From an uncultured bacterium (lineage in GTDB: Bacteria > Actinomycetota > Actinomycetes > S36-B12 > CAIKAW01): a stretch of 64,000 bases of DNA. This document shows positions 1 to 64,000 of this stretch, one piece after another. The notes under the pieces are model-generated. The model searched no databases. It had not been told where the DNA came from and was given only the letters and a program-made list of their open reading frames with translations. Within the stretch, counting starts at the first letter, position 1; the number at the start of each line of letters is the position of its first letter. The position numbers were made by a program, and so were the translations under genes. The DNA is taken from assembly GCA_903825575.1 (NCBI GenBank), contig CAIKAW010000100.1, positions 1 through 64,000 on the forward strand, given 5' to 3'.

Positions 1-218
1 TCGGGCATCAACTTCATGTCCGACTCGTGGATGGCCTGGAAGCCGCGGATGGAAGAGCCGTCGAACATGGCGCCCTCTGTGAAGAAGGCCTCGCCAACAG
101 ATTCGGCCGGCACATTGAAGTGCTGCATGACGCCTGGCAGATCGCAGAAACGGACGTCAACGAACTTGACGCCTTCATCCTTGATGAACCGCAGGACTTC
201 ATCCGCGTTGTTGAACAT
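1..218 (-). CDS. glnA: Glutamine synthetase type I, N-terminal part (runs off window)
   Basis: Reverse-strand translation [39 protein letters not shown]...[29 protein letters not shown] is the classic GSI N-terminus. Confidence 0.95.
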
Positions 219-388
219 CAACCCTCCTTGGGCCGGGCGGGAAAGAACCGCCGGTGTGACGCGCCGTACGTCACGAGGTAGACCTTAGAGGGGTGCCATT
301 TCTCGCCGGTGTCCCGTCTGTTTCGGCCGTGTTACGTGTTCGACGGCTGCGTGTGAGGCCGAAGCCTGGCTCCCGGTAGCGTGGCGGC

Positions 389-847
389 GTGGATCGACGC
401 GATGTGGGCTCATGGATCAATGGGCCGGAGCCCGACCAGTCACAGGAGTACCGAGGCCAACGACTCGGCCTGCCCGCGGCCGGTCCGGGTTCTTTGGCCG
501 GATTCGGACGCCGGTTGGCCGCACTTTTCGTCGATTGGATCGCCTGCTTGCTGATCGGACGACTGCTCTTTCCACATGTTCGCTACGGCTCACCGGCCGC
601 AAACGCCGACACTCTCGGGTTGTTTGCCCTAGAGGTACTGGTGCTAACCGTCCTGACCGGATCGTCGTTTGGGCAGCGGTTGCTCGGGATCAGACTCGTG
701 TCGCTGAATGGGGGACGAGTGCTGCCGCTGGCGGTTGCAGCCCGAACAGTGCTGCTCTGTCTGGGTGTTCCGGCCCTGATCTGGGATCGGGACGGGCGGG
801 GCTTGCACGATAAGTGGACGCGGGGCGTGCTCGTCCGCACGAGGTAG
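389..847 (+). CDS. RDD family membrane protein
   Basis: 152 aa with RDD-like pattern (GFGRRLAALFVDWIACLLIG ... SFGQRLLGIRLV); adjacent to glnA as in many actinobacteria. Confidence 0.8.
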   Translation: MDRRDVGSWINGPEPDQSQEYRGQRLGLPAAGPGSLAGFGRRLAALFVDWIACLLIGRLLFPHVRYGSPAANADTLGLFALEVLVLTVLTGSSFGQRLLGIRLVSLNGGRVLPLAVAARTVLLCLGVPALIWDRDGRGLHDKWTRGVLVRTR

Positions 848-861
848 TGCGGACGATCGGA

Positions 862-1545
862 TCAGCCGCGCGGAGCCTTTGGCATGCGCATGCCCTTTGG
901 TAGCGGGCCCTTCGGGATTGGCAGTGGGTTGGAGTTCACGGCCTCAAGGCGGCGACGCAACGCGGTCACTTCGGATGGGCGCAGCGACTTCGGCAACTTC
1001 ATGACTTCACGCTGCAACTTCGCAAGGGTGATCTGCCCCGCTTCGTTGCCGACGCTGAACTCGTGGATCGGCATGTCGCCGGTGAATCGGGCTGTCTTGC
1101 GCTTCTCGTTCAGGAGTAGACCCGACGTGCGAATCGAAGGACCCTCCGCAACCAGAATCACACCAGGTCGTCCGACCACGCGGTGCACTAAGTCTTGGTT
1201 CTTGTTGAAGGCGACGCCCGGGGTAACTGTCCAGGCTCCGCGCAGGCTGTTGAGTACAGCCGCCGCTGCGCCGGGCTGGCCTTCGATTGAGCGATAGGCG
1301 GCACGTTGGGCGCGCCGGCCGAAGACATAGGTCGCGGCTAGCGCTGAGAAGCCGAAGCCGAGGATGAGGAATGTTGCTAGGGCGTTAAGCAGCAGGCCGA
1401 TGCCCACGAAGACGGCAAGCGTGCCGGCGAAGACGCCAAGCAGCACGAGGGGCAGTTTGCGATCAGTTCGGGCCGTGACCTTGTAGGTCTCAATGAACTG
1501 TTTGATCCGGCCGACCTTGTCGGGATCTTTCGGCTTGCGTGCCAT
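862..1545 (-). CDS. DUF4191 family membrane protein
   Basis: MARKPKDPDKVGRIKQFIETYKVTARTDRKLP..., two TM segments; likely start is internal Met at 1545, upstream of which the ORF overlaps lipA. Confidence 0.8.
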   Translation of the reverse strand: MARKPKDPDKVGRIKQFIETYKVTARTDRKLPLVLLGVFAGTLAVFVGIGLLLNALATFLILGFGFSALAATYVFGRRAQRAAYRSIEGQPGAAAAVLNSLRGAWTVTPGVAFNKNQDLVHRVVGRPGVILVAEGPSIRTSGLLLNEKRKTARFTGDMPIHEFSVGNEAGQITLAKLQREVMKLPKSLRPSEVTALRRRLEAVNSNPLPIPKGPLPKGMRMPKAPRG

Positions 1546-1555
1546 GGGTGGCAGC

Positions 1556-2485
1556 CTAAGGGGCCAGCGACGCGCGAGCATCGCGGGCCTGCCGATAGAG
1601 CCGACCGGCGCGGTAAGACGAGCGAACCAGGGGGCCGGACATGACGCCCAGGAAGCCGATCTCCTCGGCCTCGGCGGCCAGTTCGACGAATTCCTCTGGC
1701 TTGACCCAGCGAGCCACCGGGTGATGACGCACCGAGGGGCGCAGGTACTGGGTGATCGTTAGCAGGTCGCAGCCAGCTGCCCGCAGGTCGCGCATCGTCT
1801 CGGTGACCTCATGGCGTTCCTCACCCAAGCCGAGAATCAGGTTTGACTTAGTGACCAGGCCGAAGTCGCGGGCAGCAGTCAGGACGGCAAGCGAGCGGTC
1901 GTAGCGGAAAGCCGGGCGCACCCGACGAATCAGGCGCGGCACAGTTTCCAGGTTGTGCGCGAACACCTCTGGGTGCGATTCGAATACCTCGGCCAACAGG
2001 TGCGGTTCACCATTGAAGTCGGGGGCCAGCAGTTCGACACCACAGCCAATAACGTGTTCGTGGATGACGCGCACTGTTTCGGCATATAGCCACGCGCCGC
2101 CGTCGGCCAGATCGTCACGTGCGACGCCAGTGATGGTCGCGTACTGAAGGCCCATCTTTGCCACGCTGTCGGCAACCCGACGCGGTTCATCACGATCGAG
2201 TTCAACCGGCTTGCCTGTATCAATCTGGCAGAAGTCACAACGCCGCGTGCACTGATCGCCGCCGATTAGGAACGTGGCCTCTCGGTCTTCCCAGCACTCG
2301 TAAATGTTGGGGCAGCCAGCTTCCTGACACACCGTGTGGAGGCCGCCTTCGCGAACCAGTGCAGCTATTTCGCGGTATTGCGGCCCCGTGCGCAATTTGG
2401 TGCGAATCCAATCCGGCTTACGCTCGATGGGCTCTTCGGAGTTGCGCACTTCAACGCGCAACAACTTGCGACCGGCCGGATCCAT
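1556..2485 (-). CDS. lipA: Lipoyl synthase (radical SAM)
   Basis: C-x3-C-x2-C radical SAM motif ([10 protein letters not shown]) and N-terminal [12 protein letters not shown] motif. Confidence 0.97.
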
Positions 2486-2489
2486 TCGC

Positions 2490-3167
2490 TTAGCCTACGA
2501 CCGCATCAGCGACGTGGATCGCAGGCCGAGTGGCCGGCAGCGCTGGTTCAAGTACAGCGATCAGGTGGCGTTCGACGATGGAAAGGACCTCGGCCACCGA
2601 CACGTCGCGGGCCAGTTCGTTGCTCAGCGAAGTCACTCCGGCATCGCGGATGCCGCAGGGAACGATTCGGTCGTACCAAGACATGTCTGGGTCGCAGTTG
2701 AGTGCGAAGCCATGCATCGTGACACCGCGGGACACGCGCACGCCGATGGCTGCGATCTTGCGTTCTGGTCCCTTGGTATCGGCGGCGAGCCAGACTCCGC
2801 TTCGACCCTCCACACGCGCACTTGTGACGCCGAGCTCGGCACAGGTGCGAATCAGGACATCCTCTAGCCGCCTGACATGGGCAACGACATCAATCGGGTC
2901 AGCCAACGGCACGATCGGGTATCCGACTAGTTGCCCGGGCCCATGCCAAGTAATGCGCCCACCGCGGTCGACTTCGATGACGGGGGTGCCATCTAAGGGC
3001 CGGTCTTCTGGCTGGGTGCGACGACCGGCCGTGTACACCGGATGGTGTTCCAGGAGCAGGACGGTCGGGTTACCGCCATCGGCGGTCGCCTCATGAAGTT
3101 CGTGCTGGAGGTCCCAAGCGGCCTGATAGTCGACGTTCGCCCCTAGGCGCCGGATTAGTAAGGCCAC
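2490..3167 (-). CDS. lipB: Octanoyl-[acyl-carrier-protein]:protein N-octanoyltransferase
   Basis: [48 protein letters not shown]; next to lipA. Confidence 0.96.
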
Positions 3168-3272
3168 ATCGTTACCCTAGGCGATGGGTTTCGCGACCGT
3201 AGAGCGGCTCAACAGGCGCTCTCGGTCGGGTTGGCCTAGCGTGAGTCGACCCAGTCGTTTCAAAGGAGAGTC

Positions 3273-5477
3273 GTGCCCGAGTCCGCGCCCCTATCGGAAG
3301 CAACCAATCCAGCCAAACCCCGTCGCCGAGGCCGGGTCGCCGCGGGGGCGCTAGTGGTGGTCGTCGCATGGCTGGCGATCGGGGGAGTGACCGGCCCGCT
3401 TTCAGGCAAGATCAGTCAGGCCCAGAAGAACGACAACGCCTCGTTCCTGCCACCCAAGGCCGAGTCCACTCGGGTCGATGCGGAGCAGAAAGCGTTTTCG
3501 GGCCAGAACGCGTTCCCGTACATCGTGGTGTGGACGCGCACCGATGGAGCGAACCTAGGGGCGACGGATTTCGCGGCCATAGGAACCCAGGTGGCTGCAA
3601 TTCAGGCCGACCAGCGCATCGCTAGTTACCTCACCGGATTGGTTCCTACGCCGGGCGTGGCATTGGTCCCGGGTGGGCCAGTCCTGCCGGCTATTCCGTC
3701 GCAAGACGGCAAGGCTGCAGAGCTCCTGGTGAACTTCGACTCAACCAAGATTTCCGCGACGTTGCCAGACGGATCGTCGCCGCTGAAGGCCGTGGCTGAT
3801 GACATTCGGGCGATCGTCGCCAAAGACCTGAGCCTCACCGCGCACGTGACTGGACCTGGCGGAATTGTTGCTGACTTGTTCGGTGTCTTCGGCGGGATCG
3901 ATACGAAACTTCTGCTCGTCACCGTGCTCGTCGTCGCGCTGATCTTGATCGTTGTCTACCGCAGCCCGTTCTTGTGGTTCTTGCCGTTGCTTGGCGCTGG
4001 ACTGTCGCTGACATCGGCACAGGCGGTTGTTTACCTACTCGCGAAGAACAACGTTTTGACACTTGACGGGCAAAGCCAAGGGATCTTGACCGTCCTTGTG
4101 TTCGGCGCGGGTACCGACTACGCGCTGCTCCTCATCTCGCGCTATCGAGAGGAACTGCATTTGCACGCGCGTCCGATCGACGCGATGCGAGTGGCGTTGC
4201 GTGGAGCTGGCGAAGCGATCATTGCCTCTGCTGGGACCGTAGTCCTTGGGTTGCTATGTCTGCTGTTCTCCGAGTTGAACAACAACAAGTCACTCGGCCC
4301 GGTCGCGGCGGTCGGCATCGTGTGCGCGCTGCTAGTCATGCTCACGTTCCTGCCCGCAGTGCTGGTGCTTTTCGGCCGGCGACTGTTCTGGCCTTTTGTG
4401 CCCAGGTTTGACTCGCACCCGAAGCTGGAAGCCGGACTTTGGGGCAAGGTCGCAGCCCTCGTCGGCCGCAAACCTCGCAAGATCTGGCTCGGAGCGACCG
4501 TGGTTCTGCTGGTGTTGGTTGCAGGACTGTTCCAACTCAAGGCCGCCGGAGTTACCTCGGCTGACACTTTCACCACCAAACAAGACTCGATCACCGGCCT
4601 AAAGGTTCTCGACGCGCACTTCCCAGCCGGTACTGGAACGCCCACCGAGATCGTTACCAACTCAGCAACAGGCGATGCCGTTTTGGCGGCGACCAAGGCC
4701 AGCCCAGGGGTGGCGACTGCGGCGTATTACACGGGGACCCAGGAGCCCGGTGCCGCCCCAAAGGTGGTCAACGGCCGGGTCGAGATCATCGCAACCCTGA
4801 ACTATGCGGCCGATTCCAAGGCCGCTCGCGATGCGGTGGTGACTTTGCGGACCGCGGTGCATGCGATACCGAATGCGGCAGCGATCGTTGGTGGCAATGC
4901 GGCGATCAACCTTGATGTGGCTACCGCGGCCACCCACGACAGGAATCTGATCATCCCGATAGTCCTGGCAGTGATCTTCCTTATCCTTGCGTTGCTCCTC
5001 CGTGCGCTGCTGGCACCACTGCTGCTGATCGTGACGGTAGTGCTGTCTTACCTCGCGACACTTGGAGCATGTGCGTTTGCCTTCAACCACCTCTTCCACT
5101 TTGCTGGCGCGGACACGTCGTTCCCGTTGTTCGCGTTTATCTTCTTGGTGGCATTGGGAATCGACTACAACATCTTCCTGATGACTCGCGTGCGCGAAGA
5201 AACAAAGAAGATTGGCACGCGTGCGGGAACTCGCAAGGCGCTAGCCGTAACCGGTGGCGTGATCACTTCAGCCGGTGTCGTGCTGGCAGCGACGTTCTCG
5301 GTGCTCGGAGTCCTGCCGTTGATATTCCTCGCCGAGGTTGGGTTCGCGGTCGCTTTCGGCGTACTACTGGACACGCTGGTGGTGCGCTCGTTCTTGGTGC
5401 CGGCACTCGTGCACGACATTGGCCCACGCGTTTGGTGGCCGAGCAAACTGGCGAAGGAAGCCCAGCCGCAGGACTAG
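3273..5477 (+). CDS. MMPL/RND family transporter
   Basis: 734 aa, two repeated TM bundles, GAGTDYALLLISRYREEL and ALGIDYNIFLMTRVREE motifs. Confidence 0.92.
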   Translation: MPESAPLSEATNPAKPRRRGRVAAGALVVVVAWLAIGGVTGPLSGKISQAQKNDNASFLPPKAESTRVDAEQKAFSGQNAFPYIVVWTRTDGANLGATDFAAIGTQVAAIQADQRIASYLTGLVPTPGVALVPGGPVLPAIPSQDGKAAELLVNFDSTKISATLPDGSSPLKAVADDIRAIVAKDLSLTAHVTGPGGIVADLFGVFGGIDTKLLLVTVLVVALILIVVYRSPFLWFLPLLGAGLSLTSAQAVVYLLAKNNVLTLDGQSQGILTVLVFGAGTDYALLLISRYREELHLHARPIDAMRVALRGAGEAIIASAGTVVLGLLCLLFSELNNNKSLGPVAAVGIVCALLVMLTFLPAVLVLFGRRLFWPFVPRFDSHPKLEAGLWGKVAALVGRKPRKIWLGATVVLLVLVAGLFQLKAAGVTSADTFTTKQDSITGLKVLDAHFPAGTGTPTEIVTNSATGDAVLAATKASPGVATAAYYTGTQEPGAAPKVVNGRVEIIATLNYAADSKAARDAVVTLRTAVHAIPNAAAIVGGNAAINLDVATAATHDRNLIIPIVLAVIFLILALLLRALLAPLLLIVTVVLSYLATLGACAFAFNHLFHFAGADTSFPLFAFIFLVALGIDYNIFLMTRVREETKKIGTRAGTRKALAVTGGVITSAGVVLAATFSVLGVLPLIFLAEVGFAVAFGVLLDTLVVRSFLVPALVHDIGPRVWWPSKLAKEAQPQD

Positions 5478-6205
5478 CGAATCGGCCCGGGTGGCAGTCG
5501 CGTTTCGACGACCGACCCGCCAACGAGTTCGACGCGGTATGCGGCCGAACCTATTGTCGGATCAACACCTTCCCGATCAGCAATGACCGCTACTGGTTCG
5601 ATTCCTTCGTAGAGGATTCCGGTGTAGTCGTCGGTGGCGTACGACAACGGCAGCGTCCCATTGCCGACCAGTTTGTGCACCAATGGGCGTCGCTGTAGTT
5701 CGCCGTCGTAGTGGACACCGTTGCCGTAGGGCAGGAAACCTAAGCCGTTAGTGATTGGCTGGAGTTTGGCTCCGAAGGAATCAGTTGGGCCACCTAGGTG
5801 CCAGCAGATCGAACCGGCGCTAACACCGCCGAGGATTGTTCCGCCTTCCCAAGCTTGGCGGAGCGCATCGTCGACACCGTGCAGCCGCCAAAGCGCCAGC
5901 AAGTTGGCTACCGACCCACCGCCGACCCAAATCAGATCGCTGCCGCAGAGCCGCTCGACCGGATCGGCGTTAGGCATCGGGTAAACCTCGAGATGAGTGA
6001 TGTCGCACCCGAAACCCGTGAGGGCCTCGTAACTGCGGGTCAGGTAGTTGCGATCGTCGCCAGTTGCGGTCATCACGAAACAGACCTTCGGGCGGTCAGC
6101 TCCAGTCAGTCGCAGGGCTTCCCGGAACGTCGCCCCCGGTACTACGCCAGCGGCGCCATTCGAAACGAAGCCGCCGGATGTGGCGAGGATGCGTTGGATG
6201 GTCAT
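5474..6205 (-). CDS. Peptidase E / type 1 glutamine amidotransferase-like (S51) protein
   Basis: GVSAGSICW nucleophile elbow, IWVGGGSVANLLALW. Confidence 0.85.
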   Translation of the reverse strand: MTIQRILATSGGFVSNGAAGVVPGATFREALRLTGADRPKVCFVMTATGDDRNYLTRSYEALTGFGCDITHLEVYPMPNADPVERLCGSDLIWVGGGSVANLLALWRLHGVDDALRQAWEGGTILGGVSAGSICWHLGGPTDSFGAKLQPITNGLGFLPYGNGVHYDGELQRRPLVHKLVGNGTLPLSYATDDYTGILYEGIEPVAVIADREGVDPTIGSAAYRVELVGGSVVETRLPPGPIR

Positions 6206-6225
6206 GGGTGCAGCGTTTCACACAA

Positions 6226-7113
6226 CTACAGCGCAGCACGGATGGCACTGCTGATGTCCGGTTCCTGCCAGGAGAAGCCGGCCGCCGAAAGCCGTGTCGG
6301 CAGAACTCGGGCGCTGCCCAAGACCTCCTGCGAGAACTCGCCAAGTACCAACTTGAGCGCGAACGACGGTACGGGAACAAGCGCCGGTCGATGTAGTACC
6401 GCAGCCATCGCCTTGGTGATGTCGGCGTTAGTCACGGGGTTGGGCGACGTGAGATTGACCGGCCCGCTCAGGGATTCGTCGTCGATTAAGCGCAGTAGCC
6501 CAGCAACTTCATCGCGCAATGAGATGAATGACCAGTACTGCTTGCCACTGCCCAATTTGCCGCCCGCACCAAGTTTGAAGATCGGGAACAGCCGCTGCCA
6601 CGCTCCGCCTTCGCTAGCAACGACAAGCCCGGTACGTGGATGCGCAACTCGAATACCGGCTTCGCGGGCTGGATCAGCTGCCCCCTCCCAAGCGACGACG
6701 ACGTCTGCCAGAAAGCCGGTGCCGGCGGGGGAATCTTCATCCACCGCGAGATCGGCGGTATCGCCGTAGAACCCAATTGCCGATGCGGACACCAGCACCT
6801 TCGGGGGTGTTGGCATTTCGGCGATCGCTTGAGCGATTGTGTGTGTGCCGGCAGTACGACTGGTGCGGATCTCACGTTTATACGCCGGCGTCCAGCGATG
6901 GTCGCCTACGCCCGCTCCTGCGAGGTGGACAACAGCATCGACGCCGGCAAGTCCTGCGGGGTCAACAAATCCGGTGGTGGGGTTCCATTCGGCTTCGCTG
7001 GCGTTGGCAGGTGGACGCCGCACCAGTCGCACGACTACGTCGCCGCGCTGTTGCATGGCCGCCACCAGGGCGTTGCCGATCAAGCCAGTTGAACCAGTTA
7101 CTGCGATGCGCAT
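6226..7113 (-). CDS. TIGR01777 family SDR/epimerase-like oxidoreductase
   Basis: MRIAVTGSTGLIGNALV, VLVSASAIGFYGD, VNLTSPNPVTN. Confidence 0.92.
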   Translation of the reverse strand: MRIAVTGSTGLIGNALVAAMQQRGDVVVRLVRRPPANASEAEWNPTTGFVDPAGLAGVDAVVHLAGAGVGDHRWTPAYKREIRTSRTAGTHTIAQAIAEMPTPPKVLVSASAIGFYGDTADLAVDEDSPAGTGFLADVVVAWEGAADPAREAGIRVAHPRTGLVVASEGGAWQRLFPIFKLGAGGKLGSGKQYWSFISLRDEVAGLLRLIDDESLSGPVNLTSPNPVTNADITKAMAAVLHRPALVPVPSFALKLVLGEFSQEVLGSARVLPTRLSAAGFSWQEPDISSAIRAAL

Positions 7114-7156
7114 ACAACGATCCTCGTACCTATTGGGTGGTTACGCCACCCGAGGA

Positions 7157-8485
7157 CTAGTGCAGGTCTGACTCGAACGCACCCTCTTCGAGGCGAGCTT
7201 TCACGGCGGTGAGGAATCGAGCAGCATCGGCACCGTCGACGATCCGGTGGTCGTAGGTGATCGCGAAGAACGCCATTGAACGGATGGCGATCACATCGGA
7301 CCCAGAGTCGTCGGTCATCACCACCGGCCGCTTCACAACCGCCCCGGTACCGACGATTGCAGACTGCGGCAGGTTCAGGATCGGGGTGTCAAACAAGGCG
7401 CCGCGGCTGCCGGTGTTGGTCAGCGTGAACGTCCCGCCACTCAACTCATCAGGCGAGATCTTGTTTGTGCGAGTGCGCTCTGCCACGTCACTGATACGGC
7501 GAGCGAGCCCGGCGATGTTGAGGTCGTCTGCGTCGCTGATCACTGGCACCATCAGGCCGCGCTCGGTATCGACTGCGATCGCGAGGTGGACCGCCTCGTG
7601 GTAGGTGATAGTTCCTGCTTCAGAGTTCATTGATGCGTTGATGACCGGGTGCGTCTTGAGTGCCTCAACACAGGCCCGAGCGATGAAGGGCAAGTACGTA
7701 AGGTTGACGCCTTCACGGGCGACGAAATCGGCCTTGTGACGTGCGCGCAAGGCAGCAACCCGCGTGAGATCAACCTCAATGACTGTGGTGAGTTGAGCAG
7801 TGGTCTGCAGCGACTCGACCATGCGCGTGGCGATGACTCGGCGCATTCGACTCAACGTCTCGGTACGACCAGCGAGGGAGTCGTTGGTCGAAGCTACAGG
7901 TGAGGCAGCGATTGCAGCGGCCCGAGCTGTTGCTGCCTCTTCGGCGGCAGCCATAACGTCTTCGCGGCGGATCCGCCCGCCTACGCCGGTGCCCTTGATT
8001 GCGGTGATGTCCAGTCCACTGTCGGCGGCCATCCGACGTACGAGCGGGGTTACGTAAGAATGATCGGCTTCGACATCGCCGGTCGGTGCCGAAGCTGGTA
8101 CCGGCGCCGGTGCCACAACCGGTGCCGCAACCGGAGCAGGCGCAACAACTTGGGCCTCAACCGGTGCCACAACCGGAGCTGGAGCCGCAACCGGCGCTGC
8201 CGTAACAACCGGGGGCTGCAACAAGTTGGTCAGGGAAGGTGATTCATGGGCCTCGCCGATGACTCCTAGTTGAGTCCCGACAGCGACCGTCTGGTCGACA
8301 GAAACGTTGATTGAAAGCAGCACTCCGGATACCGGTGCAGGAAGTTCAGTGTCTACCTTGTCGGTGCTGACCTCGAGCAAAGGTTCATCAGCCTTGACCA
8401 AGTCGCCCACCTGCTTGAGCCAACGCGTGACCGTGCCTTCAGTGATGCTCTCGCCCAGTTGGGGCATCGTCACAAAGTGCGGCAT
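7157..8485 (-). CDS. sucB: 2-oxoacid dehydrogenase E2 (dihydrolipoyl acyltransferase, probably succinyltransferase)
   Basis: Single lipoyl domain ([14 protein letters not shown]), Ala/Pro linker, E3-binding domain, catalytic C-terminus ([17 protein letters not shown]); start taken at [13 protein letters not shown]. Confidence 0.9.
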
Positions 8486-8504
8486 GGCTGGTGCTCCTTG
8501 GCGG

Positions 8505-9878
8505 TCAGGCGTGGGCGTGAAGGGGCTTGCCGGCAAGCGCTAGGTGGGCTTCGCCCAGTGCTTCGTTCTGGGTGGGGTGTGCGTGGATCAGCGTAGCGAC
8601 ATCTTGTGGATGGGCTTCCCAGTTGGTGATCAACTGGGCTTCGCCAATCAACTCCCCAACGCGGGAACCGACCATATGCACGCCTACGACAGGTCCGTCG
8701 CCGTTACGCACCAACTTGATAAACCCGGCGGTGTCTAGAATCTGACTCTTACCGTTGCCGCCGAGGTTGTACTCGTAAGTAGTTACGTCGTCGCCATATT
8801 TCGCACGAGCGGCAGCCTCCGTAAGTCCGACGCTTGCCACCTCAGGTTCGCAATAGGTGACGCGCGGGATACCGGTTTCGTCGATGGTCGCGGGGGACAG
8901 CCCAGCTACCTCCTCGGCAACGAAGATGCCTTGAGCAAAGCCGCGGTGCGCAAGTTGTAGGCCGGGAACGATGTCGCCGACCGCGAAGATGTTGCCCACT
9001 CCCGTGCGAAGTCGATCATCGACGGTGACGAAGCCGCGGTCGAGTGCGATTCCGTGTTCGGCGAACCCCATTGCATCCGTTACCGGTCCGCGTCCGACGG
9101 CGACCAGGAGCAGATCGGCATCCAAGATCTCGCCGTTCTCCAGGGTGACGTTGACGCCCTGTTCGGTTTGAGTCGCGTTCGCGAATCGGACTCCGGTCTT
9201 GAATGCGATCCCGCGCTTACGGAAGGCTCGTTCGAGCGCCTTGGAGCAGGTCTCGTCCTCCGCTGGAACCAGATGGGGCAAAGCTTCAATGATTGTTACT
9301 TCGGCACCGAATGAACGCCAGACGCTCGCGAACTCCACGCCGATCACGCCACCACCAAGCACAATCACTCGTGCAGGAATGTAGTCGAGGCTGAGCGCTT
9401 GATCGCTGGAAATAATCCTGCCACCGAGCGCAAGTCCAGGAAGGCTGCGCGAGTAAGAACCCGTGGCCAGTACGACATTTCGGCCGACGTAGCGAGTGCC
9501 GCCGACTTCAATGGCGTCCGCAGAAACTAGCGTGCCGCGGCCTTCGACATAGGTGACATCGCGGGACTTGACGAGTCCCTGAAGTCCCTTGTAGAGGCGG
9601 CCAACGACACCATCCTTGTATTTGTTTACGCCTTCCATATCGATACCTGATAGCAAGGACAAGACGCCGAACTTCGCACCATCCCGGGCGCTATCAGCGA
9701 CCTCGGCAGCATGTAGAAGTGCCTTAGTCGGGATGCAGCCTCGATGCAGGCACGTACCGCCCAACTTGTCCTGTTCAATCAGCACCACATCGAGCCCAAG
9801 TTGGGCACCGCGCAAGGCGCAGGCGTAGCCCCCGCTGCCGCCACCGAGAATCACGATGTCGTGGATCTGGTCGCTCAC
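8505..9878 (-). CDS. lpdA: Dihydrolipoyl dehydrogenase
   Basis: FAD motif [20 protein letters not shown], redox disulfide [18 protein letters not shown]-terminal [13 protein letters not shown]. Confidence 0.96.
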
Positions 9879-9947
9879 GGCACGGACCTCCCTCAGGGTG
9901 ATGGAGCCCTATCTTCGCATTCCAGCGGCTCGGAAGATCCGACAGGG

Positions 9948-11453
9948 TCAGCCCTGCGAAAGTGCCCGAGCCAGTTCGACGAAGGTGCGAACGGGTAGCC
10001 CGGTTGCACCCTTTGGGGTGAAGCCGTACGGGGCACTGTTGTTCTCTGCCGGTCCAGCAATATCGATGTGGACCCATTTAGTCCCGACTGGAACGAACTC
10101 GTTGAGGAAGATTGCCGCCGCGAGCATGCCCCCCTTGCGGTCTCCCAGATTGGCAATATCGGCAATCTGCGAATCAAGCGTCGCACGGATCTCGACCGGC
10201 ATAGGCATCGGCCACATCGGTTCGCCCGCGCGTTCAGCGGCCTGAAGTACCGCGTTGCTGGACGCCTGGTGATTGGTCATGACACCTGCCGTGCGCACAC
10301 CCAATGCGACTGTTTGGGCGCCGGTAAGTGTTGCAACATCAACGAGCAAGTCCGGCTTATCCTCGGCTGCCCTTACCAGGGCGTCAGCCAAGATGAGTCG
10401 GCCTTCTGCATCGGTGTCTATCACCTCGACAGTGCGGCCGCCGTAGTGAGTGATGACGTCTCCCGGTCGTTGGGCTGCACCAGACGGCATATTCTCGGCC
10501 GTCGGCAGCCAACCGGTGACATGGATCGGCAACCCCAGATCGGCAATCGCGATCACGGCACCGAAAACCGATGCGGCACCGGCCATATCGATCTTCATGG
10601 CGTGCATATTCAATGCTGGCTTGATCGAAATGCCGCCGCTGTCGAACGTGATGCCTTTGCCGACTAGGGCAAGGTGAGTCGTCGCCTTGGGGTGACGGTA
10701 GCTGACCTGGATCAGTCTGGGTGGGTTCGCGGACCCTTGACCGACTGCCAAGATGCCCCCGAAGCCGCCCTCGAGCAGTTGTACGTCATCAAGAACAGTG
10801 ACTTCAATCGCGTGTTCGCCCGCAGCAGCGACCACAACGTCAGCCAGAGCTTCTGGGTTTAGGTGCGAGGAAGGAGTGTTGACCAGGTCGCGCACCAGTA
10901 TTACGGCATTGGCGACGATCTGTGCGCTGTTCAGCGCTTCCCGCCACTCGACGGCCTTCGGGTCCGCAACCACGACCGTGACGCTGCTGGTACTGGCCTT
11001 GCGTTCTTTGGTGCCTGCGCCACGGAACTGCTCGAACGTATATCCGCCCAAGAGCGCACCTTCTACGATCGCGCCGCAATCGCCGGGCTGTTCGGTCGGC
11101 AAAGCAAAAGCAATTCGCTTGGTCCCAACCAACGCTCGGGCGGCATCACCGGCAGCCGTGCGCAACCCGTTAGCCGGTATGCCGCTGCCCGCTACCGCTG
11201 AGCCGAGACCGACGGCGACCACCACGGGGGCAACGCTGATTCCGGTGCCGGGGATTCTGACGACTTCACCGCACCGCCCAGTTGCTCCAAGCGCCGCTAA
11301 TGCTGCGCTGAGCTTCTTGACCACAGCTGGTTTCAAAGGCACCGCACTTTGAACGACAGCTATGGCCTTACCGCGGCCTGGCGAGATTCCGACTACTAGC
11401 GCGTCGACTTTGAGGGTGGCTGGGTCGGAGGCGCTCAATGCGAAGGTAGTCAT
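9948..11453 (-). CDS. pepA: Leucyl aminopeptidase (M17)
   Basis: NTDAEGRLILADALV, LVGKGITFDSGGISIKP. Confidence 0.95.
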   Translation of the reverse strand: MTTFALSASDPATLKVDALVVGISPGRGKAIAVVQSAVPLKPAVVKKLSAALAALGATGRCGEVVRIPGTGISVAPVVVAVGLGSAVAGSGIPANGLRTAAGDAARALVGTKRIAFALPTEQPGDCGAIVEGALLGGYTFEQFRGAGTKERKASTSSVTVVVADPKAVEWREALNSAQIVANAVILVRDLVNTPSSHLNPEALADVVVAAAGEHAIEVTVLDDVQLLEGGFGGILAVGQGSANPPRLIQVSYRHPKATTHLALVGKGITFDSGGISIKPALNMHAMKIDMAGAASVFGAVIAIADLGLPIHVTGWLPTAENMPSGAAQRPGDVITHYGGRTVEVIDTDAEGRLILADALVRAAEDKPDLLVDVATLTGAQTVALGVRTAGVMTNHQASSNAVLQAAERAGEPMWPMPMPVEIRATLDSQIADIANLGDRKGGMLAAAIFLNEFVPVGTKWVHIDIAGPAENNSAPYGFTPKGATGLPVRTFVELARALSQG

Positions 11454-11517
11454 TTGAATCCTTGCGCGAGGGTGAGACGTGTGATCTGACAGTGAACAAG
11501 ACTAGTAGCGTTGCCCC

Positions 11518-12645
11518 ATGACCCAAGTCCCGGATGCCGCCCAGCTCACCTCGCCGCTCCACGACCGCCACCTTGCGCTAGGGGCAAAGCTTGGAGATTT
11601 TGGCGGCTGGTTGATGCCACTGGAATACCCCGGTGGGGGAGTCGTCGAAGAGCACCGCGCCGTTAGGGAACGGGTCGGGTTGTTCGACGTTTCGCACTTG
11701 GGCAAGTTCACCGTCACCGGACCCGGAGCGCGCGATCTGGTCGATCGGGTGCTCACCAACGACACGCAGCGAATTGCCCCTGGCCGGGCGCAGTACTCGA
11801 CCCTGTGCAACCAAAGCGGCGGAGTTGTTGACGACCTATATCTGTATCTGAACAGCGACGATGACGTCTTCATAATCCCGAACGCGTCAAATGCGACAAC
11901 AGTGGTCGCGGCAGTGTCAGCGGCGGCCCCGCCAAATGTTGCTGTAGTCAACCGACACCGTGACTTTGCCGTGATCGCGGTCCAAGGTCCGCGTTCGGCT
12001 GACCTGCTCGATGCCGCTGGACTGCCAAGCAAGATGACTTTTGCGTCCTTCGTCGTAATCGAGCGCGATGGGGTGGCGGTTCAGGTATGTAGGACCGGGT
12101 ATAGCGGTGAACACGGCTACGAATTGGTACTTCCAGCCGATGCTGCCGGTGCACTTTGGGATGACCTAATGATTTTGGGGCGCCCGTATGGCGTGCTGCC
12201 TTGCGGTCTTGGAGCGAGGGACACGCTGCGCACTGAGATGGGATACCCGCTCCATGGCCAGGATCTCTCGCCCACGATTACGCCCGTCCAAGCAGGGATC
12301 ACTTGGGCAGTGGGTTGGAAGAAGCCCGAATTCATCGGCCGCGACGCGCTGTTGGCCGAACGCGAAGCCGGACCGGTTCGCAGGGCATGGGGATTGCTCG
12401 TGCTAGAGCGCGGAATCCCGCGTGCCCACATGCAGGTACGACTTCCAGCCGCTGACCCCTTGACTGGTGCGGTGATTGGCGAAGTGACTAGCGGGACGTT
12501 TTCGCCGACACTGAAAGTGGGGATTGCCTTGGCCTTGCTGGACTCCGCAGTCCAAGAGGGCGATGAAGTCGTGATCGATGTGCGCGGTCGTGCCACGGCC
12601 GCCAGGGTGGTTAAGCCGCCGTTTGTTGCTTCCAACCCTCGGTGA
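11518..12645 (+). CDS. gcvT: Aminomethyltransferase / glycine cleavage T protein
   Basis: SPLHDRHLALGAKLGDFGGWLMPLEYPGG, RTGYSGEHGYEL, GARDTLRTEMGYPLHGQDL. Confidence 0.93.
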   Translation: MTQVPDAAQLTSPLHDRHLALGAKLGDFGGWLMPLEYPGGGVVEEHRAVRERVGLFDVSHLGKFTVTGPGARDLVDRVLTNDTQRIAPGRAQYSTLCNQSGGVVDDLYLYLNSDDDVFIIPNASNATTVVAAVSAAAPPNVAVVNRHRDFAVIAVQGPRSADLLDAAGLPSKMTFASFVVIERDGVAVQVCRTGYSGEHGYELVLPADAAGALWDDLMILGRPYGVLPCGLGARDTLRTEMGYPLHGQDLSPTITPVQAGITWAVGWKKPEFIGRDALLAEREAGPVRRAWGLLVLERGIPRAHMQVRLPAADPLTGAVIGEVTSGTFSPTLKVGIALALLDSAVQEGDEVVIDVRGRATAARVVKPPFVASNPR

Positions 12646-12673
12646 TTTGAACTGGGCAGCGACGCCGTCCACA

Positions 12674-12693
12674 GATCAGCTTCGCGGCTGATC
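12674..12693 (+). other. Short perfect inverted repeat (7-bp stem) downstream of gcvT
   Basis: GATCAGC-ttcgcg-GCTGATC; no T-tract follows. Confidence 0.4.
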
Positions 12694-12746
12694 CGTAGTC
12701 GCAGTTACGCGTAGGAATAGCGCATCCCGATTTCCGCGGAGGCGGT

Positions 12747-13475
12747 ATGCGTAAGCACCGATTTCTGATGACGTTGCTTTTCCTTGGATCACTCTTGTTC
12801 ACACCGGCTGCCCTTGCGGCCGCTCCTCCCACCCCGTGGTCTGACGTGCAGCGGATTCTCAACGGTGCTCGCGTCGGTCATCCGGGAAGCGGGCCCAGCG
12901 GACGAGTTGCCGTAGCACACGCATATGTCTCGCGCGTTGCACTTGGTCTGGTTGCTGGGCGGCATCCGTACGGGGTCAATGAAATCGCCATCGTCACCCA
13001 AGATCAGCAGGACACAGTCTGGTGCGTACCAGCCGCAACTCGGGCGGTACTTTCCGCATTCATAACCCGGCTACCGACACAACGCTACCTGTCGCTACTC
13101 GAAGGTACCGACTGGCTCGGCACGTACCTAGATCGAGTGCCAGTCGTCCTGAACCACTATCAGGCGCGGATCAGTTACGAGTACCGATTTGTGTTCAGTG
13201 TCACCGAGTATCGCGAACGGGTGCGCACGGATGTTGATATGTATCGGGCTCCTTTGATCTTCAGCGTCGACCCAAGATTGTTGCCTTGGTATAGAAGTCT
13301 CGGCGTCGGCGCGGGTAATCACGCTGTCGTTGGCTATGGCTATGCGTTTATGCCTCGCTTTGCTGGGATCAGCGTTTGGGATCCGTCCGGGCTACCCCAA
13401 GCCGGACGGCACATAGTGGGTGTTGGCGCGCTGTGGCAGGCAGGCGCCCCGATGCACCATCCAATGGTCGCGTGA
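12747..13475 (+). CDS. Secreted C39-like (papain-fold) cysteine peptidase
   Basis: Signal peptide (MTLLFLGSLLFTPAALAA), WCVPA Cys motif, GNHAVVGYGY His motif, SVWDPSG Asp motif. Confidence 0.65.
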   Translation: MRKHRFLMTLLFLGSLLFTPAALAAAPPTPWSDVQRILNGARVGHPGSGPSGRVAVAHAYVSRVALGLVAGRHPYGVNEIAIVTQDQQDTVWCVPAATRAVLSAFITRLPTQRYLSLLEGTDWLGTYLDRVPVVLNHYQARISYEYRFVFSVTEYRERVRTDVDMYRAPLIFSVDPRLLPWYRSLGVGAGNHAVVGYGYAFMPRFAGISVWDPSGLPQAGRHIVGVGALWQAGAPMHHPMVA

Positions 13476-13480
13476 TCGCG

Positions 13481-14602
13481 ATGCGAAATCTAAGAGCAAT
13501 CTCTTGGCTGGCTTTGGTACCTCTCGTGGTTGTCGGCTGTGCGGCAGTTAAAGCCCAAGCGCCTGACTCGTCTAGGCAACTAGCGCCGATTGCGCTAAGC
13601 CCCATTCAGTTGAAGATTCCCAATGCTGAGGTCGTCGCTGCGTGGGCTCTGCCCAACGACATGTTCTTAAGCAAATACGGCGCAGTTCGCCTCGGTGACC
13701 AGGTCGCGTTCGGCACGGATGTCGATGCCGCGGGTTCGCAGCCGGGGGCAGCGGCCCGGGGCAACTTCGGCGTGATTTCGCTTCAGACCGGCCGCTTACA
13801 GCTCCTGCCGGCATTACTCCTTGGCGCCTGGACCAATCTGATTACCGGAACCGACGGGTACTGGATCCGCACAGAAACCCGACCCAGCACCCAGGCGTGT
13901 GGCCGAACCGATGGCGCCTGTACTGAGTGGTTGATTGCTGCCACGCCGGCAACGGGCGGACCAACATTTGTCCTCGACGGTGGAGTCACCTCGGCGGAAG
14001 CCGTGAACATTCCTCGGGTCGTGACAAGCTCGCTCGGTGTTGCTTGGCAGCGACCGGTCGCAGGTGGCCAGAGTGAAGTCGTCTGGTGGCGGGCCGGATT
14101 CGATCGGCCGCTGGTGGTCGGCGGGGCATCCGGTCAAGGACAACTAGCTGGAACAGTTAGTGGCTGGCTGCTTGCAACCATGTGGGGTCGCGGACCGACA
14201 TTGCTGGACGTCGGGAAAGGCGTTTCGGTCGCATCCCCGGCCCTGAATGCACTAGTGGCGGGCCCGAGTTCTCTCGCCTATGCCGTACCAGCCGAAACTG
14301 ATGCCCTGCCCGGGACTTCTGACATTGATGTGGGCCAAGTCGTCGGCGGGAAACTGGTCGGAAAACTAATCGCGCAGGTTTCCGATGTTTACGGCTTGGG
14401 TTGGGCAGACTCTCTGAACTTGCTGGTCGCCACACCTAACGGCACGTCGCTGGTTCCAATCAACGGGGCTCCGATCATCCCCCTGCCGGCGGTAGGGGAG
14501 TTCACTTCACACGCGAACGGAGCCGGTGCCGTGATTGCAGTTGCTGGTGAGCGCGGCGAAATTGGGATCGCAGTAGTTAAACCAGCAGGCGCCGCTAGGT
14601 GA
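13481..14602 (+). CDS. Predicted lipoprotein of unknown function, possibly beta-propeller-like
   Basis: Lipobox VVVGC after signal peptide; starts 5 nt after the C39-like gene. Confidence 0.65.
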   Translation: MRNLRAISWLALVPLVVVGCAAVKAQAPDSSRQLAPIALSPIQLKIPNAEVVAAWALPNDMFLSKYGAVRLGDQVAFGTDVDAAGSQPGAAARGNFGVISLQTGRLQLLPALLLGAWTNLITGTDGYWIRTETRPSTQACGRTDGACTEWLIAATPATGGPTFVLDGGVTSAEAVNIPRVVTSSLGVAWQRPVAGGQSEVVWWRAGFDRPLVVGGASGQGQLAGTVSGWLLATMWGRGPTLLDVGKGVSVASPALNALVAGPSSLAYAVPAETDALPGTSDIDVGQVVGGKLVGKLIAQVSDVYGLGWADSLNLLVATPNGTSLVPINGAPIIPLPAVGEFTSHANGAGAVIAVAGERGEIGIAVVKPAGAAR

Positions 14603-15518
14603 CGACGGAGATCATCTCAACTGCGGCACGCAATGCATCGGCGGCAATTTGGACGCCAAAGCCGCCGCCTTGTCTGATCTCCAGATCTAAAAGTGGTGCT
14701 AAATCTAGGCGGTCCAACGCCATTGCGTGCGCCGGTTCCGGCGTGACCTGGCTAGCGGCCCACCACAGCGTTGACCGATACGAGATGCGTTGTCCGATGA
14801 GCGCTGCGGCCGCGGGTAGCAGATCGTCGAGAATGACCGGGGTTTGCCGGATCGCCGACTGGAGCAGAAACCCGGCCATACCGGCGGCGACATTCGACTC
14901 CGTAGCAGCAAGCAGGCCGATCGGGTCGGAAATGTGATGGCGCCCGGCGCGCATCAGGTCGCGAACGATAGCGGCCTTGCGCATCCAAAGGGCGTCGTCT
15001 ATTCCTAGGCCTCGTCCGGTGACGGTCGCAACGTCGCTACCGCAAAGCAGGCCCACGATTGTCGCTGCCGAGGTGGTGGAGCCCGGGCCAGTAGCTGCAA
15101 GCAGAAACAAGCCGGTACCAGCATCGACTTCAGTGTCCGCCAACGCTCTACCTGCATTGAAGGCGACCATGATCGCTTCACGATCGACAGCCGGATCGGT
15201 TAGCGGCGCTATGTCAACGACATGAGTCGAATAGCGATTCAGGTGCGGATTGACCTGTACTGACATTGATCCAAGGTCAGGTTCGGCCGCCAGACTGCTG
15301 ACCGCAGCGCCACTGCGGTGGGTTCCGGAAAACACGATTAATCGAGTGCGCTCCGGGAATGTTGGCGGGCAGTTCGACTGCGCTCCGGCCAACCATGCAC
15401 ACAAATCCGCCATCCGGCCCAAGGATCGAGTCTGGGCGTGGGTGGCATTAACGCTGTCGGCGTCAAGCAACTGGATGCGATCGGAGATGTCGGCCCCGTC
15501 TAGTTCGGGTGAACTCAC
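14595..15518 (-). CDS. CobT-like (nicotinate-nucleotide:DMB phosphoribosyltransferase) family protein, apparently catalytic-residue deficient
   Basis: Family resemblance along length (SLGRMADL, GPGSTTSAATIVGLLCGSD, GMAGFLLQSAIRQTPVILDDLLPAAAALI, ALDRLDLAPLLDLEIRQGGGFG); GTG start overlaps preceding stop. Confidence 0.8.
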   Translation of the reverse strand: MSSPELDGADISDRIQLLDADSVNATHAQTRSLGRMADLCAWLAGAQSNCPPTFPERTRLIVFSGTHRSGAAVSSLAAEPDLGSMSVQVNPHLNRYSTHVVDIAPLTDPAVDREAIMVAFNAGRALADTEVDAGTGLFLLAATGPGSTTSAATIVGLLCGSDVATVTGRGLGIDDALWMRKAAIVRDLMRAGRHHISDPIGLLAATESNVAAGMAGFLLQSAIRQTPVILDDLLPAAAALIGQRISYRSTLWWAASQVTPEPAHAMALDRLDLAPLLDLEIRQGGGFGVQIAADALRAAVEMISVVT

Positions 15519-16315
15519 GGCGTCGCTACCGGTAAAGGTTGGACGCCGAACTTCGCGCGGCGCGCGCCTCGTCGGAGTGCAATCATTAGTGGGCGACCTG
15601 CGACAAGTACAAGCGTCACCGTCACTGCCGCACGAACCAGATCAAATCCAAGCGACGTGGCCAGATTGAACGTCAGCCAATGCGCAAGATTTACAGACAC
15701 CGCGCCGCCCGGAACGTAGGCCAACTTAGACGCGGTTCCGCCGGCCCACGGCCAGAACCAAAGGTTCAGCAACCAGCCATAGGCCAGTGACGACACGACC
15801 GCATAACCAGCCAGCAGCCAGGTTTCAGCACGACCCCGCCAGGCCGGAAGCAGTCCGGCCCCAATGCCGAGCCAGCCGGCCCCAAGCATTTGGAAGGGAA
15901 GCCAAGGGCCGACGCCGGCAGTGAGTAAGGCGGACACGAAGAGGCCGAGACTGCCCAACGCGAAGCCAAATCCCGGTCCTAGGACGCGCGCACCCAGAAT
16001 GACTATGAACCACATCGGTTCTAGGCCGGCGTGACCAACTCCGAGTGGTCGTAAGGCGGCATCAACGGCTATGAGCACGCCTAGAGTCGCCACGGCTTTG
16101 GCATCGAGCCCACCGTCTGCGACGTCGGCAAGCACAACCACGACGACGAGTGGAAGCAGAAGAGCGAATAGCCAGGTGGTAGCGCCCGGATGCCCTGCGA
16201 TGCTGCTGCCTGGAGCTGCAAGGAACGGCCAGCCAAACGCAGCGATGCCGATCGCCGAAGCTACGACGAGCACCAACAAAGTGCGTGGTCGCAGCGGAAC
16301 CGCACGATCTCTCAT
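15515..16315 (-). CDS. ECF transporter S component (probable cobalamin/cobamide specificity, CbrT-like)
   Basis: ~6 TM small membrane protein; 4-nt overlaps with ABC gene and CobT-like gene; operon has cobalamin riboswitch. Confidence 0.75.
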   Translation of the reverse strand: MRDRAVPLRPRTLLVLVVASAIGIAAFGWPFLAAPGSSIAGHPGATTWLFALLLPLVVVVVLADVADGGLDAKAVATLGVLIAVDAALRPLGVGHAGLEPMWFIVILGARVLGPGFGFALGSLGLFVSALLTAGVGPWLPFQMLGAGWLGIGAGLLPAWRGRAETWLLAGYAVVSSLAYGWLLNLWFWPWAGGTASKLAYVPGGAVSVNLAHWLTFNLATSLGFDLVRAAVTVTLVLVAGRPLMIALRRGARRAKFGVQPLPVATP

Positions 16316-17961
16316 CCAGCATCTCCGACGCTGCGGGCAACTTGTGAAACCGTCAGCCACTTTTCTGGTGCTAGCACCTTTGCGATCTGCGGTGCAAACA
16401 ACGGTGAGGAAACGATGACGTCTTCGGCTGGGCCATCAGCTACAACTTCGCCCTCGGCAAGGACAACTACGCGGGTGGCAACTTGCGCGACTAGCTCAAC
16501 ATCGTGGGTGGCCAACACAATCGCGTGGCCGGTCCCAGCCAAGCGAGTGAGGATCTGGACAAGGCGTTCCTTGGCTGCATAGTCAAGGCCACGAGTCGGT
16601 TCGTCTAGCAGCAGTAGCGGTGGTTCCCCAACGAGTACGACAGCCAATGCCAACGCAAGTCGCTGACCCTCAGATAGGTCTCGCGGATGAGACTGCGGAT
16701 CGATGTCGGCGGCCATCTCCGCCAAGAGCGCCGCTGTTGCTCCGGTGGCTAGGCCAGCATCGACATCCGCGGCCTCACATTCGGCCGCCACTGTGTTGGC
16801 GTAGAGCAAGTCAGTCGGGTCCTGCGGCACGAGCCCAATGCGATGAACCAAGCGGCGGCCAGCCAAGGTAGTGGGGTCGGCACCGAGCACGCGCACCTGA
16901 CCGGTCCGAGCCGGAACCAAACCGACCAGCGCCGCGAGCAGGGTGGATTTACCAGCACCATTTCGGCCCATCAGCGCCACAACTTCACCTCGCGCGGCCG
17001 CTAGGTCGACCCCGGCAAGGGCAACTATGCGGCCGTAGGTCACTACAACTCCGGTCAGCGTGGCCACCGTCTCTGGTGGTCCAACGGATTCGGTGACGGA
17101 AGATTCGGGGGTGGCGTGTGGAACCAACCGCAACGGTGGTCGGCGGCCGGCAAGGTCCGAGCGCATTTCGGTGGCCGCCCGGCGGGCATCCCTAATGGTC
17201 AGCGGCAGCGGGGTCCATCCGGCTAGGCGTCCGAGTTCGACGATCGGTGGCGCAACTGGGGCGTGCCGCATGATTTCAGCTGGGTTGCCAGTTACCAGCG
17301 CCCTTCCGTCGCCAGGGACGATGACGATTCGGTCCGCATACTGAACGACCCGCTCGAGTCGGTGTTCGGCGAGCAATACGGTCAGGCCGAGGTCGTGGAC
17401 TAGTCGATGCAAAACACTGAGCACTTCTTCGGCTGCACCAGGGTCGAGTGCGCTTGTTGGTTCATCTAGCACCAAGACGCGCGGATGCATTGTGAGCACT
17501 GAGCCGATCGCTACCCGCTGGCGTTCACCGCCAGAAAGTGTGCGTAGTGGTCGACGCCGCAAGTCGGCTAGTCCCAACAGATCAAGGGTTTCTTCCACTC
17601 GCCGTCGCATCACGTCGGGCTTGAGGCCTAGGCATTCCATTCCGTACGCCAACTCGTCCTCGACGTTGTCAGTGACAAATCCGCTCATCGGATCCTGCGG
17701 AACCACTCCGACGACATCAGCGAGTTCTCGTGGCGGATGCGTCTTAGTGTCTCGACCGGCAATGCTGACTTTGCCCAAGAGCGTGCCACCGGTGAAATGC
17801 GGGACCAAGCCATTGACGGCCTGAAGTAACGTTGATTTCCCACTGCCGGTTCGGCCGATCACCAGGCACAACTCACCTTCCGGAACGTGCAAGTCAACGT
17901 TCTGTAGTACCGGCTCTAGTGCGTCGGCGTATGTGATCGTCACGTTCTCGAATCTGATCAT
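16312..17961 (-). CDS. ECF transporter duplicated ATPase (EcfA-EcfA' fusion)
   Basis: Two ABC domains: Walker A GRTGSGKST and GRNGAGKST, signatures LSGGERQR and LSEGQRLA; start at MIRFENVTITYAD. Confidence 0.92.
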   Translation of the reverse strand: MIRFENVTITYADALEPVLQNVDLHVPEGELCLVIGRTGSGKSTLLQAVNGLVPHFTGGTLLGKVSIAGRDTKTHPPRELADVVGVVPQDPMSGFVTDNVEDELAYGMECLGLKPDVMRRRVEETLDLLGLADLRRRPLRTLSGGERQRVAIGSVLTMHPRVLVLDEPTSALDPGAAEEVLSVLHRLVHDLGLTVLLAEHRLERVVQYADRIVIVPGDGRALVTGNPAEIMRHAPVAPPIVELGRLAGWTPLPLTIRDARRAATEMRSDLAGRRPPLRLVPHATPESSVTESVGPPETVATLTGVVVTYGRIVALAGVDLAAARGEVVALMGRNGAGKSTLLAALVGLVPARTGQVRVLGADPTTLAGRRLVHRIGLVPQDPTDLLYANTVAAECEAADVDAGLATGATAALLAEMAADIDPQSHPRDLSEGQRLALALAVVLVGEPPLLLLDEPTRGLDYAAKERLVQILTRLAGTGHAIVLATHDVELVAQVATRVVVLAEGEVVADGPAEDVIVSSPLFAPQIAKVLAPEKWLTVSQVARSVGDAG

Positions 17962-19109
17962 GCGGCCACCGGTTCGACAGTTGCTGGCACTCGGACGTCC
18001 ACCAGGTCGCGTGCTGCGCGACGGATTTGGTCGGGAGGTGCCGGAGCGAAGAAGGCGGGCGCGATAGCAATCAATAGTCCAACCACTGGAGACAGCGCCA
18101 GAGCCGGCAAGGTTAACGGCGTGACCGACAGGTTGAGCACGTCCGTTGCTGTGAAGAGGAGAACGATCGGTCCGACAAAGCCGCTGGCGACGGTAAGCCA
18201 CTCCGGCGTCGTCCAAGGATCAGGTCGGTACCGACTACGCAGCCCCCGTCTGGCACCCAAGCGCAGACCTAGGCCGGCGGTGGCCGTTCCGACTAGCGCC
18301 AGTGGCAGCGCCAGCCCTGGTGGGGTTCCGGCATCGAGTCCGGCTCCAACGCCTACTCCGATGCCGACCAGTCCAAGCAGAATCAATCCAGATGTGACAC
18401 GGCGCGAGCGCACCGACACTTCTGCGGTCCGGCCGAAGCCGCGCGAATCCATCGCGGCGGCTAACAGGATTGAGCGGTCAAGGGCGCCTGTCAGGACCGG
18501 AATCGCCGCACCGGCGAAGCCCCGGACACCTGATGTGGAACGACCGCGCAACCGCCTTGCAGTTCGAATTCTGGATACGTCCGTGACAAGTTGCGGCGCG
18601 AAGGTCAACGCCACCACCACTGCGACGCCCGCTTCGTAGAGCGCAGTGGGGAGTGCCTTGAGCAAGCGACTCGGCGACGCTAAGGAATTGGCGGCCCCCA
18701 AACACGCAAACATCGTTGCCAGTCGCAGGCCGTCGGCGGCGGCGAGCAGCACTTGCTCTGCAGTCACTGGCCCACCCAAGCGAATCCCTTGCGCCCAACT
18801 GGGCAGTCCGACTTCGGGCAACGTAAAGAGCAAGTGGGTGCCGATTGGCAGACCTATAAGCACGGCAAATCCCAGACGTAAGGCAATGACGAAGGCGCCG
18901 ACTCGCAAGAACGCACCAAAGGATGCTCCCCAAGCGGTGGCTGGACGGCGCGCCGCTACCACGTATCCGGAGGTGCCAATGATCAGCAGCAGAAGGAAGG
19001 GGTTGGTGGTTCGGCTAGCGGCCGCAGCCAGCCCCAGGGCCCACAACCACCACGCACCAGGATGCAGCCAGCGCTGGCGCAGCGCCCATTTTGCGCCCGG
19101 ACGATTCAC
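17958..19109 (-). CDS. ECF transporter transmembrane component EcfT
   Basis: LHPGAWWLWALGLAAAASRTTNP, DSRGFGR motif; GTG start at 19109 with GGAAGGGA upstream; the longer ORF to 19322 would overlap the riboswitch. Confidence 0.85.
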   Translation of the reverse strand: MNRPGAKWALRQRWLHPGAWWLWALGLAAAASRTTNPFLLLLIIGTSGYVVAARRPATAWGASFGAFLRVGAFVIALRLGFAVLIGLPIGTHLLFTLPEVGLPSWAQGIRLGGPVTAEQVLLAAADGLRLATMFACLGAANSLASPSRLLKALPTALYEAGVAVVVALTFAPQLVTDVSRIRTARRLRGRSTSGVRGFAGAAIPVLTGALDRSILLAAAMDSRGFGRTAEVSVRSRRVTSGLILLGLVGIGVGVGAGLDAGTPPGLALPLALVGTATAGLGLRLGARRGLRSRYRPDPWTTPEWLTVASGFVGPIVLLFTATDVLNLSVTPLTLPALALSPVVGLLIAIAPAFFAPAPPDQIRRAARDLVDVRVPATVEPVAA

Positions 19110-19129
19110 GTCCAGTCCCTTCCGGTCGG

Positions 19130-19190
19130 CGGAGCCGCACCGGACGAACCGAACCTGCTGGTAGCAGTTCCGAGCGCTCGTCCGGCTCCG
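19130..19190 (-). other. Strong hairpin between cobalamin aptamer and ecfT (candidate expression platform)
   Basis: minus-strand CGGAGCCGGACGA ... TCGTCCGGTGCGGCTCCG, near-perfect inverted repeat. Confidence 0.6.
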
Positions 19191-19226
19191 ATCCGCTGAC
19201 CTCGGCGGTAGGTGGAGCCTGTTCTG

Positions 19227-19337
19227 ATTCGCCAGGTGCTCCGGCTTGTCGCGATGCGACTCACGGTTGCGGGACAGCGCCGGGATTTCACCGGCTTCCC
19301 CTGGAATTCGAACCGACACCACTAGACCATGGCGAAT
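19227..19337 (-). ncRNA. Cobalamin riboswitch
   Basis: Minus strand: GGGAAGCCGGTGAAATCCCGGCGCTGTCCCGCAACCGTGAG and B12-box-like AAGCCGGAGCACCTGGC; closing helix ATTCGCCA/TGGCGAAT (8 bp). Confidence 0.93.
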
Positions 19338-19389
19338 GTGCTCGAGTCAAAGACCCAGCGGTAACCTGCCAGCAACAGTAGGAGGACGA

Positions 19390-19602
19390 ATGGCGTGGCA
19401 CTGGAACTACCTCACGGTCGACGGCGGTGACTGCTCACCTCTGCCGGATTCAGACGCGGGAGACTTCCCTAGTCAGTCCGATGCCGAATCTTGGCTGGGG
19501 GAGACGTGGGCGGCCCTACTGGCCGAGGGCGTTGAGTCGGTCAGCCTCTACGAGAATGACCGCAAGGTCTACGGTCCGATGGGGTTACGCCCCGTCGGGT
19601 AG
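19390..19602 (+). CDS. Small hypothetical protein (70 aa)
   Basis: ATG after AGGAGG-like SD (agtaggaggacgaatg); MAWHWNYLTVDGGDCSPLPDSDAGDFPSQSDAESWLGETWAALLAEGVESVSLYENDRKVYGPMGL. Confidence 0.75.
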   Translation: MAWHWNYLTVDGGDCSPLPDSDAGDFPSQSDAESWLGETWAALLAEGVESVSLYENDRKVYGPMGLRPVG

Positions 19603-19605
19603 GCC

Positions 19606-20604
19606 CTAGGGGCGTTCGGCCGGGCTCAGGGTCAACTCTGGGTCGCGCTTGACGATGTCTCCGAGCGCAGCATCGATTGCTTCCATCGTGTCTTTATCGA
19701 GCGTCAGACCGCTAGCAGCGACGCTTTCAAGCAACTGTTCTGGTCTGGTTGCTCCAACGATTGCCGCTGCGACATTCTGATTTTGCAGTACCCAGGCGAT
19801 CGCCAAAGTAGCCATCGATATGCCAGCCGCTTCGGCCACGGCCCGCAACGCTTGAACCCGCGTGAGGATCGGCTCCGTCAACATCTGGCTGAGGAAGAAG
19901 CTGCCTTCGGGGTCGCTCGCGCGGGAGTCCGGTGGGATCGGCGCTCCAGGCAGGTACTTGCCAGAGAGCAGACCTTGTGCCATCGGAGACCAGACAATCT
20001 GGCTCAACCCAAGCTCTTCCGACGTCGGAACTACTTCGGATTCGATTACCCGCCACAGCATTGAGTACTGGGGTTGATTTGAGACCAAACGGTCGAACCC
20101 CATCGCATCCGCAAGTTCTACGGCCGCACGGATCTCGCTGGCGCGCCACTCCGAAACACCAACGTAGAGAACCTTGCCCGAGCGAACGAGATCATCAAAG
20201 GTCCTAAGCGTCTCTTCAAGGGGTGTCGCATAGTCGTACCGATGTGCCTGATAGAGATCGACGTAATCAGTTTGCAGCCGGCGCAAGGATCCGTTGATGC
20301 TTTCAGATATGTGCTTGCGCGAAAGGCCGCGATCGTTGCGACCGGTGCCCGTGGGCCAATACACCTTTGTCAAGATTTCGAGCCCTTCGCGGCGCTGACC
20401 ACGAAGCGCGTTACCTAGGACGGTTTCAGCGCGGGTGTTGGCATAGACGTCAGCGGTGTCGAAGGTAGTAATCCCGGCGTCAAGGGCGGTGTTAACGCAC
20501 GCGTTGGCCGCAGCATCATCGACCTGCGAACCGTGGGTGATCCAGTTGCCGTAGATGATTTCGCTGACAAGCAGGCCGCTGTGGCCTAGGTGGCGGTATT
20601 CCAT
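19606..20604 (-). CDS. Aldo/keto reductase
   Basis: MEYRHLGHSGLLVSEI, TFDTADVYANTRAETVLG, DYVDLYQAHRYD. Confidence 0.93.
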   Translation of the reverse strand: MEYRHLGHSGLLVSEIIYGNWITHGSQVDDAAANACVNTALDAGITTFDTADVYANTRAETVLGNALRGQRREGLEILTKVYWPTGTGRNDRGLSRKHISESINGSLRRLQTDYVDLYQAHRYDYATPLEETLRTFDDLVRSGKVLYVGVSEWRASEIRAAVELADAMGFDRLVSNQPQYSMLWRVIESEVVPTSEELGLSQIVWSPMAQGLLSGKYLPGAPIPPDSRASDPEGSFFLSQMLTEPILTRVQALRAVAEAAGISMATLAIAWVLQNQNVAAAIVGATRPEQLLESVAASGLTLDKDTMEAIDAALGDIVKRDPELTLSPAERP

Positions 20605-20635
20605 GGTGGAACCCTACGGCCTACCCGATTCAGTT

Positions 20636-21223
20636 TCAGCGCTTAGCCTTCTGCTTGGCCACTACGGGCTTGCCGCCTGCCCTGAAACGTGGCTTGGGCA
20701 GGCGAAGTCGTCGAATCTGCAGCCCACGCATGATTGCGTAATTTGACATGCCCTTCGTGCTGGCGTCCGGGAATTCTTTGGCCAGCGCCTTACGAACTCG
20801 GAAGGCCAGCCAGATCGAGTCAAGGACGATTAGGCCCAGCATGACCAGCCACACCAGTGATGTGATGCTTTGTAGCGACTTGCTTCGCGAGGCCAGTGAG
20901 CCAACCAGTACTAGGAATGCGACGGGTACGAAGAACTCAGCGATCGTGAACCGGGAGTCAACGTAGTCGCGGACGAAGCCACGCTCGGGCCCAGCGTCCC
21001 GGGCAGGTAGTCGGCTCGGATCCCCGGAAGCTAGTCCGGCGCGAGCGTTGAGCCGGTCCCCACGAGCGCGCTCGCGGGCGGCCGCACGGGCGGCTTTGGG
21101 GTCCTTGGGGATCGTCAGCGACTTCTTCCGGGCCGCTTCGGCTTCCTTGCGCGTCGGGGTCGCGTGCCCCTTGCCGGATACCGGAGAGCTCGGCTCCGGC
21201 TCAGTCTTGCTTCGTCCAAACAT
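20636..21223 (-). CDS. DUF3043 family membrane protein
   Basis: N-terminal KGHATPTRKEAEAARKKSL and RDYVDSRFTIAEFFVP typical of this actinobacterial family. Confidence 0.85.
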   Translation of the reverse strand: MFGRSKTEPEPSSPVSGKGHATPTRKEAEAARKKSLTIPKDPKAARAAARERARGDRLNARAGLASGDPSRLPARDAGPERGFVRDYVDSRFTIAEFFVPVAFLVLVGSLASRSKSLQSITSLVWLVMLGLIVLDSIWLAFRVRKALAKEFPDASTKGMSNYAIMRGLQIRRLRLPKPRFRAGGKPVVAKQKAKR

Positions 21224-21311
21224 GGCGGCAGCCTAGTCCGTTCCCAGCCACCGACAGCATTGGGCCGCGTACGCCTTAGGCTGGCGGGACCGGCGAAGGG
21301 AGCAGGAAACT

Positions 21312-22070
21312 ATGGGTCTCTGGCAGCGCTTCACAATGGTCTTCAGCGCAAAGGCGAGTCGAGCGCTCGATCGCGCCGAGGATCCGCGCGAAACCCTTGA
21401 CTACTCATACGAGAAGCAGTTGGAACTTCTGGCCCAGGTTCGTCGCGGCGTCGCGGATGTAGCAACCTCGAGGAAGCGACTAGAGCTGCAGGTCACCGGT
21501 CTAGAGCAGCAGTCCACGAAGCTAGAAGGTCAAGCCCGTGCCGCCTTGGCGCAAGGACGCGAAGATCTGGCCCGCGAGGCCTTGACCCGCCGCAGCGGCC
21601 TGACACAGCAAGTGGCTGATCTGAAAGAACAGCACGCGCAGCTGCAGGCGCAGGAGGAGTCACTGACCGCCTCTGCTCAGCAGCTGCAGGCTAAAGTTGA
21701 AGCCTTCCGCACCCGCAAGGAAACGATCAAAGCCACCTACTCTGCCGCTGAAGCTCAGACCAAGATTGGTGAAGCGTTCACCGGAATCTCCAAGGAACTT
21801 GGCGATGTTGGCTTGGCAATCCAACGGGCCGAGGACAAGACGGCCCAGTTGCAGGCCCGAGCTGGCGCGATCGACGAGCTATTGGCTTCCGGCGCATTGC
21901 CTGATGCGTCCGGTGCGACCAAAGACGATCTCACGTTAGAACTGGAGCGACTGTCGAGTTCAAGTGACGTCGATAACCAACTGGCATCGCTGAAGGCTGA
22001 AATTGGGGCTGCACCTACAACCCCGGCGATCGGTTCCAGTACTGACGCGGCAGCCCAGCCGGAGAAGTAG
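21312..22070 (+). CDS. pspA: PspA/IM30 family protein
   Basis: Long coiled coil; AEDPRETLDYSYEKQLELLAQVRRGVADVATSRKRLE. Confidence 0.9.
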   Translation: MGLWQRFTMVFSAKASRALDRAEDPRETLDYSYEKQLELLAQVRRGVADVATSRKRLELQVTGLEQQSTKLEGQARAALAQGREDLAREALTRRSGLTQQVADLKEQHAQLQAQEESLTASAQQLQAKVEAFRTRKETIKATYSAAEAQTKIGEAFTGISKELGDVGLAIQRAEDKTAQLQARAGAIDELLASGALPDASGATKDDLTLELERLSSSSDVDNQLASLKAEIGAAPTTPAIGSSTDAAAQPEK

Positions 22071-22991
22071 ATGGCGGCACGCGGTCGGTTCGCCCCTGAC
22101 CGGGGACTGAGCGCCCGAATGGGCGGCACGATGTTCTTACTCGGTTTGCTGTACGTCGTTGTCTTCCTGCTGCTGATCAGTTTCCTGCGCATGTCGGCCG
22201 GGTTCGCCATTGCAATATCGGCGGGCATGCTCTTCTTTCAGTGGTACGCCTCCGATTCGATCGCGATGTTTGGCATGCGCGCAGTCGAAGTAACTCCCGA
22301 GCAGGCTCCGCAGTTGCATGCAGTTGTAGATCGACTTTGTGCATTGGCTGATGTGCCGAAGCCCAGAGTTGCGATCTCGGAGACCGACCTGCCCAACGCT
22401 TTTGCCACGGGCCGCAGCCCTAACCGCTCGGTCGTTTGCGTGACTACTGGGTTGCTAAAACGCCTCGATGAATCTGAGCTAGAAGGCGTCTTGGCGCACG
22501 AACTCTCACACGTCGCCCACCGAGATGTTCTGGTCATGACGATTGCGTCCTTCGCCGCAGTCCTAGCCGGCGTGCTCAGCCGCATGGCGTTCTGGGGCGG
22601 CCTGGGATTCGGTGGCGGTCGTGGCGGCAACAACGACGAAGAGGGCGGAGGAGCTGCTTGGCTAGTGGTCATCGTCGTCGGAGTTGTCGTCTACTTCGTG
22701 GCTTTCCTGCTTATGCGCGGACTCTCGCGCTACCGCGAGTTGTCCGCTGATCGCTCCGGTGCCCTCTTGACCGGCCGACCGAGCGCCCTTGCCTCTGCTT
22801 TGCAAAAAATAACTGGCGACATGGGGCGGATCCCCACCCGCGATCTGCGGCAAGCCGAAGCGTTCAACGCATTCTTCTTTGCTCCGGCAATCGCACCAGG
22901 CGCCTCGCTATCTTCGCTGTTCGCGACGCATCCTCCGCTGCAGACCAGGCTCGATCAGTTGGCCCGAATCGCCGCGCAACTAGGTCAGTGA
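22071..22991 (+). CDS. htpX: M48 family membrane metalloprotease (HtpX-like)
   Basis: HELSHVAHRDV zinc motif, SRYRELSADRSGALLTG. Confidence 0.92.
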   Translation: MAARGRFAPDRGLSARMGGTMFLLGLLYVVVFLLLISFLRMSAGFAIAISAGMLFFQWYASDSIAMFGMRAVEVTPEQAPQLHAVVDRLCALADVPKPRVAISETDLPNAFATGRSPNRSVVCVTTGLLKRLDESELEGVLAHELSHVAHRDVLVMTIASFAAVLAGVLSRMAFWGGLGFGGGRGGNNDEEGGGAAWLVVIVVGVVVYFVAFLLMRGLSRYRELSADRSGALLTGRPSALASALQKITGDMGRIPTRDLRQAEAFNAFFFAPAIAPGASLSSLFATHPPLQTRLDQLARIAAQLGQ

Positions 22992-22992
22992 C

Positions 22993-23556
22993 ATGGGCTG
23001 GTTGAAGTCGGTATTGGGTAGTAGCGAACCGGCTAAACCGAATCTGGACCAACTGTTCTCATTGCCGTCGGCCGTAATCTCGCTGTCGGCAACTTTGGGT
23101 TTCGTCCCAACCGGGACCGGAAGTGTCGCCTTCCGAGCGCCCGAGGGGAAGGCGTTTGCCGACGTTGAGCAAGAGGTCCTTCAGCTAGTCGGGGCAGATA
23201 CAAAGGTGTCGACCCAGTCTGATGAGTACGGCTTCACCTGGGTGGTCGTCGAGGACGACTCGGTGGATGCTGCGGGACTGGTCACGGCGCTGCACGCGGT
23301 TAATAGCTCCCTTGCCGATGGCGGGTTTGGAAGTGTCCTGCTTTGCTCGCTGGTGGCCATGCGGGATCCAAACGGCCGAAAACTTGGGCTGGTGTATCTG
23401 TTCAAGCGGGGAACGTTCTATCCATTTGCGCCGCTCACTGGGCAAACTCGCGACACCATCTTGGAACTGCAAGTTCGCGATGCGCTCGGATCTGACCTGC
23501 CGGTCGAACCGGACCTGAGTCGCTGGTTTGCAGTCTGGGGCGCCCCAGGACTGTGA
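22993..23556 (+). CDS. pspAB: PspA-associated protein PspAB
   Basis: 187 aa, directly follows pspA-htpX; LKSVLGSSEPAKPNLDQLFSLPSA... Confidence 0.8.
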   Translation: MGWLKSVLGSSEPAKPNLDQLFSLPSAVISLSATLGFVPTGTGSVAFRAPEGKAFADVEQEVLQLVGADTKVSTQSDEYGFTWVVVEDDSVDAAGLVTALHAVNSSLADGGFGSVLLCSLVAMRDPNGRKLGLVYLFKRGTFYPFAPLTGQTRDTILELQVRDALGSDLPVEPDLSRWFAVWGAPGL

Positions 23557-24744
23557 TCAGTCGCGGGCGCTCGGACCAGGCATGGCAAGCATGCGATCAA
23601 GAGCGACCCGAGCCCATTTGGCTGTTTCGACTTCAACTGTGATGCGGTTCACGGCTCGGCCAGCAACCAGACTCTCTAGCGTCCAAACAAGGTGTGGCAG
23701 GTCGATCCGGTTCATCGTCGAGCAGTAGCAAACCGTGCGATCTAAGAAGGTGACGTGCTTGTCTGGATGCGCTGATGCAAGCCTTCGCACCAAATTCAGC
23801 TCGGTTCCGATCGCCCAACTCGAGCCGGCAGGGGCGGCTTCGATGGTCGCAATAATGAACTCGGTCGAACCAACGAAGTCCGCAGCCAGCACAACGTCGT
23901 GCTGACATTCAGGATGCACGAGTACCTGAATACCGGGAACTCGTTCCCGGACTTGGGCCACCGAATCGGTGGTGAATCGCGCATGTACTGAGCAGTGGCC
24001 GCGCCAAAGCAGGACCTTTGCGTCCGTAAGCTCGCTGCGCGTCAGGCCACCGTCGGGCAGGCGCGGGTCATAGACGGCACAGTCGGAAAGTGACAACCCA
24101 AGATCGCGTACCGCGGTGTTGCGACCTAGATGTTGATCGGGCAGGAACAGAATTCGCTGGCCTTGTTCGAAGGCCCAGCGCATGACTGCAGCAGCATTGC
24201 TCGACGTGCAGACTGCGCCTGCGTGTTCGCCGGTAAATGACTTGATCGCAGCCGAAGAGTTCATGTAGGTCACGGGGATGGTTTCCGCCGAAAGGCCGGC
24301 TTCGCGCAGCGTCGCCCAGGCCCGATCAACTTGATCTCGCGCCGCCATGTCAGCCATCGAACAGCCGGCGGCCAAGTCAGGAAGTAGGACGCGTTGGTCT
24401 GGGCCGGTGAGGATGTCTGCGCTTTCAGCCATGAAGTGAACGCCGCAAAAGACAATGTTCTCGACGTCCGGACGTTCGGCCGCGATTCGCGCAAGTTTGA
24501 ACGAATCACCAGTTGCATCGGCGAAGGCCATGACTTCGTCGCGCTGGTAGTGGTGGCCAAGGATGAACACAGAATCGCCCAGCGCTGCTTTTGCAGCGGT
24601 CGCGCGCTCGACTAGGTCTGGGTCGCTCGCTGGTGGAAGCACGCCGGGGCAGTCGACACCGCGTTCACTCGCGAGGTCTGAAGACTGCCCGAGCAACAGC
24701 AGCGCCAGCGTTGATACCGGCGCACTTGTCGTTGTCATGGTCAT
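23557..24744 (-). CDS. nadA: Quinolinate synthase
   Basis: ILGHHYQRDEVMAFADATGDSFKLA, VFCGVHFMAESADIL, CSMADMA, HPECQHDVV. Confidence 0.95.
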   Translation of the reverse strand: MTMTTTSAPVSTLALLLLGQSSDLASERGVDCPGVLPPASDPDLVERATAAKAALGDSVFILGHHYQRDEVMAFADATGDSFKLARIAAERPDVENIVFCGVHFMAESADILTGPDQRVLLPDLAAGCSMADMAARDQVDRAWATLREAGLSAETIPVTYMNSSAAIKSFTGEHAGAVCTSSNAAAVMRWAFEQGQRILFLPDQHLGRNTAVRDLGLSLSDCAVYDPRLPDGGLTRSELTDAKVLLWRGHCSVHARFTTDSVAQVRERVPGIQVLVHPECQHDVVLAADFVGSTEFIIATIEAAPAGSSWAIGTELNLVRRLASAHPDKHVTFLDRTVCYCSTMNRIDLPHLVWTLESLVAGRAVNRITVEVETAKWARVALDRMLAMPGPSARD

Positions 24745-24849
24745 CCCATCCGCCAGGTCAATGCTTCGGCCCACATTTTCGCACAGTCGTTGCGGGCTGG
24801 CTGCGGCGGCGACGTCGGGTGAGTTGACTTGCGAGGTAGCCTCCGGTTC

Positions 24850-25980
24850 GTGCGCATCGTTGTGGCTCCTGATGAATTCACCGGCACGCTGTCGGCAGTT
24901 GAGGCTGCCGCTGCGATCGCCTCAGGGTGGCTGCGAACAGCACCCGACGATGAAGTCCTTGAGTTGCCCGTCTCCGACGGGGGTCCTGGTTTCGTCTGTG
25001 TGCTGCACTCAGTATTGGGTGGGAGCCTGTTGCCGATTGAGATTGACGGGCCGCTTGGCGCAACTGTGACGGGTTCGGTCTTGCTGGTGGGTGACACCGG
25101 GTACGTGGAGTCAGCACAGGCCACCGGGCGACCTTTGCTTGCCGAAGCTGCCCCCACGTTGGCGAGCAGTTATGGCGTAGGCCAGTTGATGTTGGCGGCC
25201 CTAGACCGAGGCGCCAGCCGGATCGTCGTCGGCCTCGGGGGCACGATGACCACCGACGGGGGAGCCGGCTTATTGGCAGCCCTTGGAGCCACGGCAGTTT
25301 CACACTCCGGGGCGGATGGCACGGCTCTGCTGCGACAGGGTGGTGCGGCCCTACTTTCGATCGCAGCCGTCGACTTAAGTCCAGCGCTCGAGCGCACGAA
25401 TGGCATTGAAATTGTCGCCGCCACGGACGTTGACTCTCCGCTGCTCGGACCGCGCGGGGCCGCTTTCGGTTTCGGGCCCCAGAAAGGTGCCAGCCCCACC
25501 CAAGTCGACGAACTGGAAGCAGCGCTGGCGCATTTTGCAAAACTGGTTGGACGCTCGACGACCGGGCGGGATCCGGCGTTGGCCTTGGGCGCGGGGGCGG
25601 CTGGCGGTCAGGGATACGCGCTGCTGGCGTTAGGCGGTACGCGAGCCTCAGGCAGCCAGTTAGTGCTTGGCGCGCTCGGACTGGCTGCTGCTGTGGCCAC
25701 CGCTGACCTTGTGATCACCGGTGAAGGCTCGTTCGACTGGCAGAGCCTTCGCGGCAAAGTGGTCGGAGAGGTTGCCCGGCTCGCAGTTGACGCCGGCCGA
25801 CCATGCTTGGTCCTAGCCGGCCAAGTGCATTTGGGCCGGCGCGACTACAGCCCCATTGGTGTCGTGGCCGCTCGGTCGGTGGCGGACTACCTAGGGTCAG
25901 TCGAAGCCGCCCTCATCCAGCCTTCGATCGGGCTGGCCGCCTTGGCCGAAAGAGTGGCCTTGACGTGGTCACGACAGTAG
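24850..25980 (+). CDS. Glycerate kinase
   Basis: RIVVAPDEFTGTLSAVEAAAAIASG, GLGGTMTTDGGAGLLAALGA, ITGEGSFDWQS. Confidence 0.92.
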   Translation: MRIVVAPDEFTGTLSAVEAAAAIASGWLRTAPDDEVLELPVSDGGPGFVCVLHSVLGGSLLPIEIDGPLGATVTGSVLLVGDTGYVESAQATGRPLLAEAAPTLASSYGVGQLMLAALDRGASRIVVGLGGTMTTDGGAGLLAALGATAVSHSGADGTALLRQGGAALLSIAAVDLSPALERTNGIEIVAATDVDSPLLGPRGAAFGFGPQKGASPTQVDELEAALAHFAKLVGRSTTGRDPALALGAGAAGGQGYALLALGGTRASGSQLVLGALGLAAAVATADLVITGEGSFDWQSLRGKVVGEVARLAVDAGRPCLVLAGQVHLGRRDYSPIGVVAARSVADYLGSVEAALIQPSIGLAALAERVALTWSRQ

Positions 25981-26115
25981 GTCGTTGCCGGGAACAAAGT
26001 TGCCTCGCCGGAAGTTAGAGCCACAGTCAGGCCTGCGAAAAGCATCTGCCTTGCGACAGTGTGCGAGCATTAGCACGGCGTGGGTGGAGTCCTATCAACT
26101 GGTTGGAGAGTCCGA

Positions 26116-26472
26116 ATGACTGCGGAAACGACTGAGACGAGCGCCGAGACCGGCGTGCTGCTCACAGACATTGCTGCGAACAAGGTCAAATCCTTGCTCG
26201 AACAAGAAGGCCGCACTGATCTCGCTCTCCGGGTTGCCGTCCAGCCCGGCGGGTGTTCAGGTCTGCGCTACCAGCTCTACTTTGACGACCGCAGCCTCGA
26301 CGGCGATTCGCGGATCAACTTTGGCGATGTCGCGGTCGTGACTGACCGCATGAGCACCCCGTACCTCGGCGGTGCCATCATCGACTTCGTCGACACGATC
26401 GAGAAGCAGGGCTTCACAATCGACAACCCCAACGCAGGTGGAAGTTGCGCCTGCGGGGATTCCTTCAGCTAG
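26116..26472 (+). CDS. erpA: Iron-sulfur cluster insertion protein (A-type carrier)
   Basis: PGGCSGLRYQLYFD and SCACGDSFS cysteine motifs. Confidence 0.93.
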   Translation: MTAETTETSAETGVLLTDIAANKVKSLLEQEGRTDLALRVAVQPGGCSGLRYQLYFDDRSLDGDSRINFGDVAVVTDRMSTPYLGGAIIDFVDTIEKQGFTIDNPNAGGSCACGDSFS

Positions 26473-26484
26473 ACCCAGATAGCC

Positions 26485-26528
26485 AAATCGGAGCCGGTTC
26501 CACTAATGGTGGGGCCGGCTCCGATTTG
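26485..26528. terminator. Strong bidirectional intrinsic terminator between convergent erpA and lipoprotein gene
   Basis: AAATCGGAGCCGGttCCAC-taat-GGTGGggCCGGCTCCGATTT hairpin followed by GATTTTGA. Confidence 0.88.
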
Positions 26529-26564
26529 ATTTTGACCCGCAAGGCCGATCTGCGTATTCGGTGA

Positions 26565-27830
26565 TCAGCCCGCCGGTGTCGTGGCAACTGGCGGAGCCGC
26601 GGGCGGAACCATCGTCGGAACTGGACCTCCGCCGCTGCCCGAACTTCCGCTACCCCCGCCGGTTGCTGAACTTGGCGGGATGATGTCGGTGCCGACCGGA
26701 CTTGGCGTTGCAGTGCCGAGGTACGCCGGCTCGATAGCAATCGAAGTGATCGGGTAGCCGGTGTCAGCGGTCTTGAAGAACCAACTCGGGATCAGGATTG
26801 GGGAATTGGTCTCGTCGTAATTCAATTCAAGTCCGAGTTCGGCTCCCGTGATCACAATCGGCGCAGGAGTCGGGCACGGGTTCGACGTGGAGTCCAAGGT
26901 TTGGGGGCACAGGATCGCCATCATTACTTGCGGACGACTGGCAAGGTCCTTGAAGGCCTGAGCGGCTGTGACCAATGGGTACGTGTCGGCGGCGGTCGGC
27001 AGTGTCAGCCAACCACCGGCGGATAGCACCTTTGTGCCGTCTACCTGCATGAACGTTGAGATTCCCTGTGTCGGCATTCCGTCGACAGTTGGGTCCACCT
27101 GCACGGAGGCGCTGCCCGAACCTGAGGTAACGGTCTCTGAGCCTTGGATTCCTAGCGCAGTGAGAATCGGGTCGGCAATCGAGTGAGCGACTTCCGCAGT
27201 CACGAGCGGCAGGTCAACAGGAATCTGAGTTGGTCCAGGTACAGGAGCGTCGGAGGTCGAGGTGGAAGGCCGCGGGTAGGCACTGGGGGAGTCGGGCGCT
27301 GAGGTGGCTGGAGGCGCCGTAGCAACCGAACCTGAGGTGGTTACGCCGTCAACACCTACCCTCGCGCAGGAACTGACAGCGCCATCGTTGTTTGAATGGT
27401 CAACGTCGACGCCATATCCCAGGCAACCGGAGGCGTCCGTCAGGGGAGCGAACGACCAATTGGCACCGGCCCCATCTCGGACCCGGATCTCAGCGGTGGC
27501 ATCCGAGACAACCCACCCGTACGCATGACGCACCGGCGTTCCGGTTACCCCGAAGGCTTTCGCCAAGGTAGCAACAGTTGTGTCTGAGACGGTCGAGGCT
27601 GCGGTCCAACTAAAGACTGGGGCGCTCGTCGGCGAAGTCGGAAGGGTGCCGCCAAGGGTGTAGCCACCGCTGAGGACAGCCATGTCGGCGGTCGCGGCAG
27701 CGGCCTTAGCGCCTAGGCGCAGGTGGAGGGTCCCGGGCTGACCGGTGGTGTTGGAGTGGCCGCAGGCCGAGAGCAGCAGGGCCAATGGCAGCGCGAGCAC
27801 GAGCGCTGATGTGCTTCTGGTCCGGTTCAT
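26565..27830 (-). CDS. Predicted secreted lipoprotein of unknown function
   Basis: MNRTRSTSALVLALPLALLLSACGH lipobox; low-complexity Ser/Pro linker and Gly/Ser/Pro-rich C-terminus. Confidence 0.75.
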   Translation of the reverse strand: MNRTRSTSALVLALPLALLLSACGHSNTTGQPGTLHLRLGAKAAAATADMAVLSGGYTLGGTLPTSPTSAPVFSWTAASTVSDTTVATLAKAFGVTGTPVRHAYGWVVSDATAEIRVRDGAGANWSFAPLTDASGCLGYGVDVDHSNNDGAVSSCARVGVDGVTTSGSVATAPPATSAPDSPSAYPRPSTSTSDAPVPGPTQIPVDLPLVTAEVAHSIADPILTALGIQGSETVTSGSGSASVQVDPTVDGMPTQGISTFMQVDGTKVLSAGGWLTLPTAADTYPLVTAAQAFKDLASRPQVMMAILCPQTLDSTSNPCPTPAPIVITGAELGLELNYDETNSPILIPSWFFKTADTGYPITSIAIEPAYLGTATPSPVGTDIIPPSSATGGGSGSSGSGGGPVPTMVPPAAPPVATTPAG

Positions 27831-27993
27831 TTCATCCCCCAATTTAGGGTCCTACATCGGCTAGTTATCGAGGGGCTAGGCGTTGTTCCTAGGTCCTTGC
27901 ACTGGTGTGACGCCAAGATGGCCGATTCGGTTCCCTGCCCAGTTAGTAGTCTCTGCCTGCCAACTTAGTGTTGGAAGGCAATCAGGAGGATCC

Positions 27994-28980
27994 GTGCGAC
28001 TGTGTATCACTGGCTCAATCGCCACTGACCATCTGATGACGTTTCCAGGTCGGTTTGCCGATTCTCTGGTCGCTGACCAGTTGGAACAGATTTCGTTGTC
28101 GTTCCTGGTCGAGGAACTTGAGATTCGCCGTGGCGGGGTCGCGGCCAATATTGCCTTTGGGCTCGGCTGCCTCGGCCTGCGACCGGTGTTGGTGGGGGCG
28201 GTTGGATCGGACTTCGCCGACTATCGGTCTTGGCTGGAGCGTCACGGGGTCGATACCTCTAGCGTTCATGTCTCGGACGTCAAACACACGGCTCGGTTCA
28301 TCTGCACCACGGACGAGAACTCCAACCAGATCGCTTCCTTCTACGCCGGGGCTATGAGCGAGGCACGCGGAATTGAACTTGGCCCGATTGTTGACCGGGT
28401 AGGGCCGCTGGATCTGGTCCTCGTTGGACCAAATGATCCGGAGGCGATGGTTCGCCACACCGATGAATGCCGCTACCGCGGAATCCCGTTTGCGGCTGAC
28501 CCTTCGCAGCAGTTGGCTCGGATGGCTGGTCCCGAGATCCGCACGCTGATCGATGGAGCGACCTATCTGTTCACGAACGAGTACGAAGCTGCCTTGACCG
28601 AAGCGAAGACTGGTTGGTCAGCCCAAGAGATTCTCGATCGAGTCGAGGTCCGGGTGACAACGTTGGGTGCCCGTGGCGCACGGGTTGAACGGCGCGGCCA
28701 GCCGGTCCTCGAAGTGGCGTGTCCAGTTGAAGATCAACGCGCCGATCCGACTGGGGTTGGAGATGCGTTCCGGGCCGGTTTCTTGGCGGGGATCGCGTGG
28801 GGGCTTTCTGATGAGCGGTGCGCACAAGTTGGGTCGCTAGTGGCCACGTACGTAATCGAGACGATCGGGACACAGGAATACGAACTGGCCCGAACGCACT
28901 TCCTTGACCGCATCGGCCGTACGTACGGGACGTTGGCCCAAACGGAAATCGCGGCTTGCATCGGAACTGCACTGCGCTGA
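27994..28980 (+). CDS. PfkB-family carbohydrate/adenosine kinase
   Basis: GTG start with AGGAGG; RRGGVAANIAFGLGCLGLRPVLVGAVG and DPTGVGDAFRAGFLAG. Confidence 0.88.
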   Translation: MRLCITGSIATDHLMTFPGRFADSLVADQLEQISLSFLVEELEIRRGGVAANIAFGLGCLGLRPVLVGAVGSDFADYRSWLERHGVDTSSVHVSDVKHTARFICTTDENSNQIASFYAGAMSEARGIELGPIVDRVGPLDLVLVGPNDPEAMVRHTDECRYRGIPFAADPSQQLARMAGPEIRTLIDGATYLFTNEYEAALTEAKTGWSAQEILDRVEVRVTTLGARGARVERRGQPVLEVACPVEDQRADPTGVGDAFRAGFLAGIAWGLSDERCAQVGSLVATYVIETIGTQEYELARTHFLDRIGRTYGTLAQTEIAACIGTALR

Positions 28981-28984
28981 CCTG

Positions 28985-29653
28985 ATGTCTCACACCGACC
29001 GCATCGAACCGCCGGTAACAACTTGGCAGTTGCCAGATGTGCGCAGGGCCGCGGCGGGAAGCGACCTGCTCGGCGTGGGCGCCGATTTGGAGTCGGGCAC
29101 CATTTTGGCCGCGTATCGCCGTGGCTTGTTTCCCATGCCGGTCGAAAATGTCGTTGGCTGGTGGTCGCCGGATCCGCGTGGAGTCATACCGCTCGACAAC
29201 TTCCACGCGTCCCGCTCGTTGCACCGCTCAGCCCGAACATTCAAGGTCACTTTCGACACCGCGTTCGACCAAGTCGTGGCCGGCTGTGCCGACCCCCAAC
29301 GTGAGCATGGCTGGATCACCCCGGAGATTGCCGCTGCTTATAGCCGGTTGGCGCACGAGGGCTGGGCACATAGCGTCGAGGTGTGGGACCGAGCAGGAGA
29401 GCTGGTAGGCGGGCTATATGGAGTTGAGGTGGGCGGCCTATTCGCTGGGGAATCGATGTTCCACCTAGCCCGGGATGCCAGCAAGGTCGCAGTTTGGGCG
29501 GTGGTTGCCAAGTTGGTGGCGAACGGAGGACCGCGGCTTCTCGACATTCAGTGGCTGACCCCCCACCTTGCCAGCCTTGGGGCCAGCGAGATTGAACGAA
29601 CCAATTACCTCGATCGACTCGACCTGGCTTTGCCTCTCGACCCGGCCTTTTAG
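28985..29653 (+). CDS. aat: Leucyl/phenylalanyl-tRNA--protein transferase
   Basis: LLGVGADLESGTILAAYRRGLFPMPV, WWSPDPRGVIPLDNFHASRSL, LYGVEVGGLFAGESMFHLARDASK. Confidence 0.95.
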   Translation: MSHTDRIEPPVTTWQLPDVRRAAAGSDLLGVGADLESGTILAAYRRGLFPMPVENVVGWWSPDPRGVIPLDNFHASRSLHRSARTFKVTFDTAFDQVVAGCADPQREHGWITPEIAAAYSRLAHEGWAHSVEVWDRAGELVGGLYGVEVGGLFAGESMFHLARDASKVAVWAVVAKLVANGGPRLLDIQWLTPHLASLGASEIERTNYLDRLDLALPLDPAF

Positions 29654-29696
29654 TTCGAACCAATCCCTACGTTGACTGCTTGTCTGGGCCTGCGGG

Positions 29697-29954
29697 TCAG
29701 GGTGCGTTCAGAACCTGGGTAGCAATTCGCACAGTGAACGCCATAGCCGGGCCGCCTGAACCATCCCAAGTTGTGGCGGAGATGAACTCCTGTCCGCGCA
29801 GTCGGCACCAAGCAGGAACGTCGGTCGCCGCAGCCGGATCGTCACTCAAGAGGACCAGTTCGGAACCGACACCTGAGGTCTTCGCGACCCGCGCCAGGCG
29901 CACGATCGGCATTGGGCAGAGCAGTCCCCGGGCGTCGATCAACTCAGAACTCAT
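29697..29954 (-). CDS. TusA-family sulfurtransferase
   Basis: IDARGLLCPMPIVRLAR CPxP motif, SDDPAAATDVPAWCR. Confidence 0.9.
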   Translation of the reverse strand: MSSELIDARGLLCPMPIVRLARVAKTSGVGSELVLLSDDPAAATDVPAWCRLRGQEFISATTWDGSGGPAMAFTVRIATQVLNAP

Positions 29955-29976
29955 CTGCACCGGCTTCCGATGGAGG

Positions 29977-31125
29977 TCAAGGTAAGTCTGCCCGCAGTTG
30001 CCTAACTAACCCCGGTAGTTCCTGAAGCAGTTGCGTGACTTCGGGTGCGCAATCGTCAAACGGCAGGGACACCCGGATGTTGCCATGAGTCAGCACTCCC
30101 ATCGCTGCGAGCACATGACTTGGCTCTCCCGACACACCGGCACAGGCAGAACCACTAGAAACAGCTATTCCGCGACGATCTAGACCCTGCACGAGTGCTT
30201 CACCGTCTACGTAGAGGCAGGAGAAGTTCAGGATGTGTGGGGCGCAATTTAGTGGATCGCCAACCACTTCGACATCAGAAATCAGCACTGGAAGTTGCTC
30301 ACGGAGTTCGGCGATTAGCTTCCGGTGGCCGGCTGCAAAGAGTTCGCGGCGCTGCATGATCCAACTTAAGCCGGCTGCTGCTGCAACGGCGGCCGGTACG
30401 TTGGCGCGGCCCAGCCATTCGTCGCCAGCCGAACCGGTGGATGCGCGGTGATGCCGGTCGACGACCACTCCGATTCCGAGCGGCCCACCCCACTTAGCTG
30501 CCGACGCGGTCATGACTGCCCAACCCTCCGGCAATTCGACCCGTCCAACGGATGCGCCCGCATCGACGAGCAGGGGGCAGGGTCCGATCAAGGAAGCGAC
30601 CTGTTCGATCGGCTGAACCGTGCCCACTTCTTGATTCACGTGCTGGAGCACGGCAAGTCCTGGCCGCGACCCAAGGCTCGCTGCAAATTCAGCTGGGTCA
30701 ATTCGACCCAGCCGGTCGACCCCGACGGTTCGGATCGGCCCCGACCAGCGGTCAAGGGCGCGTGGAACTGCCGAATGTTCGACTGCTGAGGTGACAACGG
30801 TCGAATCGGCGGGCAGGTTGGGTGCAAATCGCTCGACGGCCGCCGCGAGGGCGGCAGTGCCGGACGTGGTGAATTCGACCTGGCCCGCACTGGCCCCGAA
30901 TCCGGCAGCAATCTCCTCGCGGGCTGCGTCCAACAACAAGGCCGCATGGCGCCCCTGGTGGTAGGCCCTCCTGGGGTCGGCCCAGCCCTGCTCAAGGGCG
31001 GCTAGCCAAGCCTGTTCAGCGGCCGGATTCAACCAGGTGCCGCTTGCGGCATCGAGGTATCCGCCCGATCGACGGCTCTCTCGGCGCGAGTTCGATCGAT
31101 CCGGGTCCGAATCCAACGACGACAT
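29977..31125 (-). CDS. Cysteine desulfurase family protein (class V aminotransferase)
   Basis: YLDAASGTWLNP, PLP-lysine segment SAAKWGGP, catalytic Cys loop SSGSACAGVSGEPSHVL. Confidence 0.9.
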   Translation of the reverse strand: MSSLDSDPDRSNSRRESRRSGGYLDAASGTWLNPAAEQAWLAALEQGWADPRRAYHQGRHAALLLDAAREEIAAGFGASAGQVEFTTSGTAALAAAVERFAPNLPADSTVVTSAVEHSAVPRALDRWSGPIRTVGVDRLGRIDPAEFAASLGSRPGLAVLQHVNQEVGTVQPIEQVASLIGPCPLLVDAGASVGRVELPEGWAVMTASAAKWGGPLGIGVVVDRHHRASTGSAGDEWLGRANVPAAVAAAAGLSWIMQRRELFAAGHRKLIAELREQLPVLISDVEVVGDPLNCAPHILNFSCLYVDGEALVQGLDRRGIAVSSGSACAGVSGEPSHVLAAMGVLTHGNIRVSLPFDDCAPEVTQLLQELPGLVRQLRADLP

Positions 31126-31233
31126 GAGGTGACGTTAGTCCCGACCCTGACCGGGCTTCGGTACTGCCCTGAGGTAATCTCTCCTGAACTCGTTCCGGCT
31201 CCAATTGCCGGGCCGCCTCACGAAGGGCCACTG

Positions 31234-32049
31234 GTGGGTCAACCTCGTCCCGATGCTCGCCGCCGAACGGCGCTACGTTCTGCCGTAGCGGCCACCTCGG
31301 CTTTGGGCGTATTGACCTTGAGCGGGTGCGCCACGAATGGGCGCGGCTTCATGAACCTGCCGGCTCCTACCACTCGCGAGGGTGCCCGCACCTACAGCCT
31401 GTGGCAGGGAACTTGGCTCGCAGCCATGACCGTCGGGGTCCTGGTGTGGGCGCTAATCCTGTGGGCGGTCATCGCCTATCGCAAACGCAGCGATGCGCTG
31501 CCGGAGCAAGTCAAATACAACATGCCGATTGAGATTCTCTACACGGTTGCCCCGCTGATCATCGTCGCCGGGCTGTTCTTCTTCACGGCTCGCGACGAAT
31601 CGGCCCTGACTAAGCTCACGGCAAATCCGGCACAGACTGTTTCGGTCGTTGGGTATCGCTGGGAATGGACGTTCAACTACGTGGGTCCCAACACCTACGA
31701 CACCGGCACGCCCGACCAGATCCCAACCTTGTGGCTGCCGATTAACGAACGGGTGCGGTTCGAGTTGAGTTCGCCGGACGTCATCCACTCGTTCTGGGTC
31801 CCCGCGTTCTTGTTCAAGATGGACGTCATTCCGGGTCGGACCAACCAGTTCGAGCTCACCCCCGACAAACTGGGTACCTATTCAGGTAAGTGCACCGAGT
31901 ACTGCGGTACCGACCACTCGCGGATGCTCTTCAACGTCAAGGTTGTATCCCAGGCGGAGTTCGACGCACACATGGCTGCACTCCGTGCTGCTGGACACAG
32001 CGGTCAACAGACCACCGGGCGTACCACCAACAACGCGCAGAAGGTCTGA
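31234..32049 (+). CDS. ctaC: Cytochrome c oxidase subunit II
   Basis: CuA site [29 protein letters not shown]; lipobox LTLSGC; start assigned to GTG at 31234, longer starts possible. Confidence 0.93.
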
Positions 32050-32060
32050 GGGAGAACGCC

Positions 32061-33782
32061 GTGACCATCCTTGAGAGTCGACCGACGCAGGCACCGGTGC
32101 CCGCTACTCCCAAGCCGCGCCGTTGGGGTCGGCTGTTTGTTAGTTGGATCACCACAACTGACCACAAGATCATCGGCTACATGTACATCATCACGTCGTT
32201 TGCATTCTTCTTGGTCGCAGGCGCTATGGCGATGGTCATCCGGGCGCAGTTGTCCGCCCCTGATCAGCATTTGGTTAGTAACGAGCAGTACAACCAGTTG
32301 TTCACGATGCACGGAACGATCATGCTTTTCCTTTTCGCCACACCACTTTTCGTGGGTTTCGGAAACGCGATCATGCCGTTGCAGATTGGTGCGCCGGACG
32401 TGGCGTTCCCGCGGTTGAACATGCTCAGTTATTGGTTCTTCTTGTTTGGCGGCTCAACGGTATGCCTTGGTTTCTTCACACCCGGTGGTGCAGCCGACTT
32501 CGGCTGGTTCGCTTACTCACCGCTGTCCAATGCGGTTAACTCGCCAAACGTCGGCTCAGACCTATGGCTGATGGGCTTGGCCCTCGGTGGACTAGGAACG
32601 ATTCTCGGATCGGTCAACTTCGTCACCACGATCTTCTGCATGCGCGCGCCGGGCATGACCATGTTCCGGATGCCAATCTTCACTTGGAACATCCTGCTTA
32701 CAAGCGTGCTCGTACTGATGGTCTTCCCGGTACTTGCAGCAGCGCTGATCGTGCTAGAGGTAGACCGCAAGTTCGGAGCTCATGTCTTCGATCCCGCTAA
32801 CGGTGGGCCGATCCTTTGGCAGCACTTGTTCTGGTTCTTCGGCCATCCTGAGGTCTATATCTTGGCCATCCCGTTCTTCGGCATCATCAGCGAGATTCTG
32901 CCTGTGTTCAGCCGCAAGCCGGTCTTCGGCTACAAGGGCTTGGTATTTGCGACCATCTCGATCGCCGGCCTGTCGATGGCTGTTTGGGCCCACCACATGT
33001 ACGTCACCGGTGCTGTGCTGCTGCCGTTCTTCTCGTTTATGACGATGCTCATCGCTGTGCCCACCGGCGTGAAGTTCTTCAACTGGATTGGCACGATGTG
33101 GGGCGGTTCGCTGTCATTCGAGACACCGATGCTTTGGTCGATTGGCTTCTTGGTCACGTTCTTGTTCGGTGGCCTGACCGGAGTCATGCTTGCCTCGCCT
33201 CCAATTGACTTCTCTGTGTCCGACACATATTTCGTGGTTGCCCACTTCCACTACGTGGTGTTTGGCACAGTCGTGTTCGCTATGTTCGCCGGCTTCTATT
33301 TCTGGTGGCCAAAGTGGACTGGCAGACATCTGAACGAGCGCTTGGGCAAGATCCACTTCTGGACTTTGTTCATCGGTTTCCACACCACATTCTTGGTTCA
33401 GCACTGGCTCGGCGTAATGGGCATGCCGCGTAGGTACGCCAGTTACCTTGCTAGTGATGGTTTTGCGACGCTGAACATGGTTTCTTCGATCGGCGCTGCG
33501 ATTCTAGGAACCTCGACGTTGTTCTTCCTGTACAACATCTATTGGACGTCTCGGAATGCCCCGCTGGTCACCTCCGATGACCCTTGGGGCTGGGGAGCGT
33601 CGCTCGAGTGGGCCACATCCTGCCCGCCACCGCGCCATAACTTCACCTCGATGCCCAGGATTCGCTCCGAGCGGCCGGCATTCGATCTGCACCATGCGGA
33701 CAAGATCGGGGCCTCCGGGACCGAACGGGCAGCCGCATTGACCGCCGCGGTCAAGCGCACGGAGAACGGCGGGGGGTACTGA
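32061..33782 (+). CDS. ctaD: Cytochrome c oxidase subunit I
   Basis: [54 protein letters not shown]. Confidence 0.97.
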
Positions 33783-33783
33783 A

Positions 33784-34185
33784 ATGAAGGTTGAGAGCCT
33801 GCTGTTCTGGATCGGTGCTGTCTTCTACGCCATTGTCACCACGGTCTACTACTTGATGTCGCACGAATTGGCAGGTTCAGTCGCCCTGACCCTTACGGGC
33901 GTAATGGCCCTGATCATCGCTGGGTACCTGCAGGTGACCGGTACCCGCGTCGGCTCGCGACCTGAGGATCGTCTCGACGCTGAGATCGATGAGGCTGATC
34001 CGGACTATGGCTTCTTTAGCCCCCATAGTTGGTGGCCGCTGCCGCTTGGCTTCTTCGCTGCGTCGATCTTTTTGGGCCTGATCTTCGCTCGCTGGATCTT
34101 GGTGCTTGGCGTTGTTGGCCTGTTGTTCTCCTTGGTTGGCTTCGTGTTCGAGTATTACCGCGGCGACCACGCCGACGCTACCTAG
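33784..34185 (+). CDS. ctaF: Actinobacterial cytochrome c oxidase subunit IV
   Basis: Position after ctaD; four TM segments, DADPDYGFFSPHSWWPLPLG-type motif. Confidence 0.92.
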   Translation: MKVESLLFWIGAVFYAIVTTVYYLMSHELAGSVALTLTGVMALIIAGYLQVTGTRVGSRPEDRLDAEIDEADPDYGFFSPHSWWPLPLGFFAASIFLGLIFARWILVLGVVGLLFSLVGFVFEYYRGDHADAT

Positions 34186-35122
34186 CCATCACTGCGTAGA
34201 AATCTCGACCGGTCGGCGAGAAGTAGCGGTTTGCGGGCTTGGTGAACGCCGCGATCTTGTGTGCTGAGAGCGATCCGCCAGCGCCCGGCGTGAAGAACAC
34301 TCCGGTGGCCCAATCTGAATTTATATCCAGTTCGATAGCGCGCACCGCGCCGGCGTCCTGAAGCACCCTGGCCAAGAGCCGGGGCGTGAGTTTTGGCCCG
34401 GCCACATAGATCAGATCAGCGGAAGATGTAATGCCTAGCCCGGTTCGCCAAGTTGCATTGACTCTTCCGACCGTCACCCCCCAATTCGTTTGGATGCTTG
34501 AGTCGATCAGGGGTGAGATGCGTCCACCATCAACGAGTAGTCGCTCGTTCTGGCGAACAGATTGCACAGCAGAGCTCATGACCACCTGCGTTCCCCAAAG
34601 GCCAATATCGGTGTGCCCATCTTTGTAGACCACGATTGCTGCGCGACCGACCTTGAGCGGTTGAGCGAAGTGGCCAAAGTCGTAGTACCCGCCCCAAATA
34701 TCCTTCAGTTTGAAGCCTGAATTAAATGCAGCAGCGAGGCCACTGGCGGCTGTGTTAGACAAGAAGTCCGAGGTGCGCCATGTGGTGAGACGACCAGGAT
34801 CGGAATAGCCCGGATGCAACACGAGTGATGTCCCCGATCCGGACATCCACATGATGCCGGTGCGGTAGGCGTCGAGCCCGGGACCTGCCCTTAACCAGGT
34901 CACTTGCACGATTGGTCGACCCGCAACTGAGACCGCTGCGCTGTAGACCCCTTCCCCGCCCAACGCGGTGCCGGCCAAGCTGACTAGCGGCCGTTGCAAT
35001 TCGACCAGGCCGGGTCCGATCTGACCGTCTGGTGATGGCAGCATCGCACCGGCTGGCGTTGCGCAACTGAGCATGATGGCTGTCACGGCTAGGCCCAACA
35101 CCGTGGGCAACCTGCGATGCAT
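34178..35122 (-). CDS. Secreted phosphodiester glycosidase (NAGPA-like) domain protein
   Basis: Signal peptide; AAFNSGFKLKDIWGGYYDFG, GLWGTQVVMSS, RLLVDGGRISPLID, AIELDINSDWATGVFF; start MHRRLP preceded by AGGAG. Confidence 0.72.
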   Translation of the reverse strand: MHRRLPTVLGLAVTAIMLSCATPAGAMLPSPDGQIGPGLVELQRPLVSLAGTALGGEGVYSAAVSVAGRPIVQVTWLRAGPGLDAYRTGIMWMSGSGTSLVLHPGYSDPGRLTTWRTSDFLSNTAASGLAAAFNSGFKLKDIWGGYYDFGHFAQPLKVGRAAIVVYKDGHTDIGLWGTQVVMSSAVQSVRQNERLLVDGGRISPLIDSSIQTNWGVTVGRVNATWRTGLGITSSADLIYVAGPKLTPRLLARVLQDAGAVRAIELDINSDWATGVFFTPGAGGSLSAHKIAAFTKPANRYFSPTGRDFYAVMAR

Positions 35123-35127
35123 TTGGG

Positions 35128-35155
35128 GAACTCCTAGTAGGGCGGGTAGGAGTTC
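35128..35155 (-). promoter_or_regulatory. Perfect 9-bp inverted repeat sequestering the SD of the NAGPA-like gene
   Basis: Minus strand GAACTCCTA-CCCGCCCTAC-TAGGAGTTC-CCCAA-ATG; AGGAG lies in the 3' arm, 8 nt from ATG. Confidence 0.7.
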
Positions 35156-35160
35156 AGTAT

Positions 35161-35313
35161 CTATGGCCCGCCGAGGGCAGCGGATGCAGGCATCGTGGGC
35201 ACACCCGGGGCCCGAGCCACAAAAGGCGAGGCGACGATCGCCAACACTCCCACCAGTACGGCGATTGCTAGGTGGTGCACGGTCCGGTGGGTCCGAACGT
35301 CGATTCTCAACAC
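35161..35313 (-). CDS. Putative small membrane/leader peptide (50 aa), not in ORF track because of length
   Basis: GTG ORF V/MLRIDVRTHRTVHHLAIAVLVGVLAIVASPFVARAPGVPTMPASAALGGP*, hydrophobic segment; SD is weak. Confidence 0.4.
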   Translation of the reverse strand: MLRIDVRTHRTVHHLAIAVLVGVLAIVASPFVARAPGVPTMPASAALGGP

Positions 35314-35397
35314 CCCCGAATGGCTGGTTTTCTACTTCAGTGTCCTTCGGGCTTGCTAACAAGTGCAGGGCCGGACGTCCCGGTTAGCGCTGCGGTC

Positions 35398-37113
35398 TTA
35401 GTGGTTGTGGCCCGATTGGCCGTCTGGGCCCGGGTCGCGCAGCACGCCGCCGCCCCCAGTTACTTCGAGACGAGCCTCCCGCTCGATCACGGGTACCGCA
35501 CTATGCGCTTCGTGCTCAAGATGAGTGGCGGCAGCTTCGAGTTCTGCAGCCGTCGGCAGCGCAATGTTGGGGCCGTAGTAGAAGCGCGACAAGCCTGCCC
35601 TAACCCGCCCGATGACGCCAGCCGGGTTGCGAACACCATGTGCATCCGAGGCCAGGGGTGAGGCGATCGGGATGATGTCTTGCTTGGACATGATGACGGC
35701 CCGCTCTGCATCCGAGATGGATGCATGGATCTCAGTGAACTCACCGCTGGGGTGGCGCAGGATCCGACCAGTTTCACGTCCATGGAGCAACTTGTCATGG
35801 TCTCGGCGCTGCAACGAAACGCAGAAACGTCGAGTAACGATAAATGCCAACGGCGGGACGATGAAGATCGCGAAACGCAGGACCCACGTAATTGTGTTGA
35901 ACGGGATCGTGAATGTGGTGGCGATGATGTCGTTGCCGCCCGAGAGCCACAGCATCCCGTAGAACGCGATGGTGCCAACACCCAATGCAGTACGGGTTGG
36001 TGCGTTACGCGGACGATCAAGGATGTGATGCACACGCTTGTCGCCGGTGACCCAAGATTCCAGCCACGGGAACAAAGCTATACCGGTGAACAACAATCCG
36101 GGGATGATCATTGCCGGAATCATGATGTTCAGGCTCAGCGTGTAGTGGTGCCACAGGTTGATTTCCCAGTTGGGCATCAACCGGACGGCGCCATCAAGCC
36201 AGCCAATGTAGAAGTCGGGCTGCGAGCCAGCGGTCACCTGATCAGGAACGTATGGCCCGTACATCCAGACCGGGTTGATCGTCACCAGTGCTGAAAGCAG
36301 TGTCGTGATGCCGAACACAACGAAGAAGAAACCGCCAGCCTTAGCCATGTAAACCGGCATTAGCGGGTAGCCGACCACGTTCTTCTCGGTGCGGCCAGGG
36401 CCGGGGAACTGGGTGTGCTTCTGGTACCAGACCATCATCAGGTGCGCGGTGATCAGGGCGAGAATCAGCCCGGGCACTAGAAGGACGTGGACAGTGTAAA
36501 GACGGGCAATGAAGTCGTTTCCAGGGAAAGGTCCACCAAAGAGCAGGAACGACACGTACGTGCCCAGAATCGGCGTTGCCTGCACGATGCCTTCGGCGAT
36601 CCGAAGGCCGGTACCGGAGAGCAGGTCGTCAGGAAGTGAATACCCAGCGAAACCTTCGAGGATGCCGGTGATCAGTAGCAGAGTGCCTACGACCCAGTTG
36701 AGTTCACGGGGCTTGCGGAAGGCGCCTGTGAAGAACACCCGGCACATGTGCACCGAGATCGAGGCAATGAAGAACAGCGCCGCCCAGTGGTGAATTTGGC
36801 GCATCAACAAGCCGCCACGCACGTCAAAGGAGATGTTCAGAGTCGAGGCAAATGCCTCAGACATCTTCACGCCCTTGAGAATTGTGTAGGACCCGTTGTA
36901 CACGACCTCGGTCATCGACGGCTTGAAGAACAGGGTCAGGTAGACGCCGCTGATCAGCAGGATGATGAAGCTATAGAGCGCAATCTCGCCAAGCATGAAG
37001 GACCAGTGGTCCGGGAAGACCTTCTTGAGGTTCCGCTTGAGGAATCCGGCGCTCGAAAGTCGATCATCGGCGTAGCCGATCGTCGAGTCGATGCCATCGA
37101 CGATCGCACTCAT
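35398..37113 (-). CDS. qcrB: Cytochrome bc1 complex cytochrome b subunit
   Basis: RQIHHWAALFFIASISVHMCRVFFTGAFRKPRELNW, FAGYSLPDDLLSGTGLRI. Confidence 0.96.
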   Translation of the reverse strand: MSAIVDGIDSTIGYADDRLSSAGFLKRNLKKVFPDHWSFMLGEIALYSFIILLISGVYLTLFFKPSMTEVVYNGSYTILKGVKMSEAFASTLNISFDVRGGLLMRQIHHWAALFFIASISVHMCRVFFTGAFRKPRELNWVVGTLLLITGILEGFAGYSLPDDLLSGTGLRIAEGIVQATPILGTYVSFLLFGGPFPGNDFIARLYTVHVLLVPGLILALITAHLMMVWYQKHTQFPGPGRTEKNVVGYPLMPVYMAKAGGFFFVVFGITTLLSALVTINPVWMYGPYVPDQVTAGSQPDFYIGWLDGAVRLMPNWEINLWHHYTLSLNIMIPAMIIPGLLFTGIALFPWLESWVTGDKRVHHILDRPRNAPTRTALGVGTIAFYGMLWLSGGNDIIATTFTIPFNTITWVLRFAIFIVPPLAFIVTRRFCVSLQRRDHDKLLHGRETGRILRHPSGEFTEIHASISDAERAVIMSKQDIIPIASPLASDAHGVRNPAGVIGRVRAGLSRFYYGPNIALPTAAELEAAATHLEHEAHSAVPVIEREARLEVTGGGGVLRDPGPDGQSGHNH

Positions 37114-38117
37114 CCAAGCTCCCAGAAACTCGGACCAACAGGTTCGGCAAAATCGGCCGCTGCGACGAGATATCCGTCGGCGTCAACCGTGATCGGAAGT
37201 TGTGGCATCCGGCGTGCAGCCGGTCCGAATACAACCTTGCCTGCATCGGCTAGGTCGAACGTCGACTGGTGGCAAGGACACAGCAGGTGATGGGTGCGGT
37301 GCTCGTACAGCGAGATCGGGCAACCTAAGTGGGTGCAGACCTTGGAGTAAGCCACGATGCCCTGGTAGTCCCAGTTCTTCCCCTGCTGGGCAACGATTTC
37401 ATCAGGGCGCATCCGGACCAGCACGATGACGCTCTTGACACCCTCATTCGAGTTGCCCTGTTTGTCCTGAAGCTTCCTTAGACTCACCGGCATTGCGTTG
37501 ACCAGACCGCCGACCGGAATGTCTTCGGGGCGAATTGGTCGCTCCTGTGGGTCGGTAACAATCTGCTCGCCGGCCTTCCAGATCGTGTGCCGCAACGAGG
37601 TTCCCGGCATTGGGCCCAGATCCTTGAAGAGGACGATGATCGGAAGCGGAAACAGCGCCATTGCACCAAGCAGGCTTCGACGGATGATCTTGCGGTTGAT
37701 GAAGCCGGATGCCTCAGCACCAGACCAGAATTCGTCGATTGCGGCCTTGCGGTCTGCGTAAGTGGAGTCAAGGTCGTGGCGTTCTTGCACGAGTTCGTGA
37801 TCGGGCATCAACTTGCGGGCCCAGTGGATTGCCCCAAGTCCGATCAAGAGGATCGAAACGCCCATGAGTCCACCAACGACCACATTCTGGGCGCTCATCT
37901 GGCCTAGGGCCGGAACAGTGATCAGGCGGTCGGCGGGGAAAGCGAAGAAAGCAGCGATGGTCCCGATCCCGGCAATTGCCGACAGGCCGAACATGGCTGC
38001 AACCTGACGCACGGCGCGCTTCTCGGCTCGCGGGAAGACGTCAGTTCGGCGCAACTTGTGCTCCGGCAGTCCGTCCGCGTGCCCGTGATCCACGTCAGTG
38101 CTGTGGTGCTCGGTCAT
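37110..38117 (-). CDS. qcrA: Cytochrome bc1 complex Rieske iron-sulfur subunit
   Basis: CTHLGCPI and CPCHQSTFD Rieske motifs; starts MTEHHSTDVDHGHADG, ATGA overlap with qcrC. Confidence 0.95.
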   Translation of the reverse strand: MTEHHSTDVDHGHADGLPEHKLRRTDVFPRAEKRAVRQVAAMFGLSAIAGIGTIAAFFAFPADRLITVPALGQMSAQNVVVGGLMGVSILLIGLGAIHWARKLMPDHELVQERHDLDSTYADRKAAIDEFWSGAEASGFINRKIIRRSLLGAMALFPLPIIVLFKDLGPMPGTSLRHTIWKAGEQIVTDPQERPIRPEDIPVGGLVNAMPVSLRKLQDKQGNSNEGVKSVIVLVRMRPDEIVAQQGKNWDYQGIVAYSKVCTHLGCPISLYEHRTHHLLCPCHQSTFDLADAGKVVFGPAARRMPQLPITVDADGYLVAAADFAEPVGPSFWELG

Positions 38118-38899
38118 CGCGCCTTCGCCCCGATCCAAGCCGCAGCGGCAATTAGTAGACCCAGGCCCACCGTCCACAAGATCAAGCCCTCGGTCACAGG
38201 ACCGAGCCGACCAAGCGCAGCGCCACCCTGATTCGGCGAGTTCTGCAGGTTGTGGACGTAATTGATGATGTCCTGCTTGTCCTGCACGGGCATCGTCCCG
38301 TCGCCAAACTTGGGCATCGATTCGGGGCCCGTGATCATTGCTTCGTAGATTTGGGTCGGCGTCGCATTCATCAAGGAGGGCGCCATCTTGCCGTTGGTCA
38401 GCGCTCCACCGCGGCCAGCGAAGTTGTGGCACTGAGCGCAGTTCGTCCGGAACAGTTCGCCGCCACGAGCAAGGTCGGCGTTAGCTGCGTCGACCATTGA
38501 GGCCGAGGGAATCTCGGGCCCGGGGGCAAGGGATGCGACGTAGGCGGCAAGCGCGGCGCGTTCGGTGTCCGAGTAGATCGACGCCTTGCGCACCGCTTGG
38601 GCGCCCTGCTGGGCCAGTGGCATCCGTCCGGTGCCGACCTGGAAGTCCACGGCCGCCGCCCCAACTCCGATAAGGGACGGACCGACTCCGCTGCCTTGTG
38701 CGTTGAGCCCGTGGCAACTCGAGCAACCCTCGGCAAAAAGTGATTTGCCTTGGTCGACTTGGGTGCTCGACCCGATGGCTGTGGCCGCCCGACTGGGGGT
38801 GGCAAGGGCGGCGTAGAGCGCACCCACTGACACCAGGGCAAGCAGCAGTACGACGTAGGCCGCAGCCGGGTGGCGGCGGTTAGCGGCGATCGCGTTCAA
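38114..38899 (-). CDS. qcrC: Cytochrome bc1 complex diheme cytochrome c subunit
   Basis: Two CxxCH motifs (CSSCH, CAQCH), C-terminal TM. Confidence 0.95.
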   Translation of the reverse strand: MNAIAANRRHPAAAYVVLLLALVSVGALYAALATPSRAATAIGSSTQVDQGKSLFAEGCSSCHGLNAQGSGVGPSLIGVGAAAVDFQVGTGRMPLAQQGAQAVRKASIYSDTERAALAAYVASLAPGPEIPSASMVDAANADLARGGELFRTNCAQCHNFAGRGGALTNGKMAPSLMNATPTQIYEAMITGPESMPKFGDGTMPVQDKQDIINYVHNLQNSPNQGGAALGRLGPVTEGLILWTVGLGLLIAAAAWIGAKAR

Positions 38900-38960
38900 C
38901 GGTGAAGCCCCGTTCCAGCACTGGTGGTGGTCAGTTCGGTGTTCAACTTGGCTTGCTGCA

Positions 38961-39563
38961 CTACTTAATCAGGTAAATCGTTGCGAACAGTGCGATCCAA
39001 ACGACATCAACGAAGTGCCAGTAATAAGACACCACAATTGCAGTTGTCGCCTGTTGATGGCTGTAACGCTTCGCCGCGTACGTCCGGCCGAGGACGAAAA
39101 GGAAGGCGATCAGACCGCCCGTGACGTGGAGTCCGTGGAATCCGGTGGTCAGGTAGAAGACTGAACCGTAGGCGTTGGTCGACAGGTTCAGGCCGTGGCG
39201 CACCAACTCGGTGTACTCCGAGATCTGACCGCCGATGAAGAAAGCCCCCATCGCGAAGGTGATCATGAACCAGCGGCGCAACTTGGCGACATCGCCGCGT
39301 TCGGCGGCAAACACGCCAAGCTGGCAAGTGACCGAGGACAACACCAGAACCGTGGTGTTGAAAGAAGAGAAGGGGATGTTTAGCAGTTTCGTCTGCGACG
39401 CCCAGACATCTGGGTTTACCGAACGCAGGGTGAAGTACATGGCAAAAAGGGCGGCAAAGAACATCAATTCGCTCGCTAGCCAGACGATGGTGCCGATCGC
39501 CACCATGTTTGGCCGATTGGCTGCCGCGGGGGCAGGGAGCTTGGTTGAGGTTGCAGTCGCCAC
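38961..39563 (-). CDS. ctaE: Cytochrome c oxidase subunit III
   Basis: [63 protein letters not shown] start at 39563. Confidence 0.95.
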
Positions 39564-39651
39564 GGCGCAGATTCTGGCATCCCCCGGGGGACTATCGGCG
39601 ACCGCCCCCGGACTTTGGTCCCGCGTGTTGCGACAGGCTCGCCTCCCGAAT

Positions 39652-39695
39652 GCCCGAAGCCCCCACTCCCAGCGGTCGGGGTGGGGGCTTCGGCG
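39652..39695. terminator. Intrinsic terminator hairpin downstream of DUF3501 gene
   Basis: GCCCGAAGCCCCCAC...GTGGGGGCTTCGGC long GC-rich stem. Confidence 0.75.
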
Positions 39696-39702
39696 AGCTT
39701 TA

Positions 39703-40293
39703 CTACGTGAGTTCGCTTGCCAGGGCCGCCCGAGTGGAGGCCGGCAGCAGGACGCTGGCCTGGTACTGCGGATGGCTGACCTGCAGGCCAATGGGTGTGG
39801 CTGGGTCCAGAAAAGCTGCCCGAGCGCCTTGGTCCAACTCGAAGCGCAGGAAGTGGACTGAGGCCGTCGTCTGGCTGGGGCCATCCTCATCCGGACCAGG
39901 GATTTCAATTCCCAGCACGGTGTGTTTCGGCCCAACGGTAAGCCAGACCGAATGCTGAATCCCGTTTAGTCGGTGCAACTCGTCTTTGACCGTCGCGACA
40001 TCTTCGGCCTCAACAAAGAAGGTTGCCGTCAGACTGGAACCGGTGGGCAGGTATCGCTGATAGGCCGAAACCTCGTGTGCCACAGCACTTGGCGAAAAGT
40101 CAGCTTCGACGAAGAGCATCTCTTGCACCTGGTAACTCAGGGTCGTCGCGTTCTCGAATTCCAGGCAGATCAGATCGCCAACGTGCACGCGTCGACCAGC
40201 CCGAATCGGGATGACTCGGGCGCGCAACTCGGGCCGGACCCGCCGGTATTCGGTCGGGTCCAGCACGAGATCAGTTGCTGTAAAGGTGTTCAC
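39703..40293 (-). CDS. DUF3501 family protein
   Basis: [50 protein letters not shown] ... [11 protein letters not shown] ... SHPQY; paired with rubrerythrin. Confidence 0.85.
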
Positions 40294-40309
40294 TGGGAGT
40301 GGCTCGGCT

Positions 40310-40726
40310 TCAGGAAAGGGAGTCCAGGGCCTTCTGGAACCGGCCTGCGTGCGTCTTCTCGGCGCGAGCAAGCGTGGCCATCCAGTCAGCGATCTCCTCG
40401 AAACCCTCGTCCCGGGCAGTCTTGGCGAAGCCTGGGTACATGGCGGTGAACTCGTACGTCTCACCGGCAACTGCCGAAGCCAAGTTGGCCGCGCTGTCGC
40501 CGATCGGCTCGCCGGTGGCGGGGTCGCCGACGGGAAGCAGAAATTCGAGGTGGCCGAACGCGTGGCCGGTCTCGCCATTGGCAGTCTCTTCGAACAACTC
40601 GGCGACATCATCGCGACCTTCGGCCTTGGCCACGCGGGCGAAGAATAGGTAGCGGCGGTTGGCCTGCGATTCGCCAGCAAATGCGGCCTTTAGGTTCTCG
40701 TGGGTCTGGCTTCCCTGCAGTGTCAT
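40310..40726 (-). CDS. Rubrerythrin family protein
   Basis: [39 protein letters not shown], Glu/His diiron residues. Confidence 0.92.
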
Positions 40727-40834
40727 TGGTTGCCTCTCTGGTCTTCGGCTGAAGCGCTAAGTATGTGCCAGCCCCTCGGGTTTGGCATCTGATGGGGTCG
40801 CTAGGCTACGAACTAGGCCCAGCCGAGGGGAAGT

Positions 40835-41257
40835 ATGAACGCAGTCGACGCTGTCGAGACCCGCTTGAAGGTTGTTGTCTACAGCGACAACCATCAGACC
40901 CGTGCCATCGTCAAAAGGGCCCTCGGTCGCCGGGTTGCGACCGACCTCTCGGAGTTAGATTTGGTCGAGGTAGCCACAGAGCCGGCGCTCATCGCCTTGG
41001 CCGACAAGGGCGGCATCGACCTCTTGGTGCTAGACGGCGAAGCTGCTCCGGCCGGCGGGCTGGGGGTCTGTCGCCAACTTAAGGACGAGATCTTCAACTG
41101 CCCGCCCGTCCTGGTGCTTATCGCCCGTTCGCAGGACGCTTGGTTGGCTCACTGGTCGAAGGCGGATGCGGTTGTGGCCGCTCCTTATGACCCGTTTGAA
41201 ATGGCGCTCGCGGCCGCTGAACTGTTGCGTGTTCGCGTCGGTCTTACGACGGCCTGA
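40835..41257 (+). CDS. Stand-alone receiver-like (degenerate response regulator) protein
   Basis: Rossmann-like [18 protein letters not shown] ... [23 protein letters not shown] ... [10 protein letters not shown]; lysine of K-P motif replaced ([11 protein letters not shown]). Confidence 0.65.
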
Positions 41258-41259
41258 GG

Positions 41260-42333
41260 ATGGCGGCTGACTGGCCAGCAGTACTGGGGGAGTTACTCGC
41301 CGGCCAGGACCTTGATTCGAAGACCGCGGCCTGGGCGATGGGCGAGATCATGGTGGGGGCTGCAACTCCGGCACAGATTGCGGGTTTCGTAGTTGCGCTG
41401 CGAGCAAAGGGCGAAACAGCAACTGAAGTAAGTGGCCTAGTCGAGGCAATGTTGGCTGCGGCGTTGCGGATCGTCCCCTCCGGTCCGGCGTTGGATGTAG
41501 TTGGTACCGGCGGGGATCGCTCTCACACAGTGAACATTTCGACCATGGCCGCATTGGTAGCGGCTGGTGCTGGCATCCCGGTGATCAAGCACGGGAACCG
41601 GGCAGCTTCAAGTCAGACTGGCACCGCCGACGTTCTTGAGGAACTCGGCGTGGCTATTTCACTTTCGCCCGATGCGGTTCGCCGTTGTACCGACGAGGTC
41701 GGAATCGGTTTCTGCTTTGCCGCGGCCTTCCACCCGGCCATGCGCCACGCTGCAACGACTCGGCGCGAACTTGGCGTGCCAACGGTTTTCAATGTCCTCG
41801 GCCCGCTTGCCAACCCGGCGCAGCCTGCAGCGGCACTCGTCGGTTGCGCTGATTTGAGACTGGCGCCAGTTCTGGCGCAAGTGCTTGCCATGCGAGGTAC
41901 CCGAGCCCTAGTTGTCCGAGGAACCGACGGACTTGACGAGATCACGACCTACGCGCCAACCAGCGTTTGGGATGTCACCGGTGATGGCGTTGTCGTCGAC
42001 GAATTCGACACTGCAGACCTTGGGATCGGGCGTCCTGTCGCTGATGCGCTTCGCGGGGGCGATGCGCACTTCAATGCCACGGTGCTCCGCGAACTTCTCG
42101 CTGGTGGCACGGCCGGGAACTTGTCGGCAGTGCGCGACGCAGTGTTAGTGAACGCCGCCGCTGCTCTGGTCGCGTTCGACACAGTTACTGGTTCGCTTGC
42201 TTATGGTGGGCGCGAGGACGTATTGGTCCGCAGAGTCAGCCGGGCGATGCCAGTAGCGGCAGCGGCATTGGACTCCGGTGCGGCCGAACGCGTTCTTGAT
42301 CGTTGGATCGAACTGAGTTCGGCGCTGGCCTAA
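41260..42333 (+). CDS. trpD: Anthranilate phosphoribosyltransferase
   Basis: [64 protein letters not shown]. Confidence 0.96.
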
Positions 42334-42611
42334 CTGTCGAGGCCGACCGAGAAGGCGGCTTCCAGGTCGTGGCGCGAGTAACTGCGAAAAGCAATGTGGG
42401 TTTCGGTGCTGTGAATTCCCGGAATATGCGCAACAGCATCCGTCACGGTAGCGGCGACGGCTTCGTTGGTTCGCACGCGGAGCAACGCGATCAAGTCGAC
42501 TTTGCCGGTGACGCTATACACCTCACTCACCGAAGGTAGAGCTGCGAGCGCTTCGGCTACTTCGTTGACGCTACCGAGTTCGGTGCGCACAAACACAATG
42601 GCAGTTATCAC
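42330..42611 (-). CDS. Lrp/AsnC-type ligand-binding (RAM) domain protein
   Basis: 93 aa [46 protein letters not shown]. Confidence 0.85.
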
Positions 42612-44452
42612 GCTGGCGAGCCTACCGCCGTGACGTCGACAAATGCAGGGCCCGGTTCTGGACCCAGCACGGAGCGACGGCGAGCACCGCTCAAAGGTCC
42701 GGCACCGACTCCGAGTGGCCGTTCGCGAGTGCGGTCATTTCTCCGGGGGCTACGCAACGAAGATTCCGGACGATGAATTGGGATGCTGGCCCCGCCGTGG
42801 ATTGGCAGGCTCAATTCGCCATCGAGATCGATCAGTCGCACGCCCGGCAAATCCAGCCAGCGCAGAATCAGGCTGGTCTCTTCCGGCCAGGCGGCGCGAG
42901 CACCGTTGGGGGGCTCGACGACCGAGGCAGCAGCAGCACGGGTTGCTGCAACGCTGGCCTTGGGGTCAACGTCGGGTGCGGCGACCGCGCCTGCGGCGAG
43001 GCGACCGTGGCGGATGACGTGGATTTCCCACCCGCCGTCACTACGAGGACGCGCAGCCACGACCTCAGCACAGCGGTTGAGCATGGTGTGGCGTTCGGTT
43101 CGGGCGCTGGCCCGGATCAGTGATTCGAGCCGATCACGCCAAGCTGCGGCCTCTTCGTAGCGCTCTTGATCGGCGAGTTTCGCCAGCCGCTGCCCGATGG
43201 CTGCGGTTACCGGCTGCACGTCACCGGTCATGATCGATCGAGCGGCGGCGGCGACGGGAGCGTATTCGGCTGCGGTGGTATCGCCGCGACACGGCGCGCT
43301 GCAACGGCCCACGTCGGCCAGAATGCAGGCAGGAAGTCGGCTGCGGACCCCGATTCGGGCGGTGCAGGTTCGAAGGGAGACGGCGGCCAAGATCGCCTCA
43401 GCCGCTAAGTCAGCCGCGCCTCGTCCGCTGAAGGGTCCCAGATACGCGGCGCCCTGGTCGAGATCGTCGCGGACTTCGCGGACAACGGAGAGTCGCGGGA
43501 AGGCTTCGGCTGTCAGTTTCAGCCAGGGTGCGCGCTCCGGCTGTTTCGAACGATGGTTGTAGCGCGGCCGATGTTCAGCGATAAGTCGAATTTCGCGCAC
43601 CTGTGCCTCGAGGTCAGTGGCACACACAATCGGGGTGACGTGATGTGCGAGCCCAACCATCTCGGCCATTCGGGAGCGGGTTTCGCCGGTCGTAAAGTAG
43701 TTCCGGACCCGACGCTTGATGTCACGGCTCGTGCCGACGTAGAGCGGCACGTTGGCTTCGTCAGCAAAGATATAGACGCCGGGCGCGCTAGGAAGACCTT
43801 CGGCCATCGTGCGCTTGGCCGCTTGCGCGTTCGCGAGGTTTGCTCCCAGCCCTAGGACCTCGTCGAGTTCTGTGATCCCCAGCGACCCAACTCGCTCGAG
43901 GAGCCCATGCAACACATCGACGGTTGCTCGAGCATCGTGCAGCGCCCGGTGGCTAGGTTCGGTCGTGGCTCGGAAATGGGCTGCCAGCGTTGCCAGTTTG
44001 CAGTTGCGAACTTCGTCTCGGGCGAGCACCGCCCGGGCCAACCTCAGGGTGTCCAGAACCGGTGCGCCGGGCCACGGGTGACCGTGCTGGCGGCAGGCAG
44101 CGCGCAGGAATCCAATGTCGAAACTCGCATTGTGGGCGACTAAGACCGCGCCCTCGGCGAATTCAAGGAAGGCCGGCAGAACGCTGGCAAGCCGCGGGGC
44201 CCCAACGAGCATCGCATCTGTGATTCCAGTTAGAACTGCAATAAACGGCGGAATCGGGGTACCGGGATCTACGAGGGTTTGCAGCTCGCCTAGGACCTCC
44301 CCACCTCGGATCTTGACCGCCCCGATCTCAGTGATCCCGCAGGTTTCGGCCGACCCACCCGTGGTCTCGAGGTCAACCACCACAAAGGTGACGTCGTGCA
44401 AGGGCTGACCAAGATCGTCGAACGATCTCTGGTGCGCAATCACTTCGGACAT
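42608..44452 (-). CDS. DEDD exonuclease domain + GIY-YIG (UvrC/Cho-like) nuclease fusion
   Basis: FVVVDLETTGGSAETCGITEIGAVKI, HNASFDIGFLRAAC, then GVYIFADEANVPLYVGTSRDIKRRVRNYF. Confidence 0.9.
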   Translation of the reverse strand: MSEVIAHQRSFDDLGQPLHDVTFVVVDLETTGGSAETCGITEIGAVKIRGGEVLGELQTLVDPGTPIPPFIAVLTGITDAMLVGAPRLASVLPAFLEFAEGAVLVAHNASFDIGFLRAACRQHGHPWPGAPVLDTLRLARAVLARDEVRNCKLATLAAHFRATTEPSHRALHDARATVDVLHGLLERVGSLGITELDEVLGLGANLANAQAAKRTMAEGLPSAPGVYIFADEANVPLYVGTSRDIKRRVRNYFTTGETRSRMAEMVGLAHHVTPIVCATDLEAQVREIRLIAEHRPRYNHRSKQPERAPWLKLTAEAFPRLSVVREVRDDLDQGAAYLGPFSGRGAADLAAEAILAAVSLRTCTARIGVRSRLPACILADVGRCSAPCRGDTTAAEYAPVAAAARSIMTGDVQPVTAAIGQRLAKLADQERYEEAAAWRDRLESLIRASARTERHTMLNRCAEVVAARPRSDGGWEIHVIRHGRLAAGAVAAPDVDPKASVAATRAAAASVVEPPNGARAAWPEETSLILRWLDLPGVRLIDLDGELSLPIHGGASIPIHRPESSLRSPRRNDRTRERPLGVGAGPLSGARRRSVLGPEPGPAFVDVTAVGSPA

Positions 44453-44550
44453 GGCTCGACCGTAGGCCGGGGGACCGACGATCCGCCGTAGCCGCGCGGA
44501 CTGTCGGACCCTTTACCTAGCGTGGTCGGTACCTAACCTCAGGGAGAGCG

Positions 44551-44790
44551 ATGAAGGCTCAAAGTGGTGTCTCAACCATTGGACAGTTAGCTCCAGCTCC
44601 GTCGCGTCCGGACTTGGTCGTCGACTGCGATGACTGCCAGGCGCGCGGTCCGGCGTGCGGTGACTGCGTGGTCGCCTTCCTGCTTGGTCCGCCACCGAGC
44701 TCCCTAGCCGACCCCGAGCGCCGGGCCCTTGAAGTCCTTGCCGAATCCGGGCTTGTACCACCCCTGCGACTGGTGCCAGCCAGCTCATAG
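44551..44790 (+). CDS. Small Cys-containing hypothetical protein (79 aa)
   Basis: MKAQSGVSTIGQLAPAPSRPDLVVDCDDCQARGPACGDCVVAFLLG with CxxC...C..C pattern, GGGAGAG SD. Confidence 0.75.
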   Translation: MKAQSGVSTIGQLAPAPSRPDLVVDCDDCQARGPACGDCVVAFLLGPPPSSLADPERRALEVLAESGLVPPLRLVPASS

Positions 44791-44869
44791 TCAGGGGCAG
44801 ATCGGCTCCGATCCCCAAGTTCGCCGGGGGAGCCGTGGTAACCTCGCCTGCGGTGCCCAGACCGGGCAC

Positions 44870-45001
44870 CACCGCCGAGTTCGACACCCAGGAATGGGTG
44901 CCGGAGCCGGGGAACCATTCCCCAGGGGCGAATCCAGGACGCTTGCGTCTTGGTAGGGCGAACTCCTCCGCCCGAGCCCGTCAGCTCACCCGGTAGGCGG
45001 T
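44870..45001 (+). ncRNA. c-di-AMP riboswitch (ydaO-yuaA leader)
   Basis: ACCGCCGAGTTCGACACCCAGGAATGGGTGCCGGAGCCGGGGAACC...CCCCAGGGGCGAATCC...AGCCCGTCAGCTCACCCGGTAGGCGG; CCGCC/GGCGG closing helix. Confidence 0.93.
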
Positions 45002-45022
45002 ATGCGGAGGGAGATCGAGCCG

Positions 45023-46090
45023 GTGACGTTTCCGACCCGTCGAGTGCGCTTGACGTTGGTTGGGACCGCTGTATCCGCGTTGGTCGCCGGACTCCTGGCT
45101 GTAGCCCCCGCTGCGCTCGCCTCACCTCACCCCAGCATCGCCGAAGTTGAGGCACAACTTCAGATCCTTGGCGCCAAGGCGGAGGTTGCCAGCGAGCGCT
45201 ACAACGCGGCACACGAGGTCTACGTCGGGCTTCAGGGCAAGCTCAAGGCCACCCGAGCTCGAGTTGCGGCTCAGCAGGCGACCTTGGATCGGGTTGAAGC
45301 CAGCATTGGGGCATTCGCAGCGGCCACCTACCAGAACGGCGGGATCGACGCTTCGCTGCAGTTACTCCTGGCCGACAACCCGACCCAGTTCCTAGCCCAG
45401 GCTTCGGTGCTTGATCAGATTGCGACGAACCAGAACACGGCGCTGCGCGGCACCCGGGTAGCCCGACTGGCGTTGCTGCAGGCTCAGAACACCTTGGCGC
45501 AAGAAGAAGCCTTGGCTGCGACGCAGAACAAGTTGATGGCCAGCGCCAAGGTGAGTATCGACGCGAACTTGGCTGCGGTTAAGCACTTGCTCGGGAGCAT
45601 GCAAGCAACAGAGCGTGCGCGTCTAGCCAAGATCGAAGCCAATCGCCGCGCGGCGCAGATTGCCGCGGCGCGCGCTGCCGCGGCTGCCGCGGGCGGCGGA
45701 TCAGGCGGTGGAATTCCGTCGGTCTCCGGCCGGGCTGGGATTGCTGTTCGATATGCCCTTTCCAAGGTCGGCGACCGGTACATCCCCGGCAACAACGGGC
45801 CAAACTCATTCGACTGTTCTGGTTTGACGTCTGCCGCTTGGGCCGCCGCAGGTATCTACATCCCGCGAACGTCGTGGGAGCAGGCTGCGGTTACTACTCG
45901 AGTGTCATTGAGCGAAGTTCAGCCAGGTGACCTTTTCTTCTATTTCCGAGATGGCTATCACCACGTAGCCATTTATGTCGGACGCGGCATGATCGTGACC
46001 GCATCGAACGAGCGTGATGGCGTGCAGTTGGTTTCGATGAACTGGTGGAACTGGGAATTCTCGTTCGCTGGTCGACTTAACCTCGGCTGA
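45023..46090 (+). CDS. Secreted NlpC/P60 cell-wall endopeptidase with N-terminal coiled coil
   Basis: NSFDCSGLTSAAWAAAGIYIPRTSWEQ, PGDLFFYFRDGYHHVAIYVG; signal peptide; GGAGGG SD before GTG at 45023. Confidence 0.92.
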   Translation: MTFPTRRVRLTLVGTAVSALVAGLLAVAPAALASPHPSIAEVEAQLQILGAKAEVASERYNAAHEVYVGLQGKLKATRARVAAQQATLDRVEASIGAFAAATYQNGGIDASLQLLLADNPTQFLAQASVLDQIATNQNTALRGTRVARLALLQAQNTLAQEEALAATQNKLMASAKVSIDANLAAVKHLLGSMQATERARLAKIEANRRAAQIAAARAAAAAAGGGSGGGIPSVSGRAGIAVRYALSKVGDRYIPGNNGPNSFDCSGLTSAAWAAAGIYIPRTSWEQAAVTTRVSLSEVQPGDLFFYFRDGYHHVAIYVGRGMIVTASNERDGVQLVSMNWWNWEFSFAGRLNLG

Positions 46091-46137
46091 GCCGCTGTGT
46101 CACTCGAGCGAATTCCGTGTGCCGGCGGGGCCACGTC

Positions 46138-47307
46138 TTGACCGGTCGGATTTTGGTTGTCACAAACGATTTTCCACCGCGCCCGGGCGGCATTCAGGCA
46201 TTCGTTCACGGCCTTGTGCTGCAACAGGATCCGACGTCAGTCGTCGTGTACTGCTCGACTTGGCGGGATCCGAGTCCATTCGATGCAGCAGCCCCATTCG
46301 AAATAATTCGAGACCGACGCAACATGCTGCTGCCAGAGCCGCGTGTTGGGCGACGAGTGGCTGAACTCCTTCGAACAGAGCGTTGTGACCGCGTGCTGTT
46401 CGGCGCGGCGGCGCCATTGGGACTGCTAGCTCCGAAGCTGCGCAAGTCGGGCGCGCAAACGTTGGTTGCCATGACCCACGGTCACGAAGCGGCCTGGGCG
46501 CAACTACCTGCGGCACGCGCGACGTTGCGACGGATAGGCGCCGGAGTGGACACGGTGACGTATCTGGGGGAGTACACCCGCCGCCGGATTGGTGCGGCGT
46601 TGCGCCCAACCGATGCGGCCGCAATGAGGCAACTCGTTCCGGGGGTTGACGCCACTCGATTCCATCCTGATGTTGATGGCAGCAGGGTACGCCAGAAGTA
46701 CGGATTGGCTGATCGACCCGTGATTGTTTGTGTCTCACGATTGATGGCGAGAAAGGGACAAGACTCGCTCATTCAGGCGTTGCCGCAACTGCGCACCAGA
46801 GTTCCCGGTGCTGCGTTATTGATCGTCGGCGGCGGTCCTTATCGCAATGAACTCGAGAAACTTGCTCTTGCACTTGGGGTTGCTGACGACGTGCACTTTT
46901 CCGGTGTAGTTGGCTGGGACGAACTACCTGAGCACTATGCAGCCGGTGACGTTTTCGCCATGCCGTGTCGAACGCGACGTCGAGGCCTAGATGTCGAAGG
47001 TTTGGGCATCGTGTATTTGGAGGCTTCGGCTACCGGACTGGCCGTCGTTGCCGGCGACTCTGGCGGGGCGCCCGATGCTGTGCGCGACGGAGTCACTGGG
47101 CACGTCGTGCACGCTGAGAATGGATCAGATTCGATGTTGGTGGACCGGATCACCGAATTGTTGACCGACCGAGCACGAGCGAAAGCGATGGGTGCGGCTG
47201 GACGGGCTTGGGTGCAACAGGCCTGGGGATGGGAATCATCCGGACTACGTTTGTCAGCTCTGCTGGCCGGGCTCGATCCAGACTCAGCCGATTCCAGCGA
47301 CGACTAG
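46138..47307 (+). CDS. Glycosyltransferase family 4 (PimB-like)
   Basis: RILVVTNDFPPRPGGIQAFVHGL, VSRLMARKGQDSLIQALP, EGLGIVYLEASATGLAVVAGDSGGAPDAV. Confidence 0.88.
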   Translation: MTGRILVVTNDFPPRPGGIQAFVHGLVLQQDPTSVVVYCSTWRDPSPFDAAAPFEIIRDRRNMLLPEPRVGRRVAELLRTERCDRVLFGAAAPLGLLAPKLRKSGAQTLVAMTHGHEAAWAQLPAARATLRRIGAGVDTVTYLGEYTRRRIGAALRPTDAAAMRQLVPGVDATRFHPDVDGSRVRQKYGLADRPVIVCVSRLMARKGQDSLIQALPQLRTRVPGAALLIVGGGPYRNELEKLALALGVADDVHFSGVVGWDELPEHYAAGDVFAMPCRTRRRGLDVEGLGIVYLEASATGLAVVAGDSGGAPDAVRDGVTGHVVHAENGSDSMLVDRITELLTDRARAKAMGAAGRAWVQQAWGWESSGLRLSALLAGLDPDSADSSDD

Positions 47308-47311
47308 GACT

Positions 47312-48847
47312 TCACCCGCTAGCTACTGTGGCCGCCACATTTGCGCGCACCATTGGATCGTCCCACCTACGGATCGTTCCGCGGATGGACATTCCGGCCC
47401 ACGTCAACAGAAGGACTGCTGAGACTAAGACCGGCCAGCCAACTTGAAGCCGCGCGAAGATTGAGAAGGCCGCTGCCGGGATTCCTGCTAAGGCGGTGAG
47501 CCGGGCTGCATACAACGCCATTGCGCCTGGCGGAGCCGGAGTGTCGCGCGACCCAAGCAGGTCGGCTCGATGCGGATGCACCACTGACAATCGCAGGCAA
47601 CTGGCCATCACCAAAGTGGTGGCAACTAAGACGCTGGCAAGCGTGGCGGCTACTGAGATTCGATCGGGGGAGAAGCGAGCGCGTAGCAATCCTCCAGACA
47701 TCCCGACCGCAACGGCCAAGCCGGTGGTTTCGAACATCACCTGCGCCTTGCTATAGAGCGTGAGTCGGTGATTTTGGGGGATCGTTGAGAGCCACACCGC
47801 TCCGCCACCGACTAGGCAGAAAGCGTTAACCCCAAACAGCAACGCTGCACCCGACCCGACGAAGGCAGGCAACAGCGCCAAGCTTGGCCAATCGAGGCGG
47901 GCTAGGCCAGCGGCCACAGCGGGCAGTAGCCCGAGTACCAGCAGGCCGCGACGAAGGGGGGCGCTGCGCCAGACACTGGCCCGGTCGCTTCGGAGCAGCG
48001 CCCGGTAAGGCGTGGCTGGCGCTGATCTCCTACCGAATTGTTGGTCCGTTGGGCCCGCTTGGGTGCCGAGGGTGCGTCGGTGAATCGTCCAAGCGCAAGC
48101 TCGATCGGCAACCTTGATTCCTAGCCATGCCAGCACCGTCAGCAGAGCGGCGGCCGTTAGGGCCGGTTGCAGCTGTCCGTTTCGAGTCAGCGCGATGAGG
48201 CGTCCAGGTCCGGCCAGAACGGAATTCAACAACTGGCTACGGCCGAAGAAGACAAGACCGATTACCAACGCGAGCAGGACCCAGGAAGCCAGTCGGCCCC
48301 TAGAACTGCGGCGGACGCCCGCGATTGTCCACGCGATCGCTTGACCAACGATGGTCGCGGCGCTGACCCAGGCCGCGATAAGCGCCAACAGCGCGAGCGT
48401 TGCTCCGGCGGCTGTGTGCAGCGCGAAGGTCAGCGTGACTAGTCCGACCGTCTGGGCATACCAGGCCAGATTCAGCGGGGTAAGAAGCACGGAGGACCGC
48501 ACCATGGTGGGTGCTGTCACTGCCAGCCCTGCCACCTGATCGGGCGGAAACAGTTGGTACCCGCCTCCGGCCGCCAGCGGCGCTATTGCTGCGACGGCGA
48601 AAAAGATTGCCCCCGCCAGCGCAAGTGCCGTTTCGGGATCGGCTCCTGGTGGGAGGTGTTGTGATAGCGGCAGGGCCAGTCCAAGCAGACTCAGCGCGAG
48701 GAGTCCTGCGACCGCCAATCCAATCCGGTGCCGCCGTTTGCGAACCATGCGCCACCGCAATGACAACAAGGCCCAGGCACAACGCCAAGGTCCAGGGGTC
48801 GTCGCTCCACGCCCGGATCCGCCACGCCCGGTTACTGGGGTGGGCAT
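47312..48847 (-). CDS. Multi-spanning membrane protein, putative ABC exporter permease
   Basis: ~12 hydrophobic segments; follows and abuts the ABC ATPase gene. Confidence 0.7.
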   Translation of the reverse strand: MPTPVTGRGGSGRGATTPGPWRCAWALLSLRWRMVRKRRHRIGLAVAGLLALSLLGLALPLSQHLPPGADPETALALAGAIFFAVAAIAPLAAGGGYQLFPPDQVAGLAVTAPTMVRSSVLLTPLNLAWYAQTVGLVTLTFALHTAAGATLALLALIAAWVSAATIVGQAIAWTIAGVRRSSRGRLASWVLLALVIGLVFFGRSQLLNSVLAGPGRLIALTRNGQLQPALTAAALLTVLAWLGIKVADRACAWTIHRRTLGTQAGPTDQQFGRRSAPATPYRALLRSDRASVWRSAPLRRGLLVLGLLPAVAAGLARLDWPSLALLPAFVGSGAALLFGVNAFCLVGGGAVWLSTIPQNHRLTLYSKAQVMFETTGLAVAVGMSGGLLRARFSPDRISVAATLASVLVATTLVMASCLRLSVVHPHRADLLGSRDTPAPPGAMALYAARLTALAGIPAAAFSIFARLQVGWPVLVSAVLLLTWAGMSIRGTIRRWDDPMVRANVAATVASG

Positions 48848-49551
48848 CAGCCGAGCAGACTTCGGTAGTGCTCAGCCCCATGTGGGCCGCTGAGCTCAGC
48901 GGCGGGGGCGGCGGCCACGATTTCGCCCCGACGCAGTACTACTGCTTGGTCGCACGCCTGGACGGCCAGGTCCAGCAGGTGCGTGGAAACCAGCACCGCA
49001 GCACCCCGGCTGCGGGCTCGACCAATCTCTTCCAAGGTTGCTTCCACACCAAGGGGGTCGACGCCATCGAAGGGCTCGTCGAGTAAAAGGACGTCCGGTT
49101 CGTGGAGGGCCGCAAGTACGACCGAGAGCCGGCGTCCCATTCCGTGGGAGAACCCCGCGGTGATTCGGTCGGCAGCGCCCGCTAGGTCAAAGCGTTCGAG
49201 CAACTCCGCGGCCCGATCCGACCAGGTCGCAGGAAGCCCGCGTAGCCGGGCAGCCAGTTGAAGGTGCTCCCAGGCGGTCGCCCGCGGGATTAGGCCGCCC
49301 ACATCGGGGCAGTAGCCAACTCGGGCTTTGGCCGCTTCCGGTTCACGTTCAATGTCATGGCCGCAGATGATGACGGTGCCGGAAGTGGCCGGTTGGGCCC
49401 CGGCCAGCACCCGGAGCGTGGTCGACTTACCGGCTCCATTTCGACCGACTAGGGCCACCCCGGTCCCACCAGGAACAGTCAGGTCGACGCCGCACACAGC
49501 TTGGACGTCGCCGAAGCGGACCCTGAGCCCGCGGACCTCAACCTGTGCCAT
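48847..49551 (-). CDS. ABC transporter ATP-binding protein
   Basis: Walker A GRNGAGKST, Walker B VLLLDEPFDGVD, variant signature FSHGMGRRL. Confidence 0.92.
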   Translation of the reverse strand: MAQVEVRGLRVRFGDVQAVCGVDLTVPGGTGVALVGRNGAGKSTTLRVLAGAQPATSGTVIICGHDIEREPEAAKARVGYCPDVGGLIPRATAWEHLQLAARLRGLPATWSDRAAELLERFDLAGAADRITAGFSHGMGRRLSVVLAALHEPDVLLLDEPFDGVDPLGVEATLEEIGRARSRGAAVLVSTHLLDLAVQACDQAVVLRRGEIVAAAPAAELSGPHGAEHYRSLLG

Positions 49552-49593
49552 GCGGTAAACCTAGGGCCTGCCCTTCCCGGATGCTCGGGCAAC

Positions 49594-51387
49594 TCAGCCG
49601 TAGAGCGCCTCGAGGTCGCTTGAGTAGTCGTGCAGCACCAGTGCCCGTTTGAGTTTCAGCGAAGGCGTTAGGTGTCCGGACTCCTCGGTCCAGTCCGAAG
49701 CCAGGATTCGGAACCGTTTGATGGCTTCGGCCTGCGAAACAGCCTTGTTGGCATCATCGATCACGGTTTGGATCTCAGCGCGCAATTCGGGGTCATCAAG
49801 GCAGTCGCCAAGTGGCGTTTCTGCGGGGCGGGCATGGCGGGCAAGCCAGCCTGGGAAGGAGTCGGGGTCGATGGTGATCAGCGCAGCGATGTACGGCCGG
49901 GCATCCCCGACGACTAGACACTGGCTAACCAAGTAGTTGGAGCGCACCCGGTCTTCAAGAACGGCTGGTGCGACGTTCTTTCCGCCAGCAGTCACTAGCA
50001 GTTCCTTTTTGCGCCCCGTAATTCGCAAGTAGCCATCGGTGTCGAGTTCGCCGATATCGCCGGAGTGGAACCACCCGTCGGGTTCGAGTTGCTCGTTGCT
50101 GGCGGCCTCGTTGTGCCAGTAGCCGCTGAACACGTTGGCGCCGCGCATCAGGATCTCCCCGTCCGCGGCAATGCGCACAGAGGTACCTGGCAACGGAGCG
50201 CCGACGGTTCCAATTTTGGTCCTGGTGGGGCGGTTTACGGTGCTGGCAGCAGTGGTTTCGGTCAAGCCATAACCTTCAAGAATGTTGATCCCGATCCCGC
50301 GGAAGAAGTGGCCCAGCCGGGCTCCAAGGGGGGCGCCCCCGGATATGGCGTAACTGACGTTGCCACCCATCGCGGCTCGCACCTTGCTGTAGACGAGGTG
50401 ATCGAATACTGCGTGCTTGGCTTTCGTTGCGATCCCGGCACCGCCGCGATCAAGACCTTCGCTGTATGCGATCGCTGTTGCGGCGGCTAGGTCGAAGATC
50501 TTGCCCTTGCCGTCTGCGGTTGCTCGTTGTTGGGCGCTGTTGAACACTTTTTCGAATACTCGAGGTACTGCGAGCAGGAAGGTCGGATGGAATTCGCCAA
50601 GGTCACCAACGAGATTCTTGACGTCAGACGAATGTCCAATCCGCACTCCGGCCCGCACACAGCAGACCTGGATGATGCGGCCAAAGACGTGGGCTAACGG
50701 CAGGAACAGCAATGTGGAACTGTTCGGAGTCAAGAAGATCTCGCTGAGCGCGCTGATGGCCGCGTCACATTCGAACATGAAATTGCCGTGGGTCAAGATG
50801 CAGCCCTTGGGCCGCCCCGTGGTGCCCGAGGTGTAGATGATCGTTGCGACCGTGTTCGGCTCCAAGAGTCCGCGGCGGCGATCTAGCTCGGCAGTCGGAA
50901 CTTCGGTACCGGCCGCGACCAGCTGGGCCAGATCGTCGTGGTCGATCACCCAAACGTGGGTGAGGTCAGGCAGGCCGGCTCGGATCTCACCAAGGGTGGC
51001 GACGTGGCGGTCCGATTCCACGACCAAGGCCACCGCGCCTGAGTCGGAGACAATCCATTCGAGCTGCTCGGCAGAGGACGTCTCGTAGACCGGCACCACG
51101 ATTGCTCCGGCAAACCAGATCGCATAGTCAACCAGCGTCCACTCGTAGCGAGTTCGGGACATGAGGGCGACTCGATCACCGACGTGGATCCCAGCGGCCA
51201 CCAGTCCGCGCGCCAGATCTTGCACTTCGGCCAAGAACGTCAACGAGTTGATATCGGTCCAGCCGCCGCGGCCGCGGCGGGAGAACGCGATGCGGTCGGG
51301 CCAGTTGGTGGCGTTGTCGCTCAGATGGTCGGTCAGGTTCCCGGTGGTCGCGATGGGTGCAGCGGCTGGCTCGGTGTGTTCGTTCAT
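49594..51387 (-). CDS. Long-chain acyl-CoA synthetase / AMP-dependent synthetase
   Basis: TIIYTSGTTGRPKGCILTHGN, GYGLTETTAAST, DGYLRITGRKKELLVTAGGKNVAP. Confidence 0.94.
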   Translation of the reverse strand: MNEHTEPAAAPIATTGNLTDHLSDNATNWPDRIAFSRRGRGGWTDINSLTFLAEVQDLARGLVAAGIHVGDRVALMSRTRYEWTLVDYAIWFAGAIVVPVYETSSAEQLEWIVSDSGAVALVVESDRHVATLGEIRAGLPDLTHVWVIDHDDLAQLVAAGTEVPTAELDRRRGLLEPNTVATIIYTSGTTGRPKGCILTHGNFMFECDAAISALSEIFLTPNSSTLLFLPLAHVFGRIIQVCCVRAGVRIGHSSDVKNLVGDLGEFHPTFLLAVPRVFEKVFNSAQQRATADGKGKIFDLAAATAIAYSEGLDRGGAGIATKAKHAVFDHLVYSKVRAAMGGNVSYAISGGAPLGARLGHFFRGIGINILEGYGLTETTAASTVNRPTRTKIGTVGAPLPGTSVRIAADGEILMRGANVFSGYWHNEAASNEQLEPDGWFHSGDIGELDTDGYLRITGRKKELLVTAGGKNVAPAVLEDRVRSNYLVSQCLVVGDARPYIAALITIDPDSFPGWLARHARPAETPLGDCLDDPELRAEIQTVIDDANKAVSQAEAIKRFRILASDWTEESGHLTPSLKLKRALVLHDYSSDLEALYG

Positions 51388-51502
51388 TGCGGCTCCTGGT
51401 TTGGGCCGCGGCCGCGAAGGCCGGAGGCGCTGTCTAACCCCACTTCATCGGGAACGTACGCCCTTGGTCAAGGGTTTGGGTGGATCTGCCGACACAGACT
51501 TC

Positions 51503-51970
51503 GTGAGTCGCTGCCCGCAATGCGCCGCCGCCGTCCCTGACGCGGCCAATTGGTGTTCCCTTTGCTACGCCGATATGCACCCATCGGGAGCGTTGGCGAG
51601 TCCAGATTTGCAGGAAGCTACCGCGTCGCCGGTGGATCCGGAACGGGCGCTTGGGAGGGCGCCGCGGGTTCCGGGCCGGCACGCCCGTCCCCGACAGGCT
51701 GCTGCTGTGGACCATTCGCCTCTACCCGGCACGGACCTCGAAACACAGTTCCAGCGCCCGCGCCCAGCACCGTTGTCCGAATTGCCGATCTCGGATGCCG
51801 AGTTGTTCGCACTGCTGCGAGACGAACACGGCCCAGATCCCCTCGCCTCATGGAGCCAAAGGTTCTCCAACTCGCGACTGCGATGGGCAGTTGCTGGAGG
51901 GGGAGCTTTAGCGCTGGTATCCATCTTGGTTTTGCTGGCCAGCGTTTTTGGGTCGGTGCTCCGAAACTAG
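51503..51970 (+). CDS. Zinc-ribbon hypothetical protein with C-terminal TM
   Basis: VSRCPQCAAAVPDAANWCSLCYADM; C-terminal WAVAGGGALALVSILVLLASVFG. Confidence 0.65.
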   Translation: MSRCPQCAAAVPDAANWCSLCYADMHPSGALASPDLQEATASPVDPERALGRAPRVPGRHARPRQAAAVDHSPLPGTDLETQFQRPRPAPLSELPISDAELFALLRDEHGPDPLASWSQRFSNSRLRWAVAGGGALALVSILVLLASVFGSVLRN

Positions 51971-51979
51971 TCTGGTCAA

Positions 51980-52747
51980 GTGCGGATTCACGCGGTAAGC
52001 GATGTCCACGGTGCCAGCGAAGCGCTGCGATCGGCTGCAGTCGGCTCCGATGTTTTTGTATGTCTGGGCGACCTGTTGCTCTATCTGGACTACGAAGAGC
52101 CAGGCGAAGGAATCTACGGACAACTATTTGGCGCCGAAAACGCCGCCGCTTACATCGCGCTGCGGACGGCTCGAGATTTCGCCGCCGCCCACCAACTAAG
52201 TGCCCGACTTTGGGACGGTTTGGCAGTCGATCGCAAAGTTGCCGTCGAGCAGATCGTGGCCACGCAGTACGCAACGCTGTTTGCCGCCATGCCCGAGCCG
52301 GCCTTGTTGACTTACGGAAATGTTGATCTACCCCAGTTATGGGCCCAATACCTGCGCCCGGGACACCAAGTCTTGGATGGGCAAACGGTCGAAATCGACG
52401 GAGTGCGGTTTGGGTTTGTCGGCGGGGGATTACATTCGCCCTATCACACCCCGTACGAGATTTCACCGGAGGAATACGCGATAAAGGTGGCAGCACTTGG
52501 TGCCGTTGATGTGCTCTGTGCTCACTTGCCGCCAGATATTCCCGAGCTTCGGTACGACGTCCGAGCGCGGCGGTTTGAGCGGGGTTCGGCAGCCCTACTG
52601 GAAGTGATCCGTCAGACGCAGCCTCAGCTGATGCTCTATGGACATGTCCACCAGCCATTGGCGGCGCGCGTGCGCGTCGGCCAAACCGAATGTGTGAATG
52701 TTGGTCATTTTCGAGGTACGAAGCGGGCGTTCGTAATCGACCTGTGA
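51980..52747 (+). CDS. Metallophosphoesterase
   Basis: RIHAVSDVHGASEAL, FVCLGDLLLY, LLTYGNVD, LMLYGHVHQP. Confidence 0.87.
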   Translation: MRIHAVSDVHGASEALRSAAVGSDVFVCLGDLLLYLDYEEPGEGIYGQLFGAENAAAYIALRTARDFAAAHQLSARLWDGLAVDRKVAVEQIVATQYATLFAAMPEPALLTYGNVDLPQLWAQYLRPGHQVLDGQTVEIDGVRFGFVGGGLHSPYHTPYEISPEEYAIKVAALGAVDVLCAHLPPDIPELRYDVRARRFERGSAALLEVIRQTQPQLMLYGHVHQPLAARVRVGQTECVNVGHFRGTKRAFVIDL

Positions 52748-52790
52748 GCGGTAGTCTCGAAACCCAAGACCAGTTCAGTGTGGAGGCGCG

Positions 52791-53240
52791 ATGGCAGATC
52801 AGACAGAGTCGAGTGTGGTGGTCAAGGCGACCATCGCCGAGGTCATGTCAGTGATCGCTGATCTACCCCATTACCCGGACTGGAGTGACGGAGTCAAAAG
52901 CGTTTCGGTGCTGACGGCCGATGCCTCAGGTCGGCCAGAAACCGCCACATTCGTCATTGATGCCGGTCCGGTGCGCGACCGTTACACGTTGGCTTACTCC
53001 TGGGGCGCTGGAGGTACCCGCGTTGATTGGCGACTTCTTGAGGGGGAAGTGACCAAGGAGCTGACGGGTTCTTATGAGTTGACTGAAGCAGACTCCGGTG
53101 TTCAGGTCACTTACAGACTGCGCGTAGACGTCCGGATTCCCATGCTCGGTTTGCTAAAGCGCCGAGCTGAGAAGGTCATTATCGATACCGCTTTGCGAGG
53201 CTTGAAGGAGCGCACCGAGGCCTTGGTCGGCGGTCGGTGA
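52791..53240 (+). CDS. SRPBCC/polyketide cyclase-like protein
   Basis: SSVVVKATIAEVMSVIADLPHYPDWSDGVKSVSVL. Confidence 0.88.
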   Translation: MADQTESSVVVKATIAEVMSVIADLPHYPDWSDGVKSVSVLTADASGRPETATFVIDAGPVRDRYTLAYSWGAGGTRVDWRLLEGEVTKELTGSYELTEADSGVQVTYRLRVDVRIPMLGLLKRRAEKVIIDTALRGLKERTEALVGGR

Positions 53241-53518
53241 ACGATTCCGCGGAGGTCGACGACGACGAGTTCACGCGACTGCTCCTTCGGGTCGTGTCCG
53301 CGGCTCAGGGAGTACTCGAGAATGCCTTGGCCCCTGGTGGCGTCGTTGAAACGGTCGCCGGTGCGATCGCCGGATTGATCGATGAAGTCAACTCAGAAGA
53401 GGTCAGAGCCAACCTGAGCGAAGCGGGCGCAGCCTTGAGCCGAGCCTGGGGGGCATTGATTGCTGGGTCTACACCCGGCGTCCCGCCACAAACGCAGACG
53501 GACGCTCCGAGCGACTAA
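53237..53518 (+). CDS. Hypothetical protein (93 aa)
   Basis: GTGA overlap with SRPBCC gene, acidic N-terminus, amphipathic helices. Confidence 0.65.
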   Translation: MNDSAEVDDDEFTRLLLRVVSAAQGVLENALAPGGVVETVAGAIAGLIDEVNSEEVRANLSEAGAALSRAWGALIAGSTPGVPPQTQTDAPSD

Positions 53519-53886
53519 ACGACCGCGCCGTCGTCATCGGGGTCTCGGCCCTTGCCGCGCGCGACCAGCGTGGCAAAGCCGGCGACAAAGGCCCCGACGG
53601 CCAGCGGCGCAAGCCAACCTGGTGCGGCCGAACCGGTGAGTGTGATTAGCAACAGCATCGCTGGGCCACCCAAGACTCCTGCCCAGGCGAATCGATTAAT
53701 CCGGTCGACTGGTGGCAGCGGCTCAGGCTCGGCCGGTTCAAAGTGCTCCACCGGAAGGTCAATGAATTCCGGTCGCACAACAACGCCCGGCGTCGGTTCG
53801 GGCCGCGGGCCGTAACCGGCAACCAGATCATCGAATGCGGCCGAGATCTTGTCCTGCGTCCAGTCCTCGGTTGGGTCTACTGGCAT
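53515..53886 (-). CDS. Membrane protein of unknown function
   Basis: MPVDPTEDWTQDKISAAFDDLVAGY... followed by two TM helices. Confidence 0.7.
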   Translation of the reverse strand: MPVDPTEDWTQDKISAAFDDLVAGYGPRPEPTPGVVVRPEFIDLPVEHFEPAEPEPLPPVDRINRFAWAGVLGGPAMLLLITLTGSAAPGWLAPLAVGAFVAGFATLVARGKGRDPDDDGAVV

Positions 53887-53887
53887 G

Positions 53888-54646
53888 TCAGTCGCCAGCG
53901 TGCGATCTGATGAACGCCAGACTCTCGGCGAAGATCTGTGGTGCATCATTGTCTAGGGTCGCCACGTGATAACTGTTTGCCAGCAAGGTTTCTGACTTAT
54001 CAACCGAGGCGATGTGCTCGATGATCCAGGCCGCGTTCGATGGCTCAACGACATGGTCCTCGGTGCTACGCAGCAACAGCAGTGGCGCGCTCACGCGGCT
54101 GATGTCACGCTTCACCGCACCCCACAATGCGGTCAGTGTGTAGGACGCACGAACCGGAAGTCGATCGTAGGCACCCTCGTCTTGGCCGGGCTTCTTGATG
54201 TCATTACTGATGCCCGGAAAAGATGGGATGAGGTTGCGGACCAGCGGAAGTAGGAAACGATCTAGGCGTTCGGTGTGTACTGCCGGATTCACCAGTACAA
54301 GTCCGGCCACTGAACTGGGCTGTTCTTCGGCCAACCGCAGTGCCAGCGCACCGCCCATGGACAGTCCGCAAATGAAGACCTTCTCGTGTCGAGATCGCAG
54401 GTCGGCAAGTTCGGAGGCCACGGTGGCATACCAGTCGTCCCAGGGCGTGCGGTTAAGTTCCTGCCAGGTCGTCGCGTGGCCTGGTAGTAACGGCAATCGG
54501 ACCGTGAGGTCATGCGCGGCTAAGTATTCCGCCCAGGGACGCATCGATTTTGGCGATCCGGTGAAGCCATGGATCAACAGGACCGCAACGGGTCCACCGT
54601 CGTGGCGGAAGGCCCCCTGGGCTGATGCTGGCACGTTCACTCCCAA
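53888..54646 (-). CDS. Alpha/beta hydrolase (carboxylesterase/monoacylglycerol lipase-like)
   Basis: VLLIHGFTGSPKSMRPWAEYLA, GLSMGGALAL nucleophile, catalytic SYHVATLDND. Confidence 0.92.
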   Translation of the reverse strand: MGVNVPASAQGAFRHDGGPVAVLLIHGFTGSPKSMRPWAEYLAAHDLTVRLPLLPGHATTWQELNRTPWDDWYATVASELADLRSRHEKVFICGLSMGGALALRLAEEQPSSVAGLVLVNPAVHTERLDRFLLPLVRNLIPSFPGISNDIKKPGQDEGAYDRLPVRASYTLTALWGAVKRDISRVSAPLLLLRSTEDHVVEPSNAAWIIEHIASVDKSETLLANSYHVATLDNDAPQIFAESLAFIRSHAGD

Positions 54647-54750
54647 CGCTCGATTGGAGTGATAGTCGCACGACTGGGTCGATCGGTCGACACTGTTAGG
54701 GGGTTAGATCGCACCGCGTAGCATCACGTAGGCGCCCATGGAGGTCGGAC

Positions 54751-55440
54751 TTGCTGTATTGGTTTCTGAAATGGTTCGTGATCGGCCCCCCTTTGCGCGT
54801 CTTCTTTCGCCCGAAGGTGGAGGGGATGGAGCACATCCCCAGGACGGGGGCGGCGATCATCGTCAGCAACCATGTCTCGTTCTCTGACTCAATCTTCCTT
54901 CCGTTAATGGCCAGGCGTCGGATCACTTTCTTGGCAAAGAGCGAGTACTTCACCGGCCGAGGCATCAAGGGATTGTTGATTAAGTCATTCTTCGCGGGGG
55001 TGGGTCAGGTGCCCGTGGATCGATCCGGGGGGCGAGCTTCCGAAGCTGCCCTTGAGACCGGACTTCGGATTTTGGCCCACGGGGACCTGCTCGGTCTGTA
55101 CCCGGAAGGCACGCGGTCGCCGGATGGCCGGCTCTATCGCGGCAAGACCGGTGTTGCTCGAATGGCTCTGGAGGCCGGGGTCCCGGTGATACCTGTGGCG
55201 ATGATCGGTACCTATGAGATTCAGCCGCCAGGCAAGGTAATGCCAAGGATCGGTCGAGTGACTATCCGAGTCGGTGCTCCCTTGGACTTCTCGCGTTATG
55301 ACGGGATGTCGGGCGACCGGTTCGTCCTGCGGTCGATCACTGACGAATTGATGTACGACCTGATGGCTTTAGGCCAGCAAGAGTACGTAGATATGTATGC
55401 GGGGCGGGCTAAGGAACTAATCGCTGGGGACGACACCTAA
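54751..55440 (+). CDS. 1-acyl-sn-glycerol-3-phosphate acyltransferase (PlsC-like)
   Basis: NHVSFSDS (NHx4D) and YPEGTRSPDGRLYRGKTG; start approximate. Confidence 0.9.
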   Translation: MLYWFLKWFVIGPPLRVFFRPKVEGMEHIPRTGAAIIVSNHVSFSDSIFLPLMARRRITFLAKSEYFTGRGIKGLLIKSFFAGVGQVPVDRSGGRASEAALETGLRILAHGDLLGLYPEGTRSPDGRLYRGKTGVARMALEAGVPVIPVAMIGTYEIQPPGKVMPRIGRVTIRVGAPLDFSRYDGMSGDRFVLRSITDELMYDLMALGQQEYVDMYAGRAKELIAGDDT

Positions 55441-55442
55441 GC

Positions 55443-56912
55443 TCATTCGGACTCGGCCCAAGCCAGCGAGCGGCGCACAGCTTCGCGCCACTTGGCGTAG
55501 TGCAAGTCGTCGCGCGCGCCTGGATCAAAAACCGTGCGCGTAGCTGCTGGAATGTCTGAGAGTTCGTCCCAAATTCCTATCCCAAGGCCGGCGAGCAATG
55601 CGGCCCCTATCCCGGTTGCTTCAGCGTCCGTGCTTCGAGCGACCGACACCTGAAGAGCGGTGGCCTGCAACTGGCACAGGAAGTCATTTGCCGCGGCGCC
55701 GCCGTCGATCGCCAACTCCGGCAATTCGACGCCAGCATCCTTGATCATCAAGTCGACGATGTCGCGTACTTCGAAGGCGATGCCCTCGAGAGTGGCGCGC
55801 ACCAGATGCGCGCGGGTTGTGCCCCGCTGCAACCCGATAATCAGTCCCCGCGCATGCGGGTCCCAGTGAGGGGCACCCAAGCCTGTCAAGGCCGGGACGA
55901 AGACAACCCCGCCGCTGTCCTTGACGCTGCTGGCCAACTCTGCGGTCTCGGCCGCCGACCCGATAACTTCCAGCCCGTCACGCAGCCACTGCACGGCCGC
56001 GCCGGTCACGAAAACCGCACCCTCGAGAGCAAAGGTGTCGGTGCCGTCTGGCGCCCGCCAGGCGATCGTCGTTAGGAGACCTTCGGTTGCTGGCGCCGGC
56101 ACTGCGCCCGTATTGACCAAGACGAACGAGCCGGTCCCGTAGGTACATTTGCTTGCACCAGCGCTAAAACAACGTTGGCCGAACAGCGCGGCCTGCTGAT
56201 CGCCGGCAATGCCTGCGATTGGCAAATCGAGCCCGAGGAAGGCGCGCGGGTCGGTTTGTGCCGCGATACCCCACGAAGGCACCACCTTCGGAAGGGCCGA
56301 GATTGGGACGCCGAACAACTGACACAGTTCCTCGCTCCACTGACCCCGATGAAGATCGAACAGCATCGTGCGACTGGCATTTGATGCGTCCGTTACGTTC
56401 GCTGCGCCCGCCGTCAGTCGCGCTACTAGGTACGAGTCGATCGTGCCAATCGCGGTTCGACCGGCGCAAACCTCAGCCCACACCTCGGGCTCATTCTCGG
56501 CCAGCCACATCAGTTTGGTGGCGCTGAAGTACGGATCCAACCGCAGCCCAGACAATTGCGTAACCCGTGAGCCGTGCCCGGCTGCGGTCAGCCGCTTACA
56601 GATATCGGCGGATCGGCGATCCTGCCAAACAATCGCGGGTCGAATCGAACGAAGAGTTACTCGATCCCACAGTGCGATGGTTTCGCGTTGATTGGTAATC
56701 CCTAGTGCTGTGGGTGGCGCCTGACCTGCAATCGCTTGGGCTACTGCCCCCAGCGTCGCTTGCCAGATCTGTTCCGGGTCATGTTCAACCCAGCCGTCAG
56801 CGGGGTAGCTCTGTTCAAATTCGAGGTATCCGCGGCTTATGACTTGGGCGCTCGTATCGACAAGCAGAGCGGTTACGCCAGTGGTGCCAGCATCGATAGC
56901 CAGAATGCTCAT
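55443..56912 (-). CDS. glpK: Glycerol kinase
   Basis: LAIDAGTTGVTALLVD, ALGITNQRETIALWDR, YGTGSFVLVNTG, GLGAPHWDPHARG. Confidence 0.95.
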   Translation of the reverse strand: MSILAIDAGTTGVTALLVDTSAQVISRGYLEFEQSYPADGWVEHDPEQIWQATLGAVAQAIAGQAPPTALGITNQRETIALWDRVTLRSIRPAIVWQDRRSADICKRLTAAGHGSRVTQLSGLRLDPYFSATKLMWLAENEPEVWAEVCAGRTAIGTIDSYLVARLTAGAANVTDASNASRTMLFDLHRGQWSEELCQLFGVPISALPKVVPSWGIAAQTDPRAFLGLDLPIAGIAGDQQAALFGQRCFSAGASKCTYGTGSFVLVNTGAVPAPATEGLLTTIAWRAPDGTDTFALEGAVFVTGAAVQWLRDGLEVIGSAAETAELASSVKDSGGVVFVPALTGLGAPHWDPHARGLIIGLQRGTTRAHLVRATLEGIAFEVRDIVDLMIKDAGVELPELAIDGGAAANDFLCQLQATALQVSVARSTDAEATGIGAALLAGLGIGIWDELSDIPAATRTVFDPGARDDLHYAKWREAVRRSLAWAESE

Positions 56913-57739
56913 GTTCCGGTTACCAGTCTGCGCAGGTATTCCAGAACGACCGGATCTATGCGGCCGGGCACAAGTCGCTCTTCAAAGTTTTCGATGCCAG
57001 CAAGTTCGCTGAGTGCCACGTCCAAGTCAGGCTGGGGATGGCCTAGAGATCCAAGCAAGGTGCGTACTTCCGAACCGAGATCACCCGTTAGCTCCAGACA
57101 TTCGGCCGGGTCGGGGCGTTGAAACAAGAAGTCGTGGATCCCGATTAGCCGCCTAAGTTCGGAAACCGGATTGGCGTGGTCGTCCACGCGCAAGTCATGT
57201 GACACGTCGCTTCCCCCGCCATACCCGCCACCGGGACTAACGACCAGCAGCGCGGCACTTTGACGCCCCCTTCGGTCGCCCCCAGCTGCGTCTCCGGCAG
57301 CTAAGGCCTCCAAGAGCCGGTGGGCGAGCGGCAATTCGGCTTGAGCCAGCCAGACCTTGACCATTTCGGCCACGACTTCTGGGCCAGTCAGGATGTTGCC
57401 TTGGATTGCATACCCGGGCCCTGACGTGCCGCCAGCCCAGTCCATTGCCCCGGTGCCCGTGTATGTGGCGGAGCCACCTTTCGCGTCGACAATCCCAGCC
57501 TGTCGATCAGCGCGGCCCGGGTCGGCAGCAACGAGTTCAGCCAGAGTTGCGGAGGCGTCGTTGCCTTGCCGCAACAACTCCAGCCCATCCGGGCGGTAGC
57601 GCAGATTGGCCCATGCTTGAGTCGCGATGGCCCCACTTGCACACTCGGCCACCGGTACGACCGCGCCGACAGCCAGGAACTTGCTGGCGACGGCGATGCC
57701 CAAAGAATCTCCGTCGCGGGCAACTATCGAGAACGTCAT
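56909..57739 (-). CDS. DUF1028 domain protein (Ntn-hydrolase-like)
   Basis: MTFSIVARDGDSLGIAVASKFLAVGAVVPVAECASGAIATQAWAN, GYAIQGNILTGPEVV. Confidence 0.9.
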   Translation of the reverse strand: MTFSIVARDGDSLGIAVASKFLAVGAVVPVAECASGAIATQAWANLRYRPDGLELLRQGNDASATLAELVAADPGRADRQAGIVDAKGGSATYTGTGAMDWAGGTSGPGYAIQGNILTGPEVVAEMVKVWLAQAELPLAHRLLEALAAGDAAGGDRRGRQSAALLVVSPGGGYGGGSDVSHDLRVDDHANPVSELRRLIGIHDFLFQRPDPAECLELTGDLGSEVRTLLGSLGHPQPDLDVALSELAGIENFEERLVPGRIDPVVLEYLRRLVTGT

Positions 57740-57836
57740 ACCAAAGAGCCTAGGGCGCCCAAGGTCAAGTAGCGTGGTCGCTGCCGATACCAGCCACCCC
57801 GATCTGCGATCGGGCGAAGTGAGGAGCGCGAGTCAC

Positions 57837-58859
57837 ATGCGGATCGGGATGTTGACCGGTGGCGGAGATTGCCCCGGTTTGAACGCGGTGATCCGCGGAG
57901 CTGTGCTGTCAGGGACAGCTGCTGGGGCCGACTTTGTGGGCTTCCGGGACGGCTGGCGCGGTCCACTCGACGGATTGACCATGACCCTTGGGCCCGTTGA
58001 AGTTCGCAACATTCTCGAGCGCGGCGGAACGATTCTGGGCAGTTCTCGCACCAATCCGCTCAAGATCGAAGGCGGGCTCGAACAGATTCGCACCACGCTG
58101 TTAGAACACAACGTTGATGCGTTGATCGCGATTGGCGGCGAGGACACGCTTGGCGTGGCTGAGAAACTCAACGATGCGGGGATGGCCGTAGTCGGCGTGC
58201 CCAAGACGATCGACAACGACCTGTCCGGGACCGACTACACATTTGGATTCGACACTTCCGTCAACATTGCTATGGAAGCCATCGACCGGCTGCACACGAC
58301 GGCCGATTCGCACCATCGGGTTCTGGTCGTCGAAGTTATGGGGCGTCACGCCGGTTGGATTGCCCTGCATTCAGGTATGGCCGGGAGTGCAGCGGCAATC
58401 TTGATCCCGGAACAGGAGTTTGATCTAGACGAGGTGGCGGGTTGGTGTCGTTCACACGCCAGCCGTGGTCGTGCCCCAATCGTCGTGGTTGCCGAGGGTG
58501 CACAGGCCTCGGGCGGGAGTCTGAGCGTGAAAGACGCCGACCTTGACTCGTTTGGCCACGTTCGTCTTTCGGGGATCGGTGAACGGCTCGCGGCCGAGTT
58601 GGAGCGGCGCACTGGTATCGAAAGCCGCAGCGTGCTGCTGGGCCATCTGCAGCGAGGCGGTACCCCTACGGCATTCGACCGGGTCCTCGGGACTCGTTTT
58701 GGTGCCGCCGCATTTAGTGCAGTTCAGGACCGAGACTTTGGCTGCATGGTGGCGTTGCGTGGCACCGACATTGTGCGGATTCCATTGGCTGAGGCCGTCG
58801 GGACTTTGAAGACGGTTCCCCCGCAGCGGTACGCCGAAGCACGGGCGTTCTTCGGCTGA
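57837..58859 (+). CDS. pfkA: 6-phosphofructokinase
   Basis: MRIGMLTGGGDCPGLNAVIRG, IAIGGEDTLGVA, VPKTIDNDLSGTDYTFGFDTSV, VVEVMGRHAGWIAL. Confidence 0.95.
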   Translation: MRIGMLTGGGDCPGLNAVIRGAVLSGTAAGADFVGFRDGWRGPLDGLTMTLGPVEVRNILERGGTILGSSRTNPLKIEGGLEQIRTTLLEHNVDALIAIGGEDTLGVAEKLNDAGMAVVGVPKTIDNDLSGTDYTFGFDTSVNIAMEAIDRLHTTADSHHRVLVVEVMGRHAGWIALHSGMAGSAAAILIPEQEFDLDEVAGWCRSHASRGRAPIVVVAEGAQASGGSLSVKDADLDSFGHVRLSGIGERLAAELERRTGIESRSVLLGHLQRGGTPTAFDRVLGTRFGAAAFSAVQDRDFGCMVALRGTDIVRIPLAEAVGTLKTVPPQRYAEARAFFG

Positions 58860-58884
58860 GGTTGCCAAGCCGTAGGCTACCCGG

Positions 58885-60216
58885 GTGTCTAACGCCCTGA
58901 CTTGGCCCGATTTGCCCGCTGCGCAGCAGCCCACCTGGCCCGACGTGCTGGCCTATCAGCGCGTCCAGGAAACGCTTCGGACCTTGCCACCCTTGGTTTT
59001 CGCCGGTGAATGTGACCAGTTGACTGAGCGGCTCGGACAGGCCGCCAAGGGCGAAGGCTTCGTATTGATGGGCGGGGACTGCGCCGAAACTTTTGTAGCA
59101 AATACAGCAGATTCGATCCGGGCCCGCCTCAAGACGGTGCTCCAGATGGCGATCGTGCTGACCTACGCTGCCTCGTTGCCGGTTGTGAAGATCGGCCGGT
59201 TGGCGGGCCAGTACGGCAAGCCCCGCAGCAATGGTGACGAGACCGTCGAGGGACTTTCCCTTCCGTCCTACCGCGGTGACGCAGTGAACGGCATCGAATT
59301 CACCCCAGAGTCTCGCCGCCATGACCCAGATCGGCTGCTGCGTGCCTACAACGCGTCCAGTGCCGCTTTGAATCTCGTGCGCGCATTCACGCAGGGAGGC
59401 TACGCGGACTTGCGTCAGGTCCATGCCTGGAATCAGGACTTCGTTACTGAAACTGAAGCCGGGCGCCGGTACGAAACTATGGCAGCCGACATTGATCGGG
59501 CACTGCAGTTCATGAAGGCCTGCGGCGCTGATCCGGAGGAGTTCAAGCGCGTCGAGTTCTACGCCGGACATGAGGCATTGCTGCTTGACTACGAGAAGCC
59601 ATTGACTCGCATTGACTCGCGGACTGGGTTGCCTTACGACGTGTCCGCGCATTTCTTGTGGGTGGGCGAACGTACTCGCGAACTTGGTGGTGCCCACATT
59701 GACTTTGCCGCTCGGATCCGCAATCCGATCGGCGTGAAACTCGGACCCAAAACAAGGGCTGCCGACGCTGTGGCCCTGGTGGAACGACTTGACCCGGACG
59801 CAATTCCGGGTCGGCTAACTTTGATTACCCGCATGGGTGCGGCCCAAGTTCGCGACGTGCTACCCGACCTCGTCACGAAGGTTGAAGCCGCTGGCCATCC
59901 CGTCCTTTGGGTTTGTGACCCTATGCACGGCAACACCCGAGAAGCCGCAAGCGGTCACAAGACTCGATCATTCGGCGACGTGCTTGATGAAGTGCGCGGC
60001 TTCTTCGAAGTTCACGCAGCGCTCGGTACTCACGCAGGTGGCGTGCATGTCGAGTTGACCGGCGATGACGTGACCGAATGCACCGGCGGGACCCAAGGCG
60101 TTATCGAGAGCGAGATCGGCGATCGGTACGAAACGGCCTGCGACCCGCGGCTAAATCGGGCCCAAGCACTTGAGCTGTCCTTCCTCGTCGCCGAGATGCT
60201 GCAAACACGCCACTGA
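58885..60216 (+). CDS. 3-deoxy-7-phosphoheptulonate synthase, class II
   Basis: QQPTWPDVLAYQRVQETLRTLPPLVFAGECDQLTERL, LMGGDCAETF, DPMHGNT, GGVHVELTGDDVTECTGG. Confidence 0.96.
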   Translation: MSNALTWPDLPAAQQPTWPDVLAYQRVQETLRTLPPLVFAGECDQLTERLGQAAKGEGFVLMGGDCAETFVANTADSIRARLKTVLQMAIVLTYAASLPVVKIGRLAGQYGKPRSNGDETVEGLSLPSYRGDAVNGIEFTPESRRHDPDRLLRAYNASSAALNLVRAFTQGGYADLRQVHAWNQDFVTETEAGRRYETMAADIDRALQFMKACGADPEEFKRVEFYAGHEALLLDYEKPLTRIDSRTGLPYDVSAHFLWVGERTRELGGAHIDFAARIRNPIGVKLGPKTRAADAVALVERLDPDAIPGRLTLITRMGAAQVRDVLPDLVTKVEAAGHPVLWVCDPMHGNTREAASGHKTRSFGDVLDEVRGFFEVHAALGTHAGGVHVELTGDDVTECTGGTQGVIESEIGDRYETACDPRLNRAQALELSFLVAEMLQTRH

Positions 60217-60270
60217 ACTTGGGATTTGCGGCAAGATCTGCCTGAGCGTCGTCGACGAAAGGGCAAGCGG

Positions 60271-60798
60271 GTGGCTAAGTCCGAGGCCAGGCAAGCAACG
60301 CCGCTTGCATATGCCGAACTTGCAACTCCGGCAGGTCGGCTCACGGTGATTGTCGATCCAAAAGATGGCGCAGTGGTGGCGTCCGGTTTCGGCGGTAAAG
60401 CGCGCGTCGTTGGGCAACTGCCTCCGGAGCTCGCTGGGCGTCGGGTCGAGGCTGGTTCGGTGGGCCCGGTAGCCGGGGCCGTTGCGGCTTGGAGCGCAGG
60501 TGACCTCAAGGCTTTGGATCGAGTTAAGGTCCGTCAGCCTGGATCGGAATTCATGACCGCCGCGTGGCTGGCATTGCGCCAAGTTCCAGCTGGCGAAGTT
60601 ATTACATATGCCGAACTAGCCGAGCTCGCGGGTCGCCCGCGGGCCGCGCGGGCCGCCGGTACGGCCTGCTCATCGAATCGAGTTGCCCCTTTCGTGCCTT
60701 GCCATCGTGTAGTGCCAGCTTCAGGTGGCGTTGGTAATTACGGCTTTGGAGTCGACGTCAAGGTCGCCTTGCTTCGCCACGAAGGCGCAGTTATCTGA
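60271..60798 (+). CDS. Methylated-DNA--[protein]-cysteine S-methyltransferase
   Basis: Active site VPCHRVVPASGGVGNYGFG; GTG start with GAAAGGG. Confidence 0.92.
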   Translation: MAKSEARQATPLAYAELATPAGRLTVIVDPKDGAVVASGFGGKARVVGQLPPELAGRRVEAGSVGPVAGAVAAWSAGDLKALDRVKVRQPGSEFMTAAWLALRQVPAGEVITYAELAELAGRPRAARAAGTACSSNRVAPFVPCHRVVPASGGVGNYGFGVDVKVALLRHEGAVI

Positions 60799-60826
60799 AC
60801 TCGGTCACTGCGACTAGGGTCGATCC

Positions 60827-61870
60827 ATGGCTATCGACTTGCGATCGGACACCGTAACCAAGCCCACTGCTGCAATGCGGACCGCTATGGCGTCGGCAGA
60901 AGTTGGCGATGACGTCTACGGCGATGACCCGAGCGTCAATGCCCTTGAGGCACGGGTCGCAGCTCTGCTCGGTCACGAAGCAGGTGTTTTTACTCCCACC
61001 GGCTCCTTGGCGAACCAACTTGGAATGCGGCTGCACGCGAAGCCAGGCCAAGAAGTGGCAACTGACCTACAGGCACACGTAGTGCGCGCCGAGCTTGGGG
61101 CAGCTGCCGCATTCAGTGGAATTACTTCGCGGACGTGGGATGCGCCCAGAGGGCTGCTGGATGTTGCACAGGTCCGTGAGTATGTCCGACCGAGTGCTGG
61201 CCCGTATCTCGTATCGACAACCTGTGTTGTCGTTGAGAACACTCACAATTTTGGTGGCGGAACCATCCAGCCGCTGGAGAACTTGATCGAGTTGCGGGCT
61301 TTCGTAGATTCGGTCGGAATTCGGCTGCATTTGGATGGCGCGCGGTTGTGGAATGCCCACGTTGTAACGGGCGTTCCGTTGGCGACTTACGGCGAGCTCT
61401 TCGATTCGGTTTCGGTATGTCTTTCAAAAGGTCTTGGAGCCCCGATTGGCTCGGTCCTTGTAAGTTCGGCAGCCAATGTCAGCGAGGCAAGGGTCTGGCG
61501 CAAACGTTACGGCGCTGGGATGCGGCAGGTCGGGATCTTGGCCGCTGCTGGAACCTATGCGATCGACAATCATGTGGCCAGGTTGGCCGACGATCACGTT
61601 CGAGCCGCGCGGTTGGCCGAAGCGTGCGCAAGTGCGGCACCCGGTGTGGTCGAACCCAGTTACGTCCAAACCAACATTGTGCCGTTGGACTTGACTGCTA
61701 CCACTTGGGATGCGGCCACGTTCGCGGCTGCTGCTCGGGAACGCGGGGTGCTGGTCTCAGTTCTTGGTCCCAGATTCGTTCGCCTTGTTACACATCTAGA
61801 TGTCGACGATGCAGGGTGTGCTCTTGCCTGCGAAGTGCTGGCTGCATTGCTCGGCAGTGCTCCAAACTAG
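60827..61870 (+). CDS. Threonine aldolase
   Basis: IDLRSDTVTKPTAAMRTAMASAEVGDDVYGDDPSVNALE, LHLDGARLWNA, SVCLSKGLGAPIGSVL. Confidence 0.94.
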   Translation: MAIDLRSDTVTKPTAAMRTAMASAEVGDDVYGDDPSVNALEARVAALLGHEAGVFTPTGSLANQLGMRLHAKPGQEVATDLQAHVVRAELGAAAAFSGITSRTWDAPRGLLDVAQVREYVRPSAGPYLVSTTCVVVENTHNFGGGTIQPLENLIELRAFVDSVGIRLHLDGARLWNAHVVTGVPLATYGELFDSVSVCLSKGLGAPIGSVLVSSAANVSEARVWRKRYGAGMRQVGILAAAGTYAIDNHVARLADDHVRAARLAEACASAAPGVVEPSYVQTNIVPLDLTATTWDAATFAAAARERGVLVSVLGPRFVRLVTHLDVDDAGCALACEVLAALLGSAPN

Positions 61871-62763
61871 GAATCCACATGTGGTGGGACCACTACTGAA
61901 TCTGGTCCAAGTTCAGCCAGATACATCGCTGTGATGATGCAAAGGCCGCCTGTGAGAACGCGCCAAGTAAGTGCATCGCCGCCAACCGTTACTCCAAAGA
62001 CTCCGGCAAATGTCGGTTCCATGGTGAGGATGACTGCGGTTCGCGTCGGCGAGAGATGTACCTGCGCCCAAGTTTGAACTAGGAATGCGAATGACGTTGC
62101 CGCGACTCCAAGGAATGCGATTGCCATCCATGAACTGCCGCTATGAGGCAGCTGCAGGCCACCAAAAAATGGGGCGCCAATCGTGCAAATCATCGCGGTC
62201 GTGCACAGCTGCCAGATCGTTAGGGCATATGCATCGGCTGCCGTCGACCAAGCGGCTAGGCCGACAATATGCGAGGCAAACGATAGGGCTGCAATAACCG
62301 TGAGAAGTTCGCCGCGGCCGATAGCGAACCCATGGAGCGAGAGGGCCGCCAATCCTGCTGTTGCTAAGGCGACCGCGGCCCACGCACCAATCGAGATGTG
62401 TCGACCCAGAATCACGCCAGTCAAGATCGGTGTGAACACCACAAACAGTCCGGTAATGAAGCCAGAGACCGTTGGTGTGGCGAACTTGAGCCCGAACGTT
62501 TGAGTGATGTAGCCGGTGGCGAGGATGGCTCCCAAAATCAGACCCTGCCGCCTTCCGGTCGCAGACAGAGCCACGGCGGCACGCGGTCGAATCGCGATCA
62601 AGACCAGACCGGCAACCCAGAAGCGCCAGGCTAGGAAAGACAGGACCGATTCGTGTCGGATGACCTCGTGCACAACGACGAAGGTTCCGCCCCAGATTGC
62701 TGTGACGATCAGCAGCAGCGCAACTGCGATCGCCCCAACTGGCCGACGCGTGGTTGCCGGCAT
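61867..62763 (-). CDS. DMT/EamA family transporter
   Basis: Ten TM segments; AIWGGTFVVVHEVIR, MEPTFAGVFGV. Confidence 0.9.
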   Translation of the reverse strand: MPATTRRPVGAIAVALLLIVTAIWGGTFVVVHEVIRHESVLSFLAWRFWVAGLVLIAIRPRAAVALSATGRRQGLILGAILATGYITQTFGLKFATPTVSGFITGLFVVFTPILTGVILGRHISIGAWAAVALATAGLAALSLHGFAIGRGELLTVIAALSFASHIVGLAAWSTAADAYALTIWQLCTTAMICTIGAPFFGGLQLPHSGSSWMAIAFLGVAATSFAFLVQTWAQVHLSPTRTAVILTMEPTFAGVFGVTVGGDALTWRVLTGGLCIITAMYLAELGPDSVVVPPHVDS

Positions 62764-62766
62764 TTG

Positions 62767-64000
62767 CTAGACAACCCCGAGAGTGATTGTCGTGAACTTG
62801 GGGACCACCGCGTTCGGGCCAATCGATTGTGTCTGAACGATGTGCAAAGTGCCGGTGCCAACTTTCGTGAGCGTGACCTTTAGGCCGAGGGCCTGCAGCC
62901 TCGAAATAGCAACACTTGTGCTCTCCCCGACGACATTCGGCACGGTCACTGGCGGGGGTCCCTTTGAAATGACCAGGGTGACGCCTGACCCGTGACCGAC
63001 AGTCTTGCCACTGCTTGGATTAGCCGAGATCACCAACGACTTAGCGACCGTGTCCGAGTACGCCAGCGTCACATGTGTAGTGAGTCCCGCTGTGGTCAGG
63101 GCCGCCGTGGCCGCATTCTGGGTGCGTCCGACAAGTGGCGGAACCTTCACCGGTAGCGGGCCCTTCGATACCAAAAGGTCGATTGAGGTTCCGCCGCGCT
63201 GCGTGGTGCCTACCGCAGGGCTGGTCCCGGCAACTCGCCCAAGCGGAACGCGGTCGTCGTAGACAGAAGTGGTGCTGCCGACGCTCAAAGACGCAGCCGC
63301 CAGCGCAGCGGTCGCCTGTGACGGGGAGTTTCCGGCGACATTGGGGACGGTGAACCGTTGCGGCCCCTTTGAGACAACGGCTCGGACAGTTCCGCCTACC
63401 GGGGCGGGCGAACCCGGAGCCGGATCGGTCGACATGATCTGCCCAGCCGGGTAGGTCTCGCTGAAGTCGGACTGTGCGGCATCCAGTTTCAACCCCGCAA
63501 GGCGCAAGGTCCCAGTTGCGGCGCTGACTGACTGCGAAAGGACTGAGGGCACCGCGACTGAATGGTGCCGCCCCAAGATGTAGGTGCCGATCCCGAGAAC
63601 GGTGGCTAAGACCACGAGCAGAAGCAGAGTTACCTGCCCGCGGCGGCGCTTACGTTTCCGCCGGGAGGCCGCAGCCGGTGCTCGAACATTTGCCGGGCGC
63701 ACACTCAAAGGTTGGGTGTCGAGTTGGATCGCACGGGTAGGTGCGGCCGCCATTACACCTGAACCGGGAAGTTGAGAACTCACGTCGCGAAGTGCTGACA
63801 GGAAGTCATCGGCGTCTGCGTAACGTTCGTCGGGATCGCGGGCCGTCGCCACACCTACGAGTTCGTCGATTTCAGCGACAATGTTGGCTCGCAGCGATGA
63901 GGGGGCTGGAACAGCGCCGTGAACGTGTTGGTAGGCAACGGACAGTGGGGTTTCTCCTGCGAAAGGCACGGCGCCGGTCAAGAGTTCGAACAGCAGAATC
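62767..64000 (-). CDS. PASTA-domain Ser/Thr protein kinase (3' part; continues beyond window)
   Basis: Kinase C-lobe (LLTGAVPFAGETPLSVAYQHVH), TM helix, four PASTA repeats ending in SKGP. Confidence 0.93.
   Translation of the reverse strand, partial: ILLFELLTGAVPFAGETPLSVAYQHVHGAVPAPSSLRANIVAEIDELVGVATARDPDERYADADDFLSALRDVSSQLPGSGVMAAAPTRAIQLDTQPLSVRPANVRAPAAASRRKRKRRRGQVTLLLLVVLATVLGIGTYILGRHHSVAVPSVLSQSVSAATGTLRLAGLKLDAAQSDFSETYPAGQIMSTDPAPGSPAPVGGTVRAVVSKGPQRFTVPNVAGNSPSQATAALAAASLSVGSTTSVYDDRVPLGRVAGTSPAVGTTQRGGTSIDLLVSKGPLPVKVPPLVGRTQNAATAALTTAGLTTHVTLAYSDTVAKSLVISANPSSGKTVGHGSGVTLVISKGPPPVTVPNVVGESTSVAISRLQALGLKVTLTKVGTGTLHIVQTQSIGPNAVVPKFTTITLGVV

Follow-up and report, generated by a model that had tools for sequence, protein, structure and literature searches.

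Why would an organism that appears to import and use B12 keep, at the end of what looks like the importer's operon, a CobT-family gene whose product lacks the residues with which CobT works? The question is raised by the gene at 14595-15518 of the window, that is, of the whole stretch of 64,000 nucleotides analysed here. The genome it comes from (2.2 Mb, 95% complete) encodes, by genome-wide search, neither a second CobT nor any CobU or CobS; it does encode a cobalamin adenosyltransferase and ten matches to B12-binding domains, one of them in a protein of the size of MetH. As the former are absent and the latter are present, the B12 used is presumably imported. The locus is composed as follows.

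19226 to 19314, minus strand: AdoCbl-II cobalamin riboswitch (RF01689; 47.2 bits, gathering threshold 36.5, E 2.8e-8)
17958 to 19109, minus strand: EcfT, the transmembrane component for coupling (PF02361 CbiQ, 26.0 bits); a GTG at 19109 is the probable start; 4-nt overlap with EcfA-A'
16312 to 17961, minus strand: EcfA-A', two ABC ATPase domains (PF00005 twice) in one protein, ATG at 17961, 4-nt overlap with EcfS
15515 to 16315, minus strand: EcfS, ECF substrate-specific component, ATG at 16315 (PF12822, 30.3 bits; cut-off 30.7)
15515 to 15518, minus strand: GTGA in which the CobT-like gene starts and EcfS stops; translational coupling inferred
14595 to 15518, minus strand: predicted CobT-family pseudoenzyme (PF02277), 307 aa, GTG start, without E174, E317, KPPG and most of the base-binding loop
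7157 to 12645: conserved sucB-lpd-pepA / gcvT flank, by which the corresponding slot is recognized in relatives

The genes for EcfT, EcfA-A', EcfS and the CobT-like protein are consecutive and each junction is a 4-nt overlap, so that a complete ECF set lies in one operon with the riboswitch immediately upstream of EcfT. A preliminary description of this DNA had placed the gene in a cobalamin-riboswitch transporter operon, translationally coupled to EcfS by a GTGA; both the setting and the overlap are found as described, the coupling itself being inferred from the latter, and the same junction, with overlaps of 1–4 nt, recurs in 10 further genomes whose CobT-like gene is intact. The EcfS assignment, 0.4 bits under the PF12822 cut-off, is backed by synteny and alignment; a profile search with EcfS against solved structures gave no match by sequence. 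That cobalamin is the putative substrate is supported indirectly by the AdoCbl-II riboswitch and by the cobalamin riboswitches found ahead of the operon in 5 of the 8 related loci that were scanned. The known cobalamin transporter ECF-CbrT likewise consists of EcfT, EcfA, EcfA' and a B12-related S-component (PMC5997447), whereas the EcfS profile from the window has no solved homolog by sequence.

Some neighboring features may be mentioned here. Two plus-strand ORFs of unknown family, with starts resembling signal sequences, lie between gcvT and the CobT-like gene (12747-14602); the second overlaps the 3′ end of the latter by 8 nt, tail to tail. In three related loci (L046:3576-5656, L135:12495-14236 and L035:13313-15050), SCO2321-like and SCO2322-family proteins are encoded between the cobalamin riboswitch and EcfT, a place where the window has neither; the SCO2321-like proteins score below the family cut-off, with weak Pfam alpha/alpha-toroid matches in two of the three. 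Both kinds look exported and may be extracellular B12 binders. Elsewhere in the window, a c-di-AMP riboswitch (RF00379, 78.5 bits) is found at 44863-45014 on the plus strand.

The CobT-like character of the gene, claimed before from the sequence, is clear: its ORF is free of internal stops and its product matches PF02277 with 172.9 bits (E 1.4e-50; cut-off 22.6). Against the NCBIfam CobT model TIGR03160 it reaches 154.4 bits, which is far below the equivalog cut-off of 319.3. It is the sole PF02277 gene of the assembly, and a tandem pair in the style of ArsAB is absent; ArsA is nevertheless the top PDB sequence match (98.6 bits), with CobT also among the best. An AlphaFold model, suggested earlier as a check and built with 66 related sequences as input, has the CobT fold (pLDDT 91, pTM 0.91); with it, every significant Foldseek match is a CobT-family structure (6b5f, TM 0.83; 1l4b, TM 0.84). 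The low-confidence part of the model, around residues 70–90, is the remnant of the base-binding loop. The possibility that the gene is a pseudogene was rejected on the intact ORF and on a codon-position G+C (0.66/0.52/0.65) similar to that of the neighboring genes, although function is not thereby proven.

For the active site, the window protein was compared with what we take to be the Salmonella CobT sequence, whose length of 356 residues and whose E174 and E317 agree with the PDB entries. In CobT, E317 acts as the general base, and the ribose 2′-OH is contacted by E174 (PMC9561151). The alignment of RLGEGSGA with RQGGGFGV puts Gly at position 317, as the preliminary description had read it. 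Its reading of position 174 was half right: alignment of GVGELGMANTT with LLAATGPGSTT does give Ala, but the working CobTs of this clade read GDMGIGNTT, with Asp rather than Glu, so that the local change is from Asp to Ala. Similarly, the reported erosion of KPPGSLGRL holds in that KPPG is missing, but two deletions had been overlooked: one of about 10 residues spans Salmonella positions 85–94 and takes out Q88 of the base-binding loop (positions 80–90), of which S80 is replaced as well; the other, of about 20 residues, lies near positions 122–141. Residues of the nucleotide site are still present (G176, T180, T181, G202, K213 and E293).

With neither key residue left, a large part of the base pocket missing and neither CobU nor CobS anywhere in the genome, loss of the standard CobT activity is, as far as sequence comparison can tell, close to certain, barring an unusual moved base such as that of archaeal MjCobT, in which Asp52 serves in place of E317 (PMC9561151). 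No acidic residue is seen in AGAQSNCPP, the stretch that would correspond to the Asp52 site as judged from the alignment to Salmonella CobT. The window protein resembles Salmonella CobT (PDB 1d0s, 1jh8) in fold (TM 0.83), family, a partly kept nucleotide loop and K213, but differs in the catalytic and base-binding elements, in its transporter operon and in a genome devoid of CobU and CobS. MjCobT (PDB 6ptf, 6pu6) also has no Glu at position 317; however, it is a weaker structural match (TM 0.56–0.59), and its active site is complete, with the base moved.

The CobTs of relatives show variation of their own. Canonical CobTs of the order (e.g., L071:9174-10250) have Tyr, Met and Met at Salmonella positions 80, 88 and 175, the same trio as in a mutant (S80Y/Q88M/L175M) whose structure was solved with p-cresol (PDB 4kqj/4kqk), and this may bear on the choice of lower ligand. 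One genome with a full cobUTS set encodes, outside the ECF cluster, a further CobT in which position 174 is Ser and position 317 is Asp (L048:9746-10999; G030).

Within the order the gene occupies a conserved slot, EcfT-EcfAA-EcfS-X-gcvT-pepA-lpd-sucB, in which X is cobU-cobT-cobS, or these three with an additional short, eroded CobT, or a lone CobT-family gene. A survey of such neighborhoods for CobT without the glutamates, proposed at the outset, was carried out on 77 genomes whose CobT-family genes were read, 39 with CobS and 38 without. A complete CobT is encoded in 37 of the 39 genomes with CobS vs. 3 of the 38 without; 35 of the latter have an eroded CobT only (Fisher p 5e-16, shared ancestry being ignored). 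The two exceptions among the former are G092, whose canonical-looking match to CobT lies on a contig outside those read, and G098, with CobS fragments only; nine genomes have an eroded copy despite the presence of CobS. In four genomes (G016, G034, G051, G121) nothing matched the window protein, yet a profile search found a PF02277-like ORF in the slot, confirmed with Pfam for the first three.

Several clusters have lost cobU and cobS and kept the middle gene, cobT, with an intact active site (genera g27, G068; g28, G075 and G078; g58, G182, where the absence of CobU refers to the cluster), and their congeners keep cobS. Erosion is partial in G071/G072 (GSIGVGATT, MPHEEGIG), and the fully eroded CobTs of relatives are mostly shortened (207–340 aa). 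Outside the order, EcfS-adjacent CobTs of genomes without CobS are eroded at position 317 in G140, G150, G160 and G161, but not in G182 and G187. The association with EcfS has limits: in genus g34 the CobT-like gene lies by gcvT with the EcfS operon on a separate contig, EcfS operons without a CobT-like gene occur in G017, G011 and G122/G123, and the copy of G065 is split or broken. CobT-like genes by gcvT without an adjacent EcfS are found at L161:7794-8417 (G119), L140:4815-5501 and L141:3618-4289; no EcfS was found in G119, and in G084 and G088 it is on another contig. In genus g37, a GGDEF-EAL gene takes the place between EcfS and gcvT (L173:6606-8726 and L174:4537-6570; G122/G123).

With copies from the order only, a single origin of the eroded forms was not rejected (AU p 0.107); with copies from outside the order added, it was rejected for the eroded forms as a whole (AU p 0.0086), whereas a single clade uniting the eroded copies of the order with the window copy was again not rejected (p 0.376). 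The window copy stands at the edge of the eroded clade in the first tree and pairs with the eroded CobT of G140 (97/93) in the wider one. The latter implies eight changes, a figure which is only indicative because deep forks are weak and long branches present. In 13 pairs of eroded copies dN/dS was 0.09–0.39 (a simple Nei-Gojobori count, with dS saturated in some); it was higher than that of EcfS in every pair with values for both genes, and mostly higher than those of gcvT and pepA, so that the eroded genes are constrained, but less than their neighbors. A pattern scan of the genome contigs yielded no close relative of the window protein, and hence no pair for a dN/dS of the window copy itself.

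The sequences suggest that in many actinobacteria no longer building B12 the CobT-like protein now serves uptake and not synthesis. That it is a CobT pseudoenzyme retained for a noncatalytic role coupled to B12 import has, in our estimate, an even chance of being correct; such a role would account for where the gene lies, for the riboswitch and for the middle gene having survived. The main rival, which may be true of some lineages and not of others though rather unlikely to be the general explanation, is slow decay: CobT, jobless after the loss of CobU and CobS, would be a transient relic in a well-expressed operon and on its way out. The preliminary description had named a decaying, lineage-specific gene as what would speak against a retained function, and part of this picture is indeed seen: the eroded copies evolve rapidly, with dN/dS above EcfS, and are shortened to 207–250 aa in many relatives; a graded series leads from intact (G068, G075, G078) through eroded (G071/G072) to short forms; the gene is missing from some EcfS genomes and broken in G065. 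Most copies, however, are intact and constrained, dN/dS being well below 1 in 13 of 13 pairs. Decay is further opposed by long-lasting retention across genera, by residues conserved in the eroded set (Trp at window positions 42/43, W178, R186 and D187), by the keeping of the middle gene when both neighbors are lost, and by eroded copies that lie beside full cobUTS clusters.

Improbable, but still to be weighed, is an enzyme with altered chemistry, in which another acidic residue or substrate would permit phosphoribosyl transfer or hydrolysis on a nucleotide of nicotinate or alpha-ribazole. A moved general base is possible in the CobT family, since in MjCobT Asp52 replaces E317 (PMC9561151), and the six nucleotide-site residues kept by the window copy would suit such an activity; yet most of the base-binding loop and KPPG are gone, no CobS is there to use a product, and most eroded relatives have lost K213 and the GxxNTT loop, so that no active site is common to the group. 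Most improbable of all is that the protein is a noncatalytic subunit pairing with an active CobT, as ArsB does with ArsA, tandem CobT homologs which act together (PMC6461909). Active and eroded CobT do share an operon in G056, G093, G095, G100 and G101, and ArsA heads the PDB sequence matches, but the window genome and 35 others have no active CobT to pair with. Sporomusa ArsA/ArsB (PDB 4hdk) do illustrate that a CobT-family protein need not act as a standard CobT; they are, however, a tandem pair acting jointly on phenols, whereas the window encodes a single shortened copy.

Returning to a noncatalytic role in import, the ancestor of the window gene would have been the CobT of an ECF-cobU-cobT-cobS cluster from which cobU and cobS have since been lost. 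Its descendant would no longer produce alpha-ribazole phosphate, but would be a cytosolic, noncatalytic accessory of the B12-type ECF transporter, its synthesis in step with that of EcfS through the gene overlap, under the AdoCbl riboswitch. Most likely it would bind the incoming cobamide or its nucleotide tail, as the retained nucleotide-site residues of the window copy suggest, or contact the transporter. The role cannot be obligatory, because genus g34 separates the gene from the transporter and some EcfS operons are without it. Of the functions first proposed, that of a pseudoenzyme is well supported as far as the loss of catalysis goes, and that of a repurposed uptake helper agrees with the operon and its riboswitch, with the repeated retention after cobU and cobS are lost and with purifying selection among relatives; remodeling of cobamides is improbable, there being no CobS that could attach a lower ligand. 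A broader idea, put forward tentatively and with more doubt than confidence, is that actinobacterial CobT, active ones included, has a second, noncatalytic job with the ECF B12 importer; this would be why cobT is repeatedly kept by EcfS after cobU and cobS are lost, its active site then eroding independently in several lineages.

An inactive, orphan or CobT-like protein of this kind was not found described in the open literature searched, which is weak evidence as subscription papers were mostly outside it; we also know of no CobT-family partner of ECF-CbrT. The presence of CobT serves as an annotation marker of cobamide synthesis or salvage, and here most CobT-family genes of genomes without CobS do not encode CobT enzymes. 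The contrasts within genera render a noncatalytic role testable. Should it be real, a widespread group of actinobacteria would import B12 with the help of an accessory protein so far unrecognized, and pathway loss would have brought to light a second function of a textbook biosynthetic enzyme.
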